Assembly: GCF_000711295.1 (NCBI RefSeq)
Contig: NZ_JOMJ01000003.1
Coordinates: forward strand, 1,437,501 to 1,501,500
Length of the DNA stretch: 64,000 nt
Reading direction: 5' to 3'
Source of the DNA: Desulfohalovibrio reitneri
Lineage (GTDB): Bacteria; Desulfobacterota; Desulfovibrionia; Desulfovibrionales; Desulfovibrionaceae
Position numbers and translations under genes: made by a program
Shown: in pieces, positions 1 to 64,000 of the stretch
Layout of the letters: every line of letters starts with the position of its first letter
Numbering within the stretch: the stretch's first letter is position 1
The notes under the pieces: model-generated
Told to the model about the DNA's origin: nothing
Seen by the model: only the letters and a program-made list of their open reading frames with translations
The model's database searches: none

Positions 1-644
1 TGTCCAACAAGACGAAGATGGAATTCGCGGTCCCCCGTTCCGCCGTGGGGGACGTGCTGCGCAACGTGGCCGACGGGCTCGAGTCGGGCAACTTGACTCT
101 CGGTGAGCATCCAGTGGAGTTCGCCTCCATCAACAAGCTCAAGGTCAGTCTCAAGGAATCCGGCGATTCCTATTTCGTTTCGGTGTCCATGAAATACGAG
201 CCCGAGGCCTTGGTGTGTTCCTGCGGCGTGGAAGGCTGCGTCTGCGGCCTGACGCCGGAAGAGGCCAAGGCCCGCCGCGAGGCCGAGGGCGACGCGGACG
301 AAGATGACGAGAGCGAGCCGGCGGCGGAGCGTCGGGCGCTGGCCAAGGGCGACGGCAAGCCCAAGTACACCAGCCTGAAGAAGGGCATGAAGAAGGACTG
401 GAAGGCCATCCTCGAGGCGCTGGAGGGCGGGGTTTTTCCCGACCCGGGCATCGCCTCCAAGTTCATGGACGACTTCGACCTGATGCTTACCTACCCCGAC
501 GAGGGCGAGGAGTACTACGACGTGAACCGCCGCGCCATGGACGTGTTTCGCCGCGCCATGGAGTCAGGCGGGGTGGAGGAAACCAGGCAGGCTGCGGCCC
601 GGCTTGAGGAGTTGAAGAAACAGTGCCACGACAAGTACAAGTGA
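1..644 (+). CDS. GAK system XXXCH-domain protein (5' end one base outside)
   Basis: About 215 residues. The window opens with TG followed in frame by codons for SNKTK and then an internal Met, so the true ATG almost certainly begins one base before position 1. Visible features are a four-cysteine patch CSCGVEGCVC near residues 75-85, a long acidic stretch, and a C-terminal QCHDKYK with the Cys-His pair that names the XXXCH domain. Such proteins are known from the GAK (grasp, HprK-like, CofD-like) gene sets of sulfate reducers, and the next five genes fit that set. The biochemical role is unknown; the Cys/His content suggests metal binding, which is inference. No CofD-like gene is visible and it may lie upstream of the window. 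Confidence 0.8.
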   Translation, partial: SNKTKMEFAVPRSAVGDVLRNVADGLESGNLTLGEHPVEFASINKLKVSLKESGDSYFVSVSMKYEPEALVCSCGVEGCVCGLTPEEAKARREAEGDADEDDESEPAAERRALAKGDGKPKYTSLKKGMKKDWKAILEALEGGVFPDPGIASKFMDDFDLMLTYPDEGEEYYDVNRRAMDVFRRAMESGGVEETRQAAARLEELKKQCHDKYK

Positions 645-716
645 AGGCGGACGCGCGGCGGGGAAGTTCGCGTCCGGACCCGGCCGCAACCCGGCCGTAA
701 CAATGGAGTGGTAGCC

Positions 717-1901
717 ATGAGCCCGATGGAAGCAGTCAAGTTGAGACCGCAGGGGGAGCGGTGCGTCACGGTTGATCTGGACGCCATACCGCCCGAGGTC
801 ACGGAGGCCGACGAGGAGATATTCTTTCGCATCATCTCCACGGACCTCACCCAGGAGCAGCTGGACCGGGTGGCCGTGCCCAGCCAGACGCATCCCAAGC
901 AGGAGAACGTCCTGGCCGTCCACTGGCACCCCGAGTTCGTGCCCATGGACACCATCCGGCGGCGGGTGGAGGCCATTTATCCCAACAAGCGGCACGAGTT
1001 GATCATTCCCACCCAGCACAACGAATTGCTGTGGTGGGATGACTACGCCGGGGTTGAGGTGGACTGCTACTCCTCCGGTTTCAACCGCAAGGTGCAGCTT
1101 CTGCTGCACTTCCGGCGGGACCGGGTGGAGGGGCCCAACCAGGCCAGCATGCTCAAGGCCATGCTGAACCACACCTTCAAGTACCGCTCCTCGCAGCTGT
1201 TCGACTTCATGCACGCCGTCACCTCCCCGGACAAGGAGGTCGTGCGCCAGAAGGCCGCCCGCCAGACCAACACCGAGGCGGACGTGGTGGCCTTCACCGG
1301 GCTGTACGTGGGCAAGATCCAGCGCATGCTGGAGGACAACTGGAGCCGGGTGCCCAAGGGGTCCATCAAGAACAAGCTGCTGCGCAATTTCTTCGACGAG
1401 TTGCGGGCGGAGTACGACGAAACCCTGATCAACCACGCCCAGGTCTACCTCAAGGCGATCAAGAAGCTGGTCAAGGCGGAGTTCTCCCTGCAGTACTTCT
1501 ACCGGGCCACGGAGATCATCGAGGAGGCCCGCAGCCTGGGCGCGGGTATCGTCATCCCCCACCCGGAGCAGTTCTGGCCCATCCTGCTGGCGGACTACGA
1601 CGTGGATGGCATCGAGGTCTGGAACCCGCAGTCCATGGAGTACACCGAGTTCCTCATCCGGGCGGTGAACCGCCAGAACGAATACTGCGGCCGGGCCGAG
1701 CGGCCCCTGCTCATCTTCATGGGCGACGACTGCCACATGAGCGAAAAGGTCAAGGACCCGGAATTTCAGGACAAGGAGAAGGTCGCCCGGGAGATAGGAC
1801 TGCAGCCCGCCTGGGACGACCTCATCGTGCGCAAGAGCCTCATCCTGTGCGGCGTGTCCCGCCAGCAGGTCATGGACGAATACGCCGAGCGCCTCGGCTG
1901 A
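717..1901 (+). CDS. GAK-associated protein with PHP-like metal-binding motifs
   Basis: 394 residues from ATG 717, chosen over GTG 708 because a GGAG lies about 8 bases upstream. Histidine and acidic motifs are spread as in PHP-family phosphoesterases: VHWHPEF near residue 67, QHNELLWWDD near 100, IPHPEQFWP near 279 and GDDCHMSEK near 336. These could form a metallo-hydrolase centre, but the assignment rests only on motifs and spacing and I cannot name a characterised relative. It lies between the XXXCH and amphi-Trp genes with short spacers, so it is probably in the same transcript. A phosphoesterase would suit a cassette that otherwise carries kinases and an ATP-grasp enzyme; that is inference. 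Confidence 0.72.
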   Translation: MSPMEAVKLRPQGERCVTVDLDAIPPEVTEADEEIFFRIISTDLTQEQLDRVAVPSQTHPKQENVLAVHWHPEFVPMDTIRRRVEAIYPNKRHELIIPTQHNELLWWDDYAGVEVDCYSSGFNRKVQLLLHFRRDRVEGPNQASMLKAMLNHTFKYRSSQLFDFMHAVTSPDKEVVRQKAARQTNTEADVVAFTGLYVGKIQRMLEDNWSRVPKGSIKNKLLRNFFDELRAEYDETLINHAQVYLKAIKKLVKAEFSLQYFYRATEIIEEARSLGAGIVIPHPEQFWPILLADYDVDGIEVWNPQSMEYTEFLIRAVNRQNEYCGRAERPLLIFMGDDCHMSEKVKDPEFQDKEKVAREIGLQPAWDDLIVRKSLILCGVSRQQVMDEYAERLG

Positions 1902-1914
1902 GCGAGAGGACGAC

Positions 1915-2196
1915 GTGAGCGACGACAACGAATTCAAGTACGAGTCCGTGCAGGACGTGGAGACCATCACCCGCTACCTGGACGCCCTGGCCGACGGGTT
2001 CCGCAAAGGAGAGCTGACCTTCGCCCGCGAGGGGGAGGAGCTTGTCTTCAAGCCCTGCGGCCTGGTGGGGTTCAACGTGGAGGCCAAGCTCAAGGGCAGC
2101 CGCCGCAAGGTGAAACTGAGCTTCGGCTGGAAGGAGCGGGACCAGGAATGCGAAAACGAGGACGAATTCGAGATACGTTCGGGGAGCGAGGCCTAG
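1915..2196 (+). CDS. amphi-Trp domain protein
   Basis: 93 residues from GTG 1915, with GAGAGG just upstream. The sequence resembles the small amphi-Trp family found beside GAK genes: an N-terminal helix (EFKYESVQDVETITRYLDAL), a short G-rich turn, then beta strands ending in LSFGWKE with the characteristic tryptophan near residue 72. The N-terminal layout, domain then 'ADGFRKGEL', also resembles the start of the XXXCH protein (NVADGLESGNLTL), so the two may share this small domain. It starts 13 bases after the preceding stop and ends 3 bases before the next start. Function unknown. Confidence 0.8.
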   Translation: MSDDNEFKYESVQDVETITRYLDALADGFRKGELTFAREGEELVFKPCGLVGFNVEAKLKGSRRKVKLSFGWKERDQECENEDEFEIRSGSEA

Positions 2197-2199
2197 GGG

Positions 2200-3834
2200 A
2201 TGCAGGAGATCGAGCAGAACCTGCGCTTCATGCTCCTGGAAGTGGGCAAGCAGATGGAGAACACCCTGCTGGCCCTGGAGAGCCCGTCGGACAAGGCGGT
2301 GGAAAAAGTCACCAGCCGCGACTCCTACGTGGACAACATGAAAAGCGTCATCGAGAACACCTGCTTCTCGCGCATCCACGGCGAAAACCTGGACAAGCGG
2401 GGCCAGGACAGGCTGCGGGCGGCCCACATCATCGCCAACAACCTGGAACGGCTGGCCGACCACGCCGTGAACATTGTGGAACAGACCAACTACCTGACCG
2501 ACCCGGAATTCCTGAACCGCTACGAGTACTCCCCCTTCTTCGGGGAGATACGCGACGCCCTGGACATGGTGTACGACGCGCTCTTCAAGCCGGACATGTC
2601 CCTGGCCTTCCAGATCTGCCTCACGGAATCCTCCCTTGACTCGCGCTACAAGAAGCAGTTCGACCGCATCCTCGACGAGCTGCGCTCCGGCATGGAGACG
2701 GGAAACCTGGTCACCACGCTGTTCATCTTTCGCTACCTGGAGCGCATCGGCGACGCGCTGCTCAACGTGGGCGAGGCGGTCATCTTCTACATCCTGGGCG
2801 AGAAGTTCAAAATCCGCCAGTACAACGCCCTGCGCGACACCCTGGCCGCGGCCGGGCGCGAGGTGCCCATCTCCGACGTGGAGTTCCATTCCATCTGGGG
2901 CACGCGCTCGGGCTGCCGCATCGGCCGCGTTGGCAGCCCCGAGGGGGGCGATCCCGACTCCCAGGGCGTCATCTTCAAGGAGGGCGAGCGCCGCAAGCTC
3001 ATCCAGGAACGGGACAACATCGAGAAATGGCACGAGATCATGCCCGGCTTGCCGCCCAAGGTGGTGGCCCTGCGCGAGGAGGGCTCCTCCGCCTCCCTGC
3101 TCATCGAGTTCCTCGGCGGCTGCACCCTGCAGGATCTGGTGCTGCAGGCCGAGGACAAATACCTCTACGAGGCCATGGACCTGCTGGAGCAGACCCTCAA
3201 CGAGCTGTGGGAGGACACCCTCCAGCCCGAGCCCGTGAACGTGGACTACATCGGCCAGTGCCTGTCGCGGCTGAACGACACGCTGCGCCTCTACCCGGAG
3301 TTCGACACTCCGGTGCGCCGCATCGGCGGCGTGACCATCCCTCCCCTGCAAGGGCTGCTGGGCGAGGCCAAGTCCATCTCCAGCCAGATTGACGCCCCCT
3401 TCTCCGTCTTTATCCACGGCGACTTCAACATCAACAACATCGTCTACGACCACGCCGCGCAGCGCATCCACTACATCGACCTGCACCGTTCCAGGCAAAC
3501 GGACTACCTGCAGGACGTCTCGGTCTTTCTGGTCTCCAACTTCCGCCTGCCCATCTTCGACCGCCAGGCCCGCGACCGCATCGAGGCCATCGTCAGGCGG
3601 TTCTTCTCCTTCACCAGGGACTTCGCCAGGCGGCGGGGCGACACCACCTTCGAGGCCAGGCTGTGCCTGGGGCTCATCCGCTCCTTCCTGACCTCCACCC
3701 GCTTCGAATTGAACCACAAGTTCGCCAGAGCCATGCACCTGCGCGGCGTCTACCTGCTGGAGCAGCTGGTGGCCGCGGGGAACAAGCCGCTGGAGGACTT
3801 CAGACTGCCGCTGCAGGTGCTCTACTACTTCTAG
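2200..3834 (+). CDS. PhoU-domain / aminoglycoside-phosphotransferase-like kinase fusion
   Basis: 544 residues. Residues 1-210 are PhoU-like helical repeats, with motifs such as ANNLERLADHAVNIVE and FRYLERIGDALLNVGE that match the E/D-x3-RxGD pattern of PhoU. The C-terminal half has a kinase-like catalytic core: HGDFNINN near residue 407 corresponds to the Brenner motif HxDxxxxN of the APH/choline kinase family, and YIDLHRS supplies the following metal-binding aspartate. A phosphate-signalling fold joined to a small-molecule kinase is unusual. It is tightly linked to the amphi-Trp gene and is followed by about 150 bases before the ATP-grasp gene. The substrate is unknown; a role in phosphate-linked control of the GAK products is inference. 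Confidence 0.82.
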   Translation: MQEIEQNLRFMLLEVGKQMENTLLALESPSDKAVEKVTSRDSYVDNMKSVIENTCFSRIHGENLDKRGQDRLRAAHIIANNLERLADHAVNIVEQTNYLTDPEFLNRYEYSPFFGEIRDALDMVYDALFKPDMSLAFQICLTESSLDSRYKKQFDRILDELRSGMETGNLVTTLFIFRYLERIGDALLNVGEAVIFYILGEKFKIRQYNALRDTLAAAGREVPISDVEFHSIWGTRSGCRIGRVGSPEGGDPDSQGVIFKEGERRKLIQERDNIEKWHEIMPGLPPKVVALREEGSSASLLIEFLGGCTLQDLVLQAEDKYLYEAMDLLEQTLNELWEDTLQPEPVNVDYIGQCLSRLNDTLRLYPEFDTPVRRIGGVTIPPLQGLLGEAKSISSQIDAPFSVFIHGDFNINNIVYDHAAQRIHYIDLHRSRQTDYLQDVSVFLVSNFRLPIFDRQARDRIEAIVRRFFSFTRDFARRRGDTTFEARLCLGLIRSFLTSTRFELNHKFARAMHLRGVYLLEQLVAAGNKPLEDFRLPLQVLYYF

Positions 3835-3987
3835 CGGCCGGATGCCGACGAAACCACGAACCAGGCAAACCATTCGCCAGACCATGAAACCGCATGACCC
3901 GCACGTACCCGCCGCTTCCTCACCAGGCGGGGGCGGGCGGGACGGACCGGGTGCGGACAGCGTCCCGGCCGGCGCGAGGGGGCAGGA

Positions 3988-4866
3988 ATGAAGAAGATCG
4001 CCGTAGTGGGCATACCCGGGGGCTGGTCCTCGGAAAAGCTGGCCGACGCCGTGGAGGCCAAAACCGGGTTCCGCCTGCTGGTGGACATGGAGCGGGTGCG
4101 CCTGGACCTGGACTCCTGCAGGGCGCTCTACCAAGGGCACGACCTGGGCGAAATGGACGCCATCATCATCAAGAAGATCGCCCCCAGCTACACCCCGTCC
4201 GTGCTGGACCGCCTGGAAATACTGCGCTTCGTGGAGCAGCGGTGCGGCGTGCCCGTCTTTTCCAAGGCCTCAAGCATCATGAAGCTCATCGACCGCCTTT
4301 CCTGCACCGTGGGGCTGCGCAACGGCGGCATGCCCATGCCCCCCACCGTCATCACCGAGGACACCGACGCCGCCATGGAGGCGGTGGAGGAGTACGGCCG
4401 GGCGGTTTTCAAGCCCCTCTTTTCCACCAAGGCGCGCGGCATGACCGTGCTGGAGCCGTGTGACGAGTTGCGCGAAAACATCGAGGACTACAAGGCCCAG
4501 GGCAACCCGGTCATGTACATCCAGCAGATGGTGCGGCACCCAGGCCTGGACCTGGGCGTGACCTTCCTGGGCGGCGAGTACCTAGCCACCTACGCCCGGC
4601 AGGGCTCGGGCGACTCCTGGAACACCACCACCCGCGCCGGGGGCAAATACGTGGCCCAGGAGCCCTCCAAAGAGATCGTCGACCTGGCCCGCGCGGCCCA
4701 GGACCTTTTCGACATGGCCTTCACCTGCGTGGACGTGGTGGAAACGCCCGACGGCCCCAAAATCTACGAGGTGTCCGCCTTCGGGGGCTTCCGGGGCCTG
4801 CTGGAAGCCAATCGGATAGACGCCGCGGCCCGCTACGTCGACTTCGTCCTGGAGCGCATCCCATGA
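3988..4866 (+). CDS. GAK system ATP-grasp enzyme
   Basis: 292 residues from ATG 3988, preceded by GGGGGCAGGA. The fold is RimK-like ATP-grasp: a variable N-terminal domain, then KASSIMKLIDRL, the ATP-binding strand RAVFKPLFSTKARGM near residues 138-153, the adenine-contacting MYIQQMV, DLGVTFLGGEYLATYAR, and a C-terminal Mg-binding stretch IYEVSAFGGFRG. The family forms carboxylate-amine bonds using ATP; the substrates of the GAK member are not known. It overlaps the next gene by the ATGA at 4863-4866, so translation is likely coupled to the HprK-like kinase. Confidence 0.85.
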   Translation: MKKIAVVGIPGGWSSEKLADAVEAKTGFRLLVDMERVRLDLDSCRALYQGHDLGEMDAIIIKKIAPSYTPSVLDRLEILRFVEQRCGVPVFSKASSIMKLIDRLSCTVGLRNGGMPMPPTVITEDTDAAMEAVEEYGRAVFKPLFSTKARGMTVLEPCDELRENIEDYKAQGNPVMYIQQMVRHPGLDLGVTFLGGEYLATYARQGSGDSWNTTTRAGGKYVAQEPSKEIVDLARAAQDLFDMAFTCVDVVETPDGPKIYEVSAFGGFRGLLEANRIDAAARYVDFVLERIP

Positions 4867-5939
4867 GCACCGGTTCCGTCCACGCCCTGGCCCTCCCCTA
4901 CCTGGAACAGCACCCGCCCGTGGGCCGCCTGCGCCTGCTCTTCGGCGACGTGCGCATCGACGTCCACTCCAACTCCGGCGAACTGCTGGAAAAGCTTGGC
5001 GGCTACTTCCAGAGCTTCCTGGCCTCCGGAGGCGAACCGGACATCGAGGTCACGGCCATCCAGCGCCCCGTCCTGGACCTGGGACTGGACTACACCGTCA
5101 AGCAGCCCGAGCCCGGCAAGACCAAGATCAAGGAAGAGTACCTCGACCTGGACGACGGGCGCATCATCCGCAAGCGCCTCACCGGCATGGTTTTCTTCCT
5201 GGCCGGCGATACCCAGGCGGCAATGGGGCCCTGCATCGAAAACGACAACCAGGTCATCAACTTCATCAACAACCGCTTCATCGAACGGCTCATCAAGCGC
5301 GGCTCCCTGCTCTTCCACGCCTCGGGCGTGGCCCTGCGCGGCAAGGGGCTGAACATGGCCGGATTCGCGGGCATGGGCAAATCCACCCTGGCCCTGAACA
5401 TCATGTGCCAGGGCACCGACTTCGTCTCCAATGACCGCGTGATGGTGGAGCCCTCGGACGGCGGGCTGATGATGCATGGCGTCCCCAAGATGCCCAGGGT
5501 CAACCCCGGCACCGTGCTGCACAACGAATCCCTCCGCCCGGTCATCCCTGAAGCCGAGCGCGAGCGATTCGAACAGCTCCCCCCGGAACAGCTCTGGGAC
5601 CTGGAGCACAAGTACGACGCCCTCATCGAGGAATGTTTCGGCGAGGACAAGTTCACCCTCTCCTGCCCCATGCGCGCCCTCGTCCTCCTCAACTGGCAAC
5701 GCGACGGCTCCACCCTGCGCATTAAGGAGGTGGACCTGTCCGAACGGCGCGACCTCATGCCCGCCTTCATGAAGGAGCTCGGCCTCTTCTTCGAATGGGA
5801 CGAAAGAACCCGCCACCGCGACATGTCCGATAACGCCTACATCCAACTCCTGCGGGACTGCCCGGTCTTCGAACTCTCCGGCGGCGTGGACTTCGATAAG
5901 GCCGCCGACTTCTGTGTGGATTTCCTGAAGAAGGCCTAG
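4863..5939 (+). CDS. HprK-related kinase B (GAK system)
   Basis: 358 residues. A Walker A loop GFAGMGKSTLALNIM lies near residues 168-182, followed by FVSNDRVMV (the acidic position of the HprK-type fold) and GVPKMPRVNPGTVL. This is the Hpr(Ser)-kinase/phosphorylase-like core without the regulatory N-terminal domain of true HprK; the first 150 residues differ. The protein substrate is unknown, and no PTS HPr gene is nearby, so classical carbon catabolite control is unlikely. It is the last gene of the cassette and is followed 28 bases later by a strong terminator. Confidence 0.85.
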   Translation: MSTGSVHALALPYLEQHPPVGRLRLLFGDVRIDVHSNSGELLEKLGGYFQSFLASGGEPDIEVTAIQRPVLDLGLDYTVKQPEPGKTKIKEEYLDLDDGRIIRKRLTGMVFFLAGDTQAAMGPCIENDNQVINFINNRFIERLIKRGSLLFHASGVALRGKGLNMAGFAGMGKSTLALNIMCQGTDFVSNDRVMVEPSDGGLMMHGVPKMPRVNPGTVLHNESLRPVIPEAERERFEQLPPEQLWDLEHKYDALIEECFGEDKFTLSCPMRALVLLNWQRDGSTLRIKEVDLSERRDLMPAFMKELGLFFEWDERTRHRDMSDNAYIQLLRDCPVFELSGGVDFDKAADFCVDFLKKA

Positions 5940-5967
5940 GCCTTCCCGATTGCACGAAACAGGCAAG

Positions 5968-6010
5968 TCAGGCGGCGCGCGGGGTTTGTCCCGCGCGCCG
6001 CCTGATTTGT
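5968..6010 (+). terminator. intrinsic terminator of the GAK cassette
   Basis: A perfect 16-bp inverted repeat (5968-5983 with 5990-6005), loop GTTTGT, followed by TTTGTT. It lies 28 bases after the HprK-like stop codon. Confidence 0.85.
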
Positions 6011-6062
6011 TGCGGAAGGTGGGGAGTGGAAGGTGGCTGCCGGGGTGAAACTTCAGGGCAGT

Positions 6063-6110
6063 GGGAGAGGGAGGAAAAACCCTTTAAAAGGAGGTTTTTC
6101 TCCCTCTCCC
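6063..6110. repeat. long near-perfect inverted repeat
   Basis: The left arm at 6063-6081 and the right arm at 6093-6110 pair over 18 bp with one extra G in the left arm; the 11-base centre is A/T-rich. The arms are purine-rich on one side and pyrimidine-rich on the other. It forms the outer edge of repeat copy 1 and has no obvious run of T after it, so I do not call it a terminator. Confidence 0.7.
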
Positions 6111-6398
6111 TCCCCTTCTTAAACCTATTGTCGCTCGCTTCGCTCGGGGGCTGGGGACGGGCAGTTGGTAGCCGGGGGACCGCAGCCCAATTTCGCGTTG
6201 AACACATCGCCAGCCAAACGGCCAGGGCGCGATTGTACCGACTTCCAAAGCCCCGCAATCGCAAGTTCGCCGGGGTTCACACTTTCGCGAACCACCACGC
6301 GCCAACACGCGATACACATGCAAAGGTAGTTTGCCGCAGGGTCCAGGGGGCGCGTAGCCCCCTGGTCGCCCGAAGGGCGAAATCTTCCTCCCCCCTCC
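6088..6398 (+). repeat. dispersed structured repeat, copy 1 (full length)
   Basis: About 310 bases that recur, in whole or part, at four other intergenic sites of the window (20360-20700, 24299-24462, 40723-40910, 50617-50880). Shared blocks in order are TCGCTCGCTTCGCT, a CGCGTTGAAC stretch, GATTGTACCG, CCGCAATCGC followed by TTCGCCGGGGT, a GCAAA-N5-TTTGC mini-hairpin, a CCAGGG/CCCTGG hairpin and GGCGAAATCTTCC. Six-frame ORFs across it are short and not shared between copies, so it looks non-coding. The rest of 5940-6559 contains the terminator, the inverted repeat and the nifE promoter. Confidence 0.85.
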
Positions 6399-6504
6399 CA
6401 ATCCCACAAAATGGTGGGTTTACTCCGTACACTTTTGAAGGTTTTCCCGGTTTCGTTCACCTTGGGAAATCGAGAAAACACATCATTTCAGCTGCATCTC
6501 CACA

Positions 6505-6520
6505 TGGAACGTTCCTTGCC
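6505..6520 (+). promoter_or_regulatory. sigma-54 (-24/-12) promoter for nifENB
   Basis: TGGAACGTTCCTTGCC has GG and GC separated by exactly 10 bases, the sigma-54 spacing, and matches TGGCAC-N5-TTGCW at most key positions. Transcription would start near 6532, about 28 bases before the nifE ATG. I found no clear TGT-N10-ACA NifA site between 6380 and 6500. Confidence 0.65.
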
Positions 6521-6559
6521 TTGGTCTTTCTGTCAGACACGACGTGATTGGAGGATCGC

Positions 6560-7939
6560 ATGGATTCTATTTTCGAGGAGCGGGAAGGGCAGATCGCCAG
6601 GACGGGCGGGGATGCCTTCACCATAGCCTGCAACAAAGACTCGCTGGCCGGGGCGGTGTCGCAGCGGGCCTGCGTGTTCTGCGGTTCGCGGGTGGTGCTG
6701 TACCCCATCGCGGACGCCTTGCACCTGGTGCACGGGCCCATCGGCTGCGCGGCCTACACCTGGGACATCCGGGGGGCGTTGTCGTCGGGGCCGGAGCTGC
6801 ACCGTTTGTCGTTCTCCACTGACTTGCAGGAGAAGGACGTGGTGTTCGGGGGCGAGCCCAAGCTGGAGGCGGCGCTGCGGGAGCTGATCGCGGAGCACGG
6901 CCCCAGGGCGGCGTTCATTTATTCCACCTGCATCGTGGGCATCATCGGGGATGATCTGGAGGCCGTGGCCCGGCGCGTGTCGCGTGACACGGGTATTCCG
7001 GTCATTCCGGTGCAGTCCGAGGGGTTCAGGGGCAACAAGCGGGCCGGGTACGAGGCGGCCTGCAAGGCCATGATGCGGCTGGTGGGCACGGGGGACACCT
7101 CGGAGGTGCCGCCGCTGTCGCTGAACATTCTGGGCGACTTCAACTTGGCCGGGGAGATCTGGATCATCCGCGAGTACTATCGCCGCATGGGGGTGGAGGT
7201 GACGGCCACCATCACCGGCGACGGGCGGGTGGACGAGCTGTCCCGGGCGCACGGGGCGGCGCTGAACGTGGTGCAGTGTTCCGGGGCCACCATGGATTTG
7301 GCCGCCATGATGGAGGAGAAGTACGGCACGCCGCACATGCGCGTGTCGTACTTCGGCATCGAGGACATGGCCCAGGCCTTGTACGACGTGGCCGACCACT
7401 TCAAGGACCGCGACCCGGAAATGCCCGGCCGGGCCCGCGACTTGGTGCGGGAGGAGTTGGAGACGCTGTACCCCCAGTTGCAGGAGTTCCGCCGCGACCT
7501 GGAGGGCAAGAAGGCGGCCGTCTACGTGGGCGGAGCCTTCAAGGCGTTCTCCCTGGTCAAGTGCTTTCGCCACCTGGGCATGAAGGTGGCGGTGGTGGGC
7601 TCGCAGACCGGCACCGAGGAGGACTACCGGGAGCTGGCCCGCATCACCGACCCGGACACAATCGTGGTGGACGACGCCAACCCCCTGGAGCTGTCCGCCT
7701 TCATCAAGGAGAAGGACGTGGACGTGTTCGTGGGCGGGGTCAAGGAGCGGCCCATCGCCTACAAGCTGGGGGTGGGCTTCTGCGACCACAACCACGAGCG
7801 CAAGGAGGCCCTGGAGGGCTTCGCGGGCATGATCAACTTCGCCCGCGAGATTCACCGCACAGTGACCAGTCCGGTGTGGGGCTTCACCCCGCGCCGCCGG
7901 GGCTCCCTGAAGGCCCCGGCCATGAAGGAGGCCTCATGA
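6560..7939 (+). CDS. nifE: nitrogenase FeMo-cofactor scaffold protein NifE
   Basis: 459 residues from ATG 6560 (GGAGG five bases upstream), preferred over an in-frame TTG at 6548. Typical NifE features are SQRACVFCGSRVVLYPIADALHLVHGPIGCA near residues 30-60, with cofactor/cluster cysteines, and YSTCIVGIIGDD near 120. NifE forms a heterotetramer with NifN on which the FeMo-cofactor precursor made by NifB is matured. The stop overlaps the nifN start (ATGA at 7936-7939). nifH, nifD and nifK are not in the window, so this trio stands apart from the structural genes or they lie elsewhere. Confidence 0.92.
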   Translation: MDSIFEEREGQIARTGGDAFTIACNKDSLAGAVSQRACVFCGSRVVLYPIADALHLVHGPIGCAAYTWDIRGALSSGPELHRLSFSTDLQEKDVVFGGEPKLEAALRELIAEHGPRAAFIYSTCIVGIIGDDLEAVARRVSRDTGIPVIPVQSEGFRGNKRAGYEAACKAMMRLVGTGDTSEVPPLSLNILGDFNLAGEIWIIREYYRRMGVEVTATITGDGRVDELSRAHGAALNVVQCSGATMDLAAMMEEKYGTPHMRVSYFGIEDMAQALYDVADHFKDRDPEMPGRARDLVREELETLYPQLQEFRRDLEGKKAAVYVGGAFKAFSLVKCFRHLGMKVAVVGSQTGTEEDYRELARITDPDTIVVDDANPLELSAFIKEKDVDVFVGGVKERPIAYKLGVGFCDHNHERKEALEGFAGMINFAREIHRTVTSPVWGFTPRRRGSLKAPAMKEAS

Positions 7940-9312
7940 CCGCCACCCCCAAGGCCAAGCGGCCCAATTTCGTCTCCACCACCAACGCGTGCAAGATGTG
8001 CGCTCCCCTGGGCGCGGCCATGGCCTTCGCGGGCATCGAGTCCTGCGTGCCGTTTCTGCACGGCTCCCAGGGCTGCGCCACCTACATGCGGCGCTACATC
8101 ATCTCCCACTTCCGCGAGCCCATGGACATCGCCTCCTCCGCCTTGGGGGAGAAGCACGCGGTGTACGGCGGCGGCCCCAACCTCAAGCTGGGGCTGATCA
8201 ACGTCATAAAGAAGTACGGTGCGCGGGCCATCGGCGTGGCCTCCACCTGCCTCACGGAGACCATCGGCGACGACGTGTCCATGATCCTGCACGAGTTCCG
8301 CAAGGAGTTCGCCGGCGACCTGGACCTGCCGGAACTGATCCATGTCTCCACGCCGTCCTACTCCGGCTCGCACATGGACGGCTTCCACGGCGCGGTGCGC
8401 GCGGCCGTGGATCAGCTGGCGGGTGACGGGGAGCCCACCGGGCGGATCAACCTTTTCCCCGGCCTGGTCTCGCCCGAGGACATCCGCCACCTCAAGCGGC
8501 TGCTTGAGGACTTCGGCCTTACGGCGGCCATCCTGCCGGACATCTCCGAAACCTTGGACGGCCCGGCCCTGGAGGACTACCGCAAGATTCCCGAGGGCGG
8601 CTGCCCGGTGTCGCGAATCCGCTCCATGGGCGCGGCCCCGGCCTCCATCGAGTTCGGCCGCGTGCTGGACCCGGCCAGGAGCGCCGGGGGCGTGCTGGCG
8701 GAACGCTTCGGCACGCCGCTGCGCTCCCTGGGCCTGCCCATCGGCCTGCGCGAGACCGACGCCTTCATGGAGACGCTGGAGGAGCTTTCCGGCCGCCCTC
8801 TGCCCCGGCGGCACGAGTTGGCCCGGGGGCGGCTGGTGGACGCCATGGTGGACGGCCACAAGTACCTTTCCGGCAAGCGGGCCGTGGTCTTCGGCGAGGA
8901 GGACATGTGCGTGGCCCTGACCTCCTTTTTGGCGGAGATCGGTGTGAAGCCGGTGCTGGTGGCCTCGGGCGGCTCCTCCGGCAACCTGGAGCGGGCGGTG
9001 CGGGACGTCACCGATGGCATCCTGCCCGAGCCGCCGAAGGTCTTCGCCAAGGTGGATTTCGCGGAGATCACGGAGCAGGCGCGGGAACTGAACCCGGACC
9101 TGCTCATCGGCAACTCCAAGGGCTACCGGGTGCTGTCCCGTGAGCTGGACGCGCCGCTCATCCGCTGCGGCTTCCCCATCCACGACCGGTTCGGCTCCCA
9201 ACGCGTGCGCCACCTGGGCTACGCCGGAACGCAGGACCTCTTCGACCGCATCGTCAACACCGTCATCGAAAAGAAACAGGCCGACTCCGACATCGGCTAC
9301 GGCTACATCTAG
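7936..9312 (+). CDS. nifN: nitrogenase FeMo-cofactor scaffold protein NifN
   Basis: 458 residues. It begins with PNFVSTTNACKMCAPLGAAMAF, followed by PFLHGSQGCATYMRRYI and GVASTCLTETIGDDV, the NifN/NifK-family pattern of P-cluster-like cysteine positions. It is shorter than NifK and follows nifE with an overlapping start, which favours NifN. A C-terminal Rossmann-like part contains KRAVVFGEEDMCVALTSFL. It is the partner subunit of NifE in the cofactor scaffold. A true NifK can be excluded by context and length. Confidence 0.9.
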   Translation: MTATPKAKRPNFVSTTNACKMCAPLGAAMAFAGIESCVPFLHGSQGCATYMRRYIISHFREPMDIASSALGEKHAVYGGGPNLKLGLINVIKKYGARAIGVASTCLTETIGDDVSMILHEFRKEFAGDLDLPELIHVSTPSYSGSHMDGFHGAVRAAVDQLAGDGEPTGRINLFPGLVSPEDIRHLKRLLEDFGLTAAILPDISETLDGPALEDYRKIPEGGCPVSRIRSMGAAPASIEFGRVLDPARSAGGVLAERFGTPLRSLGLPIGLRETDAFMETLEELSGRPLPRRHELARGRLVDAMVDGHKYLSGKRAVVFGEEDMCVALTSFLAEIGVKPVLVASGGSSGNLERAVRDVTDGILPEPPKVFAKVDFAEITEQARELNPDLLIGNSKGYRVLSRELDAPLIRCGFPIHDRFGSQRVRHLGYAGTQDLFDRIVNTVIEKKQADSDIGYGYI

Positions 9313-9322
9313 GGAGAGAGCC

Positions 9323-10594
9323 ATGCAGCACGCCGAAGACCGCCACCCCTGCTTCAACGTCCGGGCCAAGGGCTCCTGCGGCCGCGTCCACCTGCCCGTG
9401 GCCCCGCGCTGCAACATCATGTGCAACTACTGCAACCGCAAGTACGACTGCGTCAGCGAGTCCCGCCCGGGCGTGACCTCGGCCGTGCTCTCCCCGGCCC
9501 AGGCGGCGGGCTACATGGACGAGATCCTGGCCCGCGAGCCGCGCATCACCGTGGCGGGCATCGCCGGGCCGGGCGATCCCTTCGCCAACGCGGACAAGAC
9601 GCTGGAGACCATCTCCCGCATCCGCGCGGCCCACCCGCAGATGCTTTTCTGCGTCTCCTCCAACGGGCTGGCCGTGCCCTTCCATCTGGACGAAATCAAG
9701 GAGGCGGGCATCAGCCACATGACCATCACGGTCAACGCCGTGGACCCGGAGGTGGGCGAGAAGTTCTACCGCTGGGTGCGCGACGGCAAGGTGACCTACC
9801 AGGGCCGGGCCGCGGCGGAACTGCTGCTGGGCCGCCAGCGGGAGGCCATCGCCGGGCTCAAGGAGCGGGGCGTCAAGGTCAAGGTCAACACCATCCTCAC
9901 GCCGGGGCTGAACGACCACCACGTGGAGGACATCGCCCGCGTCATGCGGGAGCTGGGCGTGGACATGCTCAACGTCATGGCCCTCATCCCCACGGCGGAC
10001 ACCCCCTTCGCCGACCGCGCCGCGCCTACGGGCAAGGAGGTGGACGAGGCCAGGGGCCGCGCCCAGGTCCACCTGCCGCAGATGCGCCACTGCCGCCGCT
10101 GCCGCTCCGACGCGGTGGGGCTGCTTGACTCCGACCGCTCCGAGGAGTTCGCCTCCTGCCTGAGCAAGTGCTCGGAAAAGAAGGACGCGGCCGGGCCGGA
10201 CGCCTCCTGCCCCAACGTGGCCGTGGCCACGCGCGAAGGCATGCTGGTCAACCTGCACCTGGGCGAGACGAAGGTATTCCACATCTATGGCCAGAACGAG
10301 GAGGGAAGCTTCGCCAAGATCGACGAACGCCACGCCCCGCCCCCGGGCGGCGGCGACCGCCGCTGGCTGACCCTCTCCGACCTGCTGCGCGACTGCCGGG
10401 CCGTGCTGGTCTCCGGCATCGGCCCCGGGCCCAGGGCGCTGTTCGAGGAACGCGGCCCATACCCGGTGGAGATGGAGGGCTTCATCGAGCAGGGCCTGCG
10501 GGCGGTCTACGGCAGCGAAGACCTCTCCAAACTCCGCAAACGCCGCGAAACAGTCTGCGGCCAAGCCTGCTCCGGCACGGGGGAGGGGTGCTGA
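9323..10594 (+). CDS. nifB: nitrogenase cofactor biosynthesis radical SAM protein NifB
   Basis: 423 residues from ATG 9323, with GGGAGAGAG upstream. The radical SAM motif CNIMCNYC lies at about residues 33-40, preceded by CFNVRAKGSCGRVHLPVAPR. Residues 45-300 form the radical SAM barrel (AGPGDPFAN, VKVNTILTPGLND), with a cysteine set CRRCRSDAVGLL. The last ~120 residues resemble the NifX/NafY cofactor-carrier domain found fused to many NifB proteins. NifB makes the 8Fe-9S-C precursor delivered to NifEN. Spacing to nifN is 10 bases; one transcript is likely. Confidence 0.93.
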   Translation: MQHAEDRHPCFNVRAKGSCGRVHLPVAPRCNIMCNYCNRKYDCVSESRPGVTSAVLSPAQAAGYMDEILAREPRITVAGIAGPGDPFANADKTLETISRIRAAHPQMLFCVSSNGLAVPFHLDEIKEAGISHMTITVNAVDPEVGEKFYRWVRDGKVTYQGRAAAELLLGRQREAIAGLKERGVKVKVNTILTPGLNDHHVEDIARVMRELGVDMLNVMALIPTADTPFADRAAPTGKEVDEARGRAQVHLPQMRHCRRCRSDAVGLLDSDRSEEFASCLSKCSEKKDAAGPDASCPNVAVATREGMLVNLHLGETKVFHIYGQNEEGSFAKIDERHAPPPGGGDRRWLTLSDLLRDCRAVLVSGIGPGPRALFEERGPYPVEMEGFIEQGLRAVYGSEDLSKLRKRRETVCGQACSGTGEGC

Positions 10595-10631
10595 GGGGGA
10601 TGACCAGAGGGTCAACCCGGCACATCCACAC

Positions 10632-10653
10632 GCGGGGAGGGCAACCTCCCCGC
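10632..10653. terminator. small hairpin after nifB
   Basis: A perfect 9-bp stem (GCGGGGAGG with CCTCCCCGC), loop GCAA. There is no T run; it may protect the mRNA 3' end ahead of the stronger terminator 23 bases on. Confidence 0.5.
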
Positions 10654-10675
10654 TTCCCCACTGTTCGACCATGAA

Positions 10676-10710
10676 AAAGCCCCCGGGAGTGGGGCGCTCC
10701 CGGGGGCTTT
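10676..10710. terminator. bidirectional terminator between nifB and 10743 gene
   Basis: A perfect 14-bp stem (10676-10689 with 10697-10710) flanked by A and T runs on both strands, placed between convergent genes. Confidence 0.85.
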
Positions 10711-10742
10711 GCAGTATGCCTGCCTGTGTCGATCGTCGTCCG

Positions 10743-11075
10743 TCAGTGCTGGCTGGGTGAGGCGAACCGGTAGTCCCAGTGTTCGCCGGGGATGGTCAGG
10801 AGCATGTCCGCTTCCAGTTCGGGCACTTCAAAACGGAAGTTGAGGGTGTCGCGCTCCAGGTTGACCCAGATGCGCCCGCTGACGGCCCGCTTGAGCCGCT
10901 CGTAGGGGACGCCGTAGCGGCGGGATATCTGGAGAAAGGCGTCCCCGATGGTGGCCCGGGCCCGGGCGGAGAGGGTCACGTCGCGCAGCTCCACGCGGAC
11001 CATGCGCGGCCCGGCTTTGCCCGCGCGCCCAAGGGGCGGGGAATTGACTCTGCCGATGTCGATGGCCGGTTCCAT
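10743..11075 (-). CDS. conserved-looking hypothetical protein
   Basis: 110 residues from the ATG at 11075, chosen because GGGAGGTGCGCC precedes it; an in-frame extension to 11198 has no such site. I do not recognise the family. The sequence has no signal peptide or membrane segment. Its centre, SARARATIGDAFLQISRRYGVPYERLKRAV, reads as one or two helices resembling a DNA- or RNA-binding turn, followed by beta-rich ERDTLNFRFEVPELEADMLLTIPGEHW. It stands alone, convergent with nifB. Confidence 0.6.
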   Translation of the reverse strand: MEPAIDIGRVNSPPLGRAGKAGPRMVRVELRDVTLSARARATIGDAFLQISRRYGVPYERLKRAVSGRIWVNLERDTLNFRFEVPELEADMLLTIPGEHWDYRFASPSQH

Positions 11076-11267
11076 GGCGCACCTCCCGTTGGGGGTTGAT
11101 GCCATATTCCCTCCATGAACCGTGCCACATTCGAAAACCCCCGCAACGGAGAGGAAATGGGGATTGACCGGGAGCCGACGGGCCATCCCAGGCCACAAAA
11201 TTGAAGAGTATTCCGGTAGTGATTTACAATTTTGCGAGGCACCTGGACGCGCTCAGGCGCCTGTGCC

Positions 11268-12035
11268 ATGTTGCCGGCCATGTACGCGCTGCTCCTGCCG
11301 GTCGTCTTCGCCGCCGCCCTGGTCCTGACCATGGTGGGGCTGGGCGGCGGGCTCATCTTCTCCCCGGTGTTCGTCCTGGCGGGCATGGGCAAGGCCCAGG
11401 CCGCGTCCGCCTCGCTGTTCCTCAACCTGGTGGCCGCGGCCTCGGCCGCCTGGGTCTACGGCCGCAAGGGCATGGTGGACTTCCGCCTGGCCATTCCCCT
11501 CATCGTCTCCTCCAGCCTGGCCGCGCCGCTTGGCTCCTGGCTCAATCAGCGGGTGGAGATGGACCTCTTCATGGGGGTCATGGCCGTGGTGCTGGTGCTG
11601 GCCGCGGTCCGCATGCTGCTGGGGCCGAAGGCCATCAAGCGGCCCGAGGGCGGACGGCGCATGGGCAAGGCGGCCTCCGGCGTGCTGGTGGGGGCGGCCA
11701 TCGGGCTTCTGGCCGGGCTGCTGGGCATCGGCGGCGGGGTCTTCGTGGTGCCGCTGCTCATCTTTCTGGTGGGCGTGGAGACCAAGGCGGCGGCCGCCTC
11801 CTCCACCTTCATCGTCTGCTTTTCGTCCCTGTTCGGCTTTCTGGGGTACGCTGCCCAGGCCAGCGTGAACTGGTCCTTCATCCTGCCCGCCGCCGTGCTG
11901 GCCTTCGCGGGCGGGCAGATCGGTTCGCGGGTCATGTCCGCCAAGCTCAACACCCGGCTTATCCACGTCATCTTCGCCGGGGTCCTGCTGCTGCTGGCGG
12001 CCAGGCTGGGCTGGCGGGTCGTGGCCGGGGGCTGA
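11268..12035 (+). CDS. TSUP (TauE/SafE-like) membrane permease
   Basis: 255 residues; the start could be ATG 11268 or 11280, with no strong ribosome site for either. There are seven to eight hydrophobic segments in two homologous halves. Each half opens with the family's glycine-rich helix: TMVGLGGGLIFSPVFVLAGMG near residue 15 and GLLAGLLGIGGGVFVVPLLIF near 145. TSUP permeases move small organic or inorganic sulfur anions and related compounds; the substrate here cannot be read from sequence. No linked enzyme gene is adjacent. Confidence 0.85.
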   Translation: MLPAMYALLLPVVFAAALVLTMVGLGGGLIFSPVFVLAGMGKAQAASASLFLNLVAAASAAWVYGRKGMVDFRLAIPLIVSSSLAAPLGSWLNQRVEMDLFMGVMAVVLVLAAVRMLLGPKAIKRPEGGRRMGKAASGVLVGAAIGLLAGLLGIGGGVFVVPLLIFLVGVETKAAAASSTFIVCFSSLFGFLGYAAQASVNWSFILPAAVLAFAGGQIGSRVMSAKLNTRLIHVIFAGVLLLLAARLGWRVVAGG

Positions 12036-12048
12036 GGCCATGAACGAC

Positions 12049-12084
12049 GAAACCGCGTCACCCTGGAGCGGGTAGCGCGGTTTC
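12049..12084 (+). terminator. hairpin after the TSUP gene
   Basis: GAAACCGCG pairs with CGCGGTTTC (9 bp), separated by 18 bases and followed by ATCTGTCTGC, a weak T tract. The remaining 12085-12352, up to the 3' end of the convergent phosphoribosyltransferase gene, shows no gene or repeat that I can support. Confidence 0.5.
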
Positions 12085-12352
12085 ATCTGTCTGCTCTCCG
12101 TGTCAGCGGCCCTCGCCGCGTTCCGGGAGCGTCCCGAAAGCCCGACCGGTGGTTCTCTCGATGCCCTGGGTCAACCGGCGGATCGTCCGCCATGGCCCTC
12201 TTCGCTCGTTCCTCGGGGCGTTGTGGCCCGCCGGGTCATCGCACCCTCGGCTTCGGGGTCCGTATGATCATGAACGGCTTAACGGGTTCGTCCTCCTGTT
12301 GGGGTTCCACCTTTTCGCCTTCACTTTCCATGTAAGCATTCCAGCCCCGCAG

Positions 12353-13063
12353 TCAAGGGCGGTCAGGCTTGCCCGCGCGGTGGCGGCGCAGCATCTCCAT
12401 GACCTCCGGGCGCTCCAGGTCGCGCCACTGGCGGTAGGCCGAGGCCACGGCGAAGGTCCAGGAGGTGCGCACGTTGGCGCAGTAGACCTCGTCCGCCTCG
12501 CCCCGCAGCCATTCGATGGTCCGCCAGGGCGAGGTGGGCACGGCCACCACCACCCGGGCCGCGCCCTGCTTGCGCACGGCGTTGACCCCGGCGCGCATGG
12601 TGAACCCGGAGGCCAGGCCGTCGTCCGCCAGGATGCAGGTCTTGCCGGAGACGTCGGGGAAGCCCTCGCCGCCCCGGAAGGCCAGGTTGCGCTCCCGCAG
12701 GTCCTCCATGACGGCCTCGCGCTCCCGCTCCACCTCTTCGTCGTGCTCGCCCAGCCCAAGCCGGGCCATCAACTCGCGATTGTAGAAGATGTTTCCGTCC
12801 AGCCCCGTGGCCGCGAAGCCCGCCTCGGTGTTGCCGGGAATCTTGAGCTTGCGCACCAGCAGCAGGTCCAGGGGCAGGTCCAGCCGCCGGGCCAGCACCA
12901 GCCCCACGGGCACGCCGCCCGCCGGAATGGCCAGGATAATGGCTTGGTCGCTGCCCTCGTAATGGGGGGCCAGCATGGCCGCCAGCCGCTCGGCCGCGTC
13001 CCACCTGTCCTCGAAAACGCCTTCCCTGTCGCGCAGGCCCTCGCACTCGTGCACTTCCGCCAT
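12353..13063 (-). CDS. phosphoribosyltransferase family protein
   Basis: 236 residues from the ATG at 13063 (GGAGG five bases upstream); a longer frame to 13174 lacks support. The PRPP-binding loop CILADDGLASGFTM lies near residue 150. The N-terminal part, AIPAGGVPVGLVLARRLDLPLDLLLVRKLKIPGN, fits the ComF-unlike group often annotated as 'predicted phosphoribosyltransferase', similar to Rv0571c-type proteins. It is longer than simple salvage enzymes because of an insertion between residues 70 and 140. Substrate unknown. It appears to be a single-gene unit. Confidence 0.82.
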   Translation of the reverse strand: MAEVHECEGLRDREGVFEDRWDAAERLAAMLAPHYEGSDQAIILAIPAGGVPVGLVLARRLDLPLDLLLVRKLKIPGNTEAGFAATGLDGNIFYNRELMARLGLGEHDEEVEREREAVMEDLRERNLAFRGGEGFPDVSGKTCILADDGLASGFTMRAGVNAVRKQGAARVVVAVPTSPWRTIEWLRGEADEVYCANVRTSWTFAVASAYRQWRDLERPEVMEMLRRHRAGKPDRP

Positions 13064-13186
13064 GCCGCCTCCAGCTCGCCGGGCAACCGGTTGTGGGTGT
13101 CCGTTGCATCCTAGCAGGACAGGACGAGCGAAGGGAAGCGGGGGAGGAAAAAAGATAAACCGGAGCGCGGACACGCGCGGAACGGA

Positions 13187-15979
<2,793 letters not shown>

Positions 15980-16103
15980 TGTGAGCCCCGTGCTGATGGG
16001 AAATATCGGAATACACGTTGTCAGCCCGGGCGGCAAGACGTAGGCTTTTTTCCGGTGTCACGGCACGGTTTGTGCTTCAGGCTCATCCCGAGAGGTTCGC
16101 GTT

Positions 16104-16547
16104 GTGGGAAAACCGTTTCGATTCAAGCTGGAAAAGGTGCTGCAGTTCCGCCGACAGGCGGAGGAGCAGGCGCAGCAGGACCTCGCCAGGGCCCGGTCCC
16201 GCCTGCGCGAGCAGGAGGAGCGCCTGGAGGGGCTGCTGCAAGCCCTGGCCGACCACGAGGCCTCCCGCTTCGGCAACGCCGAGATGACCCAAGCCGACCT
16301 GTGGTTGTGGGAGAACTACCACAGGGGGCTGAGCCAGGACGTGGAGAGCTCCAGGGTGCGCCGCAACCGCCTGGCCGAGGAGGTCGAACGCGCCCGCGCG
16401 GCATTGATTGAGAAGGCCAAGGACCGCAAGGTCATGGAAAAACTCAAGGAACAGCAGGCGGAGAAACATGCCCGGGAAGAACAGGCACTCGAGGAAAAAG
16501 AAAACGACGAAGTCGCAACGATCCTCCACGGCTACCGTGCTTTCTAG
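16104..16547 (+). CDS. fliJ: flagellar export chaperone FliJ
   Basis: 147 residues from GTG 16104, preceded by GAGAGG. It is almost entirely charged coiled coil, begins with FRFKLEKVLQFRRQAEEQAQQDLA as FliJ proteins do, and has a C-terminal KEKENDEVATILHG. FliJ acts with the FliI ATPase in the flagellar type III export gate. The 3' end overlaps the next gene by 80 bases in another frame, which indicates tight coupling. Confidence 0.82.
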   Translation: MGKPFRFKLEKVLQFRRQAEEQAQQDLARARSRLREQEERLEGLLQALADHEASRFGNAEMTQADLWLWENYHRGLSQDVESSRVRRNRLAEEVERARAALIEKAKDRKVMEKLKEQQAEKHAREEQALEEKENDEVATILHGYRAF

Positions 16548-17241
16548 GCTGTTCCAGGCCCTGCTGGTCCTGGCGGTCTTCAAGCTGGCGGCTTTCGCCG
16601 CCGTGGGAATGGGCTTCTTCGACGGCACCCACCTGCCCAAGGTGGAGGTGTCCGGGGACATGACCCCGGACATGGCCGCCTCCGGGATCGGTCAAAAAGC
16701 CGACCCGGCCGCGAAGCCCAAGGATTCTGGCAAGAAAGCCCCTTCCGTGGCGGACTCCGGTTCCAACGCCGTCGTGCGCGCCCTCTCGCCCAAGGAAGCC
16801 CTGGCCCAGGACCAGGGCGGCCAGGACGAACAAGGCGGCCAACAGGAGCAATCCGGCGAGGTGCCCCCGGACTGGGATGCCCTGCAACGCAAGGAAGAGC
16901 AGCTCAAGCGCCGCGAGGAATCCCTGCGCACCCTGGAAAAGGAAGTGGACGCCAAGCTGGAGCGGGTGCAGCGCATCCAGGCCGACATCAAGCAGATGAT
17001 CGAAGAGGCCAAGTCCATCCGCGACCGCAAGTTCAAGCATCTCATCGACGTCTATTCCTCCATGAAGGCGCAGAACGCCGCCCAGGCCCTGAGCAAGCTG
17101 GACGAGGACACCGCCGTCAAGATTCTGGCCGGAATGCGCGGCCGCTCGGCCGGGGAGATCCTCAACAACGTGGCCCCGGAAAAGGCCGCCCGCCTGTCCG
17201 AGGCCCTGACCGAGATGCAGATTCCCTTCCAGGACCAGTAA
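16468..17241 (+). CDS. MotE-like flagellar protein
   Basis: 257 residues from ATG 16468 (GGAG upstream). A basic N-terminus is followed by one membrane helix (VLSRLFQALLVLAVFKLAAFAAVG, about 25-48), a Pro/Gln/Asp-rich linker, a long coiled coil (about 140-190) and a C-terminal MgtE-N-like domain, KLDEDTAVKILAGMRGRSAGEILNNVAPEKAA. This layout is that of MotE/FlbB, periplasmic partners of the stator or export apparatus. It sits between fliJ and truA. Confidence 0.8.
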   Translation: MPGKNRHSRKKKTTKSQRSSTATVLSRLFQALLVLAVFKLAAFAAVGMGFFDGTHLPKVEVSGDMTPDMAASGIGQKADPAAKPKDSGKKAPSVADSGSNAVVRALSPKEALAQDQGGQDEQGGQQEQSGEVPPDWDALQRKEEQLKRREESLRTLEKEVDAKLERVQRIQADIKQMIEEAKSIRDRKFKHLIDVYSSMKAQNAAQALSKLDEDTAVKILAGMRGRSAGEILNNVAPEKAARLSEALTEMQIPFQDQ

Positions 17242-17299
17242 CAGCCTTTTCTCCGGCCGCCGCCTTGCCCCGCGCGGCGGCGGCCGGTACACCCCTCCC

Positions 17300-18067
17300 A
17301 TGCCCCGCATCAAACTGACCCTGGCCTACATGGGCTCCCGCTTCCAGGGCTGGCAGTCCCAGCCCGGCGGCAACACCGTGCAGGACATCCTGGCCCGCGC
17401 CTTGTCCCGCATCTGCGACCAGCCCGTGCGAGTGCGCGGTGCCGGACGCACCGACGCCGGGGTTCACGCCCTGGGTCAGGTGGCCCACTTCGACGCCCCG
17501 GAGAACCGGACCGGGCTGGACTGGCGGCTGGCGGCCAACGCCCTGCTGCCCCGCGCGGTGAACGTGGTGCGGGCCGAGGAAGTGGACCCGGAGTTCCACG
17601 CCCAGTACCACGCCGTGGCCAAGACCTACGCCTACCACCTGTGGCTGGAGCGCGGCTGGTGCTTGCCCCAACGCCGCCCTTTCGTCTGGACCTGCGGCCC
17701 GCTGGACGTGGAGGCCATGAAAGCTTCCGCCGACAGCCTCATCGGCCGCCGCGACTTCCGCTCCTTCATGAACGTGGGCAACCCGGTCAATTCCACGGTG
17801 CGCACCCTGCACTCCATCGACTTCGCCACGGAGCCCGCCGCCCTGGCCGAGGACATGCCGGACGAGCTGGTCCTGCGCTTCACCGCGGACGGCTTTTTGA
17901 AACAGATGGTGCGCAACATGGTGGGACTACTGGTGGAAGCGGGGCGGGGTAAAGTATCCCCCGGGGATGTCCGATCCGTTTGCGAGGCCGAGGATCGTTC
18001 GGCCGGGGCCCTGTGCGCCCCGGCGCACGGCCTGTGCCTGCAACGGGTCCACTATGGTCAGGATTGA
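17300..18067 (+). CDS. truA: tRNA pseudouridine(38-40) synthase TruA
   Basis: 255 residues. The catalytic aspartate is in GAGRTDAGVHALGQVAHF (residues 50-67), and other TruA blocks are present (AYMGSRFQGWQSQPGGNTVQ at the N-terminus, RRDFRSF, FLKQMVRNMVGLLVEAGRG). It modifies uridines 38-40 of tRNA anticodon arms. It is embedded among flagellar genes, with its 3' end overlapping the start of the FliD-like gene by 14 bases, an arrangement that probably couples expression. Confidence 0.93.
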   Translation: MPRIKLTLAYMGSRFQGWQSQPGGNTVQDILARALSRICDQPVRVRGAGRTDAGVHALGQVAHFDAPENRTGLDWRLAANALLPRAVNVVRAEEVDPEFHAQYHAVAKTYAYHLWLERGWCLPQRRPFVWTCGPLDVEAMKASADSLIGRRDFRSFMNVGNPVNSTVRTLHSIDFATEPAALAEDMPDELVLRFTADGFLKQMVRNMVGLLVEAGRGKVSPGDVRSVCEAEDRSAGALCAPAHGLCLQRVHYGQD

Positions 18068-19874
18068 CGGCTCGCATCTCGCCAACCAGCCCACCGCCCT
18101 GCAAGGCCCCCGCGGCTCCAGCCGCCCGGACCTGACGGGACGCTTCCGGGCATCCTCCACCCCGCGCTCCGAGGCGTGGCGGGACCTGCTGGCCGGCGCC
18201 CTGGAAAGCCGCCTGCTGCGGCTGGACCGCCAGCTGGCTTCCTTCCGCTGGCCCGCCTCGGACCCGTCCACCGCGCGCATGACCTCGGTGGAGGACTCCA
18301 TCGCCTCCCGGGTCAAGGCCGAACTGCGCGGCGGCGACCAGGCCCGGCCCTACCACCGCGCCTTCTCCCGGGGCCTGGACCCGGTGGCGCCCAGTGACCT
18401 GCCCGCTGGGGAGCACTCCCTGACCTTTTCCTGGGGCGGAAAAAGCGCCACCGCCACCATTGAGGTGGCCGATGACGACACCAACCGCGACGTGCTGACC
18501 GCCCTGGCCCGAGCCGTGAACCGCACCGACCTGCCCGTGCAGGCCGAAAGCTTTCGCCAAACCGCCCCGGACACCCGCGTGCGCGGGCTGAACACCGTGG
18601 GGCAGGTGCTGGCCGTGGGGATCAACGGCGCTTACGACGCCCAGGACCTGCGCATCTCCGCCTCCCGCCACCTGGGCCGCGAGCTGGACCTGCGCTCCGT
18701 GGATTCCCCAACCACCCAGGCCACCACCGGCCGCTACGACGTGGCCGCGAACCACGACGCGGAATCCGGCCGCTCCATCTCCCGCGCCCGCGACCCCAAT
18801 GCGGAACTGGGGCTGGCCCAGGGCAAGTACGGTTTCTCCTACGACCTCTCCGACCGCCTTTCCGGGCAGCTGACCGTGGTCGTTTCCGACCTCTCGCGCG
18901 GGGAAATCCTGGCCAACAAGGACGGCGTGTACGGCGACGCCTCCCTGCTGGGCACCGACCCGGCGGACCTGCTGGTGCTGCCCCGGGACGCCACCTGGGA
19001 GGACCTCTACCAGGGCGTCGCCGCCGCGCTCCGGGGTCGCGACGACCACCTGGCCGCCTCGGTGTCCCGCGTGGACAAACCCTACTACGACCCCAACCTG
19101 CCGGACGGCCTGGTTTCGGCTGAACGCATCCAGCTGGAAATCGAGAGCCTGGCCCCCAAGGTGGGCGAACGGCTCAGCCTGACCGCTCCCTCGGCCCTCG
19201 CCGAGGCGGACAACGTGGATTCCTACGCCGCCGCCCGGGGGCTGGCCGTGCCCACGGACAGCGATTGCCAAGTGGCTGACATCCGCTCCGCCCTGGGGCT
19301 GGCGGCCACCTCCCGGCCCGGCTCGGACGCCGCAATCTCCGTGGAGGGTGCGCGGCGCGTGCGCAACCCCGGCCTCGTCCTGGAAGACGAGGGGCGGCTG
19401 GGCATCGAAGTCACCGACTCCTTCCGCCCGGCCGGGGCGGTGCGCGTGGAAAACGCCCCTGACGCGCTCTCCCGCTCCACCCGCGACCTCGTCCAGGCCT
19501 ACAACGACCTCCAGCTCCTGCTCGCCTCGGACGCCGGGCTTTTCACCCAGGGCTTCCCGGAACGCTGGAGCGGCGAGGTCCGGGACAGGCGAGAGGACTT
19601 GGCCGACGCGGGGTTGCGAGCACGGCCCGGGGACCAGACCCTCGACTTCGACGAGGCCGCCTTCCGCCGGGCCCTGGCCGAATCGCCGGACCAGACGCGG
19701 GCCGCACTCTTTGACGGCCTGGCCGCCTCCTGGCAGTCCCTCACCAGCCAGGCCCTGGACGGGGACGTCTCCCGGTTCATCCGGCCCGCCACGGAAATCC
19801 AGGGCTCCCTGGGCAGCCTGGAAGCAGCCCTGCGCAACGAGTTCCGCTCCCAGGTCACAGACTTGCTGGGATAA
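18054..19874 (+). CDS. FliD-like flagellar filament-cap / hook-associated protein (divergent)
   Basis: 606 residues from ATG 18054, inside the 3' end of truA. The N-terminal 90 residues are proline- and arginine-rich, then a FliD-like core: LPAGEHSLTFSWGGKSATATIEVADDDTNRDVLTALARAVN (about 115-160), beta-rich middle domains, and a C-terminal RDLVQAYNDLQLLL with DFDEAAFRRALAESPDQTRAALF that matches the FliD C-terminal coiled part. It lacks the standard FliD N-terminus, so it may be a paralogue with a specialised role rather than the main cap protein. The flagellar context supports the call. Confidence 0.65.
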   Translation: MVRIDGSHLANQPTALQGPRGSSRPDLTGRFRASSTPRSEAWRDLLAGALESRLLRLDRQLASFRWPASDPSTARMTSVEDSIASRVKAELRGGDQARPYHRAFSRGLDPVAPSDLPAGEHSLTFSWGGKSATATIEVADDDTNRDVLTALARAVNRTDLPVQAESFRQTAPDTRVRGLNTVGQVLAVGINGAYDAQDLRISASRHLGRELDLRSVDSPTTQATTGRYDVAANHDAESGRSISRARDPNAELGLAQGKYGFSYDLSDRLSGQLTVVVSDLSRGEILANKDGVYGDASLLGTDPADLLVLPRDATWEDLYQGVAAALRGRDDHLAASVSRVDKPYYDPNLPDGLVSAERIQLEIESLAPKVGERLSLTAPSALAEADNVDSYAAARGLAVPTDSDCQVADIRSALGLAATSRPGSDAAISVEGARRVRNPGLVLEDEGRLGIEVTDSFRPAGAVRVENAPDALSRSTRDLVQAYNDLQLLLASDAGLFTQGFPERWSGEVRDRREDLADAGLRARPGDQTLDFDEAAFRRALAESPDQTRAALFDGLAASWQSLTSQALDGDVSRFIRPATEIQGSLGSLEAALRNEFRSQVTDLLG

Positions 19875-19881
19875 CACGAAA

Positions 19882-19909
19882 AGCCGGGAGCCCCTCGGGG
19901 CCCCCGGCT
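19882..19909. terminator. bidirectional hairpin between FliD-like and dksA-like genes
   Basis: A 13-bp stem with one mismatch (82-94 with 97-109 of this block of 19800), a very short loop, and A/T-rich flanks (CGAAA to the left). It lies between convergent genes. Confidence 0.65.
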
Positions 19910-19958
19910 GGCGAAATGGTTCTTCCGTGCGGGAATCCGCCGCCCGAACGCGCGGCGG

Positions 19959-20294
19959 CTACTCAGCGCAGTTGATGCACAGCTCGGACTCCGGCATAGC
20001 CGCCAACCGCCTGGGGTTGATCGGCTCGCCGCACTCCTCGCACAAGCCGAACTCCGGGTCCGACTCCACGCGCTCCAGCGCGTTCTGCAACTTTTGCAAT
20101 TTGGTCCTGGCCTGCTGCACCGCCTGGTGCATAACGCCCTGATTCGTAATGGAATCCATACGCGAAAGCCGGCCGATGGGCTCGTCCAGCGATACCGGCT
20201 GGGCGCGCTCCTCCATGTCGGCCAACTCGGCCCGCGTTTTCTCGATTTGTTCCGCGATGGCCGCGCGCATGCGCTCCTTCTGCGATTCGTTCAT
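19959..20294 (-). CDS. TraR/DksA-family zinc-finger transcription factor
   Basis: 111 residues from the second of two adjacent ATG codons (20294); GGAGG then lies five bases upstream, against two for the first. A coiled coil (about 5-75) is followed by a four-cysteine zinc finger, CEECGEPINPRRL with CINC near the C-terminus. These proteins bind RNA polymerase through the secondary channel, with or without ppGpp. It is shorter than E. coli DksA (151 residues), as is common for deltaproteobacterial paralogues, and lacks the N-terminal extension. Confidence 0.88.
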   Translation of the reverse strand: MNESQKERMRAAIAEQIEKTRAELADMEERAQPVSLDEPIGRLSRMDSITNQGVMHQAVQQARTKLQKLQNALERVESDPEFGLCEECGEPINPRRLAAMPESELCINCAE

Positions 20295-20359
20295 CATACC
20301 CTCCGAACGTCCAGAAGTAGCAAGTTTCACCCCGCAACGCATCCCCCTTGCAGACGAGG

Positions 20360-20700
20360 GGGGTGGGAAGGGGAAGATTTCGACTTCGGCGACCAGGGGA
20401 ATGCCTCCGGCGGCCAGGGCCCGCGCGGCCCTGGACCCGCGGCAAACCGGGTTCGCATGTGTATTCGCGTGTTGACGCGCGGTGGCGCACGGCGAGGAAG
20501 CACTCCGGCGAACGCGCGATTGCGGGGATATTAGGCCGGTACAATCCCGTCCGGCCGTTTGGTTTCAGATGCGTTCAACGCGGGATTGGGTTGCTGTCTC
20601 TCGGCTGCCGTTTGCCCGTCACCCCGCCCCCAAGCGAAGCGAGCGACAAAAAGTATCGGAAAAGAAGGGAGAGGGTGCGGGAAAGGGAACAAAAACCCTT
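20360..20700 (-). repeat. dispersed structured repeat, copy 2 (full length)
   Basis: The reverse complement aligns over about 330 bases with copy 1 (6088-6398), including TTTTTGTTCCCT, TCGCTCGCTTCGCT, CGCGTTGAAC, GATTGTACCG, CCGCAATCGC, GTTCGCCGG, a GCGAA/GCAAA mini-hairpin and the CCAGGGCC/GGCCCTGG stem. It sits upstream of the dksA-like gene in the same direction and occupies nearly all of the 20295-20740 gap. The CCAGGG stem has an additional CCAGGGG on its far side. Confidence 0.85.
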
Positions 20701-20740
20701 GCCAGCATCCCCGTATTCCCTCCATCTCTTTTTCTGTCCC

Positions 20741-21235
20741 TTAGACCAGTTCTTTTTCCCGCATGAAGCGCATGACCTTGGCTGTCTCCGCGGCGGCCAT
20801 AGTGCCGCCGAGGGAGGCGGCCACGGCGCAGGTTTCCATGATCTGGCCGGGCGTGGCACCCAGGTCCAGGGCGTGCTGGGTCTGGAAGAGGATGCACCCC
20901 TGGCAGCCATGGGTGAGGGCGGCGCACAGGGCCATGAGGCGTTTTGTCACGGCCGGGACCTCGCCGTCCTTGTACGATTCGGAGGCCATGTCGTGGTAGG
21001 CTTCCGCCCAGCCGGGCATGTGCTTCAGGTAGTCGCGGAAGCTGTCGTGAATGTCCTGGTGGGCTTTGGTTTGGGATTCCACTGGGGTACCTCCCGGTTT
21101 TTTGGTGGCGTTGGGGTTGGGTGCGGCATGGAGGATGCGGCCGCGCTCCTCGATGAGCCCGAGGTCGTGCAGAAGGTGGTCGGAAAGCCCTCGCAGGGCG
21201 GGTCGGCGGCCTGGGGCCATCTTTGGGCGGCGCAT
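20741..21235 (-). CDS. DUF1127-like / carboxymuconolactone decarboxylase (AhpD-like) fusion
   Basis: 164 residues from the ATG at 21235 (AGGAGG eight bases upstream). Residues 1-35 (RRPALRGLSDHLLHDLGLIEERGR) look like the short arginine-rich DUF1127 domain. Residues 52-164 are a carboxymuconolactone decarboxylase/AhpD domain with ALTHGCQGCILFQTQHAL, whose CxxC and downstream His are the redox centre of AhpD-type proteins. An internal GTG at 21082 with a perfect GGGAGGT site could start the AhpD domain alone (113 residues, the usual family size). It is divergent from a LysR gene that probably controls it. A peroxidase or disulfide-reductase partner role is inferred. Confidence 0.82.
   Translation of the reverse strand: MRRPKMAPGRRPALRGLSDHLLHDLGLIEERGRILHAAPNPNATKKPGGTPVESQTKAHQDIHDSFRDYLKHMPGWAEAYHDMASESYKDGEVPAVTKRLMALCAALTHGCQGCILFQTQHALDLGATPGQIMETCAVAASLGGTMAAAETAKVMRFMREKELV
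21080..21095 (-). promoter_or_regulatory. internal ribosome site and GTG start inside the fusion
   Basis: On the minus strand GGGAGGT is followed by ACCCCA and GTG, placed exactly between the DUF1127-like and AhpD-like parts. The spacing is ideal for initiation. Confidence 0.55.
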
Positions 21236-21331
21236 GGTTCGTCCTCCTGTTTCATGCAGGATGGCCGCGCCGCCAAAATAAGGCAAACGAATAGATTGAA
21301 TAACGGCGTCCAGCTATGCTAATAACACCTC

Positions 21332-22186
21332 ATGGGCGAGACCATTTCCACGGACCTGCTGCGGACGTTCGCGGCCGTGGCCGACACCGGGGGCTTCACC
21401 CGGGCGGCGGCGCGGGTGAACCGCTCCCAGTCCGCGGTCAGTCAGCAGATCAAGCGGCTGGAGGAGGAGGCGGGCGGGCCGCTGTTCCTGCGCGGGGCAA
21501 GCCTGTCGTTGACCCCGCGCGGCGAGCGGTTGCTGGCCTATGCCCGCCGCATCCTGCTCCTGCACGACCAGGCCCTGGCCGAGCTGGCCGAGCCGAAGAT
21601 GGCCGGGCTGGTGCGGCTGGGGGCCAGCGAGGACTATGCCGTGCGCTTCCTGCCGGAGATTCTGGAGGGGTTCGCCCGCAGCCATCCCAACGTGGAGGTG
21701 CATGTGCGCTGCGAACCCGGCACACGGCTGCGCGGGAGGCTGGAGGAAGGCAAGCTGGACTTGGCCGTCTGTCAGATGCACGACCCGGCCGAGGGGCGCG
21801 AGGTGATCCTGCATGAGCCCACGGTCTGGATCGGCTCGCCCGCACACCAGGTCCACCGCCTCTCCCCCCTGCCCCTGGCGGTCTACCACCGGGGCTGCCA
21901 CGTCCGTTCCTGGGCCGCCGCCGCTCTGGAGGCCATGGGCAGGCCCTACCGCATCGCCCTGTCCTCGCCCTCCATCTCGGCCATTCGGGCGGCGGTGCAG
22001 GCGGGATTGGCCGTGGCCCCTGTGCCCCGTTCCTCGGCCTCGCCGGAGCACCGCTTCCTGACCGCCGGGGACGGCCTGCCCGACCTGCCCGGCCTGACCA
22101 CCGTGCTGCTCCGCTCGCACCAGCCCGCCGGCCCGTCCGACTCCCTGGCCGAGCACATCAAGCGGGCCTTCGCCCGCCACGCCTGA
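21332..22186 (+). CDS. LysR-family transcriptional regulator
   Basis: 284 residues. The N-terminal winged helix-turn-helix, LLRTFAAVADTGGFTRAAARVNRSQSAVSQQIKRLEEEAGGPLFLR, covers residues 9-55, and a periplasmic-binding-like effector domain begins near 90 (GLVRLGASEDYAVRFLPEIL). It is divergent from the DUF1127/AhpD gene across an A/T-rich 96-base gap, the standard position for autoregulation and control of the neighbour. The effector is unknown. The 3' end is 4 bases from the convergent methyltransferase gene. Confidence 0.9.
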   Translation: MGETISTDLLRTFAAVADTGGFTRAAARVNRSQSAVSQQIKRLEEEAGGPLFLRGASLSLTPRGERLLAYARRILLLHDQALAELAEPKMAGLVRLGASEDYAVRFLPEILEGFARSHPNVEVHVRCEPGTRLRGRLEEGKLDLAVCQMHDPAEGREVILHEPTVWIGSPAHQVHRLSPLPLAVYHRGCHVRSWAAAALEAMGRPYRIALSSPSISAIRAAVQAGLAVAPVPRSSASPEHRFLTAGDGLPDLPGLTTVLLRSHQPAGPSDSLAEHIKRAFARHA

Positions 22187-22190
22187 GCGG

Positions 22191-22799
22191 TCACTTTTCC
22201 AAGGTGCATACCAAAAGCCGCAGGGTCTCAGCCAGCCAGGTCCGCCGCTCGTTCACCGCGAAACAGGCGGCGCGGATGTTCGACTCGGTGTCCGCCTGCA
22301 TGGAGTCGCCCAGCAAGGGGCCCGTCACCATTCCGGCCAGGCGCAGAAGCCGGTTCACCCAGGGCGAGGCGGAGCGCTGATGCTCCAGGAACACCGCCAT
22401 TCCGCCGGGAACAAGCACCCGCCGCATCTCGTTCAGGGCCCGATCCTGCTCGGCGATGGAGCAGAGCACCAGGCAGGAGACCACGGTGTCGAAGCGGTTG
22501 TCCGCGAAGGACATGTCTCGCGCGTCCATCACCCGGAGGTCGCGGGTACCGCCCTCCGCGTGGCTGCGCTCGCGGGCCCGCCGCAGCATGGCCGGGCTGA
22601 CGTCGATGCCGGTAAGCTCCACCCCGCCCGGATACAGGGGCAGATTCTTTCCCGTTCCCACGCCCACCTCCAGCACGCGGCCGCTTGCGCGCTCCACCGC
22701 CAGAGGCCGCAGCCGCGCGAAGACCAGCCGTTCCAGCGGCCATTCCATCAGGTCGTAAAGGGCCGCCACACGGTCGTATCTGGCTCGTTCCCAAGGCAT
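22191..22799 (-). CDS. class I SAM-dependent methyltransferase
   Basis: 202 residues from the ATG at 22799. The SAM-binding glycine motif VLEVGVGTGKNLPLY lies near residues 42-56, then LTGIDVSPAMLRRAR, VMDARDMSFADNRFDTVVSCLVLCSI and RRVLVPGGMAVFLEH, all typical of Methyltransf_11. The start MPWERARYDRVAALYDLMEW fits the UbiE-like/phospholipid-methyltransferase subgroup, but the substrate cannot be assigned. The ribosome site is weak. Confidence 0.85.
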   Translation of the reverse strand: MPWERARYDRVAALYDLMEWPLERLVFARLRPLAVERASGRVLEVGVGTGKNLPLYPGGVELTGIDVSPAMLRRARERSHAEGGTRDLRVMDARDMSFADNRFDTVVSCLVLCSIAEQDRALNEMRRVLVPGGMAVFLEHQRSASPWVNRLLRLAGMVTGPLLGDSMQADTESNIRAACFAVNERRTWLAETLRLLVCTLEK

Positions 22800-22940
22800 G
22801 GAGAGCCACCATAGCACGCCAAATCGGCCGGAGCACCCCCGCGCGGCAACACGCCCCTTGCATCGCCGCCCCGCCTTGTTCATTATGCTGGTTCATGGTT
22901 CCCTTTCCGGGAACGCGCCCAAACCTCAGCAGAGGAAGCA

Positions 22941-24284
22941 ATGCCCAAGGGAAAGAAAAAGAGCGCCAAGCCCGAACTCGACACCACCATCTCCAGCCTC
23001 GGCGAGGCCAAGGAGAAACACCCGCTTGGCTACTGCCGGTTCATCGACGACTCCGCCCGCGCCACCATCCAGATGACCGACCAGGAGGTGGCCGGACTGG
23101 CCGACGACGAGACCGTAACCATGGACTTCGAACTGGCCGGGCCGCGCGAGCCCATCTACTTCAAGCCCTCCAAGGTCAAGTGCGCCATCGTCACCTGCGG
23201 CGGCCTCTGTCCCGGCATCAACGACGTCATCCGCTCCATCGTCCTGGAGGCCCACCACAGCTACGACGTGGCCGCGGTCTTCGGCATCCGCTTCGGCCTG
23301 CAAGGCTTCATCCCCTCCTACGGGCACGACGTCATGGAACTCGACCCCGCCACCGTCTCCGGCATCCACCAGTTCGGCGGCACCGTGCTGGGCTCCTCGC
23401 GCGGGCCGCAATCCGCCGAGGACATCGTGGACGCTCTGGAGCGCATGAACATCTCCCAGCTCTTCGTCATCGGCGGCGACGGCACCATGAAGGCCGCCCA
23501 GGCCATTCAGGACGAGGTGGAAAAACGCGGCCTGACCATCGCCGTCATCGGCATCCCCAAGACCATCGACAACGACATCAACTTCATCACCCGCTCCTTC
23601 GGCTTCGACACCGCGGTGGAGCAGGCCACCGAGGCCATCCGCTGCGCCCACAACGAGGCCGAGGGCGCGGTCAACGGCATCGGCATGGTCAAGCTCATGG
23701 GGCGGCACTCCGGCTTCATCGCCGCCCAGTCCGTGCTGGCTCTCAAAGAGGTCAACTTCGTCCTGGTGCCGGAATACCCCTTCGAACTGGAAGGCAAGCG
23801 CGGCTTCCTGCCCGCACTCTACGACCGGCTGAACAAACGCGGCCACGCCGTCATCGTGGTGGCCGAAGGCTCCGGGCAGCACCTTTGCCCGCATTCCGGT
23901 GAAAAGGACGCCTCGGGCAACGTGCGCCTGGGCGACATCTGCTCCGTGCTCCGCTCCTCCATCGACGACTACCTCAAGCAACGCAAGACCCGCTACACAC
24001 TCAAGTTCATCGACCCCAGCTACATCATCCGCTCCGTGCCGGCCAACTCCAACGACCGCGTCTACTGCGGCTTCCTCGGCCAGTCCGCCGTACACGCGGC
24101 CATGGCGGGCAGAACCGGCATGGTGGTGGGCAAGATCCAGGACCGCTACGTCCACCTGCCCTTCCACCTCGTCACCTCAAAGCGCAAACAGCTCAACATC
24201 CGCTCCGACTACTGGCGGGCGGTCATCGAATCCACCGGACAGAAACACATCGGCCCCGACCCAGCCGCCTGCCCCGTGGATTGA
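22941..24284 (+). CDS. 6-phosphofructokinase
   Basis: 447 residues from ATG 22941 (GAGGAAG upstream). Catalytic blocks are CGGLCPGINDVIRSIV near 90, FVIGGDGTMKAAQ near 178, GIPKTIDNDINFITRSFGFDTA near 205 and MVKLMGRHSGFIAAQS near 255. GGDG (Gly, not Asp, after GGD) points to ATP rather than pyrophosphate as donor, whereas the Lys in PKTIDND is typical of the longer pyrophosphate-related clade. It therefore belongs to the mixed long PFK group; an ATP-dependent enzyme is the likelier reading. The key glycolytic step is fructose-6-phosphate phosphorylation. Confidence 0.9.
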   Translation: MPKGKKKSAKPELDTTISSLGEAKEKHPLGYCRFIDDSARATIQMTDQEVAGLADDETVTMDFELAGPREPIYFKPSKVKCAIVTCGGLCPGINDVIRSIVLEAHHSYDVAAVFGIRFGLQGFIPSYGHDVMELDPATVSGIHQFGGTVLGSSRGPQSAEDIVDALERMNISQLFVIGGDGTMKAAQAIQDEVEKRGLTIAVIGIPKTIDNDINFITRSFGFDTAVEQATEAIRCAHNEAEGAVNGIGMVKLMGRHSGFIAAQSVLALKEVNFVLVPEYPFELEGKRGFLPALYDRLNKRGHAVIVVAEGSGQHLCPHSGEKDASGNVRLGDICSVLRSSIDDYLKQRKTRYTLKFIDPSYIIRSVPANSNDRVYCGFLGQSAVHAAMAGRTGMVVGKIQDRYVHLPFHLVTSKRKQLNIRSDYWRAVIESTGQKHIGPDPAACPVD

Positions 24285-24298
24285 GGAAGAGGGAAGAA

Positions 24299-24462
24299 GG
24301 AAGATTTCGCCCATTGAGGAGAAAATAGGGAAAGATTTCGCCTTTGGCGACCAGGGGGCTTCGCGCCCCCTGGACCCTGCGGCAAAGTAACTTTGCATGT
24401 GTGTTCGCGGGTTGGCGGGCGTCAGGTGGGATGCAATGGAGCACCCCGGCGAAGTGACGTTT
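24299..24462 (-). repeat. dispersed structured repeat, copy 3 (short form)
   Basis: The reverse complement carries the 3' half of the family: CTTCGCCGGGGTGCTCCAT, GCAAAGTTACTTTGC mini-hairpin, GGGTCCAGGGGGC..GCCCCCTGG hairpin and GGCGAAATCTTTCC, then a second GGCGAAATCTTCC 35 bases on. It begins 15 bases after the phosphofructokinase stop. The rest of 24285-24638 shows no gene; the following 150 bases lead to lepA. Confidence 0.8.
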
Positions 24463-24638
24463 GTGGAGTTTTCACTCGCTTTTCCACTTCCCCACTCACC
24501 CCTTGCTCAACCCGAACGGGCTGATTATATGCGGGAGGCTGGCCGGAGGGCGTGCATGGCATTGGACAGACCGTGGCGTTTGCCGTACATCCGGGCGGCG
24601 TCCCTTTTACACTTCCTTCTTTTCGAGACGATCCCCGT

Positions 24639-26441
24639 ATGGACACCAGCCGCATTCGCAATTTCAGCATCATCGCGCACATCGACCACGGCAAATCCAC
24701 GCTGGCCGACCGGATCCTGGAGATCACGGGCCAGATGGGCGACCGGGACAAGCGCGACCAGTTTTTGGACCGCATGGACCTGGAGCGTGAGCGCGGCATC
24801 ACCATCAAGGCGCAGACGGTGCGTCTGCCCTACAAGGCGCGCGACGGGCAGGAGTATCTGCTGAACCTCATCGACACGCCGGGCCACGTGGACTTTTCCT
24901 ACGAGGTGTCGCGGTCGCTGGCCGCCTGCGACGGCGCGCTGCTGGTGGTGGACGCCACCCAGGGCGTGGAGGCGCAGACCCTGGCCAACGTCTACCTGGC
25001 GCTGGACCACGACCTGGAAGTCATCCCGGTTCTGAACAAGATCGACCTGCCCTCGGCCGAGCCGGAGCGGGTGGCCTTGGAGATCGAGGAGGGCATCGGC
25101 CTGGACTGCTCCGATTCCCTGTACGTCTCCGCTAAGACGGGCCAGGGCGTGGAGGACGTGCTGGAGCGCATCGTCCGCGACATTCCCCCGCCGCGCTGCA
25201 CCCCGGACGCCCCGTTGCGGGCGCTGATCTTCGACTCCTGGTACGACTCCTACCAGGGCGTGGTGGTGCTCTTCCGCGTGCTGGACGGCACCATCAAGTC
25301 GGGCCAGCGCATCATGATGCACTCCAACAAGGCGGAGTTCGAAGTCACCGACCTGGGCGTGTTCGCGCCCAACACCACCATGGTCAAGGAGCTGGGTCCG
25401 GGCGAGGTCGGTTTCCTGACCGCCTCCATCAAGGACCTGGACGAAGCGAGGGTGGGCGACACCATCACCGACCCGCGCAACCCCACCCAGCAGCCGTTCC
25501 CGGGATTCCAGAAGATCAAGCCCATGGTATTCTGCGGGCTGTACCCCACAGAGCCGTCCGAGTACGAGCCGCTCAAGGGCGCGCTGGAGAAGCTGCAGCT
25601 CAACGACGCGGCCTTCTCCTACGAGCCGGAGGTCTCCCAGGCGCTTGGCTTCGGCTTCCGCTGCGGCTTCCTGGGCCTGTTGCACATGGAGATCATCCAG
25701 GAGCGGCTGGAGCGGGAGTTCCAGACCTCGCTCATCGCCACCGCCCCGTCCGTGGCCTACAGCGTGACCACCACCGAGGACGAGACCTTCGAGATCGACA
25801 ACCCCACCCGGCTGCCGGAGCCCACGGAGATCAAGGAACTGGCCGAGCCGTGGGTGCGCATGGAGATCCACGTGCCCGGCGAGCACGTGGGCGGGGTGGT
25901 CAAGCTGTGCGAGGAGCGGCGCGGCGAGCAGCAGGACATGCGCTACCTGACCACCAACCGGGTCATTGTGACCTACGCCCTGCCCTTCGCCGAGATCGTC
26001 TTCGACTTTTTCGACAAGCTGAAGTCCATGACCCGGGGCTACGCCTCCATGGACTACGAGGTGACGGGCTACCGGGTCTCCAACCTGGTCAAGCTGGACA
26101 TCCTCATCAACGGCGACAAGGTGGACGCCATGGCCTGCATCGTCCACCGCGACTCCGCCGCCCATGTGGGCCGCAAGCTGGCGCTGAAGCTCAAGCGGGC
26201 CATCCCCAGGCAGATGTTCGAGGTGGTCATCCAGGCGGCCATCGGCAACCGCATCGTCGCCCGCGAGCGGGTGGCCCCCATGCGCAAGAACGTTACCGCC
26301 AAGTGCTACGGCGGCGACATCACCCGTAAGCGCAAGCTGCTGGAAAAGCAGAAGGAAGGCAAAAAGCGCATGAAGAAGATGGGCAATGTTGAAGTGCCCC
26401 AGGAAGCCTTCCTGGCCGCGCTGCGGACCGACGAGGACTAG
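24639..26441 (+). CDS. lepA: elongation factor 4 (LepA)
   Basis: 600 residues from ATG 24639, the expected LepA length; an in-frame start at 24552 would add unsupported residues. GTPase motifs are [10 protein letters not shown] (about 11-20), [18 protein letters not shown] and NKIDLP. The LepA-specific C-terminal domain follows, with [17 protein letters not shown] near the end. It is a ribosome-associated GTPase that remodels stalled or mistranslocated complexes. lepB follows after 3 bases, the usual lepA-lepB pair. Confidence 0.96.
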
Positions 26442-26444
26442 CCA

Positions 26445-27107
26445 GTGAGCCGATCGCTCAAGCTCATCAAGGAATACGCCGAGGCGCTCTTCATCGCGCT
26501 TCTGTTGGCCCTGTTCATCCGCACCTTCGTGGTGCAGGCCTTCAAGATCCCCTCCGGCTCCATGCTGCAGACCCTGCAGGTGGGGGACCACCTGCTGGTG
26601 AACAAATTCATCTACGGGGTGAAAATCCCCTTCACCGGCCAAACGCTCATCCCCATCGACGACCCCGGGTTCCAGGACGTCATCGTCTTCGGCTTCCCCG
26701 GCCAGCCCACCGGCGGCGGGGCCGGGGTGTTCGACGAGGACAATGTGCAGGTGCGCGGCGGCGTGGGCGGCAAGGACTTCATCAAGCGCATCATCGGCCT
26801 GCCCGGCGACACCATCGAGGTGCGCGACAAGCAGGTGTACCGCAACGGCAAGCCGCTGGACGAGCCCTACGTGCAGCACACCGACCCCCGCGTGCTGCCC
26901 CGGCGCGACAACATGGGGCCGGTCAACGTGCCGGACGGCCACTATTTCGTCATGGGCGACAACCGCGACGAGTCCTACGACTCGCGGTTCTGGGGCTTCG
27001 TGCCGCGCGAGAACATCAAGGGCGAGGCGCTTTTCCTCTACTGGTCCTGGGGTTCGGAAGGCCCCATGGACGTGCGCTGGAACCGCCTGGGCGACTGGGT
27101 GGAGTAA
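26445..27107 (+). CDS. lepB: signal peptidase I
   Basis: 220 residues from GTG 26445. One N-terminal membrane helix (residues 12-32) is followed by the catalytic serine in IPSGSML (Ser39) and the general-base lysine in DFIKRIIGLPGD near residue 110. MGDNRDESYDSRFWGFV is conserved box E. It cleaves signal peptides of exported proteins on the periplasmic face. It is shorter than the E. coli enzyme, as is usual outside enterics. Confidence 0.95.
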   Translation: MSRSLKLIKEYAEALFIALLLALFIRTFVVQAFKIPSGSMLQTLQVGDHLLVNKFIYGVKIPFTGQTLIPIDDPGFQDVIVFGFPGQPTGGGAGVFDEDNVQVRGGVGGKDFIKRIIGLPGDTIEVRDKQVYRNGKPLDEPYVQHTDPRVLPRRDNMGPVNVPDGHYFVMGDNRDESYDSRFWGFVPRENIKGEALFLYWSWGSEGPMDVRWNRLGDWVE

Positions 27108-27124
27108 CCACGGCCCGCCACACT

Positions 27125-27154
27125 CGGGTGGCATGCCGCGCGGCTTGCCACCCG
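27125..27154 (+). terminator. hairpin after lepB
   Basis: A perfect 9-bp stem CGGGTGGCA/TGCCACCCG with a GC-rich 12-base loop that can pair further, 18 bases after the lepB stop. No T tract follows, so it may be a weak or Rho-aided terminator. Confidence 0.5.
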
Positions 27155-27346
27155 GAAACGGTTGCCGGACAACCCCCGGCTGCGCCGTGCACGGCCTTGA
27201 GATGATCGAGGCGGTCCGCCCCCTGGACCTCGGGGATGCCGTGGCCGCCGCGCGCCTTCCGCCAAGGGCATCCGCCGGGGATAATCGCCTTTTCTTCCTG
27301 GCGTTTTTGGCCTATATCGGACGCACGACGCCCGAAGGCCACCCAC

Positions 27347-28882
27347 ATGCTCTGCACCACCCGCACCGCCGCGCTCCTGGGCATCGAGGCCCACGCAGTC
27401 GAGCTGGAAGTCGATCTGGCCCGGCAGGGCATGCCCGCCTTCACCCTTGTCGGCCTAGCCGAGGGCGCTGTGCGCGAGGCCAAGGAGCGGGTCTTCTCCG
27501 CCCTGAAGAACTCGGGCTACCGCATGCCCCCCTCCCGCATCACCGTGAACATGGCCCCGGCGGACCTGAAGAAGTCCGGCTCGGCCTACGACCTGCCCCT
27601 GGCCCTGGGGCTGCTGGGCGCGTCCGGGGCAATGGAGGCGGAGCGGCTGGAGGGCTGGCTCTTCTCGGGCGAGCTGTCCCTGTCCGGCGAGTTGAAGCCC
27701 ATCCCAGGCGTGCTGCCCCTGGCGGTGCGCGCCCGCGACGATGGGGCGCGCGGCATCCTGGTGCCCCGGGCCAACGCGGCCGAGGCGGCCGTGGTGGAGG
27801 GGCTGGAGGTGTACGGCGTGGAGACCCTGGCCCAGGCCGTGGAGTTCCTCTCCGGCCGCGAGTCCCTGGAGCCCGCCCAGAGCCGGGCGGAGGAGGACTT
27901 CGCCCGGCGGCTGCGCTTCTCCCTGGACTTCGCCGAGGTCAAGGGCCAGGAGCACGCCAAGCGCGCCGTGGAGATCGCCGCGGCGGGCGCGCACAATCTG
28001 CTATTTTCAGGGCCTCCCGGCTCCGGCAAGACCATGCTGGCCAAGCGCATCCCCACGGTGCTGCCGCCCCTGGCCTTCGAGGAGGCCCTGGAAGTCACCA
28101 AGATATACTCCGTGGCAGGCATGCTGGCCGAGGACCAGTCCCTGGTGGCCACCCGGCCCTTTCGCTCGCCCCACCACACCATTTCCGACGCCGGGCTCAT
28201 CGGCGGCGGGGCGCATCCCCGCCCCGGCGAGGTCTCCCTGGGCCACCGGGGCGTGCTTTTTCTGGACGAGCTGCCGGAGTTCAAGAAGCAGGTGCTGGAA
28301 GCCCTGCGCCAGCCGCTGGAGGACGGCCGGGTGACCATCTCCCGCGCAGCCCTGTCCCTGACCTACCCGGCGGACTTCATGCTGGTGGCCGCGCTCAACC
28401 CCTGCCCCTGCGGCTACCTAACTGACGAGCGCCACGGCTGCTCCTGCACCCCCAACCAGGTGCGCGCCTACCAGGCCCGCGTCTCCGGCCCGCTTTTGGA
28501 CCGCATCGACCTGCAGGTGGAGGCCCCGGCCGTGGAGTACCACGAGATGCGCGGCGACGGCGGCGGCACGGACTCGGCCACCATGCGGGACAGCGTGCTG
28601 CGGGCGCGGAAGGTGCAGGCCGCGCGGTTCGGCCAAAGCGGCCCCCTGCTCAACGCCGACCTCTCCGGGGCCGCCCTGGAAGCGCATTGCACCCTGGGCG
28701 ACGAGGAACACCGCTTCATGGAGGGGGCCTTCCAGCGCCTGGGCCTGTCCGCCCGCGCCTCCACCCGCGTCCTGCGCCTGGCCCGCACCATCGCCGACCT
28801 CGAAGGCGCCGACCGCATCACCACCCCCCACCTGGCCGAAGCCATCTCCTACCGGGGGCTGGACCGGAGCCGCTCCGGCTGA
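27347..28882 (+). CDS. YifB/ComM-family Mg-chelatase-like AAA+ ATPase
   Basis: 511 residues from ATG 27347; a longer in-frame start at 27236 has no support. An N-terminal Lon-protease-like fold (TRTAALLGIEAHAVELEVDLARQGMPAFTLVGL) is followed by AAA+ motifs: FSGPPGSGKTMLAKRIPT (Walker A, about 222-239), GVLFLDELPEF (Walker B) and a sensor/arginine region. A zinc-binding-like CPCGYLTDERHGCSC lies near 350. ComM homologues are helicases acting on recombination intermediates in natural transformation. Confidence 0.92.
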   Translation: MLCTTRTAALLGIEAHAVELEVDLARQGMPAFTLVGLAEGAVREAKERVFSALKNSGYRMPPSRITVNMAPADLKKSGSAYDLPLALGLLGASGAMEAERLEGWLFSGELSLSGELKPIPGVLPLAVRARDDGARGILVPRANAAEAAVVEGLEVYGVETLAQAVEFLSGRESLEPAQSRAEEDFARRLRFSLDFAEVKGQEHAKRAVEIAAAGAHNLLFSGPPGSGKTMLAKRIPTVLPPLAFEEALEVTKIYSVAGMLAEDQSLVATRPFRSPHHTISDAGLIGGGAHPRPGEVSLGHRGVLFLDELPEFKKQVLEALRQPLEDGRVTISRAALSLTYPADFMLVAALNPCPCGYLTDERHGCSCTPNQVRAYQARVSGPLLDRIDLQVEAPAVEYHEMRGDGGGTDSATMRDSVLRARKVQAARFGQSGPLLNADLSGAALEAHCTLGDEEHRFMEGAFQRLGLSARASTRVLRLARTIADLEGADRITTPHLAEAISYRGLDRSRSG

Positions 28883-28914
28883 ACCCGCCGTTCCGGATCG
28901 TTTTCCTCCGCCTC

Positions 28915-28944
28915 TTTACACGGCACCGCTTTGCCGTGTTATAG
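28915..28944 (+). promoter_or_regulatory. promoter with operator-like inverted repeat before the MBL-rhodanese gene
   Basis: TTTACA (28915-28920) and TTATAG (28939-28944) are spaced by 18 bases. The spacer is filled by a perfect 8-bp inverted repeat, ACACGGCA-N6-TGCCGTGT (28918-28939), ideal for a dimeric repressor. The regulator is not identified; the Rrf2 protein encoded at 31621 is one candidate. Confidence 0.55.
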
Positions 28945-28987
28945 AGTGACTTGGCTCCAATTCCCCAGCATATCAGGAGGAAACCAT

Positions 28988-30376
28988 ATGTCATTCTTTT
29001 TCCAGCCGGTCCATTCCGAGCATCTGGGCCACATCTCCTACATTTTCGGCCGCGACGGCGAGGCCGCCGTGGTGGACCCCCGCCGCGACTGCGAGGAGTA
29101 CGTGGCCATCGCGCGGGCCAACGGCGCGCGCATCACCTACATCTTCGAGACGCACCGCAACGAGGACTACGTGACCGGCTCGGCCGAGCTGGCCGCCCGC
29201 ACCGGCGCGGAAATCCGCCACGGCGAGGACCTGCCCTTCACCTACGGCGCGCCCACGGGCGAGGACTTCCAGTTCCTGGTGGGCGGTTTGCGCGTGGTTT
29301 CCATGAAAACCCCGGGCCACACCGACGAGTCCCTCTCCTACGTGCTGTACGACCCCGAGAGCGCTGGCCGCGAGCCGGTGGGGGTGTTCACCGGGGACGT
29401 GCTTTTCGTGCACGACACCGGCCGCACCGACTTCTTCCCGGACCGGGCCGAGGAAGTGGCCGGGCTGCTCTACGACTCCATCTTCGAGAAGATCCTGCCC
29501 CTGGGCGACCACGTGCTGCTGTGGCCGGCCCACGGCGCGGGTTCGGTCTGCGGCTCCACCATGGCGGAGCGCGAGGTGTCCACCCTGGGGCTTGAGCGGC
29601 GCACCAACCCGGCGCTGAAATTCACCAAGCGCGAGGACTTCATAAAGAAGAAGCTCGCGGAGAAGCACACCAAGCCGCCCTACTTCCACATGATGGAGAA
29701 ATACAACCTGCACGGCTCCGCCGCGCCCATGCCGCGCGTGCCCACTCCGCCGCCCCTGGACGTGGACGACTTCGCCGAGCGGGCGGAAAACGGAATGCGC
29801 GTGGTGGATACCCGCAGCCCCGAGGCCATCGCCGGGGCGCTGATTCCGGGCAGCCTGGCCATTCCCCTGCACATGCTCCCGGCCTTCGCGGGCTGGTTCC
29901 TGGAGTACGAGCGGCCCATCGGCCTGGTGGTGGACGACGCCGCCCCGGACGACCTGGCCCGCAGCGCCATGCGCTACCTCATGCGCCTGGGCTTCGACCA
30001 GGTGGAGGGCTACATCACCGGCATGAGCGAGTGGGAGAAGAGCGGCCGCGAGTACGACCGCATCCCGGCGGTGCACGTTGACGAGCTGGTCTCCCGCATC
30101 GAGTCGGACGAGGACTTCACCCTGCTGGACGTTCGCAAGGACGAGGAAGTGGCCCACGGCATGCTGCCCGACGCCAAGCACGTCTTTTTGGGCCATCTGC
30201 CGGACCGGATCGGCGAACTGGACAAAAGCAAGCCCGCCATCACCTTCTGCGGCTCCGGGCAGCGGGCCATCATCGCGGCCTCACTGCTCAAGGCGGAAGG
30301 GTTCAAGGACGTGGGAGACGCTCTGGGCTCCATGGCCGCCTGCTCCGCGCGCGGCTGCCCCATAGACAGGGAGTAG
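28988..30376 (+). CDS. MBL-fold persulfide dioxygenase-like protein fused to two rhodanese domains
   Basis: 462 residues from ATG 28988, with AGGAGGAAACCAT upstream. Residues 1-240 are an ETHE1-like metallo-beta-lactamase fold. The usual THxHxDH is replaced by ETHRNEDYVTGS, but the three iron ligands of persulfide dioxygenases remain as His in TH, His in TPGHTDES and Asp in FTGDVLFV. Residues 265-350 are a rhodanese domain without a catalytic Cys; residues 355-460 are a second one with the active loop FCGSGQRA. Oxidation or transfer of sulfane sulfur in the cytoplasm is likely. It heads a unit with two YeeE-type permeases. Confidence 0.88.
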   Translation: MSFFFQPVHSEHLGHISYIFGRDGEAAVVDPRRDCEEYVAIARANGARITYIFETHRNEDYVTGSAELAARTGAEIRHGEDLPFTYGAPTGEDFQFLVGGLRVVSMKTPGHTDESLSYVLYDPESAGREPVGVFTGDVLFVHDTGRTDFFPDRAEEVAGLLYDSIFEKILPLGDHVLLWPAHGAGSVCGSTMAEREVSTLGLERRTNPALKFTKREDFIKKKLAEKHTKPPYFHMMEKYNLHGSAAPMPRVPTPPPLDVDDFAERAENGMRVVDTRSPEAIAGALIPGSLAIPLHMLPAFAGWFLEYERPIGLVVDDAAPDDLARSAMRYLMRLGFDQVEGYITGMSEWEKSGREYDRIPAVHVDELVSRIESDEDFTLLDVRKDEEVAHGMLPDAKHVFLGHLPDRIGELDKSKPAITFCGSGQRAIIAASLLKAEGFKDVGDALGSMAACSARGCPIDRE

Positions 30377-30380
30377 TGAC

Positions 30381-30899
30381 GTGGCCGAAGCGCAATCCAT
30401 CTGGGAGGCGGCCCGCTGGTCCCCCTACCTCTGCGGCGCGGGCGTGGGCGTGGTAACGTTCCTGGCCTACCTCGCGGCGGACAGGGCGGTGGGGGCTTCC
30501 TCGGCCTACGCCACCCTGGCCGGGCTCATCGAAAAGGCGGTGCGCCGCCGCGAGCCGCTGCGCGCCTACTACCGCGAGCATCCGCCCAAGCTGAACTGGA
30601 GCCTGGTGTTCGTCATCGGCATCCTGGCCGGGGCCTTCGTCTCGGCCGGGATTTCCGGGGACTTCCGGCTTGAGTTGGTGCCGCAGCTATGGCGGGAGGC
30701 CTTCGGCCCTGGCGGCCTGCCCCGGCTGCTGACCGCCCTTGTGGGCGGCGCGGTGCTGGGCTTCGGCGCACGGCTGGCCGGGGGCTGCACATCGGGCCAC
30801 GGCATATCCGGCGCGCTGCAGCTGCAAACCGCCAGCTGGCTGGCCGCCCTGTGCTTCCTCATCGGCGGCATGGCCACGGCGGCGGTGGTGTACCCATGA
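30381..30899 (+). CDS. YeeE/YedE-family sulfur transporter, half 1
   Basis: 172 residues from GTG 30381. It has four or five membrane segments and the family motif GARLAGGCTSGHGISG with its conserved cysteine near residue 138. The family imports thiosulfate or related sulfur compounds (TsuA in Gram-negative bacteria). Here the transporter is split into two half-size proteins; this half carries the first GGC motif. Its 3' end overlaps the second half by ATGA. Confidence 0.87.
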   Translation: MAEAQSIWEAARWSPYLCGAGVGVVTFLAYLAADRAVGASSAYATLAGLIEKAVRRREPLRAYYREHPPKLNWSLVFVIGILAGAFVSAGISGDFRLELVPQLWREAFGPGGLPRLLTALVGGAVLGFGARLAGGCTSGHGISGALQLQTASWLAALCFLIGGMATAAVVYP

Positions 30900-31432
30900 G
30901 ATACCTCAAGCTCATCCCCGCCCTGTTGCTTGGCATCGCCTTCGGCTTTCTGCTGCAGCGCGCCGGGGTGACGCGGTACGAGACCATCATGGGGCAGCTC
31001 TTCCTGACCGACTTCACCGTGCTCAAGGTCATGCTCTCGGCCGTGCTGGTGGGGTCCGTGGGTTTTAGGCTGCTGCGCATGCTGGGGCGCGTCGAGCCGC
31101 GACGCAAGGGCGGCTCGGTGGGCTCCTCCGTCATCGGCGGACTGGTTTTCGGCGTGGGCTTCGGGTTGCTGGGCTACTGCCCCGGCACCCTGGCAGGAGC
31201 GGCCGGACAAGGCTCGCTGGACGCCCTCATCGGCGGCGGCGCGGGCATGCTGCTTGGGTCGTGGCTCTACACCCTGGCGGCCTCCCCCCTGCGCCGGGCG
31301 GCGGAGGGATTCATCCCCCTGGGCGAGTCCACCCTGTACGAGCGGTTGGGCCAGCCGCCCTGGCGCGTGGTTGGCGCGCTGTGGCTGCTCATCCCGGCTT
31401 TCTTCGGCCTGCTGGAATGGATCGGGGTGTAG
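30896..31432 (+). CDS. YeeE/YedE-family sulfur transporter, half 2
   Basis: 178 residues with four membrane helices. The second family motif, GLLGYCPGTLAGAAGQG, has its conserved cysteine near residue 93. It pairs with the preceding half-size protein, similar to two-gene PmpA/PmpB-type systems. Coupled translation through the overlapping start supports an obligate pair. The MBL-rhodanese gene upstream suggests that the imported sulfur goes to persulfide metabolism. Confidence 0.87.
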   Translation: MRYLKLIPALLLGIAFGFLLQRAGVTRYETIMGQLFLTDFTVLKVMLSAVLVGSVGFRLLRMLGRVEPRRKGGSVGSSVIGGLVFGVGFGLLGYCPGTLAGAAGQGSLDALIGGGAGMLLGSWLYTLAASPLRRAAEGFIPLGESTLYERLGQPPWRVVGALWLLIPAFFGLLEWIGV

Positions 31433-31473
31433 CCAAGCATGACTCTTCGCGAAAAACTCCAAAAATAACTCCA

Positions 31474-31514
31474 CGGCCCGGAAGGCCCGCACCGCTTTCC
31501 TTTCGGGCCGTTTT
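31474..31514 (+). terminator. intrinsic terminator after the YeeE pair
   Basis: CGGCCCGGAA pairs with TTCC..CGGGCCG in an interrupted stem (31474-31480 with 31504-31510), followed by TTTTA. Confidence 0.65.
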
Positions 31515-31620
31515 ACGCTCCCGGGGACGACCTTGGAGGCGCTCCCCGTCCCGTGCGTTTCTTCCCTTTTTCCGACTCATGCGATAAGCCTCACCCGGGT
31601 CCAAGCTCGAGGAGTACGCC

Positions 31621-32040
31621 ATGAAGCTATCCACAAGAAGCCGGTACGGTGCCCGCATGCTGGTCGACATCGCTGTGCACGGCGACAACGGCCCGGTAAC
31701 TGTTTCCGACATCTCGCGCAGGCTGGACCTGCCCGTGAAGTACCTGGAAAAGCTGGTGCGGTTGCTTAAAAAAGGCGACTACATCCAGTCCAAGCGCGGT
31801 CCGCGCGGTGGCCACATGCTGGCCAAGGCCCCCGAGGACATCACCATGGGCGAAATCGTGCGGCAGCTGGAAGGCGATTTCTGCCTAGTGGACTGCGCCA
31901 ACCACGGCCAGGAGCCCTGCCCCAACATGGAAAGCTGCCCCACCCGCATGCTTTGGGCCCGTGCCACAGACGCCATGCTCCGCGAACTGGACGGCATCAC
32001 CCTGCGGGAGTTGGTGGACAACCACATGGCCAAGGCCTGA
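31621..32040 (+). CDS. Rrf2-family transcriptional regulator
   Basis: 139 residues. The N-terminus MKLSTRSRYGARMLVDIAVH and the winged helix (VTVSDISRRLDLPVKYLEKLVRLLKKGDYIQSKRGPRGGHML) are diagnostic. Four cysteines lie in FCLVDCANHGQEPCPNMESCPTR (about 87-108). Three of them fit the spacing used by Fe-S cluster or thiol-sensing Rrf2 members such as IscR, NsrR and CymR. It follows the MBL-YeeE unit after a terminator and is probably its sulfur- or redox-responsive regulator (inference). Confidence 0.9.
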   Translation: MKLSTRSRYGARMLVDIAVHGDNGPVTVSDISRRLDLPVKYLEKLVRLLKKGDYIQSKRGPRGGHMLAKAPEDITMGEIVRQLEGDFCLVDCANHGQEPCPNMESCPTRMLWARATDAMLRELDGITLRELVDNHMAKA

Positions 32041-32599
32041 ACCAAAGGCCAGCCAAACCGCTCTCTCCGCGAAGCCTCCCGCGAGGCAGTATTGCTCGCG
32101 CCGTCTATCACGGCGGCGTGTTGCGCGGGCCCACGCGCTTCCCTTTGCGCTCAAAGCCGCGAAAGCCATCCCATCGCTGTCCAATCAGCCCTGGGCTGGC
32201 GGCCTGAGCCTATCCCACCGTTTCTTTCCGGCGAGTTCACGCGCCCCGATTCGTCCAGGCGCGCGCGGAGCGCCCATCTCTGAAGTGCAGCTGGACGCAT
32301 TGCCCGGGCGCTTCCTCTCCAAGCGCTCCCAAGCGCCGGGCGCGTACAGAGCGCCCGTCATGCCGAATTAACGTGTTAACTGGTGGTGCCCAAGCGCCAG
32401 GTGCGCGCAGAGCGCCCCACCAACCCAATCACATAGGCTGGCGAGGATGTTCCATGGCGAGGCGCGAGGCGATTGGCAGGCCCGGCCAGTAGCCTACTAC
32501 GGCCGGGCCTGCCAATCGGCGAGCAACGAAGCCAGGGGGCATCCTCGCCAGTCCACACCAAAGGCGGGCAACGAAGCCAGGGAGACCCCGCCAGTCCAA
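32041..32599. repeat. non-coding structured repeat region
   Basis: About 560 bases with no supportable gene. Three related segments of the form CCAAGCGCC(A/G)GG(T/C)GCG..CAGAGCGCCC occur at 32255-32275 (partial), 32330-32357 and 32390-32417. CTGGCGAGGATG at 32438-32449 is the reverse complement of 32539-32550, enclosing a perfect palindrome. Two ~43-base units end the region and run into the 3' end of the next gene. No start/stop pair with a ribosome site was found. Confidence 0.7.
32470..32518. repeat. 49-bp near-perfect palindrome
   Basis: An 18-bp perfect stem (32470-32487 with 32101+400, i.e. 32501-32518) is extended by AGTAG/CTACT with a 2-base bulge and a one-base centre. It would form an extremely stable hairpin in RNA or cruciform in DNA. 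Confidence 0.85.
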
Positions 32600-32604
32600 T
32601 CAAA
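32518..32604. repeat. two tandem ~43-bp hairpin units
   Basis: Both units contain GCAACGAAGCCAGGG and end in CGCCAGTCCA. The flanking stem is GGCGAG/CTCGCC in the first and GGCGGG/CCCGCC in the second, a compensatory change that keeps pairing. The second unit overlaps the stop codon of the minus-strand gene at 32600. Confidence 0.75.
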
Positions 32605-33403
32605 GATACGATTTCGCAAGCAAGTACAGTCTTGAGTACGGTTCCTTGGCGCGGATGGCGAGGAACATCTCCTCGGAGAGGCGGAGCTTGGCCGAGGCCT
32701 CGGCCAGGGAGGCGGAGGCGTTGCGGCGGAGGAGGTCGTCGATGAGGCGGGGATCGAAACCGTCGGCCACCAGCTTGATGCCCTCGGCGAAGTAGTTGGA
32801 GCCCACGTGGGGCAGCAGGGAACGCAAGGCGGTGACGCCCCGGCGGCGGGCGAACAGGATGAAGAAGAGCAGCTTGATGACCTGCCGGTCCGGCGGCACG
32901 GTGTGGCCCACGCGCAGCAGCTTGGGCAGGTCCGCGTTCTTGGCGGTGACCGCCTCGGCCAGGTCGCGCGCCCGGCGCATGGCCCGCTCCTCGTTGGCGG
33001 GGGGGCGTGGAAAATGGGCCAGCATGCGCACCAGGGAGAGGCGGGGGTTTTCCTTGATGATGACCGCTTCAACGGCCAGCCGCATGAGATCGAAGGAACG
33101 GCGGGTGGTGGCCAGCACGGTACGCGCCTTGGCCCGGACCATGGCACGGGCCCGCTCCTCGGGCATGGTCTCGAAGCCGATCTCCAGCAGGTGGCGGACA
33201 AAGGGCTCCGGGGTGTACTTGGCCTCCTCGGCCAGCACCTTCTTGGAGCGGCGCATGTCGCACAGCTTCTTCAGGGACAGCCAGTAGGCGGCCACGCCCT
33301 CCAGGGGCATCTCCACCACGTCGAAACCCGGCTGGACCGGCCCCTCCCCGGCCACGGTCTCGGCCTCGGCGTGGATGACCCGTTCGTCGTCCTGATCGCT
33401 CAC
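32600..33403 (-). CDS. hypothetical protein, all-helical
   Basis: 267 residues from the GTG at 33403, preceded by AGGAGG; it overlaps the upstream cyclotransferase stop by 4 bases. I do not recognise the family. It is predicted helical throughout, rich in Arg, Ala and Leu, with no signal peptide. A weakly hydrophobic stretch RQVIKLLFFILFARR lies near residue 178. Linkage to a sigma-54 regulator and a glutaminyl cyclase gives no clear functional hint. The 3' end runs into a hairpin repeat. Confidence 0.75.
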   Translation of the reverse strand: MSDQDDERVIHAEAETVAGEGPVQPGFDVVEMPLEGVAAYWLSLKKLCDMRRSKKVLAEEAKYTPEPFVRHLLEIGFETMPEERARAMVRAKARTVLATTRRSFDLMRLAVEAVIIKENPRLSLVRMLAHFPRPPANEERAMRRARDLAEAVTAKNADLPKLLRVGHTVPPDRQVIKLLFFILFARRRGVTALRSLLPHVGSNYFAEGIKLVADGFDPRLIDDLLRRNASASLAEASAKLRLSEEMFLAIRAKEPYSRLYLLAKSYL

Positions 33404-34206
33404 CGCGCCTCCTGGGTGTCCGTGTCCATGATCTCGCCGGGCGGCCGCAATGCAAACAGCCTGGGCCACTTCTTGCCCGTGGCGTAGAGCAGCTTGCGCT
33501 CCGGGTCCCAGGCCAGGCCGTTGGGCACCTCGCGGGGGTGGCCGGAGCGTCCGGCCCGTTCCGCCAGCCCGGAGAGGTCCAGGCGGAAACGCACCCGCCC
33601 GTTGACCGGGTCCACGGCCACGGCCTGTTCCGCACCCCAGACGTTGGCCAGAACCAGCCCCGGCCCGGGCAGCCATTCCAACTCGTTGAGCCGCTTGACC
33701 GGCTCGCCGCCGTCAGTGACCCGCACCCCGCCCAGGCGGGAGAAGTCGCGCTGATCGCGGAAAATCAGCCCGGAACTTCCGTCGGACATGATCAACCGGC
33801 GTCCGTCCCAGGTCAACCCCCAGCCCTGCCCCCGGTAGCCCCACTCGCCGCGCGGCTCCAGCGAAGGCAGGGCGAAACGCAGGGCGCGCCCGGCCGTCCA
33901 GGAGAGGACCACGGCCCGCCCGTTCAGGACGCAGCCTCCTTCGCCAAAAAGGCTGCCCGGCAAGGAGCGTGAGGCCAGCACGTTTCCGGTCTCCGGGTCC
34001 AGGCGGCGCAGCCTGGAGCTTCCGCGCAGGCCGGTCGTCTCGTAGAGGAACCCGTTGTGGAAAAAGAGCCCCTGGGTGAAGGCGTCCGTGGCGTGGTCCA
34101 GTTCCTCGACCACTTCCGGGACCAGCAGCGGGGCGCGCTCCGCCAGCGCGGAAGCGGACAGCAAACAGGCCGGGAGCAGGAAAAGGAAAAGCGCCGTGTA
34201 CCGCAT
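33400..34206 (-). CDS. glutaminyl-peptide cyclotransferase
   Basis: 268 residues with an N-terminal signal peptide (LFLFLLPACLLSASALA, cleavage near 22). The body is a beta-propeller of the plant-type glutamine cyclotransferase family, with DAFTQGLFFHNGFLYETTGLRGSS, GWGLTWDGRRLIMSDGSS, RLNELEWLPG and PNGLAWDPERKLLYATGKKWPRLF as conserved blades. It converts N-terminal Gln of exported proteins to pyroglutamate in the periplasm. It lies 4 bases downstream of the sigma-54 regulator and overlaps the next gene. Confidence 0.9.
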   Translation of the reverse strand: MRYTALFLFLLPACLLSASALAERAPLLVPEVVEELDHATDAFTQGLFFHNGFLYETTGLRGSSRLRRLDPETGNVLASRSLPGSLFGEGGCVLNGRAVVLSWTAGRALRFALPSLEPRGEWGYRGQGWGLTWDGRRLIMSDGSSGLIFRDQRDFSRLGGVRVTDGGEPVKRLNELEWLPGPGLVLANVWGAEQAVAVDPVNGRVRFRLDLSGLAERAGRSGHPREVPNGLAWDPERKLLYATGKKWPRLFALRPPGEIMDTDTQEAR

Positions 34207-34210
34207 GGTC

Positions 34211-35605
34211 TTAGGGGGTGATGACGGTGCGGGTGTCCACGCCGTACTTGCGCATGCGGTTGAGCACGGTCATGCGGGTCACGCCCAGCAGGCGGGCGGC
34301 CTGGCTCTTGTTGCCGCCGGTGCGGCGCAGGGCCTCCACCAGGGCGTCGCGCTCGCCCAGGTCGCCGGTCCAGCCTCCCGCTCCCTTGGCGGGCGGTTCG
34401 TCTCTTTTAGGCGAATCCATCTGGCCGGGCAGGTGCTCGGGCAGCACGCGGCCGGACTCGGCCAGCACGAAGGCGTACTCCAAGGCGCTCTTGAGTTCGC
34501 GCACGTTGCCCGGCCAGTCGTGGGCCATGAACAGCTCCATGGCCTCGGGCGAGAGCCCGGCGATGTCCTTGCCCGTGGACCGCCGCAACAGTTCGACGAA
34601 ATGGTCGGCCAGCAGGGGCACGTCCTCCTTGCGCTCCCGCAGGGGCGGCATGCGCACGGGGATGACGTTGATGCGGTAGAACAGGTCCTGGCGGAAGCCG
34701 CCCCCGGCGACCAGGGCCTCGAGATCCTTGTTGGTGGCGGTGATGATGCGGGCGTCCGCCTCGCGGTCCAGATGCTCGCCCACCCGCTCGAACCGCTTGG
34801 TTTCCAGAACCCGCAGCAGCTTGACCTGCAACTCCAGGGGCACGTCGCCGATTTCGTCAAGGAAGAGGTCGCCGCCGTGGGCGGCCTCGAAACGGCCCAC
34901 CCGGTGGCTGACCGCGCCGGTGAAGGCCCCCTTGGCGTGGCCGAACAGTTCGGACTCCAAAAGGGACTCATTGAGGGCGGCGCAGTTGCACTGGATGTAG
35001 GGGCCGCCCGCCCGCCGGCCGAGTTCGTGGATGGCCCGCGCGGCCAGCTCCTTGCCCGTGCCGGACTCGCCCAGGATGATGACCGGGGCCTCGGAGGCGG
35101 CGGCCCGCTCCAGCAGGTCGTACACGCGGCGCATGGCCGGGGACTCCCCGATGAAGCCCATGAAGCCGCGCTGGGTGCCGAAGAGGCGCTTGAGCCCGGC
35201 CAGGTCCTGCCTGCTCTCCTCCAGTTCGGAGACGTCGGAAAGGGTTTCCACCGCGCCGGTGACGCGGCCGTTTTCCTCCAGCAGCCGGGCGTTCTTCAGC
35301 ACGCGCACCACGCCGCCGCCCTTGTGGGCCAGGGTGCAGGGCTTGCGGGACTCGCGGCCCCGCTCGAAGAGCTTGCACCAGTGCTCGCCGTTCTCGGTGC
35401 GGACGCTTTCGCAGGCATCGCAGCCGAGGACGGTGCAGGGCCGGCCCAGCAGCTCCTCCGCCCCGTAGCCCAGCATGTCGCACAAGGCCTGGTTGACCAG
35501 GGTGATGCGCCCGTCCGGGGCGATAAAGACCAGCCCCTCGTGCATGGTGTCGAGAATCTTTTCCAGGTGGCGGTCCAGGCCGCCGCATTCGCTATGCAGC
35601 TGCAT
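34211..35605 (-). CDS. PAS-domain sigma-54-dependent transcriptional activator
   Basis: 464 residues. A PAS domain (about 8-125) carries a cysteine set, [12 protein letters not shown] and HWCKLF, that could bind a cofactor or sense redox. The AAA+ domain follows with GESGTGKE (Walker A), GAFTGA (sigma-54 contact) and LFLDEIGD (Walker B). A Fis-type helix-turn-helix, [22 protein letters not shown], ends the protein. It is divergent from the octahaem cytochrome operon, which has a -24/-12 match, so it most likely activates that operon. Confidence 0.92.
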
Positions 35606-35610
35606 AAGTT

Positions 35611-35639
35611 CTTATACATCTGCTTTATACACCTGTAAA
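35611..35639 (-). promoter_or_regulatory. sigma-70 type promoter of the activator gene
   Basis: On the minus strand TTTACA (35634-35639) and TATAAG (35611-35616) are separated by exactly 17 bases. The expected start point falls on or beside the ATG at 35605, implying a leaderless mRNA. The TTATACA motif is repeated (35613 and 35626) and may be an operator. Confidence 0.55.
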
Positions 35640-35702
35640 CACGACCCAGACGCCAAACAAGCTAATAACCTTAAACAAATGGAAAAAGTACCACAGCACG
35701 GA

Positions 35703-35718
35703 CGGCATGCTTCCTGCT
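35703..35718 (+). promoter_or_regulatory. putative -24/-12 promoter of the octahaem operon
   Basis: CGGCATGCTTCCTGCT has GG-N10-GC spacing (35704-35705 and 35716-35717). It is a moderate match to TGGCAC-N5-TTGCW but is well placed between the sigma-54 activator and its presumed target, about 85 bases from the ATG at 35813. Confidence 0.45.
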
Positions 35719-35812
35719 CAATTCCGGCCATGCATTGCCATTGGCCCACAAAAGCGTACAACGGAACCAAGCGTAGAATAACGCATATTCCCTACTGGAT
35801 TGGACGGATTTC

Positions 35813-36820
35813 ATGAGCGATCCCCCCCGAAAGCTGTCCCGGCGAGCCTTTTTGGGCGGGCTGGCATTGGGCGCCGCATCGGCGGCCGCGCCCGGCGCGG
35901 CCCGCGCCTCGGATGGGTACGGCAAGGGCGGCGTGCACGGACGTCGCGCCGAGGAGTTGTGCGCCTTCCTGGACATCTCCCGCTGCATCAACTGCCAGCA
36001 GTGCGTCTACGCCTGCCGCGAGACCAACGGGCACAAGTTCCCCGAGCCGAAGAAGCCCTTCCCCAAAATGTACCCGAACAAGGTGCCGGTGGAGGACTGG
36101 TCCGAGCGGCGAAACGTCACCGATCGGCTGACCCCCTACAATTGGCTCTCCATCCAGACAGCCGAGGTCGAGTGGCAAGGGAAGGAGTACAGGCTGCACA
36201 TCCCCCGGCGCTGCCTCCACTGCCAGAACCCGCCCTGCGCCAACCTCTGCCCCTTCGGCGCGGCTCGCAAGCTGGAAAACGGCATCGTGCGCATCGAGTC
36301 CGGCCTGTGCATGGGCGGGGCCAAGTGCCGCGCCGTCTGCCCCTGGCAAATCCCGCAGCGGCAGACCGGCGTGGGGCTGTACCTCAGCCTCATGCCGCGC
36401 TTCGCGGGCAACGGGGTCATGTACAAGTGCGACCGCTGCTTCGACACCAAGGTGGCCAAGGGGGAACTGCCCGCCTGCGTGGAGGTCTGCCCGGAGAGCG
36501 TGCAGTCCATCGGCCCGCGCGAGGAGATCGTGGCCCTGGCCAAGCGGCGCGCCGGAGAGACGGGCGGCTTCCTCTACGGCCTGGAGGACAACGGCGGGAC
36601 CAACACCATCTACCTCTCCCCCGTGCCATGGGAGGTGCTGAACGAGGCCGTGGACTCCAGGGGCAAACACAAGCCGGACCTGGCCGCCAAACCCAACGTG
36701 ATGGCGAACGAGGAGAACCTGGCCAGCGCGGTCTTCGCCGCGCCCGTGGCCGGCCTGGCCGCCGGGGTCTTCGCCGCGGCCAAATCCATCCGCGACAGGA
36801 AGGGAGGCGCCGATGACTAG
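35813..36820 (+). CDS. Tat-exported 4Fe-4S electron-transfer protein
   Basis: 335 residues. A twin-arginine signal (LSRRAFLGGLALGAASAAAPGAARA) spans residues 8-32. Four ferredoxin-type clusters follow: CINCQQCVYAC, CLHCQNPPCANLCP, CMGGAKCRAVCPW and CDRCFDTKVAKGELPACVEVCP. The C-terminus has a hydrophobic AVFAAPVAGLAAGVFAAA segment that may anchor it. This NrfC/HybA-like protein should carry electrons between the membrane subunits and the octahaem cytochrome in the periplasm. It overlaps the next gene by 8 bases. Confidence 0.9.
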   Translation: MSDPPRKLSRRAFLGGLALGAASAAAPGAARASDGYGKGGVHGRRAEELCAFLDISRCINCQQCVYACRETNGHKFPEPKKPFPKMYPNKVPVEDWSERRNVTDRLTPYNWLSIQTAEVEWQGKEYRLHIPRRCLHCQNPPCANLCPFGAARKLENGIVRIESGLCMGGAKCRAVCPWQIPQRQTGVGLYLSLMPRFAGNGVMYKCDRCFDTKVAKGELPACVEVCPESVQSIGPREEIVALAKRRAGETGGFLYGLEDNGGTNTIYLSPVPWEVLNEAVDSRGKHKPDLAAKPNVMANEENLASAVFAAPVAGLAAGVFAAAKSIRDRKGGADD

Positions 36821-37292
36821 ACCGACCGCCGCCGCCATGCCGTCCATCCTGCGCCGCGCCTTCCCCTGGCTAGTGTTCCTGCTGGCCCTCACCGGGATGG
36901 CGCAGATGCCCATCATGAAGCGCTACTCCATCTCCGACCTGCCGGGCCTGGGCTGGCTGGCGGACTTCTTCACCACCCACCTGGTCCACTACGCCCTGGG
37001 AGCGCTGTTCCTCTTTTTGCTCTCCTGGGCCCTGGGGGCGACCCTGCGGTCCGGCGTCCTTCCCCGGCTGACCGTCTCGGGCATGTTGCGGGCCGGGCTC
37101 ATCGCCGTGGTGGCAGTGACCGGCATCCTGCGGGTCATCAAGAACGATCCCGGCGTCACCCTGGACCCGTATTTCGTCCTGGCCATCGACTGGGTGCACA
37201 TGATCGCGGCTTTCCTGTGGGGGCTGGCCGCCATCGCCTTCCGCCTGGCGAGGCGGGGGGCGTATACACACCGTTCGCAGCGAGGAGGGTAG
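36813..37292 (+). CDS. small membrane subunit of the octahaem operon
   Basis: 159 residues with four predicted membrane helices. Histidines inside helices (HLVHYALGALF near 50, DWVHMIAAFLWG near 130) are placed as b-haem ligands in small cytochrome b subunits, but I cannot name a family. Its position between the Fe-S protein and the octahaem cytochrome suggests a quinone-side membrane partner. A plain structural anchor is possible. Confidence 0.75.
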   Translation: MTRPTAAAMPSILRRAFPWLVFLLALTGMAQMPIMKRYSISDLPGLGWLADFFTTHLVHYALGALFLFLLSWALGATLRSGVLPRLTVSGMLRAGLIAVVAVTGILRVIKNDPGVTLDPYFVLAIDWVHMIAAFLWGLAAIAFRLARRGAYTHRSQRGG

Positions 37293-37297
37293 ACACG

Positions 37298-38941
37298 ATG
37301 CGAGCCAAACGGTTGATCGCGGCGCTTCTGCTGGCGCTTGTGGCGGCCTCGCCCGCCTGGGCCCAGGAGGAGGGCACGGACGATGCCATCGGGCGGCGGC
37401 TGGCCCAGAAGGCGGCCTCCGCGCCGGGCGGGGGATGGACCACCGCCGACCACTCCAAATTCGACGCCCTGAAGAAGGACTTCCAACGCCCCGAGGAAGT
37501 GACCGAGGCCTGCCTCTCCTGCCACACCCTTTCGGCGGAGCAGATCCACCACACCATCCACTGGGACTGGATCTGCGACGAGTGCGGCGGAGACGGGCAG
37601 ATCGGCAAGTACGGCCGCACCATCAACAACTTCTGCGTCTCGGTGCCCACCAACGAGCCGCGCTGCACCTCCTGCCACATCGGCTTCGGCTGGAAGGACA
37701 AGGACTTCGACTTCACGGCCGAGAACAAGATCGACTGCATCGTCTGCCACGAGCAGCTGCACACCTACAAGAAATTCCCCACCAAGGCGGGCTACCCGCC
37801 TGAAAAGCCCACCGTGTTCAAGGGCAACAACGACCTCTACGAGCCGCCCGACTGGAACAAGCTGGCCCAGTCCGTGGGGCGGCCGGACCGGGTCAACTGC
37901 GGCACCTGCCACTTCAACGGCGGCGGGGGCGACGGGGTCAAGCACGGCGACCTGGACTCCTCCCTGGTGGAGCCCAAGAAGAGCCTGGATGTGCACATGG
38001 ACGCCGAGGGGCTGGACTTCGCCTGCACCCGCTGCCACACCACCAAGAACCACAAGATCGCCGGGCGCCTCTACTCCCTGCCCGCCTCCCAGGAACGGCT
38101 GAGCCTCACCGAGGCGGACCTGGCCAGCAAGATCGCCTGCGAGTCCTGCCACTCGGCCACGCCGCACAAGACCACGGTCAAGGCCAACGACCACACCGAC
38201 AAGGTGGCCTGCCAAGCCTGCCACATCCCTCAATTCGCCCGGGTCAAGCCCACCAAGCTGTGGTGGGACTGGTCCAAGGCCGGACGCATGAACGACCAGA
38301 GCAAGCCCTTCACGGAAAAGGGTCCCCTGGGCAAGTCCAGCTACAACTCCAAGAAAGGCGAGTTCGTCTGGGGCAAGAACGTGGTGCCGGAATACCGCTG
38401 GTTCAACGGCGCCATGAGCTACGTCCTGGTCACGGACGAGATTGATCCCAGCCAGCCTGTGGCCTTGAACAAGCCCATGGGCTCCCACGACGACCCCAAA
38501 TCGCGCATCATGCCCTTCAAAGTGCACCGGGGGAAGCAGCCCTACGACAAGAAGAACGGAAACATGGTCCTTTTGCACCTCTTCGGCAAGGACGGCACCG
38601 CCTACTGGGGCAACTGGGACTGGGACAAGTCCATCCAGACGGCCATGGAGTACGTGGGTCTGGAATACTCCGGCGAGCACGGCTTCGTGGAGACCGAGTA
38701 CTACTACCCCACCACCCACATGGTCGCCCCCAAGGAGCAGACCGTGGCCTGCGCCGAATGCCACTCCAGGCAGGGCCGCATGGCCGGGGTGGCCGGGGTG
38801 TACGTGCCCGGGCGCGACCACCTGCCCTGGCTGGACGCCGCGGGCTGGGGGCTGGCCGCAGCTTCCCTCGCGGGGGTGATGCTGCACGGGCTTGTCCGGT
38901 TCATCGCCATGCGCAGGCGCAACTCCAACTCCCGGGAGTAG
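37298..38941 (+). CDS. octahaem tetrathionate reductase-family cytochrome c, membrane anchored
   Basis: 547 residues from ATG 37298 (GGAGGG upstream). A signal peptide (1-22) is followed by eight CxxCH haem sites: CLSCH, CTSCH, CIVCH, CGTCH, CTRCH, CESCH, CQACH and CAECH. A CDECGG stretch sits near the first sites. A C-terminal helix (AAGWGLAAASLAGVMLHGLV) and a basic tail anchor it in the membrane. The closest recognised type is the octahaem tetrathionate reductase (OTR) family, which also reduces nitrite and hydroxylamine in vitro. The natural substrate is uncertain. Confidence 0.88.
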   Translation: MRAKRLIAALLLALVAASPAWAQEEGTDDAIGRRLAQKAASAPGGGWTTADHSKFDALKKDFQRPEEVTEACLSCHTLSAEQIHHTIHWDWICDECGGDGQIGKYGRTINNFCVSVPTNEPRCTSCHIGFGWKDKDFDFTAENKIDCIVCHEQLHTYKKFPTKAGYPPEKPTVFKGNNDLYEPPDWNKLAQSVGRPDRVNCGTCHFNGGGGDGVKHGDLDSSLVEPKKSLDVHMDAEGLDFACTRCHTTKNHKIAGRLYSLPASQERLSLTEADLASKIACESCHSATPHKTTVKANDHTDKVACQACHIPQFARVKPTKLWWDWSKAGRMNDQSKPFTEKGPLGKSSYNSKKGEFVWGKNVVPEYRWFNGAMSYVLVTDEIDPSQPVALNKPMGSHDDPKSRIMPFKVHRGKQPYDKKNGNMVLLHLFGKDGTAYWGNWDWDKSIQTAMEYVGLEYSGEHGFVETEYYYPTTHMVAPKEQTVACAECHSRQGRMAGVAGVYVPGRDHLPWLDAAGWGLAAASLAGVMLHGLVRFIAMRRRNSNSRE

Positions 38942-38945
38942 GGTC

Positions 38946-39593
38946 ATGGAACGGATGAAGAAAATCTACCTCTATACGCGCTACGAGCGCTTCTGGCACT
39001 GGCTGCAGGCCGCGGTCATCGCCTTTCTGCTGCTGACCGGCTTCGAGGCCCACGGCTCCTTCACCCTCTTCGGGTTCGAGGACGCCGCCTCCTGGCACAA
39101 TGACGCGGGGCTGTTCTGGCTCATCGCCTTCGCCTTCTTCGTCTTCTGGCTGTTGACCACCGGCGAGTGGAAGCAGTACATGCCCACCACCAAAAAGGTG
39201 CTGCAGGTCATGCAGTACTACACCTACGGCATCTTCATCGGCCGCCCGCACCCCGTGCCCAAGCGGCCAGAGGCAAAGCACAATCCCCTGCAGCGGCTGA
39301 CCTACCTGTCCATCTCCGCAGTGCTGCTGCCCTTCCAGATGGTCACCGGTTTCCTCTACTGGGGCTACAACGACTGGGCAGCCTGGGGCATCGGCGGCTG
39401 GTCGCTGTCCGTGCTGGCCGTGCTGCATACGGTCGGGGCCTTCCTCATCCTCTCCTTCCTCATCGTGCACGTCTATATGACCACCACCGGCCACGCCCTC
39501 TTCGCCCACATCAAGGGCATGATCACCGGCTGGGAGGAAGTGGAGGAAGCCGAGCCGGTGGACGACTGGGAGTCCAGGCCGCAACCAGAATGA
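38946..39593 (+). CDS. cytochrome b/b6-type membrane subunit
   Basis: 215 residues from ATG 38946. It has four helices with haem-binding histidines: YERFWHWLQAAVIAFLLLTGF in helix 1, SWHNDAGLFWLIAF in helix 2, and VLAVLHTVGAFLILSFLIVHVYM in the last, as in Ni-Fe hydrogenase, thiosulfate reductase and formate dehydrogenase cytochrome b. It likely exchanges electrons with menaquinone. It is the last gene of the octahaem operon. Confidence 0.88.
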   Translation: MERMKKIYLYTRYERFWHWLQAAVIAFLLLTGFEAHGSFTLFGFEDAASWHNDAGLFWLIAFAFFVFWLLTTGEWKQYMPTTKKVLQVMQYYTYGIFIGRPHPVPKRPEAKHNPLQRLTYLSISAVLLPFQMVTGFLYWGYNDWAAWGIGGWSLSVLAVLHTVGAFLILSFLIVHVYMTTTGHALFAHIKGMITGWEEVEEAEPVDDWESRPQPE

Positions 39594-39732
39594 CCCTCCT
39601 TGGCGGGCGACCGCCGTTTCCCTCCGTCACGGGCCGCGCCAGCGGGGCGCGGCCCCATTCTATTGATCTCGCCACGGGATTGCCCTACTGTCTGGACGGC
39701 CTCCCAACCCGAAACAGCCAGTCGAGACGCCC

Positions 39733-40488
39733 ATGGCAGACACCCCTCTCTCCGATGGACAGCAAGACAAGATCCGCGGCGTCTTCTCCGCGCAAAAAGT
39801 CATAAAGATCGGCACGGGCACCACCTCGCGCAAGACGGTACAGCAGAGCTATTTCTACGTGGAAGAACAGGACAACGGCGAAATCCACGTCCAGAACCTC
39901 AACGACGAGCACGTGCCCACCGGCCCCACGGAGACCATCGACAAGGACGAGCTGCTGGAGAAGTACGCCCCGGAGCCGGAATTCTACCAGAAGGAGGTAT
40001 TCCCAAAGCTTCGGGATCTGCGCAAAACCCTGGCCAGGGCCGATCGGCACCGCAAACGGGGCGAGACCTTCTCCGCGGAGATGGAGTACGGCAACGCCCT
40101 CAAGGTGGACGAGGACAACGTCCGGGCCAACTTCGGCATCGGCCTGTGCTACATGGAGCGCGGCGACACCGCCAAGGCGCAGGACATACTGGACCGCGTG
40201 GTCAAGCTGGACGCCGCCTTCGAGGAGCAGCACAAACACATGTTCAACGAGTTCGGCATCAACCTGCGCAAAAGCAAGATGTTCGAACAGGCCGTTGACT
40301 ACTACACCCGGGCGGCGGAGTTCTCCCCCAAGGACGAAAACCTGTTCTACAACACCGGCCGCGCCTACTTTGAGATGGGTGAGTACGGCAAGGCCAAGCA
40401 GAGCTTCGAGAAGGCACTGGAAATCAATCCGGAACTGCAGGAAGCCGCCAAGTTCCTCAACCACATGGCCAAGAAAAACCTCATCTGA
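39733..40488 (+). CDS. tetratricopeptide-repeat protein
   Basis: 251 residues, no signal peptide. The first 90 residues are unlike TPRs (QKVIKIGTGTTSRKTVQQSYFYVEE) and may form a small beta domain. Residues 100-245 hold about four TPR units, for example NVRANFGIGLCYMERGDTAKAQDIL and ENLFYNTGRAYFEMGEYGKAKQSFEKALEINPEL. It is a likely protein-interaction scaffold of unknown partner. A 24-residue membrane peptide gene follows 18 bases later. Confidence 0.85.
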   Translation: MADTPLSDGQQDKIRGVFSAQKVIKIGTGTTSRKTVQQSYFYVEEQDNGEIHVQNLNDEHVPTGPTETIDKDELLEKYAPEPEFYQKEVFPKLRDLRKTLARADRHRKRGETFSAEMEYGNALKVDEDNVRANFGIGLCYMERGDTAKAQDILDRVVKLDAAFEEQHKHMFNEFGINLRKSKMFEQAVDYYTRAAEFSPKDENLFYNTGRAYFEMGEYGKAKQSFEKALEINPELQEAAKFLNHMAKKNLI

Positions 40489-40506
40489 GCCAACGAGACT
40501 CCGTCC

Positions 40507-40581
40507 ATGCGCTATTTCCTGCTCTTCACGGTCGTCATCATAGCGGCTGTCGTGGTCATGCTCTACTGGTTCTCCCTGTAA
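40507..40581 (+). CDS. 24-residue single-helix membrane peptide
   Basis: ATG 40507 to TAA 40579-40581. The peptide starts MRYFLLFTVVIIAAVVV and ends MLYWFSL, one membrane helix with a single charged residue (Arg2). It lies 18 bases after the TPR gene, and its stop codon is inside the terminator stem. The ribosome site is weak (ACGAGACT). Expression is unproven. Confidence 0.45.
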   Translation: MRYFLLFTVVIIAAVVVMLYWFSL

Positions 40582-40657
40582 CCCCACCGGCCCCGCCAGC
40601 CGCCAAGCCCTCGGGATGGGGCGGAGGATGTACCATACAGGCTGGCGGGGCGGGGTT
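40580..40657 (+). terminator. terminator after the TPR unit
   Basis: GCCCCGCCAGCC (40590-40601) pairs with GGCTGGCGGGGC (40640-40651), extended by AACCCC/GGGGTT, followed by TATT. The loop is long (38 bases). Confidence 0.6.
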
Positions 40658-40722
40658 TATTCCACATGGGCCGAGGGGCGTGGTGCAGACATGCGGCATG
40701 CCGCGACGCCAGCTCCCGCGTC

Positions 40723-40910
40723 CAAGCCGCACGGCCAGGGCGGGATTGCATCGACCGCCCCCACTCCGCAATGGTGCTTTCGCCGGGGTGCTTCCTGTCC
40801 GCCATATTTCCGCGCGCCCTCCCGCGAACATAGATGCAAACTTTGTTTGCCTCGAGTCCAGGGCCGAGTAGGCCCTGGTCGCCCGCCAGGCGAAATCTTC
40901 CCTCTTCCAT
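40723..40910 (+). repeat. dispersed structured repeat, copy 4
   Basis: It aligns with copy 1 from CCAAGCCGCACGGCCAGGGCGGGATTG onward (in pieces), through CCGCAATGGTGCTTTCGCCGGGGTG, the GCAAACTTTGTTTGC mini-hairpin, the CCAGGGCC/GGCCCTGG hairpin and GGCGAAATCTTCC. Its end is 9 bases from the 3' end of the convergent Mut7-C gene. The 40582-40918 gap holds only this and the terminator. Confidence 0.82.
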
Positions 40911-40918
40911 CTTCCCCG

Positions 40919-41671
40919 CTATTCTTCATCCAATCCCAGTTCTTCCAGCAGTTCCCGCATCCGTTTGGTGTGGGAGCCGGGCCAGTAGATCTGGTTGCAC
41001 TCGGGGCAGATGTGGAAGGAGTGGAAGTAGCGTTTGGTCTTGGGTTCCAGGCGGTGGAGGATGTCCTGTTTGTCCACGGGTTGCAGCGGTGTGTTGCACT
41101 TGAGGCAGCGGGTGAAGGCGGGTGCGGCGGAGAGGCCGTAGAGGGCGGCGATTTCCTTGAGCTGGTCCGCCGGCTGGACGGCGCGGACCAGGCGGCCGTG
41201 GTGGATGCGGGCGCGCTTGAGCAGGCGGTGGTCCTTGCTGAGGACGATGCGCTGTTCGGTTTCGGCCCAGGCGGCGATTTCCGGGTCGGGCGTTTCTTCG
41301 GCGTAGGCCGCGTCGTGGCCGATGAGGCGGAGCAGGGTGGCCAGCTTGCCCACGTTCTTGTCCACCAGAAAGGCCACGCGCGGCAATCCTGGGCGGAGGC
41401 GGGTGTCCACCGTGGGGTTGATGGGCGGGAACGGGGGAAAGAGGTCCACGCGGGTCGCGGGGCGAAGGGGGGTGTTGAAATCCGCTTCGCGGCCGTCTAC
41501 CAGAAGGTCGTGGACTTCGGTGTGCGGTGGCCCCGAGGCTTCCAGAGCGTCCTTGAGCGAGGCGGACCGGGCGGCTTCAACTTCCACCACGCCGCGCTGG
41601 TGCGGCGTGCGGAGGATGGCGGCGAGTTCGCCGTGGAACACGAAGAGCGAGGTGGTTTCCGATGGTTGCAT
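40919..41671 (-). CDS. Mut7-C RNase-domain protein with ubiquitin-like N-terminus
   Basis: 250 residues. Residues 1-85 match the Mut7-C ubiquitin-like domain (FVFHGELAAIL, VHDLLVDGREADFNTPL). Residues 97-175 are a PIN-like fold with FLVDKNVGKLATLLRLIGHDA and IVLSKDHRLLKRA, carrying the acidic residues of a predicted RNase. The C-terminal zinc ribbon is CLKCNTPL and CPECNQIYWPGSH. The family is a predicted RNA-processing enzyme. The start codon overlaps the divergent protease gene by 10 bases. Confidence 0.9.
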   Translation of the reverse strand: MQPSETTSLFVFHGELAAILRTPHQRGVVEVEAARSASLKDALEASGPPHTEVHDLLVDGREADFNTPLRPATRVDLFPPFPPINPTVDTRLRPGLPRVAFLVDKNVGKLATLLRLIGHDAAYAEETPDPEIAAWAETEQRIVLSKDHRLLKRARIHHGRLVRAVQPADQLKEIAALYGLSAAPAFTRCLKCNTPLQPVDKQDILHRLEPKTKRYFHSFHICPECNQIYWPGSHTKRMRELLEELGLDEE

Positions 41672-42882
41672 GGCTGGTTGCGGTCGCGGTTGTTGCGGCC
41701 TTCATGGTACGTGCCGCGGCGTCGCTTCTCAACCTGCGCGCCCTGGACCCGGTGCTGCCGGAGGAATTCGCCGACGTGTACGACGCCGAGCGGTACGCGC
41801 GCTCCCAGGAATACACCTGCCGGGCCACCCGCGCCGGGCTGTGGGAGGAGGCCGTGGGACTGGCGGCGCTGCTGGCGGCCCTGGGGCTGGGCGTGTTCGG
41901 CTGGCTGGACGGCCTGGCCTGGTCGCTGGGACTTGGCGGGGTGGCGTCCGGACTGGCCTTTTTCGGGCTGGTGGCCCTGGCCTCCGAGGTGATCGGCCTG
42001 CCCTTCTCCATCTGGCGGACATTCGTGTTGGAGGAGGAGTACGGCTTCAACCGCACCACCTGGAAAACGTTCGTGCTGGACCGGGTGAAGGGCCTGCTTT
42101 TGAGTGCGCTGCTGGGCGGAGGGCTGCTGGCGCTGGTGCTGTGGTTCTTCGGCTGGCTGGGGCCGGTGGGCTGGCTGCCCGCCTGGACCGCGGCCGCGGC
42201 CGTCTCCCTGGCCATGCAGTACGTGGCCCCGGTGTGGATTCTGCCGCTGTTCAACAAGTTCAGCCCGCTGCCCCGGGGAGAACTGCGTGAGAACATCGAG
42301 GGCTTGGCGCGCGAGCAGGGGTTCAAACTTGACGAGGTGTACGTCATCGACGGCTCCAGGCGGTCCACGCGGGGCAACGCCTTCTTCGCGGGCTTCGGCG
42401 CATGGCGGCGGGCGGCCCTGTTCGACACCCTGGTGGAGACCATGACGCCGGGGCAGGCGGCGGCGGTCATGGCGCACGAGATGGGCCACGCCCGGCTGGG
42501 CCACGTGCCCCGGCTGCTGCTGGCCGGGCTGGCGCGGATGGGCCTGCTGCTGTTTTTGCTGTCGCTCTTCCTGGGCACGGCAATTGAGAGCGAAATGCTG
42601 GGCATGCGGCCGTCGGTCCACGCCGGGCTGTTCGCCTTCGCCCTGCTGTTCAGCCCGGCCGGGCTGCTGCTGGGTGCGGCCTTCAATGCGGTCTCCCGAC
42701 GGTACGAGTTCCAGGCGGACCGGTTCGCGGCAAAGGCCTGGAACGCACGCGACATGGTGGATGCGCTGAAGCGGCTGGCCGCGGACAACTTGGCCAACCT
42801 CACACCGCATCCGTTCCATACCGCCCTGCACGCCTCCCACCCGCCGGTGCTGCGCCGCATACGGCGCCTGTCCAGGGAGTAG
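41662..42882 (+). CDS. M48-family (Ste24-like) membrane metalloprotease
   Basis: 406 residues from ATG 41662. It has several membrane helices (about 1-18, 60-100, 145-200, 285-345) and the zinc site HEMGHARLGH near residue 273, with a third ligand Glu likely in YEFQADRFAAKA. SRRSTRGNAFFAGFG is the conserved S2P/Ste24 substrate-cleft block. It resembles eukaryotic CAAX prenyl protease Ste24 and bacterial quality-control proteases; the substrate is unknown. The 5' end overlaps the Mut7-C gene divergently. Confidence 0.92.
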   Translation: MVAWLVAVAVVAAFMVRAAASLLNLRALDPVLPEEFADVYDAERYARSQEYTCRATRAGLWEEAVGLAALLAALGLGVFGWLDGLAWSLGLGGVASGLAFFGLVALASEVIGLPFSIWRTFVLEEEYGFNRTTWKTFVLDRVKGLLLSALLGGGLLALVLWFFGWLGPVGWLPAWTAAAAVSLAMQYVAPVWILPLFNKFSPLPRGELRENIEGLAREQGFKLDEVYVIDGSRRSTRGNAFFAGFGAWRRAALFDTLVETMTPGQAAAVMAHEMGHARLGHVPRLLLAGLARMGLLLFLLSLFLGTAIESEMLGMRPSVHAGLFAFALLFSPAGLLLGAAFNAVSRRYEFQADRFAAKAWNARDMVDALKRLAADNLANLTPHPFHTALHASHPPVLRRIRRLSRE

Positions 42883-42977
42883 GAACGTACCCGCCGTCTC
42901 TTTCCACTTCCCCGGAAATGTGCCACTCGTGACCAGAGGCCGGTTTTTCACGCGGCACCCTTTCCCGCCGGGACGCC

Positions 42978-45900
42978 ATGACGGACACTCGGTCCGAGTA
43001 CAACTCCACCCTCAAGGGGTTCAGGAACTTCGCCCTCCATCCGCCGCCGCAGCGGCTGTGGCCGGAGCTTGAGCGCTTCATCCACGATTTCCTGCGCCAG
43101 GAGCCGGATGGCGTGGAGGTGACGGAAGAACGCGCGGCGTGGCTGGCCAGCCGCTCCGAGGCGGCCCTGCGCCTGCACGTCCTGGCCAGGTCGGCCGGGC
43201 CGGAAGGGCCTCTCGATCTGTGCCTGGACGGCCTGGGACGCATGGGGGAATTCGGGCGCATCCTCTTTCTAGACCTGGTCCGGCGGGGGGTGGCGGACGG
43301 AGAGGCCGTGGCCGGGCAACTGGCCCGGGCCCCGGTGGCCGACCGCGTCCTGCTCTGCAACCGGGCGCTGCTCGATCCGGACGAATCGCCGACGGAACCG
43401 GCCGCCCTGGCCCTGGACACCCTGGGGCTGCTCAAGGATGAGAGCCCCGGGGAATGGTCGCGCGCGGCCGGGCGGATAGGCCCGGGCAACCTGTCCTTCG
43501 CCGCGTCCCACGCCCTTGCCTCGGGCGTGCTCGGGCGTCGGCTGCGCGACCTGCTGGAGGCCGAGCACCCGGGACGGGAAACCGTGGAAGCCGCCTCTCT
43601 CCTCCCCCTTCTGGAGGGAGCCGGAGACGCACTGGCCGCCTTGGCCTCGGCCCGGACGCGGAGCCCGAGGTGGCCATCCCGCTGTTGCGCGCCTTGGCGG
43701 ACACGCGTCCCGGCCCCTCCCGCGCCGCGGCGGAACACGTGCGGCCGCTGCTTGAGCACGGCCGGGACGACGTCGCCCTGGCCGCCCTGGAGACCCTGGC
43801 GCTGACCCGGGCGGACGGCGCCGGAGGGCTGGCCGCGGGACTGCTGCGCCGCCGCCCCGGATTGCGGGCCGGGGTCCTGGCCAGACTACCGCTGCTTCCC
43901 CATGGTCAGTTCCTCTCCTGTCTTGAGTCGCTCCCTCCCCGCGACCGCATGCTGGCTTGGCTCTCCAGCTTCCTGGCCCTGGTCAGGGCGGACGGCGAGG
44001 TGATGGCTGGACTGCTGGACGAGGAAGGCGAACGCTACGACCCGCGCGTGGTCGACGCCCTGCGCCGCACCTTGGTCGTTCGGTCGTCCCGGCGGCCCCG
44101 GGAGGCGGAATGGGTCGGCGAACGCGGGACGGAGGAACCCAGGCGGGTGGAGGTGGGCCAGGCGGAATTGCTGCGCTGGTCGGCCGAGGGAAGCCTGGTG
44201 GCTGATTCCCGGTTCCGGGAAACTGGCCTTGACCGGGCGGATTTCAGGCGCGCCCTGGTGGAGCGTACCGTTTTCGAGGGCTGCGTTTTCACCCGCTGCG
44301 ACTTCTCCGGGGCCGTGTTCCGCGACGCGGTATTCCGGGACTGCTCCTTTGAAGGCTGCGATTTCCGCTCGACCCGCTTCCTCCGGGTGGAAATTGAACG
44401 ATGCCGCATGGGCGGCTGCCTTCTGCGACATGTTGAGGCCCACGGCCTGCGGGCCGTGGAACTGGATGCGGCATGCTGTCTGCTGGACGGCCTCCGGCTG
44501 ACCGACTCGGAGGCGCGATCCTGCCGCCTGCGTGCCTCGGAAGTCCGCCGTTCCTCTCTGTCCGGCCTGCGTGGCCTGGGGCTTGAGTTGCTGGACTGCC
44601 ACCTGGAGGGCGTGGACATCTCTGCCAGCAGCCTGCGGGGGGCCATCCTCTCCGCCTGCACCTGGACCGCCTGCCGGGCCTGGAATCTGGACGCCGCCGG
44701 ACCGCCTCTGTTCGACCTGGAGGAAACCCGGCTGGTGGCGGACCTGCGGCGGGCGGCCGGGGAAAAGCCCCGGCTGCCTGACAGCCTGAACCGGGCCACC
44801 CTGGACCTGGCCGAAGGCTGTGTGCGCGCTTGGCTGCATAGACGTGAAACGCGTTCCATGTCCACGCCCTTCGAGCGCGATGCAGTCCGCCGCCTGGCCA
44901 TGGCCAAACGGAGGCTGCCCCCCGGGGCGCGCGACTTTCTGGAGCTTACCCCGCTGCTGCTGCACAGCCGCTTCTTCGACAGGCACTCGGGGCTGCACCC
45001 GGCCGCGCCGCCCTGCCGCGTCCGGGGCTACCACCCCACCCTCTCCACCCTGGAAACAGCGGCCCGCCACTTCGCGGGGCCGGGCAGCCCGTGGACGCAC
45101 CGGAAGGCGTGGTCATCGAGGGCCTGTACACCATCGGCTCGCTGGGTACCGTGGCCCAATCCGGGAAATCCGACATCGACTTCTGGCTGTGCTGCCGCCT
45201 GGAAAACCTGTCCGAGGCGGACGCCGCCGGGCTGCGGCGCAAATGCGAACTGCTGGAGGAGTGGGCCTCGGAACGGTTCGGCCTGGAGGCGCACTTATTC
45301 CTCATGGACACCGCCAGCGTGCGGGAGAACAACTTCGGGGCGTCCAGCGGGGAGTCGTCCGGCACGGCCCAGGCGCTGATGCTCAAGGAGGAGTTCTACC
45401 GCACCGCCCTGCGCCTGGCGGGCGCGCGGCCCGCGTGGTGGCTTGTTCCGCCCGGGGCTTGCCAAAAGACGTACGACCGCGCCGTGGAGCGGCTTCCCCG
45501 TGGATTTGGGGATCGCTTCATCGACCTGGGGCACGTGCCCGGCATTCCCCAAAGGGAATTTTTCGGGGCGGCCCTGTGGCAGATCGTCAAGGCGCTCAAG
45601 CACCCCTTCAAGTCGGTCATGAAATTCGCCCTGCTGGAGAAGTACACCGAGGAACCCTCCGGCACGCTGCTCTGCGACGCGGTGAAGGCCAACATCCAGA
45701 ATGGTTCGCTGGAGTTGTGGCGCATCGACCCCTACGCCCTGCTCTTCATGAAGGTGGCCGCCTTTTACGACCGCCGGAGCAACCGTGCCGCCCTGGACCT
45801 GATCCGGACCGCCTTCCTCCTCAAGGCGAACATCCGGGGCGAGGCCTCCCGCGCCGGAATCCCAGCCCGGCGGGACGAGCTGTCCGCCAGGCGGTTTCTG

Positions 45901-46761
45901 GCCCTGGAGACCGGGTGCGGCAGGCTCGGCGGACAGCCCGCCCGCATGGATGAGGACGGCGGTCTGCCCCGGCTCATCGAGGTGGGCAGGGGAGTCAACT
46001 CCTTCATCGTCCAAACCTACCTGCGGGTGCGGAAACGATGGCTGCAGAGCGGAGAGGCGGCCATCCACCCCAACGACCTGACCAAGCTGGGCCGAAGGAT
46101 ATTCGCCGCCTTCGCCCCGCGCGAGCACAAGGTGGGCCGCCTCTTCATCACCGGCCTGGATGGGCGCGGCCCGGACCAGCTGGCTTTCAGCGCCAACCGC
46201 CCCGCGGCCCCCTCCGCCTACCTGCTGCACTGCGGCCAGCGCGACCCGCGCACCCGCCGCCTGGAGCCGCTGGAGCTCAAGCGGGCGGGCGACCTGGCCT
46301 GGCTGGCGGCCTGGGCCGTGGCCAACGGCCTTTACACCGAAAACGTGGACGTACGCGCCGACTACACGGTCTCTCCTGTCATCGCCCGGGACCTGGCCGA
46401 CCTCATGGCCCGGCTGTGCGAGTTTTTTCCTTTGGCCGAGACCTTTGACACGGACATCGACGAGGGACTCAACCCGGAACGGGTGGTTCGGGCCATGCTC
46501 GTGCTGAACCTGCTGGAGCCGAGGGAGGCCACCCGCATCCGCTCCATCTCCATCATCCACTCCACCAACTGGGGGGAAATGTTCTGCAAGACAGTGGGCG
46601 TGGACGATGACACCCCGCGCCTCTCCCCCATGCTCTTTCTGGCCGGCAGCGTGGCGCAGCATCTTCCCTCGCCGCCAGCCCTGGCCGTATTCCGACCACG
46701 ACACGCCGCCTGTCCGGACATCGTTCGCGGCGGACTGGACAGTACGGCTGGTCGGGAGTAG
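42978..46761 (+). pseudogene. class I adenylate cyclase with long N-terminal extension, two apparent frameshifts
   Basis: The reading frame is spread over three overlapping segments: 42978-43805, about 43660-45100, and about 45080-46761. Each junction needs one added base, the first near 43650-43665 and the second in GGGG near 45079. Combined length is about 1260 residues against about 850 in E. coli CyaA. The N-terminal ~420 residues are HEAT-like helices, and ~420-575 are pentapeptide-like (CVFTRCDFSGAVFRDAVFRD). The cyclase part begins near 640, with TIGSLGTVAQSGKSDIDFW near 720 matching the CyaA nucleotidyltransferase site, and EEFYRTALRLAG and FFGAALWQIVKAL following as in enteric CyaA. 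It is either a broken gene or a sequencing artefact. Confidence 0.8.
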
Positions 46762-46797
46762 CAGTTGGAGCATCGAACCCCGGCAAGGTCGGTCTTC

Positions 46798-47791
46798 ATG
46801 CTCCGCAACGCGGCAACGGCGGTCATTTGCCTGCTCTGTCTGGCGGCCTGCTCCCAAGGGCACGGTCCGGAGGCCATCCCCCAGGAAACGGTGGAGAGGC
46901 TCAACACCGTATTCGCACAGGCAGCGAGGCTCTCCCGGGGCCTGGCGGTCGAGGCGTGGGGTGTTTTCGCCTCCCCGCCCGAGCCCCTGGCCTCCGAGTC
47001 CCCCCAAGCCCAGCGCTACGCCTTCTTTGAAAACGTCGCCTACCGGAAGATCGCCCGTGACGGCGGCGTGGCCGTGTGGGCCTCCGGCGCCACCAGAGTG
47101 ACCCCCTTCTGACCGAGCGGATGGCCGCCCTGGAACGCGTCTGCGGACGCTCCATTAAGGAGGCCGTCACCCGCCATCTGTTCATCGACCAGGCCTACGT
47201 GCTGACCACCTCCTCGGTGGCTGTCTACTATCCACCCACGGAGGCCGCCGCCCTGCTTCCCCTGCGGATGGACTTCAACACCGCCATCCGTCCGGTGTAC
47301 ATGGCGGGTCCCCAAACCAATCCCGTCCGGGGAACGATCTGGCTGCCGCCCTACGTGGACGCCACGGGCAAGGGCTACGTGACCTCGGTGTGCACGCCGG
47401 TCTATTCCGGGGAGCGGTACGTGGCCTCGGCGGGCTGCGACCTGCGCACACGTCCCCTGGGCGAGTCGTTGCTTGACCCATCCCGGGCCGCCCTGCTGCT
47501 GCTTGACGAGCGGAGAACCGTGGTCCACGCCACGCCGCCGGCCAGGCGGCGCTACGGCATTTCCTGCCTGGACGACGTGTACTACCTGGATACCGTGCGG
47601 GAGGACGTGCTGGCTCCGAGTGAATACCAGCTGGACCGCCAGTCCTCTCCCACAGCGGCCGCGCTGGCCCGCGTTCTGCCGGACGATGACCGCCGCTTCT
47701 CCTTCTCTCTGCTGGGCGCGCCCTGCCCGGCCGAGGTCCGCACCCTGGAGAACGGGTGGCGGCTGGTCGGCCTGCTTCCTCCGGAGCTGCC

Positions 47792-47795
<4 letters not shown>
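46798..47795 (+). pseudogene. Cache-type periplasmic sensor lipoprotein, one apparent frameshift
   Basis: ATG 46798 opens a lipoprotein signal with the lipobox CLAAC (Cys near residue 18). The frame stops at 47112 just after SGATRVTPF. The continuation, LLTERMAALERVCGRSIKEAV, is in the next frame and runs to 47795. Adding one C to the CCCCC run near 47101-47105 joins them naturally as TRVTPLLTERM. The joined protein of about 330 residues resembles dCache ligand-binding domains (YLTTSSVAVYYPP-like, WLPPYVDATGKGYVTSVCTPVYSGERYVASAGCDL). The stop overlaps the kinase start, so it probably presents a ligand to that kinase. Confidence 0.75.
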
Positions 47796-50464
<2,669 letters not shown>

Positions 50465-50616
50465 CGCTGCACAAAACCGTGAGAGGGATGCACCATGCGC
50501 CGGGTATGAAGATTTCCGGCAATTGTTTAGCGTCCCCGGGTTCAAGAAAACGAGAGTGCTCGCCCAGTTCCTCAACACCTTCTTCACCCTCCACGCCTTC
50601 TCTCCTCTACCCTCGC

Positions 50617-50880
50617 CATTCGCCGGGGTGCCTCGGAATATTCTTCTGGCGAGCGTCCTCCCGCGATACCACTTGCAAAGTTACTTTGCCGCGGGACCAG
50701 GGCCGAGACACCAAATCGCCCCGGAGGGTGATTTGGAGCAAGCGCGGAGGCTTGGCCCGAAGGGCGAGGGCCAAGGAGCCTTCAGCCCTTGGGCCGAGCC
50801 TGCTCGGTCTTAGGGATGAAAAGAGCAGAGCCGGCCCGAGTTATGCCCTGGCCGCCCGAAGGGCGGAATCCTCTCTTTCT
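50617..50880 (+). repeat. dispersed structured repeat, copy 5 (with internal insertion)
   Basis: It shares TTCGCCGGGGTG, TCCTCCCGCGATACCACTT, the GCAAAGTTACTTTGC mini-hairpin, CCGCGGGACCAGGGCC and CCCTGGCCGCCCGAAGGGCGGAAT with the family. The CCAGGGCC and CCCTGG arms are separated by about 140 bases instead of 5-10. The insert contains its own inverted repeat, CAAATC..GATTTG (50713-50733). The rest of 50465-50969 holds only this and the terminator. Confidence 0.78.
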
Positions 50881-50912
50881 CGCACTCGTTCTTCCCTCTC
50901 CGTTCCAACAAA

Positions 50913-50944
50913 AAAAGCCCGCTTCCTTCCGGAAGCGGGCTTTT
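50913..50944. terminator. bidirectional terminator after dsrP
   Basis: A perfect 14-bp stem (50913-50926 with 50931-50944), loop TTCC, with A and T runs on either side. It serves dsrP on the minus strand and any read-through from the kinase gene. Confidence 0.9.
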
Positions 50945-50969
50945 GATTGTGTTGCTTCGCTTGTCCAGT

Positions 50970-52121
50970 CTAGCTGGTTTCCTTCTGCACGGTGAGGGCC
51001 ACCTTGTAGAGGATGGTGATGGCGAAGATGCCTGAGGCGTAGACGGCCGCGGTGATGAGAATCTCCGGCATGGTGGGCGCGTAGAAGGTAAAGCCTTCGA
51101 ACACGTTGGGGGTGAAACCGCCCACCAGCAGGCCGATGCCCTTGTCGATGTAGGTGGCCACAACCAGGGCGGCCAGGGCCCAGGGCAGGATCTTATGGTT
51201 TTCGCGCAGCTTGGGCGGAATGAGCAGGGCCAGGGAGAGGAAGGCCAGGAAGGTGGCGATCCACATCAGCACGGCCACGTAGTTGCCGTGTTCGAAGCCG
51301 AACAGGAACATCATGGGGTGCATGTGACCCGGTATCTGCGAATAGAAGCCGGTGAAGATTTCGCAGAGGAAGAAGAAGACGTTGATGCACATGGCGTAGG
51401 TGACAATCTTGGCCACGGCTTTCTTGGCTTCTTCGCCCACGCGGAAATCGGTGAGCTTCTCCAGGATGAAGGCCACCAGCAACAGGATGGCGGGACCGGC
51501 GCAGAAGGCGGAGGCCAGGAAGCGCGGCGCCATGATGGCGGTCAGCCAGAGGTGGCGTCCGGGCAGGCCCGCGTACAGGAAGGCTGTCACGGTGTGGATG
51601 GAGACGGCCCAGACGATGGAGAGGTAGATGAGGGGCTTGACCCATTTGGGCGGCAGCATGTTGTTGCGCTGGCTCTGCAGAGTCACCCAGCCGATGATGA
51701 GGTTGAGGAACAGGTAGCCGTTGAGGACGACCATATCCCAGAAGAGGACGGAGTTTGGCGTGGGATAAAGCAGCACGTTGAGCATGCGCTGGGGTTGGCC
51801 GAGGTCCACCACGATGGAGCCGATGCAGATGATGATGGCGCCGATGGCCTGGAATTCGGCCAGGATGATCATCTTCTTGAAGGCTTTGTAGTGGTGGAAG
51901 TAGTACGGCAGCACCAGCATGACGGCCGCGGCGGCCACACCGACCATGTAGGTCAGCTGGGCGATGTAGAATCCCCAGGAAACGTCCCGGTTGAGTCCGG
52001 TGACCTGCAGGCCTTGGTCCAGCTGGACGTACCAGGCGGCTCCCCCGATTCCCATGATGATGAGCAGGAGGACAAGCCAACCCCAGTAGCGGGGGCTTCC
52101 TTTCAGTGCGGTCTCGAGCAT
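50970..52121 (-). CDS. dsrP: DsrP, NrfD/PsrC-type membrane subunit
   Basis: 383 residues with about ten membrane helices and the NrfD-family quinone-pocket pattern (WGFYIAQLTYMVGVAAAAVML, IIICIGSIVVDLGQPQRM, HTVTAFLYAGLPGRHLW). It is the last gene of dsrMKJOP, which couples the quinone pool to periplasmic haem and Fe-S proteins and, through DsrK, to DsrC/sulfite reduction. Its stop is 25 bases from the bidirectional terminator. Confidence 0.93.
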   Translation of the reverse strand: MLETALKGSPRYWGWLVLLLIIMGIGGAAWYVQLDQGLQVTGLNRDVSWGFYIAQLTYMVGVAAAAVMLVLPYYFHHYKAFKKMIILAEFQAIGAIIICIGSIVVDLGQPQRMLNVLLYPTPNSVLFWDMVVLNGYLFLNLIIGWVTLQSQRNNMLPPKWVKPLIYLSIVWAVSIHTVTAFLYAGLPGRHLWLTAIMAPRFLASAFCAGPAILLLVAFILEKLTDFRVGEEAKKAVAKIVTYAMCINVFFFLCEIFTGFYSQIPGHMHPMMFLFGFEHGNYVAVLMWIATFLAFLSLALLIPPKLRENHKILPWALAALVVATYIDKGIGLLVGGFTPNVFEGFTFYAPTMPEILITAAVYASGIFAITILYKVALTVQKETS

Positions 52122-52136
52122 GGCTCCTCTCCTCTC

Positions 52137-52910
52137 CTAGATGATGTAGTAGACGTTGGGTTCGGTGCCCAGGCCCGGTTTGCGCCGGATGGTGTATTCC
52201 TTGCGGAGCACCTTGCGCACCTCGGAGTAGGGATCGTCGAGGTCGCCGAAGATGAGGGCGCCGTCGGACGCTTCCACGCAGGCGGGCATCTTGCCTTCGG
52301 CCAGCCGCTCAACGCAGAAGTTGCACTTTTCCACCACGCCCCGCATCCGCTCGGGGTACTCGCGGTTGAGCTCCTTGATGTGCGGGCTGGGGTCCATGAA
52401 GTTGAAGGAACGGGCGCCGTAGGGGCAGGCGGCCATGCAGTACCGGCAACCGATGCAGCGGTGCATGTCCATGACGACGATGCCGTCGGACTCCCGCTTG
52501 AAGGTGGCCTGGGTGGGGCAGACCCGCACGCACGGCGGATTGTGGCAGTGGTTGCACAGCAGCAGGTACGGCTTATGCTCGATCTTCTCCGCCTGGAACT
52601 CGTTGTGCTTCCCGGGGAAGACGTGCTCCTTCTTGTCGGTCCAGATCCACTTGATGTCGAGCGGCGGCTCGATGTCCGGCACGTTGTGCACCGAGTGGCA
52701 AGCCTCGATGAGGGGCTTGAAGTCCGACTCGCGGGTGAGCTTGCGGGTGTCGATGACCATTGCCCAGCGGGAGCCGGTCAAGGCCTCGGCCCGGGACTTG
52801 GTGTGGCTCTCGTGGGGGATGTAGGAGGCGGCCGCCCTGGAAACGGGGGCCGCGGCCAGCCCCAGCAGGGAAACGCCGGCGTACTTGAGGAATTTCCTTC
52901 TGGTTTCCAT
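52137..52910 (-). CDS. dsrO: DsrO, periplasmic Fe-S subunit
   Basis: 257 residues from the ATG at 52910 with AGGAGG nine bases upstream. A Tat-like signal TRRKFLKYAGVSLLGLAAAP is present. Fe-S motifs are CNHCHNPPCVRVCP, CIGCRYCMAACP and CNFCVERLAEGKMPACVEAS. The last reads CVEAS where most ferredoxin-like subunits have CVEAC, so one cluster ligand is not the usual cysteine. The C-terminus RRKPGLGTEPNVYYII is typical of DsrO. It passes electrons between DsrP and DsrJ. Confidence 0.93.
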   Translation of the reverse strand: METRRKFLKYAGVSLLGLAAAPVSRAAASYIPHESHTKSRAEALTGSRWAMVIDTRKLTRESDFKPLIEACHSVHNVPDIEPPLDIKWIWTDKKEHVFPGKHNEFQAEKIEHKPYLLLCNHCHNPPCVRVCPTQATFKRESDGIVVMDMHRCIGCRYCMAACPYGARSFNFMDPSPHIKELNREYPERMRGVVEKCNFCVERLAEGKMPACVEASDGALIFGDLDDPYSEVRKVLRKEYTIRRKPGLGTEPNVYYII

Positions 52911-52912
52911 GG

Positions 52913-53308
52913 CTAGTTCTCCTCCTTGGGAGCCACGTGACAATCCCAGCAGTAGGGGGAGACCGAGGCGGTGTCGTGGCACTTGTCGCAGAACTCGGTC
53001 TTGGTCTCGTGGCACTTCATGCAGCCTTCCTGCAGGCTCATGACGTATTCCTTGTGGTTCGTCTTGGAGACGTAGATCCGCTTGCCTTCGCGAACCACCG
53101 CGTCGCGCCAGTCATCGAGCAGCGCCATGTGGTTCTCGCGCATCCACTGCGTGTCCTCCACGCACTCCGTGGCCTTATCCTCCGGAGGGAGCTTGAGTTC
53201 GGGCTGCTCGTAGGCCTTGTCCCCGATGTTGGTCCAGAAGGGGTACGAGACCAGGCCGACAAAGACGACCAGTCCCGCGATGATGGCGGCACCGTTGTAA
53301 AGCTTCAT
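52913..53308 (-). CDS. dsrJ: DsrJ, trihaem cytochrome c
   Basis: 131 residues. An uncleaved N-terminal helix (AAIIAGLVVFVGLVSYPF) anchors it, and three haem sites CMKCH, CDKCH and CWDCH lie in the C-terminal third. It is the periplasmic cytochrome of the DsrMKJOP complex. Its stop is 2 bases before the dsrO start. Confidence 0.94.
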   Translation of the reverse strand: MKLYNGAAIIAGLVVFVGLVSYPFWTNIGDKAYEQPELKLPPEDKATECVEDTQWMRENHMALLDDWRDAVVREGKRIYVSKTNHKEYVMSLQEGCMKCHETKTEFCDKCHDTASVSPYCWDCHVAPKEEN

Positions 53309-53311
53309 GGG

Positions 53312-54919
53312 TTAGACCTCCTCCAGCGGCTCGCCGCGCAGGTTGACTTCGCGCTCTTTCTGGCCCTTGAGATTGAGGGCGTTGCCCACCATCTCGTGCA
53401 CGCCGGTCACTTCGACTCCCGGGGCCCAGTAGTTGGCCAGGGGGATGAGTGTGGCCCGGTCGATGGCGCAGACGCAGGACAGCATGTTCACGTCGTGCTT
53501 TTGCTGCACGTACCGCAGGGCGTTGCCGCGGGGCAGGCCGCCGCGCATGCGGATTTCCATGATTTCGTCGGTGTTGAGGCCCGAGCCGCCGGCGCAGCAG
53601 AAGGTGCGCTCGCGGATGGTGTTGGCGGGCATCTCGTAGAAGTTGTTGCACACGTTCTGGATGACGTAGCGCGGCTCGTCGAGAAGCCCCATGCCCCGGG
53701 CGGGGTTGCAGGAGTCGTGGTACGTGACCTTGAGGTGGTCGTTGCGCTCCGGCGAGAGGTCCAGCTTGCCGTTTTTGATGAGGTCGGCGGTGAACTCGGT
53801 GATGTGGACCATCTTGGTCTGCGCGGCGTTGTGGAAGACCGTGCCGGTGATGGGGTTGCGCGGCGTGCCCATGTTGGAGCCTTCCATGATGTACCCGTTC
53901 ATGGTGTCCATGTACTGGTTGATCACGCGCCACATGTGGCCGCACTCGCCGCCGAGGATCCACTTGCAGCCAAGCCGCTTGGCCTCGGCGTACATCTTGG
54001 CGTTGAGCTTCTGCATGGTGTCGGCCCCGGTGAAGAGGCCGAAGTTGCCGCCTTCGGAGGCGTAGGTGGACAGGGTGTAGTCCAGCCCGATGTGCTCGAA
54101 GAGCATCAGGTAGCCCATGAAGGTGTAGATGCCGGGGTCGGCGAAGGCGTCGCCCGAGGGGGTGATGAAGAGGACTTCATGCCCCTTCTCGTTGAAGGGC
54201 GGGTTGATGCGGACGCCGGTGTAGTCCTCGATGTCGTCGCAGAGGAACTCGATGATGTCCTTGAAGGCGTGGGGCTGGATGCCGAGGTGGTTGCCGGTGC
54301 GGTTGCAGTTGGAGACCGGCTCCATGATCCAGTTGATGCCGCAGCCAACCAGGTGCAGCAGCTCGCGGGCCATCATGGTGATCTCGGCGGTGTCGATGCC
54401 GTAGGGGCAGAACAGGGAGCAGCGGCGGCACTCGGTGCACTGGTAGAAGTAGAGGAACCACTCCTTGAGGACGTCCTCTTCCATGACCCGCGCGCCGTTG
54501 AGCTTGCCCAGGATCTTGCCGGCGGTGGTGAAGTCCTTGCGGTACACCGAGCGCAGCAGTTCGGCGCGCAGCACCGGCATGTTCTTGGGGTCGCCGCCGC
54601 CGATGTAGTAGTGGCACTTGTCGGCGCAGGCGCCGCAACGCACGCAGACATCCATGAAGACCTTCAGCGAGCGGTACTTGTCCAGGCGCTCCCGAAAGCC
54701 GTTGTGGATGATCTCCTTCCAGTTCTCGGGCAGCTTCCAGTCCTCGTCCGAGGGTGTCCACTCGCGGGCGTTGGGGAAGCCCATGCCGGAGTAGACGTCC
54801 GGCTTGGCCGGGTAGGCCCAGCGGCCCGGACTGAAGTCGTTCGGCGTGTCCATCCAGCCCGTCTCGGGCGGATTGTCGTAATCAACGGTTGCGAGAAGTT
54901 CTTCCGGCTTCTTATCCAT
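53312..54919 (-). CDS. dsrK: DsrK, HdrD-like cytoplasmic Fe-S subunit
   Basis: 535 residues. Two 4Fe-4S motifs, CVRCGACADKCHYYIGGGDP near 100 and CTECRRCSLFCPYGID near 160, are followed by the CCG-type non-cubane cluster pattern of heterodisulfide reductase D (GGECGHMW, YHDSCNPARG, TFCCAGGSGLN). It is the catalytic subunit thought to reduce the DsrC trisulfide during sulfate respiration. There is no signal peptide. Confidence 0.95.
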   Translation of the reverse strand: MDKKPEELLATVDYDNPPETGWMDTPNDFSPGRWAYPAKPDVYSGMGFPNAREWTPSDEDWKLPENWKEIIHNGFRERLDKYRSLKVFMDVCVRCGACADKCHYYIGGGDPKNMPVLRAELLRSVYRKDFTTAGKILGKLNGARVMEEDVLKEWFLYFYQCTECRRCSLFCPYGIDTAEITMMARELLHLVGCGINWIMEPVSNCNRTGNHLGIQPHAFKDIIEFLCDDIEDYTGVRINPPFNEKGHEVLFITPSGDAFADPGIYTFMGYLMLFEHIGLDYTLSTYASEGGNFGLFTGADTMQKLNAKMYAEAKRLGCKWILGGECGHMWRVINQYMDTMNGYIMEGSNMGTPRNPITGTVFHNAAQTKMVHITEFTADLIKNGKLDLSPERNDHLKVTYHDSCNPARGMGLLDEPRYVIQNVCNNFYEMPANTIRERTFCCAGGSGLNTDEIMEIRMRGGLPRGNALRYVQQKHDVNMLSCVCAIDRATLIPLANYWAPGVEVTGVHEMVGNALNLKGQKEREVNLRGEPLEEV

Positions 54920-54937
54920 ATGCCAACTCCTTGCGGG

Positions 54938-55957
54938 CTACTCGGCGTTTTCGGGTTGCTTTTCCAGGGGGAGCCCCGCCTCGGCCATGGGCTCGCGGAA
55001 GTCGTCCTCGTACGCCGCGTAGGAATGGGGCGGAATCTTGGGGTTCCAAGGATTCTCGTGGCGCCGGATGCGGCTGTCGTTGGGCAGGTTCCGCGTGGGC
55101 GAGAGGAAGACGCCGCCCAGGTGCATGAGCTTGGAGAACGGGAAGTACATCAGCAGGACGCTCACCAGGAACAGATGGACCCAGAAGGAGATGCCGATGT
55201 TCTCTGGAATGTGCGGGCTGAACATCACCAGGGACATGGTGAATTCCTTGATGGCCACCACGTCCACCTTGGCGATGTAGCGCATGTAGACGCCCGAAAG
55301 GGCGATGCCGATGATGAGAAAGAGCGGGAAGTAGTCGGCGGCGTTGGACAGATAGCGCATCTGCGGCACCAGCAGCCTGCGGACCAGCAGGAATACCAGG
55401 CCGGCCAGGATGAGCACGTCGGTCATGTACAGGGTGGGCTGCCCGATCTGCAGGATGCCGTCCAGGAAGTCCGCCCCGGTGACGAAGAAGGGTATGGGCT
55501 CGGCGAAGAGCCGCATGTGGCGGATGACGATGAGCAGGAAGGAGTAGTGGAAGGCCAGGGCGGCCAGCCACAGCCACTTGGCCGACCAGTAGCCCACCTG
55601 CACCTCGCCGTCCGGGTTCTTGCCCAGGGTCACGCGGGTGTTGCGGAACAGGGACCGGAACAGCAGCACCTCGGCCGCCATGCGGATGACGGTGTCACGG
55701 GTGTTCACCGGGTTGTCGAAGCGGTTGTAGGGAATCCAGTCCAGGCTCTTCTGCTGGCCGCCCGTGGTGGGAATGCGGAACGGCACCGCCGAGCGTCCCC
55801 AGTCGAGCATCTTGTTGATGAAGCCCAGCACGAAGATGAGCACGGCGGCGTACGGCAACACGATGCCGAACAGGCCCTCCAGGTGCGCCGCGCCCACGCC
55901 CAGCATGGCGACCACCGCCAGCGCGCAGACGAGAAACAGTGAGTAGAACGCGTTCAT
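54938..55957 (-). CDS. dsrM: DsrM, cytochrome b-type membrane subunit
   Basis: 339 residues with five to six membrane helices. Histidines fit a NarI-like dihaem b protein (AFHYSFLLIVIRHMRL, FWVHLFLVSVLLMYFPFSKLMHL). The C-terminus is cytoplasmic (RRHENPWNPKIPPHSYAAYEDDFR) and contacts DsrK. It is the first Dsr membrane subunit of the operon. Confidence 0.94.
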   Translation of the reverse strand: MNAFYSLFLVCALAVVAMLGVGAAHLEGLFGIVLPYAAVLIFVLGFINKMLDWGRSAVPFRIPTTGGQQKSLDWIPYNRFDNPVNTRDTVIRMAAEVLLFRSLFRNTRVTLGKNPDGEVQVGYWSAKWLWLAALAFHYSFLLIVIRHMRLFAEPIPFFVTGADFLDGILQIGQPTLYMTDVLILAGLVFLLVRRLLVPQMRYLSNAADYFPLFLIIGIALSGVYMRYIAKVDVVAIKEFTMSLVMFSPHIPENIGISFWVHLFLVSVLLMYFPFSKLMHLGGVFLSPTRNLPNDSRIRRHENPWNPKIPPHSYAAYEDDFREPMAEAGLPLEKQPENAE

Positions 55958-55963
55958 CAGCCC

Positions 55964-56536
55964 TTACCTCGCTTTGTCGTTGCTCATCCCCCCGGCCAGC
56001 CCCAGGGGATTGTCTCCGAACTCGGTCTCGGGCTCGCACATCAGCCCGGCCCGCCTGAAGAGCATGTTGTGGGCGCGCTTGTATTCGTCAACGCGCATCC
56101 GATACAGTTGTTCGCGGTTTTTGACGTAGATGTCGAAAGCCAGCAGGGCCAGGTTGTCCACCCGGCTCTCGAAGGTTTCCAACTCGGCGCGCATGGACTC
56201 GGCCCGGCTGCCGAGGACCCGCTTCAGCGCCTTCTTGGAGAGATACACGAAGGAGACCGCCTTGCCGGGGGTGAAATCCTGCACCGCCCGGATCTTGACG
56301 ATTTCCTCCAGATGGGCGCAAACCCGGTCGGCGTCCGACCAGTCGGCCAACTCCTCCACCAGTCCGCCCAGGGCGCGCAGAACGGTGCTGCCCACCGGAT
56401 TGGTGAACTGGTCCCGGTTGGCCTTCCAGAGCTTGGCCGTTTCGGGGGGATAGGTGGAGAGGACCAGGTCGAACCACGCTTCGACCATCGCCTCTTTCTC
56501 TTCTGTGAGGAGCTGCGCCAGGGTCATGTTTCCCAT
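55964..56536 (-). CDS. RsbRD N-terminal domain protein upstream of dsrM
   Basis: 190 residues from the ATG at 56536; another ATG at 56527 is possible. LAQLLTEEKEAMVEAWFDLVLSTYPPETAKLWKANRDQFTNPVGST is the RsbRD N-terminal domain (globin-like helical fold). It ends 6 bases before dsrM, so it is the first gene of the dsr transcript. Such proteins accompany dsrMKJOP in other sulfate reducers; a regulatory or sensory role is inferred. No catalytic residues are visible. Confidence 0.85.
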   Translation of the reverse strand: MGNMTLAQLLTEEKEAMVEAWFDLVLSTYPPETAKLWKANRDQFTNPVGSTVLRALGGLVEELADWSDADRVCAHLEEIVKIRAVQDFTPGKAVSFVYLSKKALKRVLGSRAESMRAELETFESRVDNLALLAFDIYVKNREQLYRMRVDEYKRAHNMLFRRAGLMCEPETEFGDNPLGLAGGMSNDKAR

Positions 56537-56618
56537 CCGCAAGGCCGCGCCCGGAGAGCCGGGGACCATCCCCGTCCGACCCGCGCGCATCCATGATATA
56601 TCCCGGAGACTTCCCGGG

Positions 56619-56647
56619 GGAATACGTTGTCACAAGAGCGCCGTCAA
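56619..56647 (-). promoter_or_regulatory. sigma-70 type promoter of the rsbRD-dsrMKJOP operon
   Basis: On the minus strand TTGACG (56642-56647) and TATTCC (56619-56624) are spaced by exactly 17 bases. The spacer contains the small palindrome TTGTCACAA (56627-56635). The start point would be near 56612, giving a leader of about 75 bases. Confidence 0.5.
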
Positions 56648-56790
56648 GCGCATGTGCAATTCGGAACGAGGCCCTGAAGAAGGGATTCCCGCCCGTGTCC
56701 CAGCCGTCCGTCCACCGCTTCGGCGAGTAGTCCAAATGGCCTTGCGCGTCAAGGCTCGCGGGCCGTCCGGCCCTCCGCCCCGGGCGGAAT

Positions 56791-56931
56791 CTAGCCGCGC
56801 AGAGCCAACAGAACCAGGGCCGCGACCACCACAACGAGAACCACCAGAAACAGGGTTCCGGGGCTGCGCGGATTGTAGACCCGCCGCCTAGGGGCGTCCG
56901 GTTCCTTCACTTCGCGTCCGTTGTTGTCCAT
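56791..56931 (-). CDS. 46-residue single-pass membrane protein
   Basis: ATG at 56931, stop at 56791. A charged, arginine-rich N-terminal half (NGREVKEPDAPRRRVYN) is followed by one membrane helix (TLFLVVLVVVVAALVLLAL). It lies 57 bases after the ABC permease gene and upstream of the dsr promoter. Function unknown; the sequence has the composition of a real small membrane protein. Confidence 0.6.
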   Translation of the reverse strand: MDNNGREVKEPDAPRRRVYNPRSPGTLFLVVLVVVVAALVLLALRG

Positions 56932-56988
56932 GGATGGATGGATACCAGGGAACCGGCCCGCCGGGAAGGTCCGGCGGCGTGAAAATGC

Positions 56989-58209
56989 TTACTGGTCTCT
57001 GAGCACGCCCAGAATTTCCAGGCGGGACGCTGTCCAGGCGGGATAGGCCCCGGCGGCCACGCCCAAAATGGCCGACCCCGCCAGGGAGAGGGAGACCACG
57101 GTCTGGTCCACAACCAGAGGAAAGACGCCGGCCAGGGAAAGGCCCAGGGAGAGCCCCGCTGCCGCGCCAACGCCAAGCAGGCCGCCGGTGGTGGACATGA
57201 TGGCCGATTCCAAAAGAAACTGCCGCACGATGTCCCGCCGCCTGGCCCCCACGGCCCGGCGGATGCCGATCTCAAGCCGCCGCGCCCGCACCAGCAGGAT
57301 CATGATGGAGAGGATGCCCAGCCCGCCCACGGCGAAGGAAACCGAGGAAGAAATGACCCCCAGGGTGAAGACCAGGTCCAGGGCCTGGCGCTGCAACTGG
57401 ATGGACTCGCGGGCGGTGAGCACCGTGAAGTCGTCGGTCTCGCCCGGCCCGATCTGGTGGCGGCGGCGCAACAGCGAGGCCGCCGCATCCTTGATCCGGG
57501 TCAGGTCCGCGCCCTTGGCGGCACGCAGGTAGACCCCGCCGATGTGGTCCACGTTGGCCGCCCGGCGCATGTAGGTGGTCAGGGGCATGAACACCTGTTC
57601 GTCCTGGTCCGTTCCGGAGAGGTCGCGCCCCTTGGGCTCCATGACCCCGATGACTCGGAAGGCGGCCCGCTGCAGAAAGACCATGCGGCCCAGGGCGCGC
57701 TCCGGCGTCTGGAAGAGGCGCTCGGCCACTTTCACCCCCAGCACGACCACGCGCTCCAGTTCGCGCTCTTCCTCCATGGTGAAGAAGCGGCCCCAGCGGG
57801 CGTTGAAGGCGCGAATCCCGGTGAAGGAAGGCCAGGTGGCCACGATTTGGCAGGGCACCTTTTTGGCCCCGGCGCGGATGCGGGTCTCCTCGTCGATGAA
57901 GGGGGCGTAGGCCACAACCCCGGGCAGGGACTCGGCCAGGGCGCGGGCGTCGGCCTTGGTGAAGGTCCGCGCCTCCGGCCCCACGGACAGATTGCCCGAG
58001 CGGCGGAAGCGGGCCTGCCCGGCCCGGGCCACCACCAGGTTCACGCCGAACTTCTCCACTTCCTGTTCGGCTTTGACCACCATGGCCTTGGAGACGTTCT
58101 GCACCCCGGTCAGGGCCAGGGCGCCGAGAAAGACGCCCAGCATGGCCAGCACGGCGCGCAGCTTGTGGGCGGAAAGGGATTTGAGGGCGATGCGCAGGGA
58201 AAGAAGCAC
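56989..58209 (-). CDS. MacB/FtsX-type ABC transporter permease
   Basis: 406 residues from GTG 58209. An N-terminal membrane helix (LRAVLAMLGVFLGALALTGV) is followed by a periplasmic MacB core domain (about 50-270), then three helices with the FtsX block GGLGILSIMILLVRARRLEIGIRRAVGARRRDI. No ATPase gene is adjacent in the window, so its partner is elsewhere. Candidates are lipoprotein or drug export; the sequence does not decide. Confidence 0.88.
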   Translation of the reverse strand: MLLSLRIALKSLSAHKLRAVLAMLGVFLGALALTGVQNVSKAMVVKAEQEVEKFGVNLVVARAGQARFRRSGNLSVGPEARTFTKADARALAESLPGVVAYAPFIDEETRIRAGAKKVPCQIVATWPSFTGIRAFNARWGRFFTMEEERELERVVVLGVKVAERLFQTPERALGRMVFLQRAAFRVIGVMEPKGRDLSGTDQDEQVFMPLTTYMRRAANVDHIGGVYLRAAKGADLTRIKDAAASLLRRRHQIGPGETDDFTVLTARESIQLQRQALDLVFTLGVISSSVSFAVGGLGILSIMILLVRARRLEIGIRRAVGARRRDIVRQFLLESAIMSTTGGLLGVGAAAGLSLGLSLAGVFPLVVDQTVVSLSLAGSAILGVAAGAYPAWTASRLEILGVLRDQ

Positions 58210-58253
58210 GGCCGGAATCTAGCGCGGCGGCCGGGCCGTGGCAATGCGCGGTG

Positions 58254-58658
58254 TCACTTGTCCAGGAAATCGGTGAGGATCTTGACCGTCTTTTCCAGCT
58301 GCGCGGCCGCCTCTTCCTCGGTCTCGGCGTTCACCGCCCGGGTGTGGCAGGTGCGCACGTAGCGGCGCAGCACTTGGCGGGTGGTGGACTTCAGGGCCGA
58401 GGAGACCGCCTTGACCTGGATGAGGATGTCCTCGCACTCCTTGCCCTGGCGCACCATGCCCTGGATGCCGCGCACCTGGCCCTCGATGCGTTTGAGCCGG
58501 GAGAGGACGTCCTTTTGCAGGTCGTCCAGCTTGGGTGCCTCGTCTTGGGCGGCGCCGTCCCCCCCGCGTTGCGTTTGCCCGGCTCGCGGGTCATAATGCT
58601 GGGAGCTACTCCCCCGCACCTCGTCCCCAACGGAATTTTTCGATGCATTCTTCTTCAT
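58254..58658 (-). CDS. CsoR/CstR/RcnR-family (DUF156) regulator
   Basis: 134 residues from the ATG at 58658 with AGGAAGGA upstream. A ~45-residue charged N-terminal extension precedes the helical core, VLSRLKRIEGQVRGIQGMVRQGKECEDILIQVKAVSSAL. The two family cysteines are in GKECEDI and VRTCHTR, but the histidine four residues before the second Cys in copper-sensing CsoR is Tyr here (YVRTC). That pattern fits a persulfide-sensing CstR-like protein better than a Cu(I) sensor. The start overlaps the divergent TorD gene. Confidence 0.85.
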   Translation of the reverse strand: MKKNASKNSVGDEVRGSSSQHYDPRAGQTQRGGDGAAQDEAPKLDDLQKDVLSRLKRIEGQVRGIQGMVRQGKECEDILIQVKAVSSALKSTTRQVLRRYVRTCHTRAVNAETEEEAAAQLEKTVKILTDFLDK

Positions 58659-59293
58659 GTGATTCCTTCCTGCTGGACGCCCTGAACCTGCTGCAGCACC
58701 TCTTCGCCGGGCCGGACCAGGGTTGCCCGGAGATGCTGTCCACCGACCTGCCCGCCTTCGCCACGGCCCACGCGGACCGGGATGACACCTGCGGCCGCGC
58801 CCTGGTGGAACTGGCAGCCGCCCTGCCGACCCCGGACGGGGCCGAGGCCTTCTGCCGGGAGCTGGAGCCGGAGTACGTGCGCCTCTTCGTCAGCTCGCTC
58901 GGTGGAGTGGCCGCCCCGCCCTACCACTCCTGCCACCCGGCCCCGCACTCCGGCGGGGAAGCCCGCATGATGGGGCCACCGGCGCGGCGCATGGCGGAGA
59001 GGCTCCGGGCCTCCGGCCTGGACACCGATCCCGGCGGGCCGCCGCCGGACCACCTCTGCGTGGAGTTGGAGTATCTCTCCCTGCTCCTGGAGTCCGGCTC
59101 CGGGGAATCCGCGGCCGAGGCGCGCGCCCTGGCCGGGGAAATGTTGGACTGGACCTCCCGCTTCGGACGGGCCGTGGCCAAAGCGGATGCGCATCCCTTC
59201 TACTCCTCGGCCTGCCTGCTGCTTTCGGCCTGCCTGGACGCCGTGGCCACCTTGCCGCCAGCGGCCACCCAGCCCTTGAAACCGACGGGGTAG
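58643..59293 (+). CDS. TorD/DmsD-family molybdoenzyme chaperone
   Basis: 216 residues from ATG 58643. It is all-helical, with the TorD-type core LEPEYVRLFVSSLGGVAAPPYHSCH (about 75-100) and the later DHLCVELEYLSLLLE. These chaperones bind the Tat signal of a molybdopterin subunit until the cofactor is inserted. The obvious client is the molybdoenzyme encoded at 62498. The 5' end overlaps the CsoR-like gene by 16 bases and the 3' end overlaps the small rhodanese frame antisense by 94 bases. Confidence 0.87.
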   Translation: MHSSSCDSFLLDALNLLQHLFAGPDQGCPEMLSTDLPAFATAHADRDDTCGRALVELAAALPTPDGAEAFCRELEPEYVRLFVSSLGGVAAPPYHSCHPAPHSGGEARMMGPPARRMAERLRASGLDTDPGGPPPDHLCVELEYLSLLLESGSGESAAEARALAGEMLDWTSRFGRAVAKADAHPFYSSACLLLSACLDAVATLPPAATQPLKPTG

Positions 59294-59706
59294 CGCAGCA
59301 CGTTGCCGTATCCGAGACGCGCCGCCCAGCGCGCCGCGATGGGGCTGCGCAGTCACCTGAAGCCCCGGCAGTAGACCACCACCGGCCGCTTTAGATCGCA
59401 CCCCAGCAGGTCCCTGAAATCCTCTTTTTTTTCCTTGGGCAGCCTGTCCGCCTCGGCCAGGTCGAAGGACATGTTCACGGCGCCGGGGATGTGTCCAGCG
59501 CGGTATTCGTAATCCGGGCGCACGTCAAGCAGCAGCGCGTCGGGGTCGCCGGCCAGCAGCTTTCGCAGTGCGGGGGTGTCGATGAGGTGGTAGCCGTGGC
59601 GCTCGGCCTGGCGCTGGGCGTCGTCCCACCAGATGGGCCGTTCCTCCGCCGGGGCGGCGGATGCCAGGATGAAAAGCAGAAGAATCGCGGCGGGGGCGGT
59701 TTTCAT
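59200..59706 (-). CDS. small exported rhodanese with in-frame TGA (possible selenoprotein)
   Basis: ATG 59706, signal peptide (ILLLFILASAAPAEE), and a rhodanese domain with LLLDVRPDYEYRAGHIPGAVNM. The frame meets TGA at 59353-59355, directly after the active-site loop VVVYCRGFR. Beyond it the same frame continues LRSPIAARWAARLGYGNV and VGFKGWVAAGG, clearly the missing C-terminal third of the fold, to TAG at 59200. In the neighbouring triple-rhodanese protein the gap-free equivalent of the TGA is a Cys (CGGYHC-KLSHK). TGA may therefore encode selenocysteine. A plain nonsense mutation giving a 117-residue product is the alternative. Confidence 0.75.
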
Positions 59707-59772
59707 GACCGGTCCTCCCGTCCGCCGCGGGCGGAGGGCTCGCCGCCCCCCGCCCGCCACGGGCGATGGCGG

Positions 59773-60900
59773 TTACTTGTTGGGCGTGATGGTGTAGCCG
59801 CCGTCCTCGGAGTACTCGATGGTGGCCTCGATGTAGTAGACATCCTCCATGTCGGGGCGCTTGTCGAGCATCATGTAGTAGCACTCGCCGGAGCGCGCGC
59901 CGGTGGAGCAGACAAAGACCACGGGCTTGTCGCCGGAGAAGGACTCGATGTTCTCCTCCACCTGGTCCACGGGCATGTTTTCAGCGGACTGGAAGTGCCC
60001 GGCCTTGTACTCGTCCGGGTCGCGCACGTCGATGAGACGGACGGAGTCGGGGTTCTCCTCCAGAATCTTGCGGAACTGGGCCACGTCCATGGTGCCCATG
60101 GCGCCGCCTTCCTGGATGGCCACGGCCTGCGCGCCGCCGAACTCCTTCTTCCAGCCGGGGTAGCCGGACTCGTTGATGCGGACGTTGGTGTAGCCCATGG
60201 CGCGGGCCTTGTCCGCGGACTTGTGGGACAGCTTGCAGTGGAAGCCGCCGCAGTAGAATACCAGCTCGGTGGACTTGTCCGCGGGCAGCATGCCGGCCAT
60301 CTCCTCGAACTGGGAGTCGGGGATGTTCACGCTGGAGGGGATGTGCCCGTCAAGGAACTTGTTGTGCGGACGGGAGTCCACCAGCAGGTAGGCCTTGCCC
60401 CGCTCGGCCAGGAGGTCCTTGACGTACTCGGACTCCACGGCCACGTCGTAGCCGTGGTGCTTCCAGTCGGGCATGCCCGCGGCGTAGACCTTGACGTTGG
60501 TGTAGCCCAGCTTCTCCGCTGCGCGCGCGCCCTTGTGGGACAGCTTGCAGTGGTAGCCGCCGCAGTAGAAGACCAGCAGGGCGTCCTTGCTCTCGGGCAG
60601 CATGGTGCCCATCTCGTCGAACTTGGTCTGCGGGATGTTGATGGCCGTGGGGATGTAGCCCTTGACGTACTTGGCCATGTGGGGCCGGGCGTCGATGATG
60701 ACCACGTCGTCGGTGCGCGGCACGTTGATGTGCTGCTTGACGAAGGCGGCGTCAACGATGTCCTCGGCGTTGTAGGACCATTCGGGGGCCTGCGCGGGCG
60801 GTTCGTTGCCCGGGGCGTGCTTGGCGGAGCAGCCCGCCAGGGCCAGGGCCAGGACCACCAGGGCGGCGGTCAGCAGTTTGGCGTGGATTGCGGCTCGCAT
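59773..60900 (-). CDS. triple-rhodanese periplasmic lipoprotein
   Basis: 375 residues with lipobox LALAGC (Cys24). Three rhodanese domains follow at about 55-160, 165-260 and 275-370. Active loops are FYCGGYHCKLSHK, FYCGGFHCKLSHK and FVCSTGARSGE; the first two have the extended CxxxxC form. It probably accepts and relays sulfane sulfur in the periplasm, beside a polysulfide/thiosulfate-reductase-like complex with which it appears co-transcribed. Confidence 0.92.
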   Translation of the reverse strand: MRAAIHAKLLTAALVVLALALAGCSAKHAPGNEPPAQAPEWSYNAEDIVDAAFVKQHINVPRTDDVVIIDARPHMAKYVKGYIPTAINIPQTKFDEMGTMLPESKDALLVFYCGGYHCKLSHKGARAAEKLGYTNVKVYAAGMPDWKHHGYDVAVESEYVKDLLAERGKAYLLVDSRPHNKFLDGHIPSSVNIPDSQFEEMAGMLPADKSTELVFYCGGFHCKLSHKSADKARAMGYTNVRINESGYPGWKKEFGGAQAVAIQEGGAMGTMDVAQFRKILEENPDSVRLIDVRDPDEYKAGHFQSAENMPVDQVEENIESFSGDKPVVFVCSTGARSGECYYMMLDKRPDMEDVYYIEATIEYSEDGGYTITPNK

Positions 60901-60970
60901 GGTTTCCCTCCTCGCGATGCGCGTTGTCGTCCGATCGCGCCGCCCGGAACCGCTCCGGGCAGCCCTTCCC

Positions 60971-61693
60971 TCATTCCTCGCCGTCTTTGGAAACGACCTT
61001 GTCGTACCAGAGACGGTGGTGGTGCTTGGCGAAGTCCGCCGGAACCGTGCCGGTGAACATGGAGCGGAAGGCCGGGCGCTCCTCCGGGGCCAGCGCCGCC
61101 ATGTAGACGTGCACCAGCAGTCCGGCGAAGATGAGTCCGGCGAAGACGTAGTGCAGCAGGATGGACCACTGGGCCAGCCAGGTCTGCTCCGCTGTCAGCG
61201 CGTTCTGGGAGAGGATCATGACGATGCCGGTCAGCGCCAGCACCACCCCGCCCACCACGGCCACCATGGCGAAGGCCTTCTGGCCCATGTTGTAGAACCC
61301 CTGCGGCGGCAGGCCGGGCTTCATGCCCGCCTTTTTCAGCCCTTCGTCGCCGAAGAGCATGTGGATGGGCTTCTTGATCATCCAGTTCACGTCGCAGCGC
61401 AGGTCCACGGAGAAGCTCTCCCGCAGGAATACCTTTGCCCCCTGGAAGTTGAAGAGCAGGTAGAGGACGAAGCCCAGTATCCAGACCACGCCCAGGATTT
61501 CGTGGATGAGCAGCAGGTTGGCCCCTCCGCCCGTCACAGCGCGCAGGGCGTCCGGCCACCAGCCGCCCACGGGGTCGATGTTCTCGTTGCTGATGAGCCC
61601 CAGCCCGGTGATGAGCAGGAGCATCCACAGCACGAAGTTGAACCAGTGGATGAAGATGTCCCAGCGGTTGTGTCGCTTGAGATGCTTGGCCAT
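60971..61693 (-). CDS. cytochrome b membrane subunit of the molybdoenzyme complex
   Basis: 240 residues. Four helices carry the histidines of formate dehydrogenase/thiosulfate reductase cytochrome b (RWDIFIHWFNFVLWMLLLITG, LLLIHEILGVVWILGFVLYLLF, LAQWSILLHYVFAGLIFAGLLVHVYM). A periplasm-facing loop links helices 2 and 3. The stop of the Fe-S gene is 1 base before its start codon, so the two are co-translated. Confidence 0.9.
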   Translation of the reverse strand: MAKHLKRHNRWDIFIHWFNFVLWMLLLITGLGLISNENIDPVGGWWPDALRAVTGGGANLLLIHEILGVVWILGFVLYLLFNFQGAKVFLRESFSVDLRCDVNWMIKKPIHMLFGDEGLKKAGMKPGLPPQGFYNMGQKAFAMVAVVGGVVLALTGIVMILSQNALTAEQTWLAQWSILLHYVFAGLIFAGLLVHVYMAALAPEERPAFRSMFTGTVPADFAKHHHRLWYDKVVSKDGEE

Positions 61694-61694
61694 G

Positions 61695-62501
61695 TCAGTC
61701 CTCCCCGCGTCCGTCTTTGGAGGACGCGTCCGGGATGTCGCAGGCTTCGTCCTGCTCCTCCGCCGGGTGTTGCCGCAGCAGGAGCTGTTTGATCGCCAGG
61801 CCCACCACGCCCAGGGCCGTGAGGCCGATCAGCCCCTGCAGCGCGGGCGTGGCCGCGCGCATCATGGTGGTCAGCGGCATGGGGATCTGGGCCCGCACCG
61901 GCCAGTCGGCCGGACTGGTGCCGCCCACGTAGTACATGTTGGGCTTGGTGTCGGACTGGGCGTTGACCACCCGCACGGTGCGGTCCTTGTTCTCGGCCAG
62001 CAGGATGGCCGCTTCGGACCCGGGGTCGTTGATGTCGCCGAAGACACGGGCCTTGGTGGGGCAGGTGTCCACGCAGGCCGGGGCCAGGCCGGCGGCCCGG
62101 CGCTCCGAGCAGTAGTTGCACTTGTCGGCCACGTTGAGCCGGGGGTGGCGGTAGCGCGCACCATAGGGGCAGGCCGGGATGCAGCTGCCGCAGCCGATGC
62201 ACAACCCCCGGTCGATCTTGACGATGCCGTCGGCCTCGTCGCGGTAGGTGGCCCCGGTGGGGCAGGCGGTCACGCAGGTGGGCTCGGAGCAGTGCATGCA
62301 GCCGCCGGGCTGGAACTGGCGCCCGGAGGCCGGGCCCTGGGCGTAGCTGGCCTCGCTCTGCTTGATCCAGTTGCGCCAGAAACCCCGGGGGACGCCGTTG
62401 GCCACCTTGCAGGAGGCCATGCAGCCCTTGCAGTCAATGCACTTGGCCGCGTCCACGACCATGGCGTACTGTTTCTTTCGGGTCTTGGTGGTGGCGCTCA
62501 T
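61695..62501 (-). CDS. 4Fe-4S subunit of the molybdoenzyme complex, membrane anchored
   Basis: 268 residues. Four clusters: CIDCKGCMASCK, CMHCSEPTCVTACP, CIGCGSCIPACP and CNYCSERRAAGLAPACVDTCP. A C-terminal helix (ALQGLIGLTALGVVGLAIKQLLL, about 215-240) anchors it, as in formate dehydrogenase beta subunits. It carries electrons between the molybdopterin subunit and cytochrome b. ATGA overlaps the stop of the molybdoenzyme gene. Confidence 0.92.
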   Translation of the reverse strand: MSATTKTRKKQYAMVVDAAKCIDCKGCMASCKVANGVPRGFWRNWIKQSEASYAQGPASGRQFQPGGCMHCSEPTCVTACPTGATYRDEADGIVKIDRGLCIGCGSCIPACPYGARYRHPRLNVADKCNYCSERRAAGLAPACVDTCPTKARVFGDINDPGSEAAILLAENKDRTVRVVNAQSDTKPNMYYVGGTSPADWPVRAQIPMPLTTMMRAATPALQGLIGLTALGVVGLAIKQLLLRQHPAEEQDEACDIPDASSKDGRGED

Positions 62502-64000
62502 GCCGCCTCCTTCCTCGTCACGGTGACGAAGGTCTCATGCATGGCCGCGTTGCCGGTCATCTCGTCCCAGCCGTCCTCCAGCAGGGCGGCGATGGAGGCG
62601 CCGTTGCCGTGCACCAGGCTCAATCCCGTGGAAAGCGCTCCGTACCCGGTGAGGGTATAGACCGTATCCTCGCGTATGGCCTCGGTGACTTCGGCCCGCA
62701 GCTCGCCCGTGCCCGCCTTGCTGGAGACCTCCACCAGGTCGCCGTCGGCGATGCCCAGGCGCTTGGCCGTATGGGGGTGCATCCAGAGGGTGTTGGTGGA
62801 CACGAACTCGTTGAGCAGGGGGTTGTCCTGGGTGGCCGAGTGGGTGTGCACCGCGCTGCGGCCCACCACCAGGCGCAGGCCGCCGCCCTTGGGATGGGCG
62901 GGTGGCTGGTACACGGGCAGGGGGTCCAGCCCCATGTCCTGGTAGCGCTGGTTGAAGAGCTCGATCTTCTTGGACAGGGTCTTGAAGATGCGCCCCTCGT
63001 AGATGCCGTACACCTTGGAGGCGTTGTAATAGACCCCGTCGCGGCGCAGGATGTCCTCGGCTTCGGGCAGTCCCTCCAGCTGGGCCGTGCGGTACTCCTC
63101 GACGGTGAAGTCGAAATACTGGCCCAGGTCCAGCCGCTCGGCCAGCCCCTTGCAGATGTCGAACATGGGACGGGTGTCGTAGAGCGGCTCGGTCACGGGG
63201 TCGCGCTGCACCACGCAGGCGCAGGCGCTGGAGCCCTGCAATCCGGCCGCCGGGTCGGCGCGCTCCAGGTAGGTGGGAGCGGGCAGCACCAGGTCGGACA
63301 TCCAGGCCGTGTCCGTCATGAGGATGTCGGTGGTGACCACGAAGTCCATGGCCTCGAACATCTTCATGGTCTTGGCCCGGTTGGGTCCGGTGCCCATGGG
63401 GTTGGTCTTGTAGATGAACCAGCCCTTGACCGGGTACGGCTTGCCCGAGAGCACGGCCTCGCGCATGAGGGTGAAGGCCCCCTCCTCCTCGAACATCATG
63501 GGCACACGCCCGGCGTCCGCGCGGTCAAAGGGGTTGTCGTCGTACCAGGGTGGTGAATAGGGGATGCCGCCCTTGAGCCCCACCTGGCGCGCGCCCAGCA
63601 GGCCGCCGGGCCGGTCCCAGTTGCCCAGCAGCGCGTTGACGATGGCGAAGCTGCGGCGGATCTGGGTGGAGTTGGAGTAGTCGGAGCTGCGGCGTCCCGG
63701 GTAGACCATGGCGCGCGGCGCGGCACGGGCCATTTCCCGGGCCATGCGCACGATGGCCTGGGCCTCGACGCCCGTCTCGTGGGCGGCCCAGCGCGGGTCG
63801 TAGCGGCGCACGTGCTCGCGCAGCTCGTCGATGCCGTAGCAGCGCTCGGTCACGAACCGCTTGTCGTACAAGTCCTCGAAAACGAGGACGTGGGCGATGG
63901 CCAGCATCAGGGCCATATCCGTGCCCGGGCGGATGGCGTACCATTCGTTGGCCAGGGCCGCGGTCTTGGTGAAGCGGGGGTCCAGGACCACCAGCTTGCA
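62498..64000 (-). CDS. molybdopterin oxidoreductase, polysulfide/thiosulfate reductase-like catalytic subunit (5' partial)
   Basis: The visible 500 residues are the C-terminal part; the gene continues past the window end. Motifs include LDPRFTKTAALANEWYAIRPGTDMALMLAIAHVL, PGRRSSDYSNSTQIRRSFAIVNALLGNWDRPGG and the C-terminal dinucleotide-binding domain (LWMHPHTAKRLGIADGDLVEVSS). These fit the PsrA/PhsA branch of the DMSO reductase family. The N-terminal Fe-S cluster and active-site ligand are not visible, so substrate choice (polysulfide, thiosulfate, tetrathionate) is open. The downstream rhodanese genes favour sulfane sulfur. Confidence 0.9.
   Translation of the reverse strand, partial: CKLVVLDPRFTKTAALANEWYAIRPGTDMALMLAIAHVLVFEDLYDKRFVTERCYGIDELREHVRRYDPRWAAHETGVEAQAIVRMAREMARAAPRAMVYPGRRSSDYSNSTQIRRSFAIVNALLGNWDRPGGLLGARQVGLKGGIPYSPPWYDDNPFDRADAGRVPMMFEEEGAFTLMREAVLSGKPYPVKGWFIYKTNPMGTGPNRAKTMKMFEAMDFVVTTDILMTDTAWMSDLVLPAPTYLERADPAAGLQGSSACACVVQRDPVTEPLYDTRPMFDICKGLAERLDLGQYFDFTVEEYRTAQLEGLPEAEDILRRDGVYYNASKVYGIYEGRIFKTLSKKIELFNQRYQDMGLDPLPVYQPPAHPKGGGLRLVVGRSAVHTHSATQDNPLLNEFVSTNTLWMHPHTAKRLGIADGDLVEVSSKAGTGELRAEVTEAIREDTVYTLTGYGALSTGLSLVHGNGASIAALLEDGWDEMTGNAAMHETFVTVTRKEAA

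Follow-up and report, generated by a model that had tools for sequence, protein, structure and literature searches.

Rhodaneses that contain selenocysteine (Sec) are already known. Table 1 of PMC13188914, in the part available, lists five rhodanese selenoprotein forms. Form 1 is a rhodanese-like selenoprotein (PF00581) with the motif UxxS, represented by WP_010941598.1, and form 5 is TsoB, a UxxxxU rhodanese/DsbD fusion-like selenoprotein that has its own NCBIfam model (NF045694). In addition, surveys that include Deltaproteobacteria report rhodanese-related selenoproteins (PMC2398784, PMC5029168, PMC8318568), among them a "sulfurtransferase homologous to a rhodanese-like protein" and rhodanese-like selenoproteins of marine deltaproteobacteria, for which the available text of these papers gives neither sequence nor motif. 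The branch described here, in which the active loop reads CxxxxU, has no model of its own in NCBIfam release 20 and is not listed in the available part of Table 1 of PMC13188914. Similarly, neither a CxxxxU loop nor a link with a Phs-like operon is mentioned in the accessible text of PMC9312934, PMC1088965, PMC2398784, PMC8318568, PMC1794560, PMC5029168, PMC12013277 and PMC12998232. None of the available papers treats selenoprotein, rhodanese and polysulfide reductase jointly. We regard the CxxxxU branch as a variant of the rhodanese selenoproteins already known, which may be the same as form 1. Rhodaneses are also linked with sulfur-reducing molybdoenzymes, as in the Sud/Psr system, and Sud is not known to contain Sec.

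The gene studied here lies in a 64,000-nucleotide stretch of the Desulfohalovibrio reitneri genome (contig NZ_JOMJ01000003.1, positions 1,437,501 to 1,501,500), hereafter the window, whose own numbering is used throughout. The host genome assembly comprises 3.39 Mb in 5 contigs and is 96.9% complete. An ORF on the minus strand, at 59200–59706 (ATG at 59706–59704, stop TAG at 59202–59200), encodes 168 residues when its single in-frame TGA (codon 118, 59353–59355, minus strand) is read as Sec; we refer to the product as Sec-rhodanese. The TGA comes directly after YCRGFR and is followed by 50 residues before the TAG. One Pfam Rhodanese domain (PF00581; 1.8e-19, 70.5 bits, cut-off 22.2) covers residues 47–148, and the TGA is therefore located inside the rhodanese domain, which bears out the original prediction that the frame opened at ATG 59706 crosses the TGA into the remainder of a rhodanese. 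As an N-terminal signal peptide of about 20 residues with the hydrophobic core ILLLFILASA can be read from the sequence (59647–59706, minus strand), Sec-rhodanese is probably periplasmic. A plasmid search retrieved five records, all of them distant.

The active loop consists of C113-RGFR-U118, the TGA being five residues past Cys113 (codon at 59368–59370, minus strand), which is the canonical catalytic cysteine of rhodaneses. Cys113 is invariant in the 25 aligned homologues, so that both the domain and the loop cysteine place the protein in the Rhodanese family (PF00581). An AlphaFold2 model built from a 25-row alignment, with Sec entered as Cys, has a mean pLDDT of 91.2, and its best Foldseek match in the PDB is 6mxv, a rhodanese-like protein. 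Cys113 aligns with the usual loop cysteine of 6mxv, the loop of Sec-rhodanese being two residues longer; Sec118 would therefore be an added second chalcogen, and not the catalytic cysteine. This modifies the original prediction, which had located the TGA at a conserved cysteine: the site does correspond to the second Cys of a CxxxxC loop, but the catalytic Cys is C113. The gapless match to the neighbouring lipoprotein on which that prediction was based (CGGYHCKLSHKGARAAEKLGYTNV) is visible in both translations.

One reading of the locus is that the TGA is a true stop, the product being a 117-residue N-terminal fragment and the downstream part being separate or regulated. TGA is the normal stop of neighbouring genes, and termination at TGA is generally expected where selenium is limiting. 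However, such a stop would leave the rhodanese domain truncated at its active loop, the remainder of the fold is encoded beyond the TGA and is conserved, and the homologues with Cys at this position are continuous chains across the site. We thus consider a true stop very unlikely. Sec-blind gene calling would nevertheless end the protein at residue 117, inside the active site, and many sulfate reducers may therefore have a conserved part of this sulfur-metabolism operon annotated as a fragment.

A selenoprotein could hardly be made in a genome lacking selABCD, as the original prediction recognized, and the host genome carries SelA (603.5 bits, cut-off 267.9), SelB (352.8 bits, cut-off 242.25), SelD (341.8 bits, cut-off 125) and a single tRNA-Sec that passes the gathering score (82.5 bits versus 47), all exceeding their cut-offs. 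ARAGORN calls this tRNA as tRNA-SeC with anticodon tca. The host selD gene (locus L053) has an in-frame TGA of its own (AAG-U-AAK), SelD being itself a selenoprotein by sequence. Two components of the machinery, tRNA-Sec and selA, were each found in 25 of 25 genomes of the compared homologues (20 with Sec, 5 with Cys at the site). Decoding of the TGA as another amino acid, such as Trp, or through a changed genetic code is a formal possibility, to which we attach next to no weight: positions without TGA are occupied by Cys in 12 of 12 distinct sequences and also in locus L104, and a dedicated tRNA-Sec with anticodon tca is available. Furthermore, a simply changed code does not fit with TGA being the ordinary stop of the PhsA, Fe-S, cytochrome b and CsoR genes (4 of the 8 genes checked, a number that includes Sec-rhodanese).

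Comparison with relatives bears on another explanation, namely that the gene is decaying or misread, its TGA having arisen from a Cys codon through a nonsense mutation or a sequencing error. TGA is a single base away from TGC or TGT, and among 75 distinct sequences the aligned site is indeed Cys in 12 (11 TGC, 1 TGT); the other 63, however, all carry the same TGA. Similarly, when 348 genomes of the order were searched with a profile, 61 matched at E 1e-35 or better; of these, 54 have an in-frame TGA, seven have no stop (Cys) and none has TAA or TAG. At the codon level, the site was read in all but three of the 54 TGA genomes (51, the exceptions being G490, G491 and G499), and two of the 54 show two TGAs within the match. 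As 14 of the 54 are listed as a single contig, the TGA is not merely an artefact of draft assemblies. Finally, the frame stays open and selected beyond the TGA (see below). Barring a single error common to all these sequences, a mutation or sequencing error thus appears exceedingly improbable, and the in-frame TGA, aligned with Cys and kept in relatives, has the pattern expected of a selenoprotein.

Smaller samples gave similar counts. The first alignment contained 20 TGA and 5 Cys among 25 homologues. A scan of named genomes yielded 31 loci, from Desulfo- lineages or broadly labelled MAGs by title, 30 of them labelled as MAG; the sole non-MAG locus (L125, Pseudodesulfovibrio pelocollis) has Cys at the site. 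Thirty of the named loci were found with a pattern allowing any residue or stop at the site, and these comprised 24 TGA and 6 TGC; seven named loci duplicating genome loci were removed. Locus L104 (IASRW) was missed by the pattern and is thus absent from the 48- and 75-sequence sets, while being present in a 49-sequence tree; it has Cys at the site and would be the 13th Cys homologue. As 13 homologues have Cys in this position (12 of the 75, plus L104), sequence comparison shows Sec not to be essential to the fold or the operon. The quick tree of 49 sequences, in which five TsoB rows served as outgroup, requires five or more changes between Sec and Cys, of which strongly supported branches force only one.

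Selection on the part of the gene beyond the TGA was evaluated from dN/dS. Over the 35 codons that follow the TGA, the 60 most similar Sec pairs had a median ratio of 0.15 (59 pairs, one having no ratio). It exceeded 0.5 in five of the 59 pairs, three of which involve the long-branch row L132, and values above 1 were counted in two pairs: L013–L132 (1.18) and the window's gene with L121 (1.00 over 35 codons). As the 35-codon stretch reaches into the end of the domain, the ratios for the window's gene were recalculated on 31 codons, which gave 0.183/0.348 against L121, a median dN/dS of 0.36 and no ratio of 1 or more among 65. Over the same 31 codons, third positions hold 1156 of 2292 differences (half), and amino acid identity is at least 0.48 in 72 pairs. 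Judging from these comparisons, the frame past the TGA is under selection. Decay of the downstream part in close relatives, which the original prediction had named as a possible sign against it, was not found, the TGA being kept in 54 of the 61 matching genomes and the median dN/dS after it being low in the pairs compared.

Many homologues extend well beyond the rhodanese domain. In the 48-sequence set, at least 200 residues follow the site in 26 of 39 Sec genes and in 8 of 9 Cys genes, and 24 of the 26 long tails of Sec genes contain a CxxC motif (the long tails of L007 and L102 lack it). Two tails, those of L013 and L009, were scanned against AhpC-TSA (PF00578, cut-off 26): the former matches with 32 bits and the latter scores 17.9 bits, below the cut-off. 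A thioredoxin-like domain fused after the TGA is thus a candidate feature of many homologues, on the basis of the two tails scanned. Sec-rhodanese of the window is devoid of this additional domain.

Since relatives retain TGA instead of Cys at this site and the full Sec machinery is present, we are nearly certain that the codon is decoded as Sec, that is, that Sec is inserted at codon 118. As a consequence of this decoding, Sec-rhodanese is almost certainly full length rather than cut short. The candidate selenoprotein put forward in the original prediction is thereby supported, as the aligned site is TGA in most distinct sequences, with Cys in the remainder, and the machinery is found in the host genome.

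Bacterial Sec insertion is expected to involve a SECIS element, described in the available text of PMC13188914 as a hairpin 16–37 nt after the UGA with a G in the first two loop positions. Two hairpins were considered downstream of the TGA. The first is the stem proposed in the original prediction (GCGC-A-GCCC with GGGC-G-GCGC; 59319–59350, minus strand), and the second is a candidate apical hairpin at 59317–59334 (minus strand), with a 7-bp stem, the loop GGGC and 25 nt between the UGA and the loop, which fits the text of the bacterial model. The proposed stem does exist, in that it is the minimum free energy structure that ViennaRNA predicts for the window sequence alone (base-pair probabilities of 0.46–0.99), but it brings no extra stability and the comparative data favour the GGGC-loop hairpin at 59334–59317. 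In 31 Sec sequences (from genera g5 and g8 and the window's mixed set; 31 of 33 segments, L144 and L161 being omitted as identical to L137 and L143), 90.3% of the cells of the GGGC-loop hairpin are paired, and a covariation score as high occurred in 1 of 500 shuffles and in no slid control out of six. Two of its pairs show double changes, but as many were obtained in 111 of the 500 shuffles and in one of the slid controls. By comparison, the originally proposed stem has 83.9% of cells paired and no double changes in the 31 sequences, and its covariation score was reached by 445 of 500 shuffles. In the 12 Cys sequences, 60.7% of the cells of the GGGC-loop hairpin are paired. The base-pair probability of this hairpin is 0.01 when the window sequence is folded alone.

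Folding energy gave no support for a SECIS. The fold of the window sequence is no more stable than that of dinucleotide shuffles (z = -0.32, 63 of 200 shuffles being as good). Against synonymous recodings, mean z was -0.43 for 20 TGA loci versus -0.76 for 5 Cys loci, and energy thus fails to separate Sec from Cys genes. A search against Rfam gave no match up to E 5. Two further approaches were abandoned: a scan with the published bacterial SECIS constraints (available text of PMC13188914), which 77% of 413 arbitrary TGAs of the region pass, and RNAalifold on 18 mixed-family sequences, which returned just 7 weak pairs at -3.7 kcal/mol.

Synonymous conservation at codons +1 to +18 provides a second line of evidence. 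In this test, which supersedes a version with serine in one block that looked stronger, serine was split into AGY and TCN, and p-values are relative to random columns. Three groups showed over-conservation, namely the genera g5 (p = 0.0005, n = 23) and g8 (p = 0.0085, n = 5) and the families f4/f5 (p = 0.0015, n = 12), and it was not significant in f2 (p = 0.21, n = 8), in Cys genes (p = 0.17, n = 12) or in all Sec genes pooled (p = 0.09, n = 63); the four groups (g5, f4/f5, g8 and f2) were hand-picked by the analyst, and the window sequence belongs to none of them. Contiguous windows as highly conserved as +1 to +18 numbered 11 of 148 in g5, 2 of 148 in f4/f5, 8 of 148 in g8, 18 of 106 in f2 and 34 of 95 in Cys genes. 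When 18-codon windows were scanned from -75 to +90, the most conserved one started at -5 to -2 in the four Sec groups and at -9 in Cys genes. An earlier test on a smaller set had given p < 0.05 in three of six Sec groups: f4/f5 (0.003), a mixed f1 set including the window (0.019, n = 7) and Pseudodesulfovibrio (0.036). In that set, Desulfobacteraceae (p = 0.53), Desulfarculaceae (p = 0.40) and all Sec genes together (p = 0.13) showed no significant effect. Other groups may have other loops (by eye, CGUGC in f4/f5 and AGGUG in part of f2). Taken together, the evidence is mixed: a putative in-frame SECIS just downstream of the TGA has some support from these sequence comparisons, though it is not proven.

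Sec-rhodanese is the last gene of an operon which also encodes, in order, a PhsA-like enzyme, an Fe-S protein, a cytochrome b and a triple-rhodanese lipoprotein, all on the minus strand. The PhsA-like molybdopterin oxidoreductase (733 aa) occupies 62498–64000 and continues to 64699 beyond the window; a RRGFLK Tat motif can be read from its sequence. Its best NCBIfam model is thiosulfate reductase PhsA (NF012032), with 539.3 bits for a cut-off of 694, and thiosulfate or polysulfide as its substrate is a guess from the family. It is followed by a 4Fe-4S electron-transfer subunit resembling NrfC/TtrB (61695–62501; all models below cut-off), a membrane subunit resembling cytochrome b561/formate dehydrogenase gamma (60971–61693; PF01292, and TIGR01583 with 93.9 bits, below the cut-off of 115.85) and the lipoprotein (59773–60900; three PF00581 stretches, lipobox LAGC read from the sequence). 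The first two rhodanese domains of the lipoprotein have CxxxxC loops (CGGYHC and CGGFHC) and the third has a CSTGARSG loop; this protein is thus a Cys version of the CxxxxU-type loop within the same operon. A second CxxxxC rhodanese, in Cys form (CGFVKC-TRSHNGA), is encoded on another contig of the host genome (L002, C1:8382-8777), and its loop type recurs in several relatives. Downstream of Sec-rhodanese lies a CsoR/RcnR-family repressor gene (58254–58658, minus strand; PF02583). A gene for a chaperone resembling TorD/nitrate reductase delta (58535–59293, plus strand; PF02613; likely ATG at 58643) is convergent and antisense to the last 94 nt of the Sec-rhodanese gene (59200–59293).

This organization is widely shared. 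Among 40 homologue loci, including two pairs from the same contigs, 37 have the Fe-S and cytochrome b genes upstream on the same strand, and 34 have the PhsA-like gene there. Five of the six loci without a PhsA-like gene have little upstream sequence; the sixth is L132, in which 4 kb of upstream sequence contains none of the operon genes. Of the 40 loci, 30 have the triple rhodanese upstream and two have it downstream, and in eight it was not separately found; a TorD-like gene is nearby in 26 and a CsoR-like gene is present downstream in 16.

We propose the following sequence of events, from operon context and general rhodanese chemistry. SelB and tRNA-Sec would decode the TGA as Sec, using the in-frame SECIS just downstream. 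Cys113 would then take sulfane sulfur from thiosulfate or polysulfide, forming a persulfide, which Sec118, in the same loop, would attack, either releasing sulfide or passing the sulfur on and leaving an S-Se bond. This bond would be reduced by a thioredoxin-like partner, possibly the one fused to the same chain in many homologues. As a partner of the triple-rhodanese lipoprotein, Sec-rhodanese could finally serve the PhsA-like molybdoenzyme by carrying sulfur or reducing persulfides. That Cys and Sec occur together in one rhodanese loop suggests reduction of persulfides over plain sulfur transfer. As a whole, it is highly probable in our view that the gene encodes a periplasmic rhodanese selenoprotein. 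The proposed persulfide role, including the relay with the PhsA-like molybdoenzyme, comes close to an even call, on the doubtful side of it.

The main competitor to the relay accepts the selenoprotein but not its tie to the molybdoenzyme: the protein would be a redox protein or simply a thiosulfate:acceptor sulfurtransferase, in which Sec118 would only tune Cys113, and the operon link would be historical. Rhodanese domains are generally known to have many uses, and the Sec and Cys forms replace each other on the quick tree, with at least five changes. Conservation of the operon across families, fusion to a thioredoxin-like domain and the parallel with TsoB, in which a UxxxxU rhodanese is fused to DsbD, all speak against this competitor, which we nonetheless take as a serious minority possibility. 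Within single genera (g102 and g5), relatives with Cys instead of Sec form natural pairs for evaluating the benefit of selenium in sulfane-sulfur chemistry.

Comparison with described systems helps to delimit what is particular to Sec-rhodanese. Among the listed rhodanese selenoproteins, form 1 shares with it a single Sec and a rhodanese domain, and U118-L-R-S121 fits UxxS, the two being compared by written motif only; for form 1, the available part of the table mentions neither a CxxxxU motif nor an operon nor a fusion to thioredoxin (PMC13188914). Forms 2, 3 and 4 also have a rhodanese domain with one Sec, but their motifs as given in the available part of the table (UxxG, CxU and UxxG, respectively) do not fit CxxxxU-LRS, and the form 3 model (NF041203) gives only 16.4 bits with Sec-rhodanese for a cut-off of 115. 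Among rhodaneses linked with sulfur-reducing molybdoenzymes (PhsABC/PsrABC), the Wolinella succinogenes polysulfide-sulfur transferase Sud (PDB 1qxn) matches Sec-rhodanese in a profile comparison (3.3e-8); the molybdoenzyme of the operon described here stays below the PhsA cut-off (539.3 versus 694).

The closest parallel in loop architecture is TsoB, whose rhodanese domain is related and has a loop of equal length, its two Sec aligning with Cys113 and Sec118. The TsoB model (NF045694) matches residues 10–165 of Sec-rhodanese with 117.1 bits, that is, through its N-terminal rhodanese part and below the cut-off of 805, and the five TsoB rows are split off in the quick tree by a branch with a support of 100. 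Nine loci encode rhodanese-DsbD-thioredoxin fusions with two TGAs per loop (FYU....UV.S; L055-L063, from G066, G032, G055, G075, G042, G063, G072, G064 and G023). These fusions first seemed new, and proved to be TsoB (L055 scores 973.1 bits for the cut-off of 805, the other eight being assigned by eye). None of the six Sec-rhodanese matches in the host genome has two TGAs. In addition, three short frames of 166–202 aa with two TGAs (L089, G218:C382; G267:C53:7018-7419; G353:C40:4928-5326) are possibly single-domain two-Sec rhodaneses without DsbD. Our broadest proposal, which we consider less likely than not, concerns Desulfovibrionales, Desulfarculaceae and relatives: their CxxxxU rhodanese would reduce persulfides or donate sulfur to a Phs/Psr-like molybdoenzyme, served by a thioredoxin-like reductant that is either fused to it or separate. 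This would represent a selenium-dependent step of periplasmic sulfur respiration not yet described. Whereas TsoB combines two Sec with a DsbD membrane domain and a thioredoxin, Sec-rhodanese has Cys at the first position and no DsbD part, and TsoB would thus be its fully selenolated, membrane-coupled cousin.
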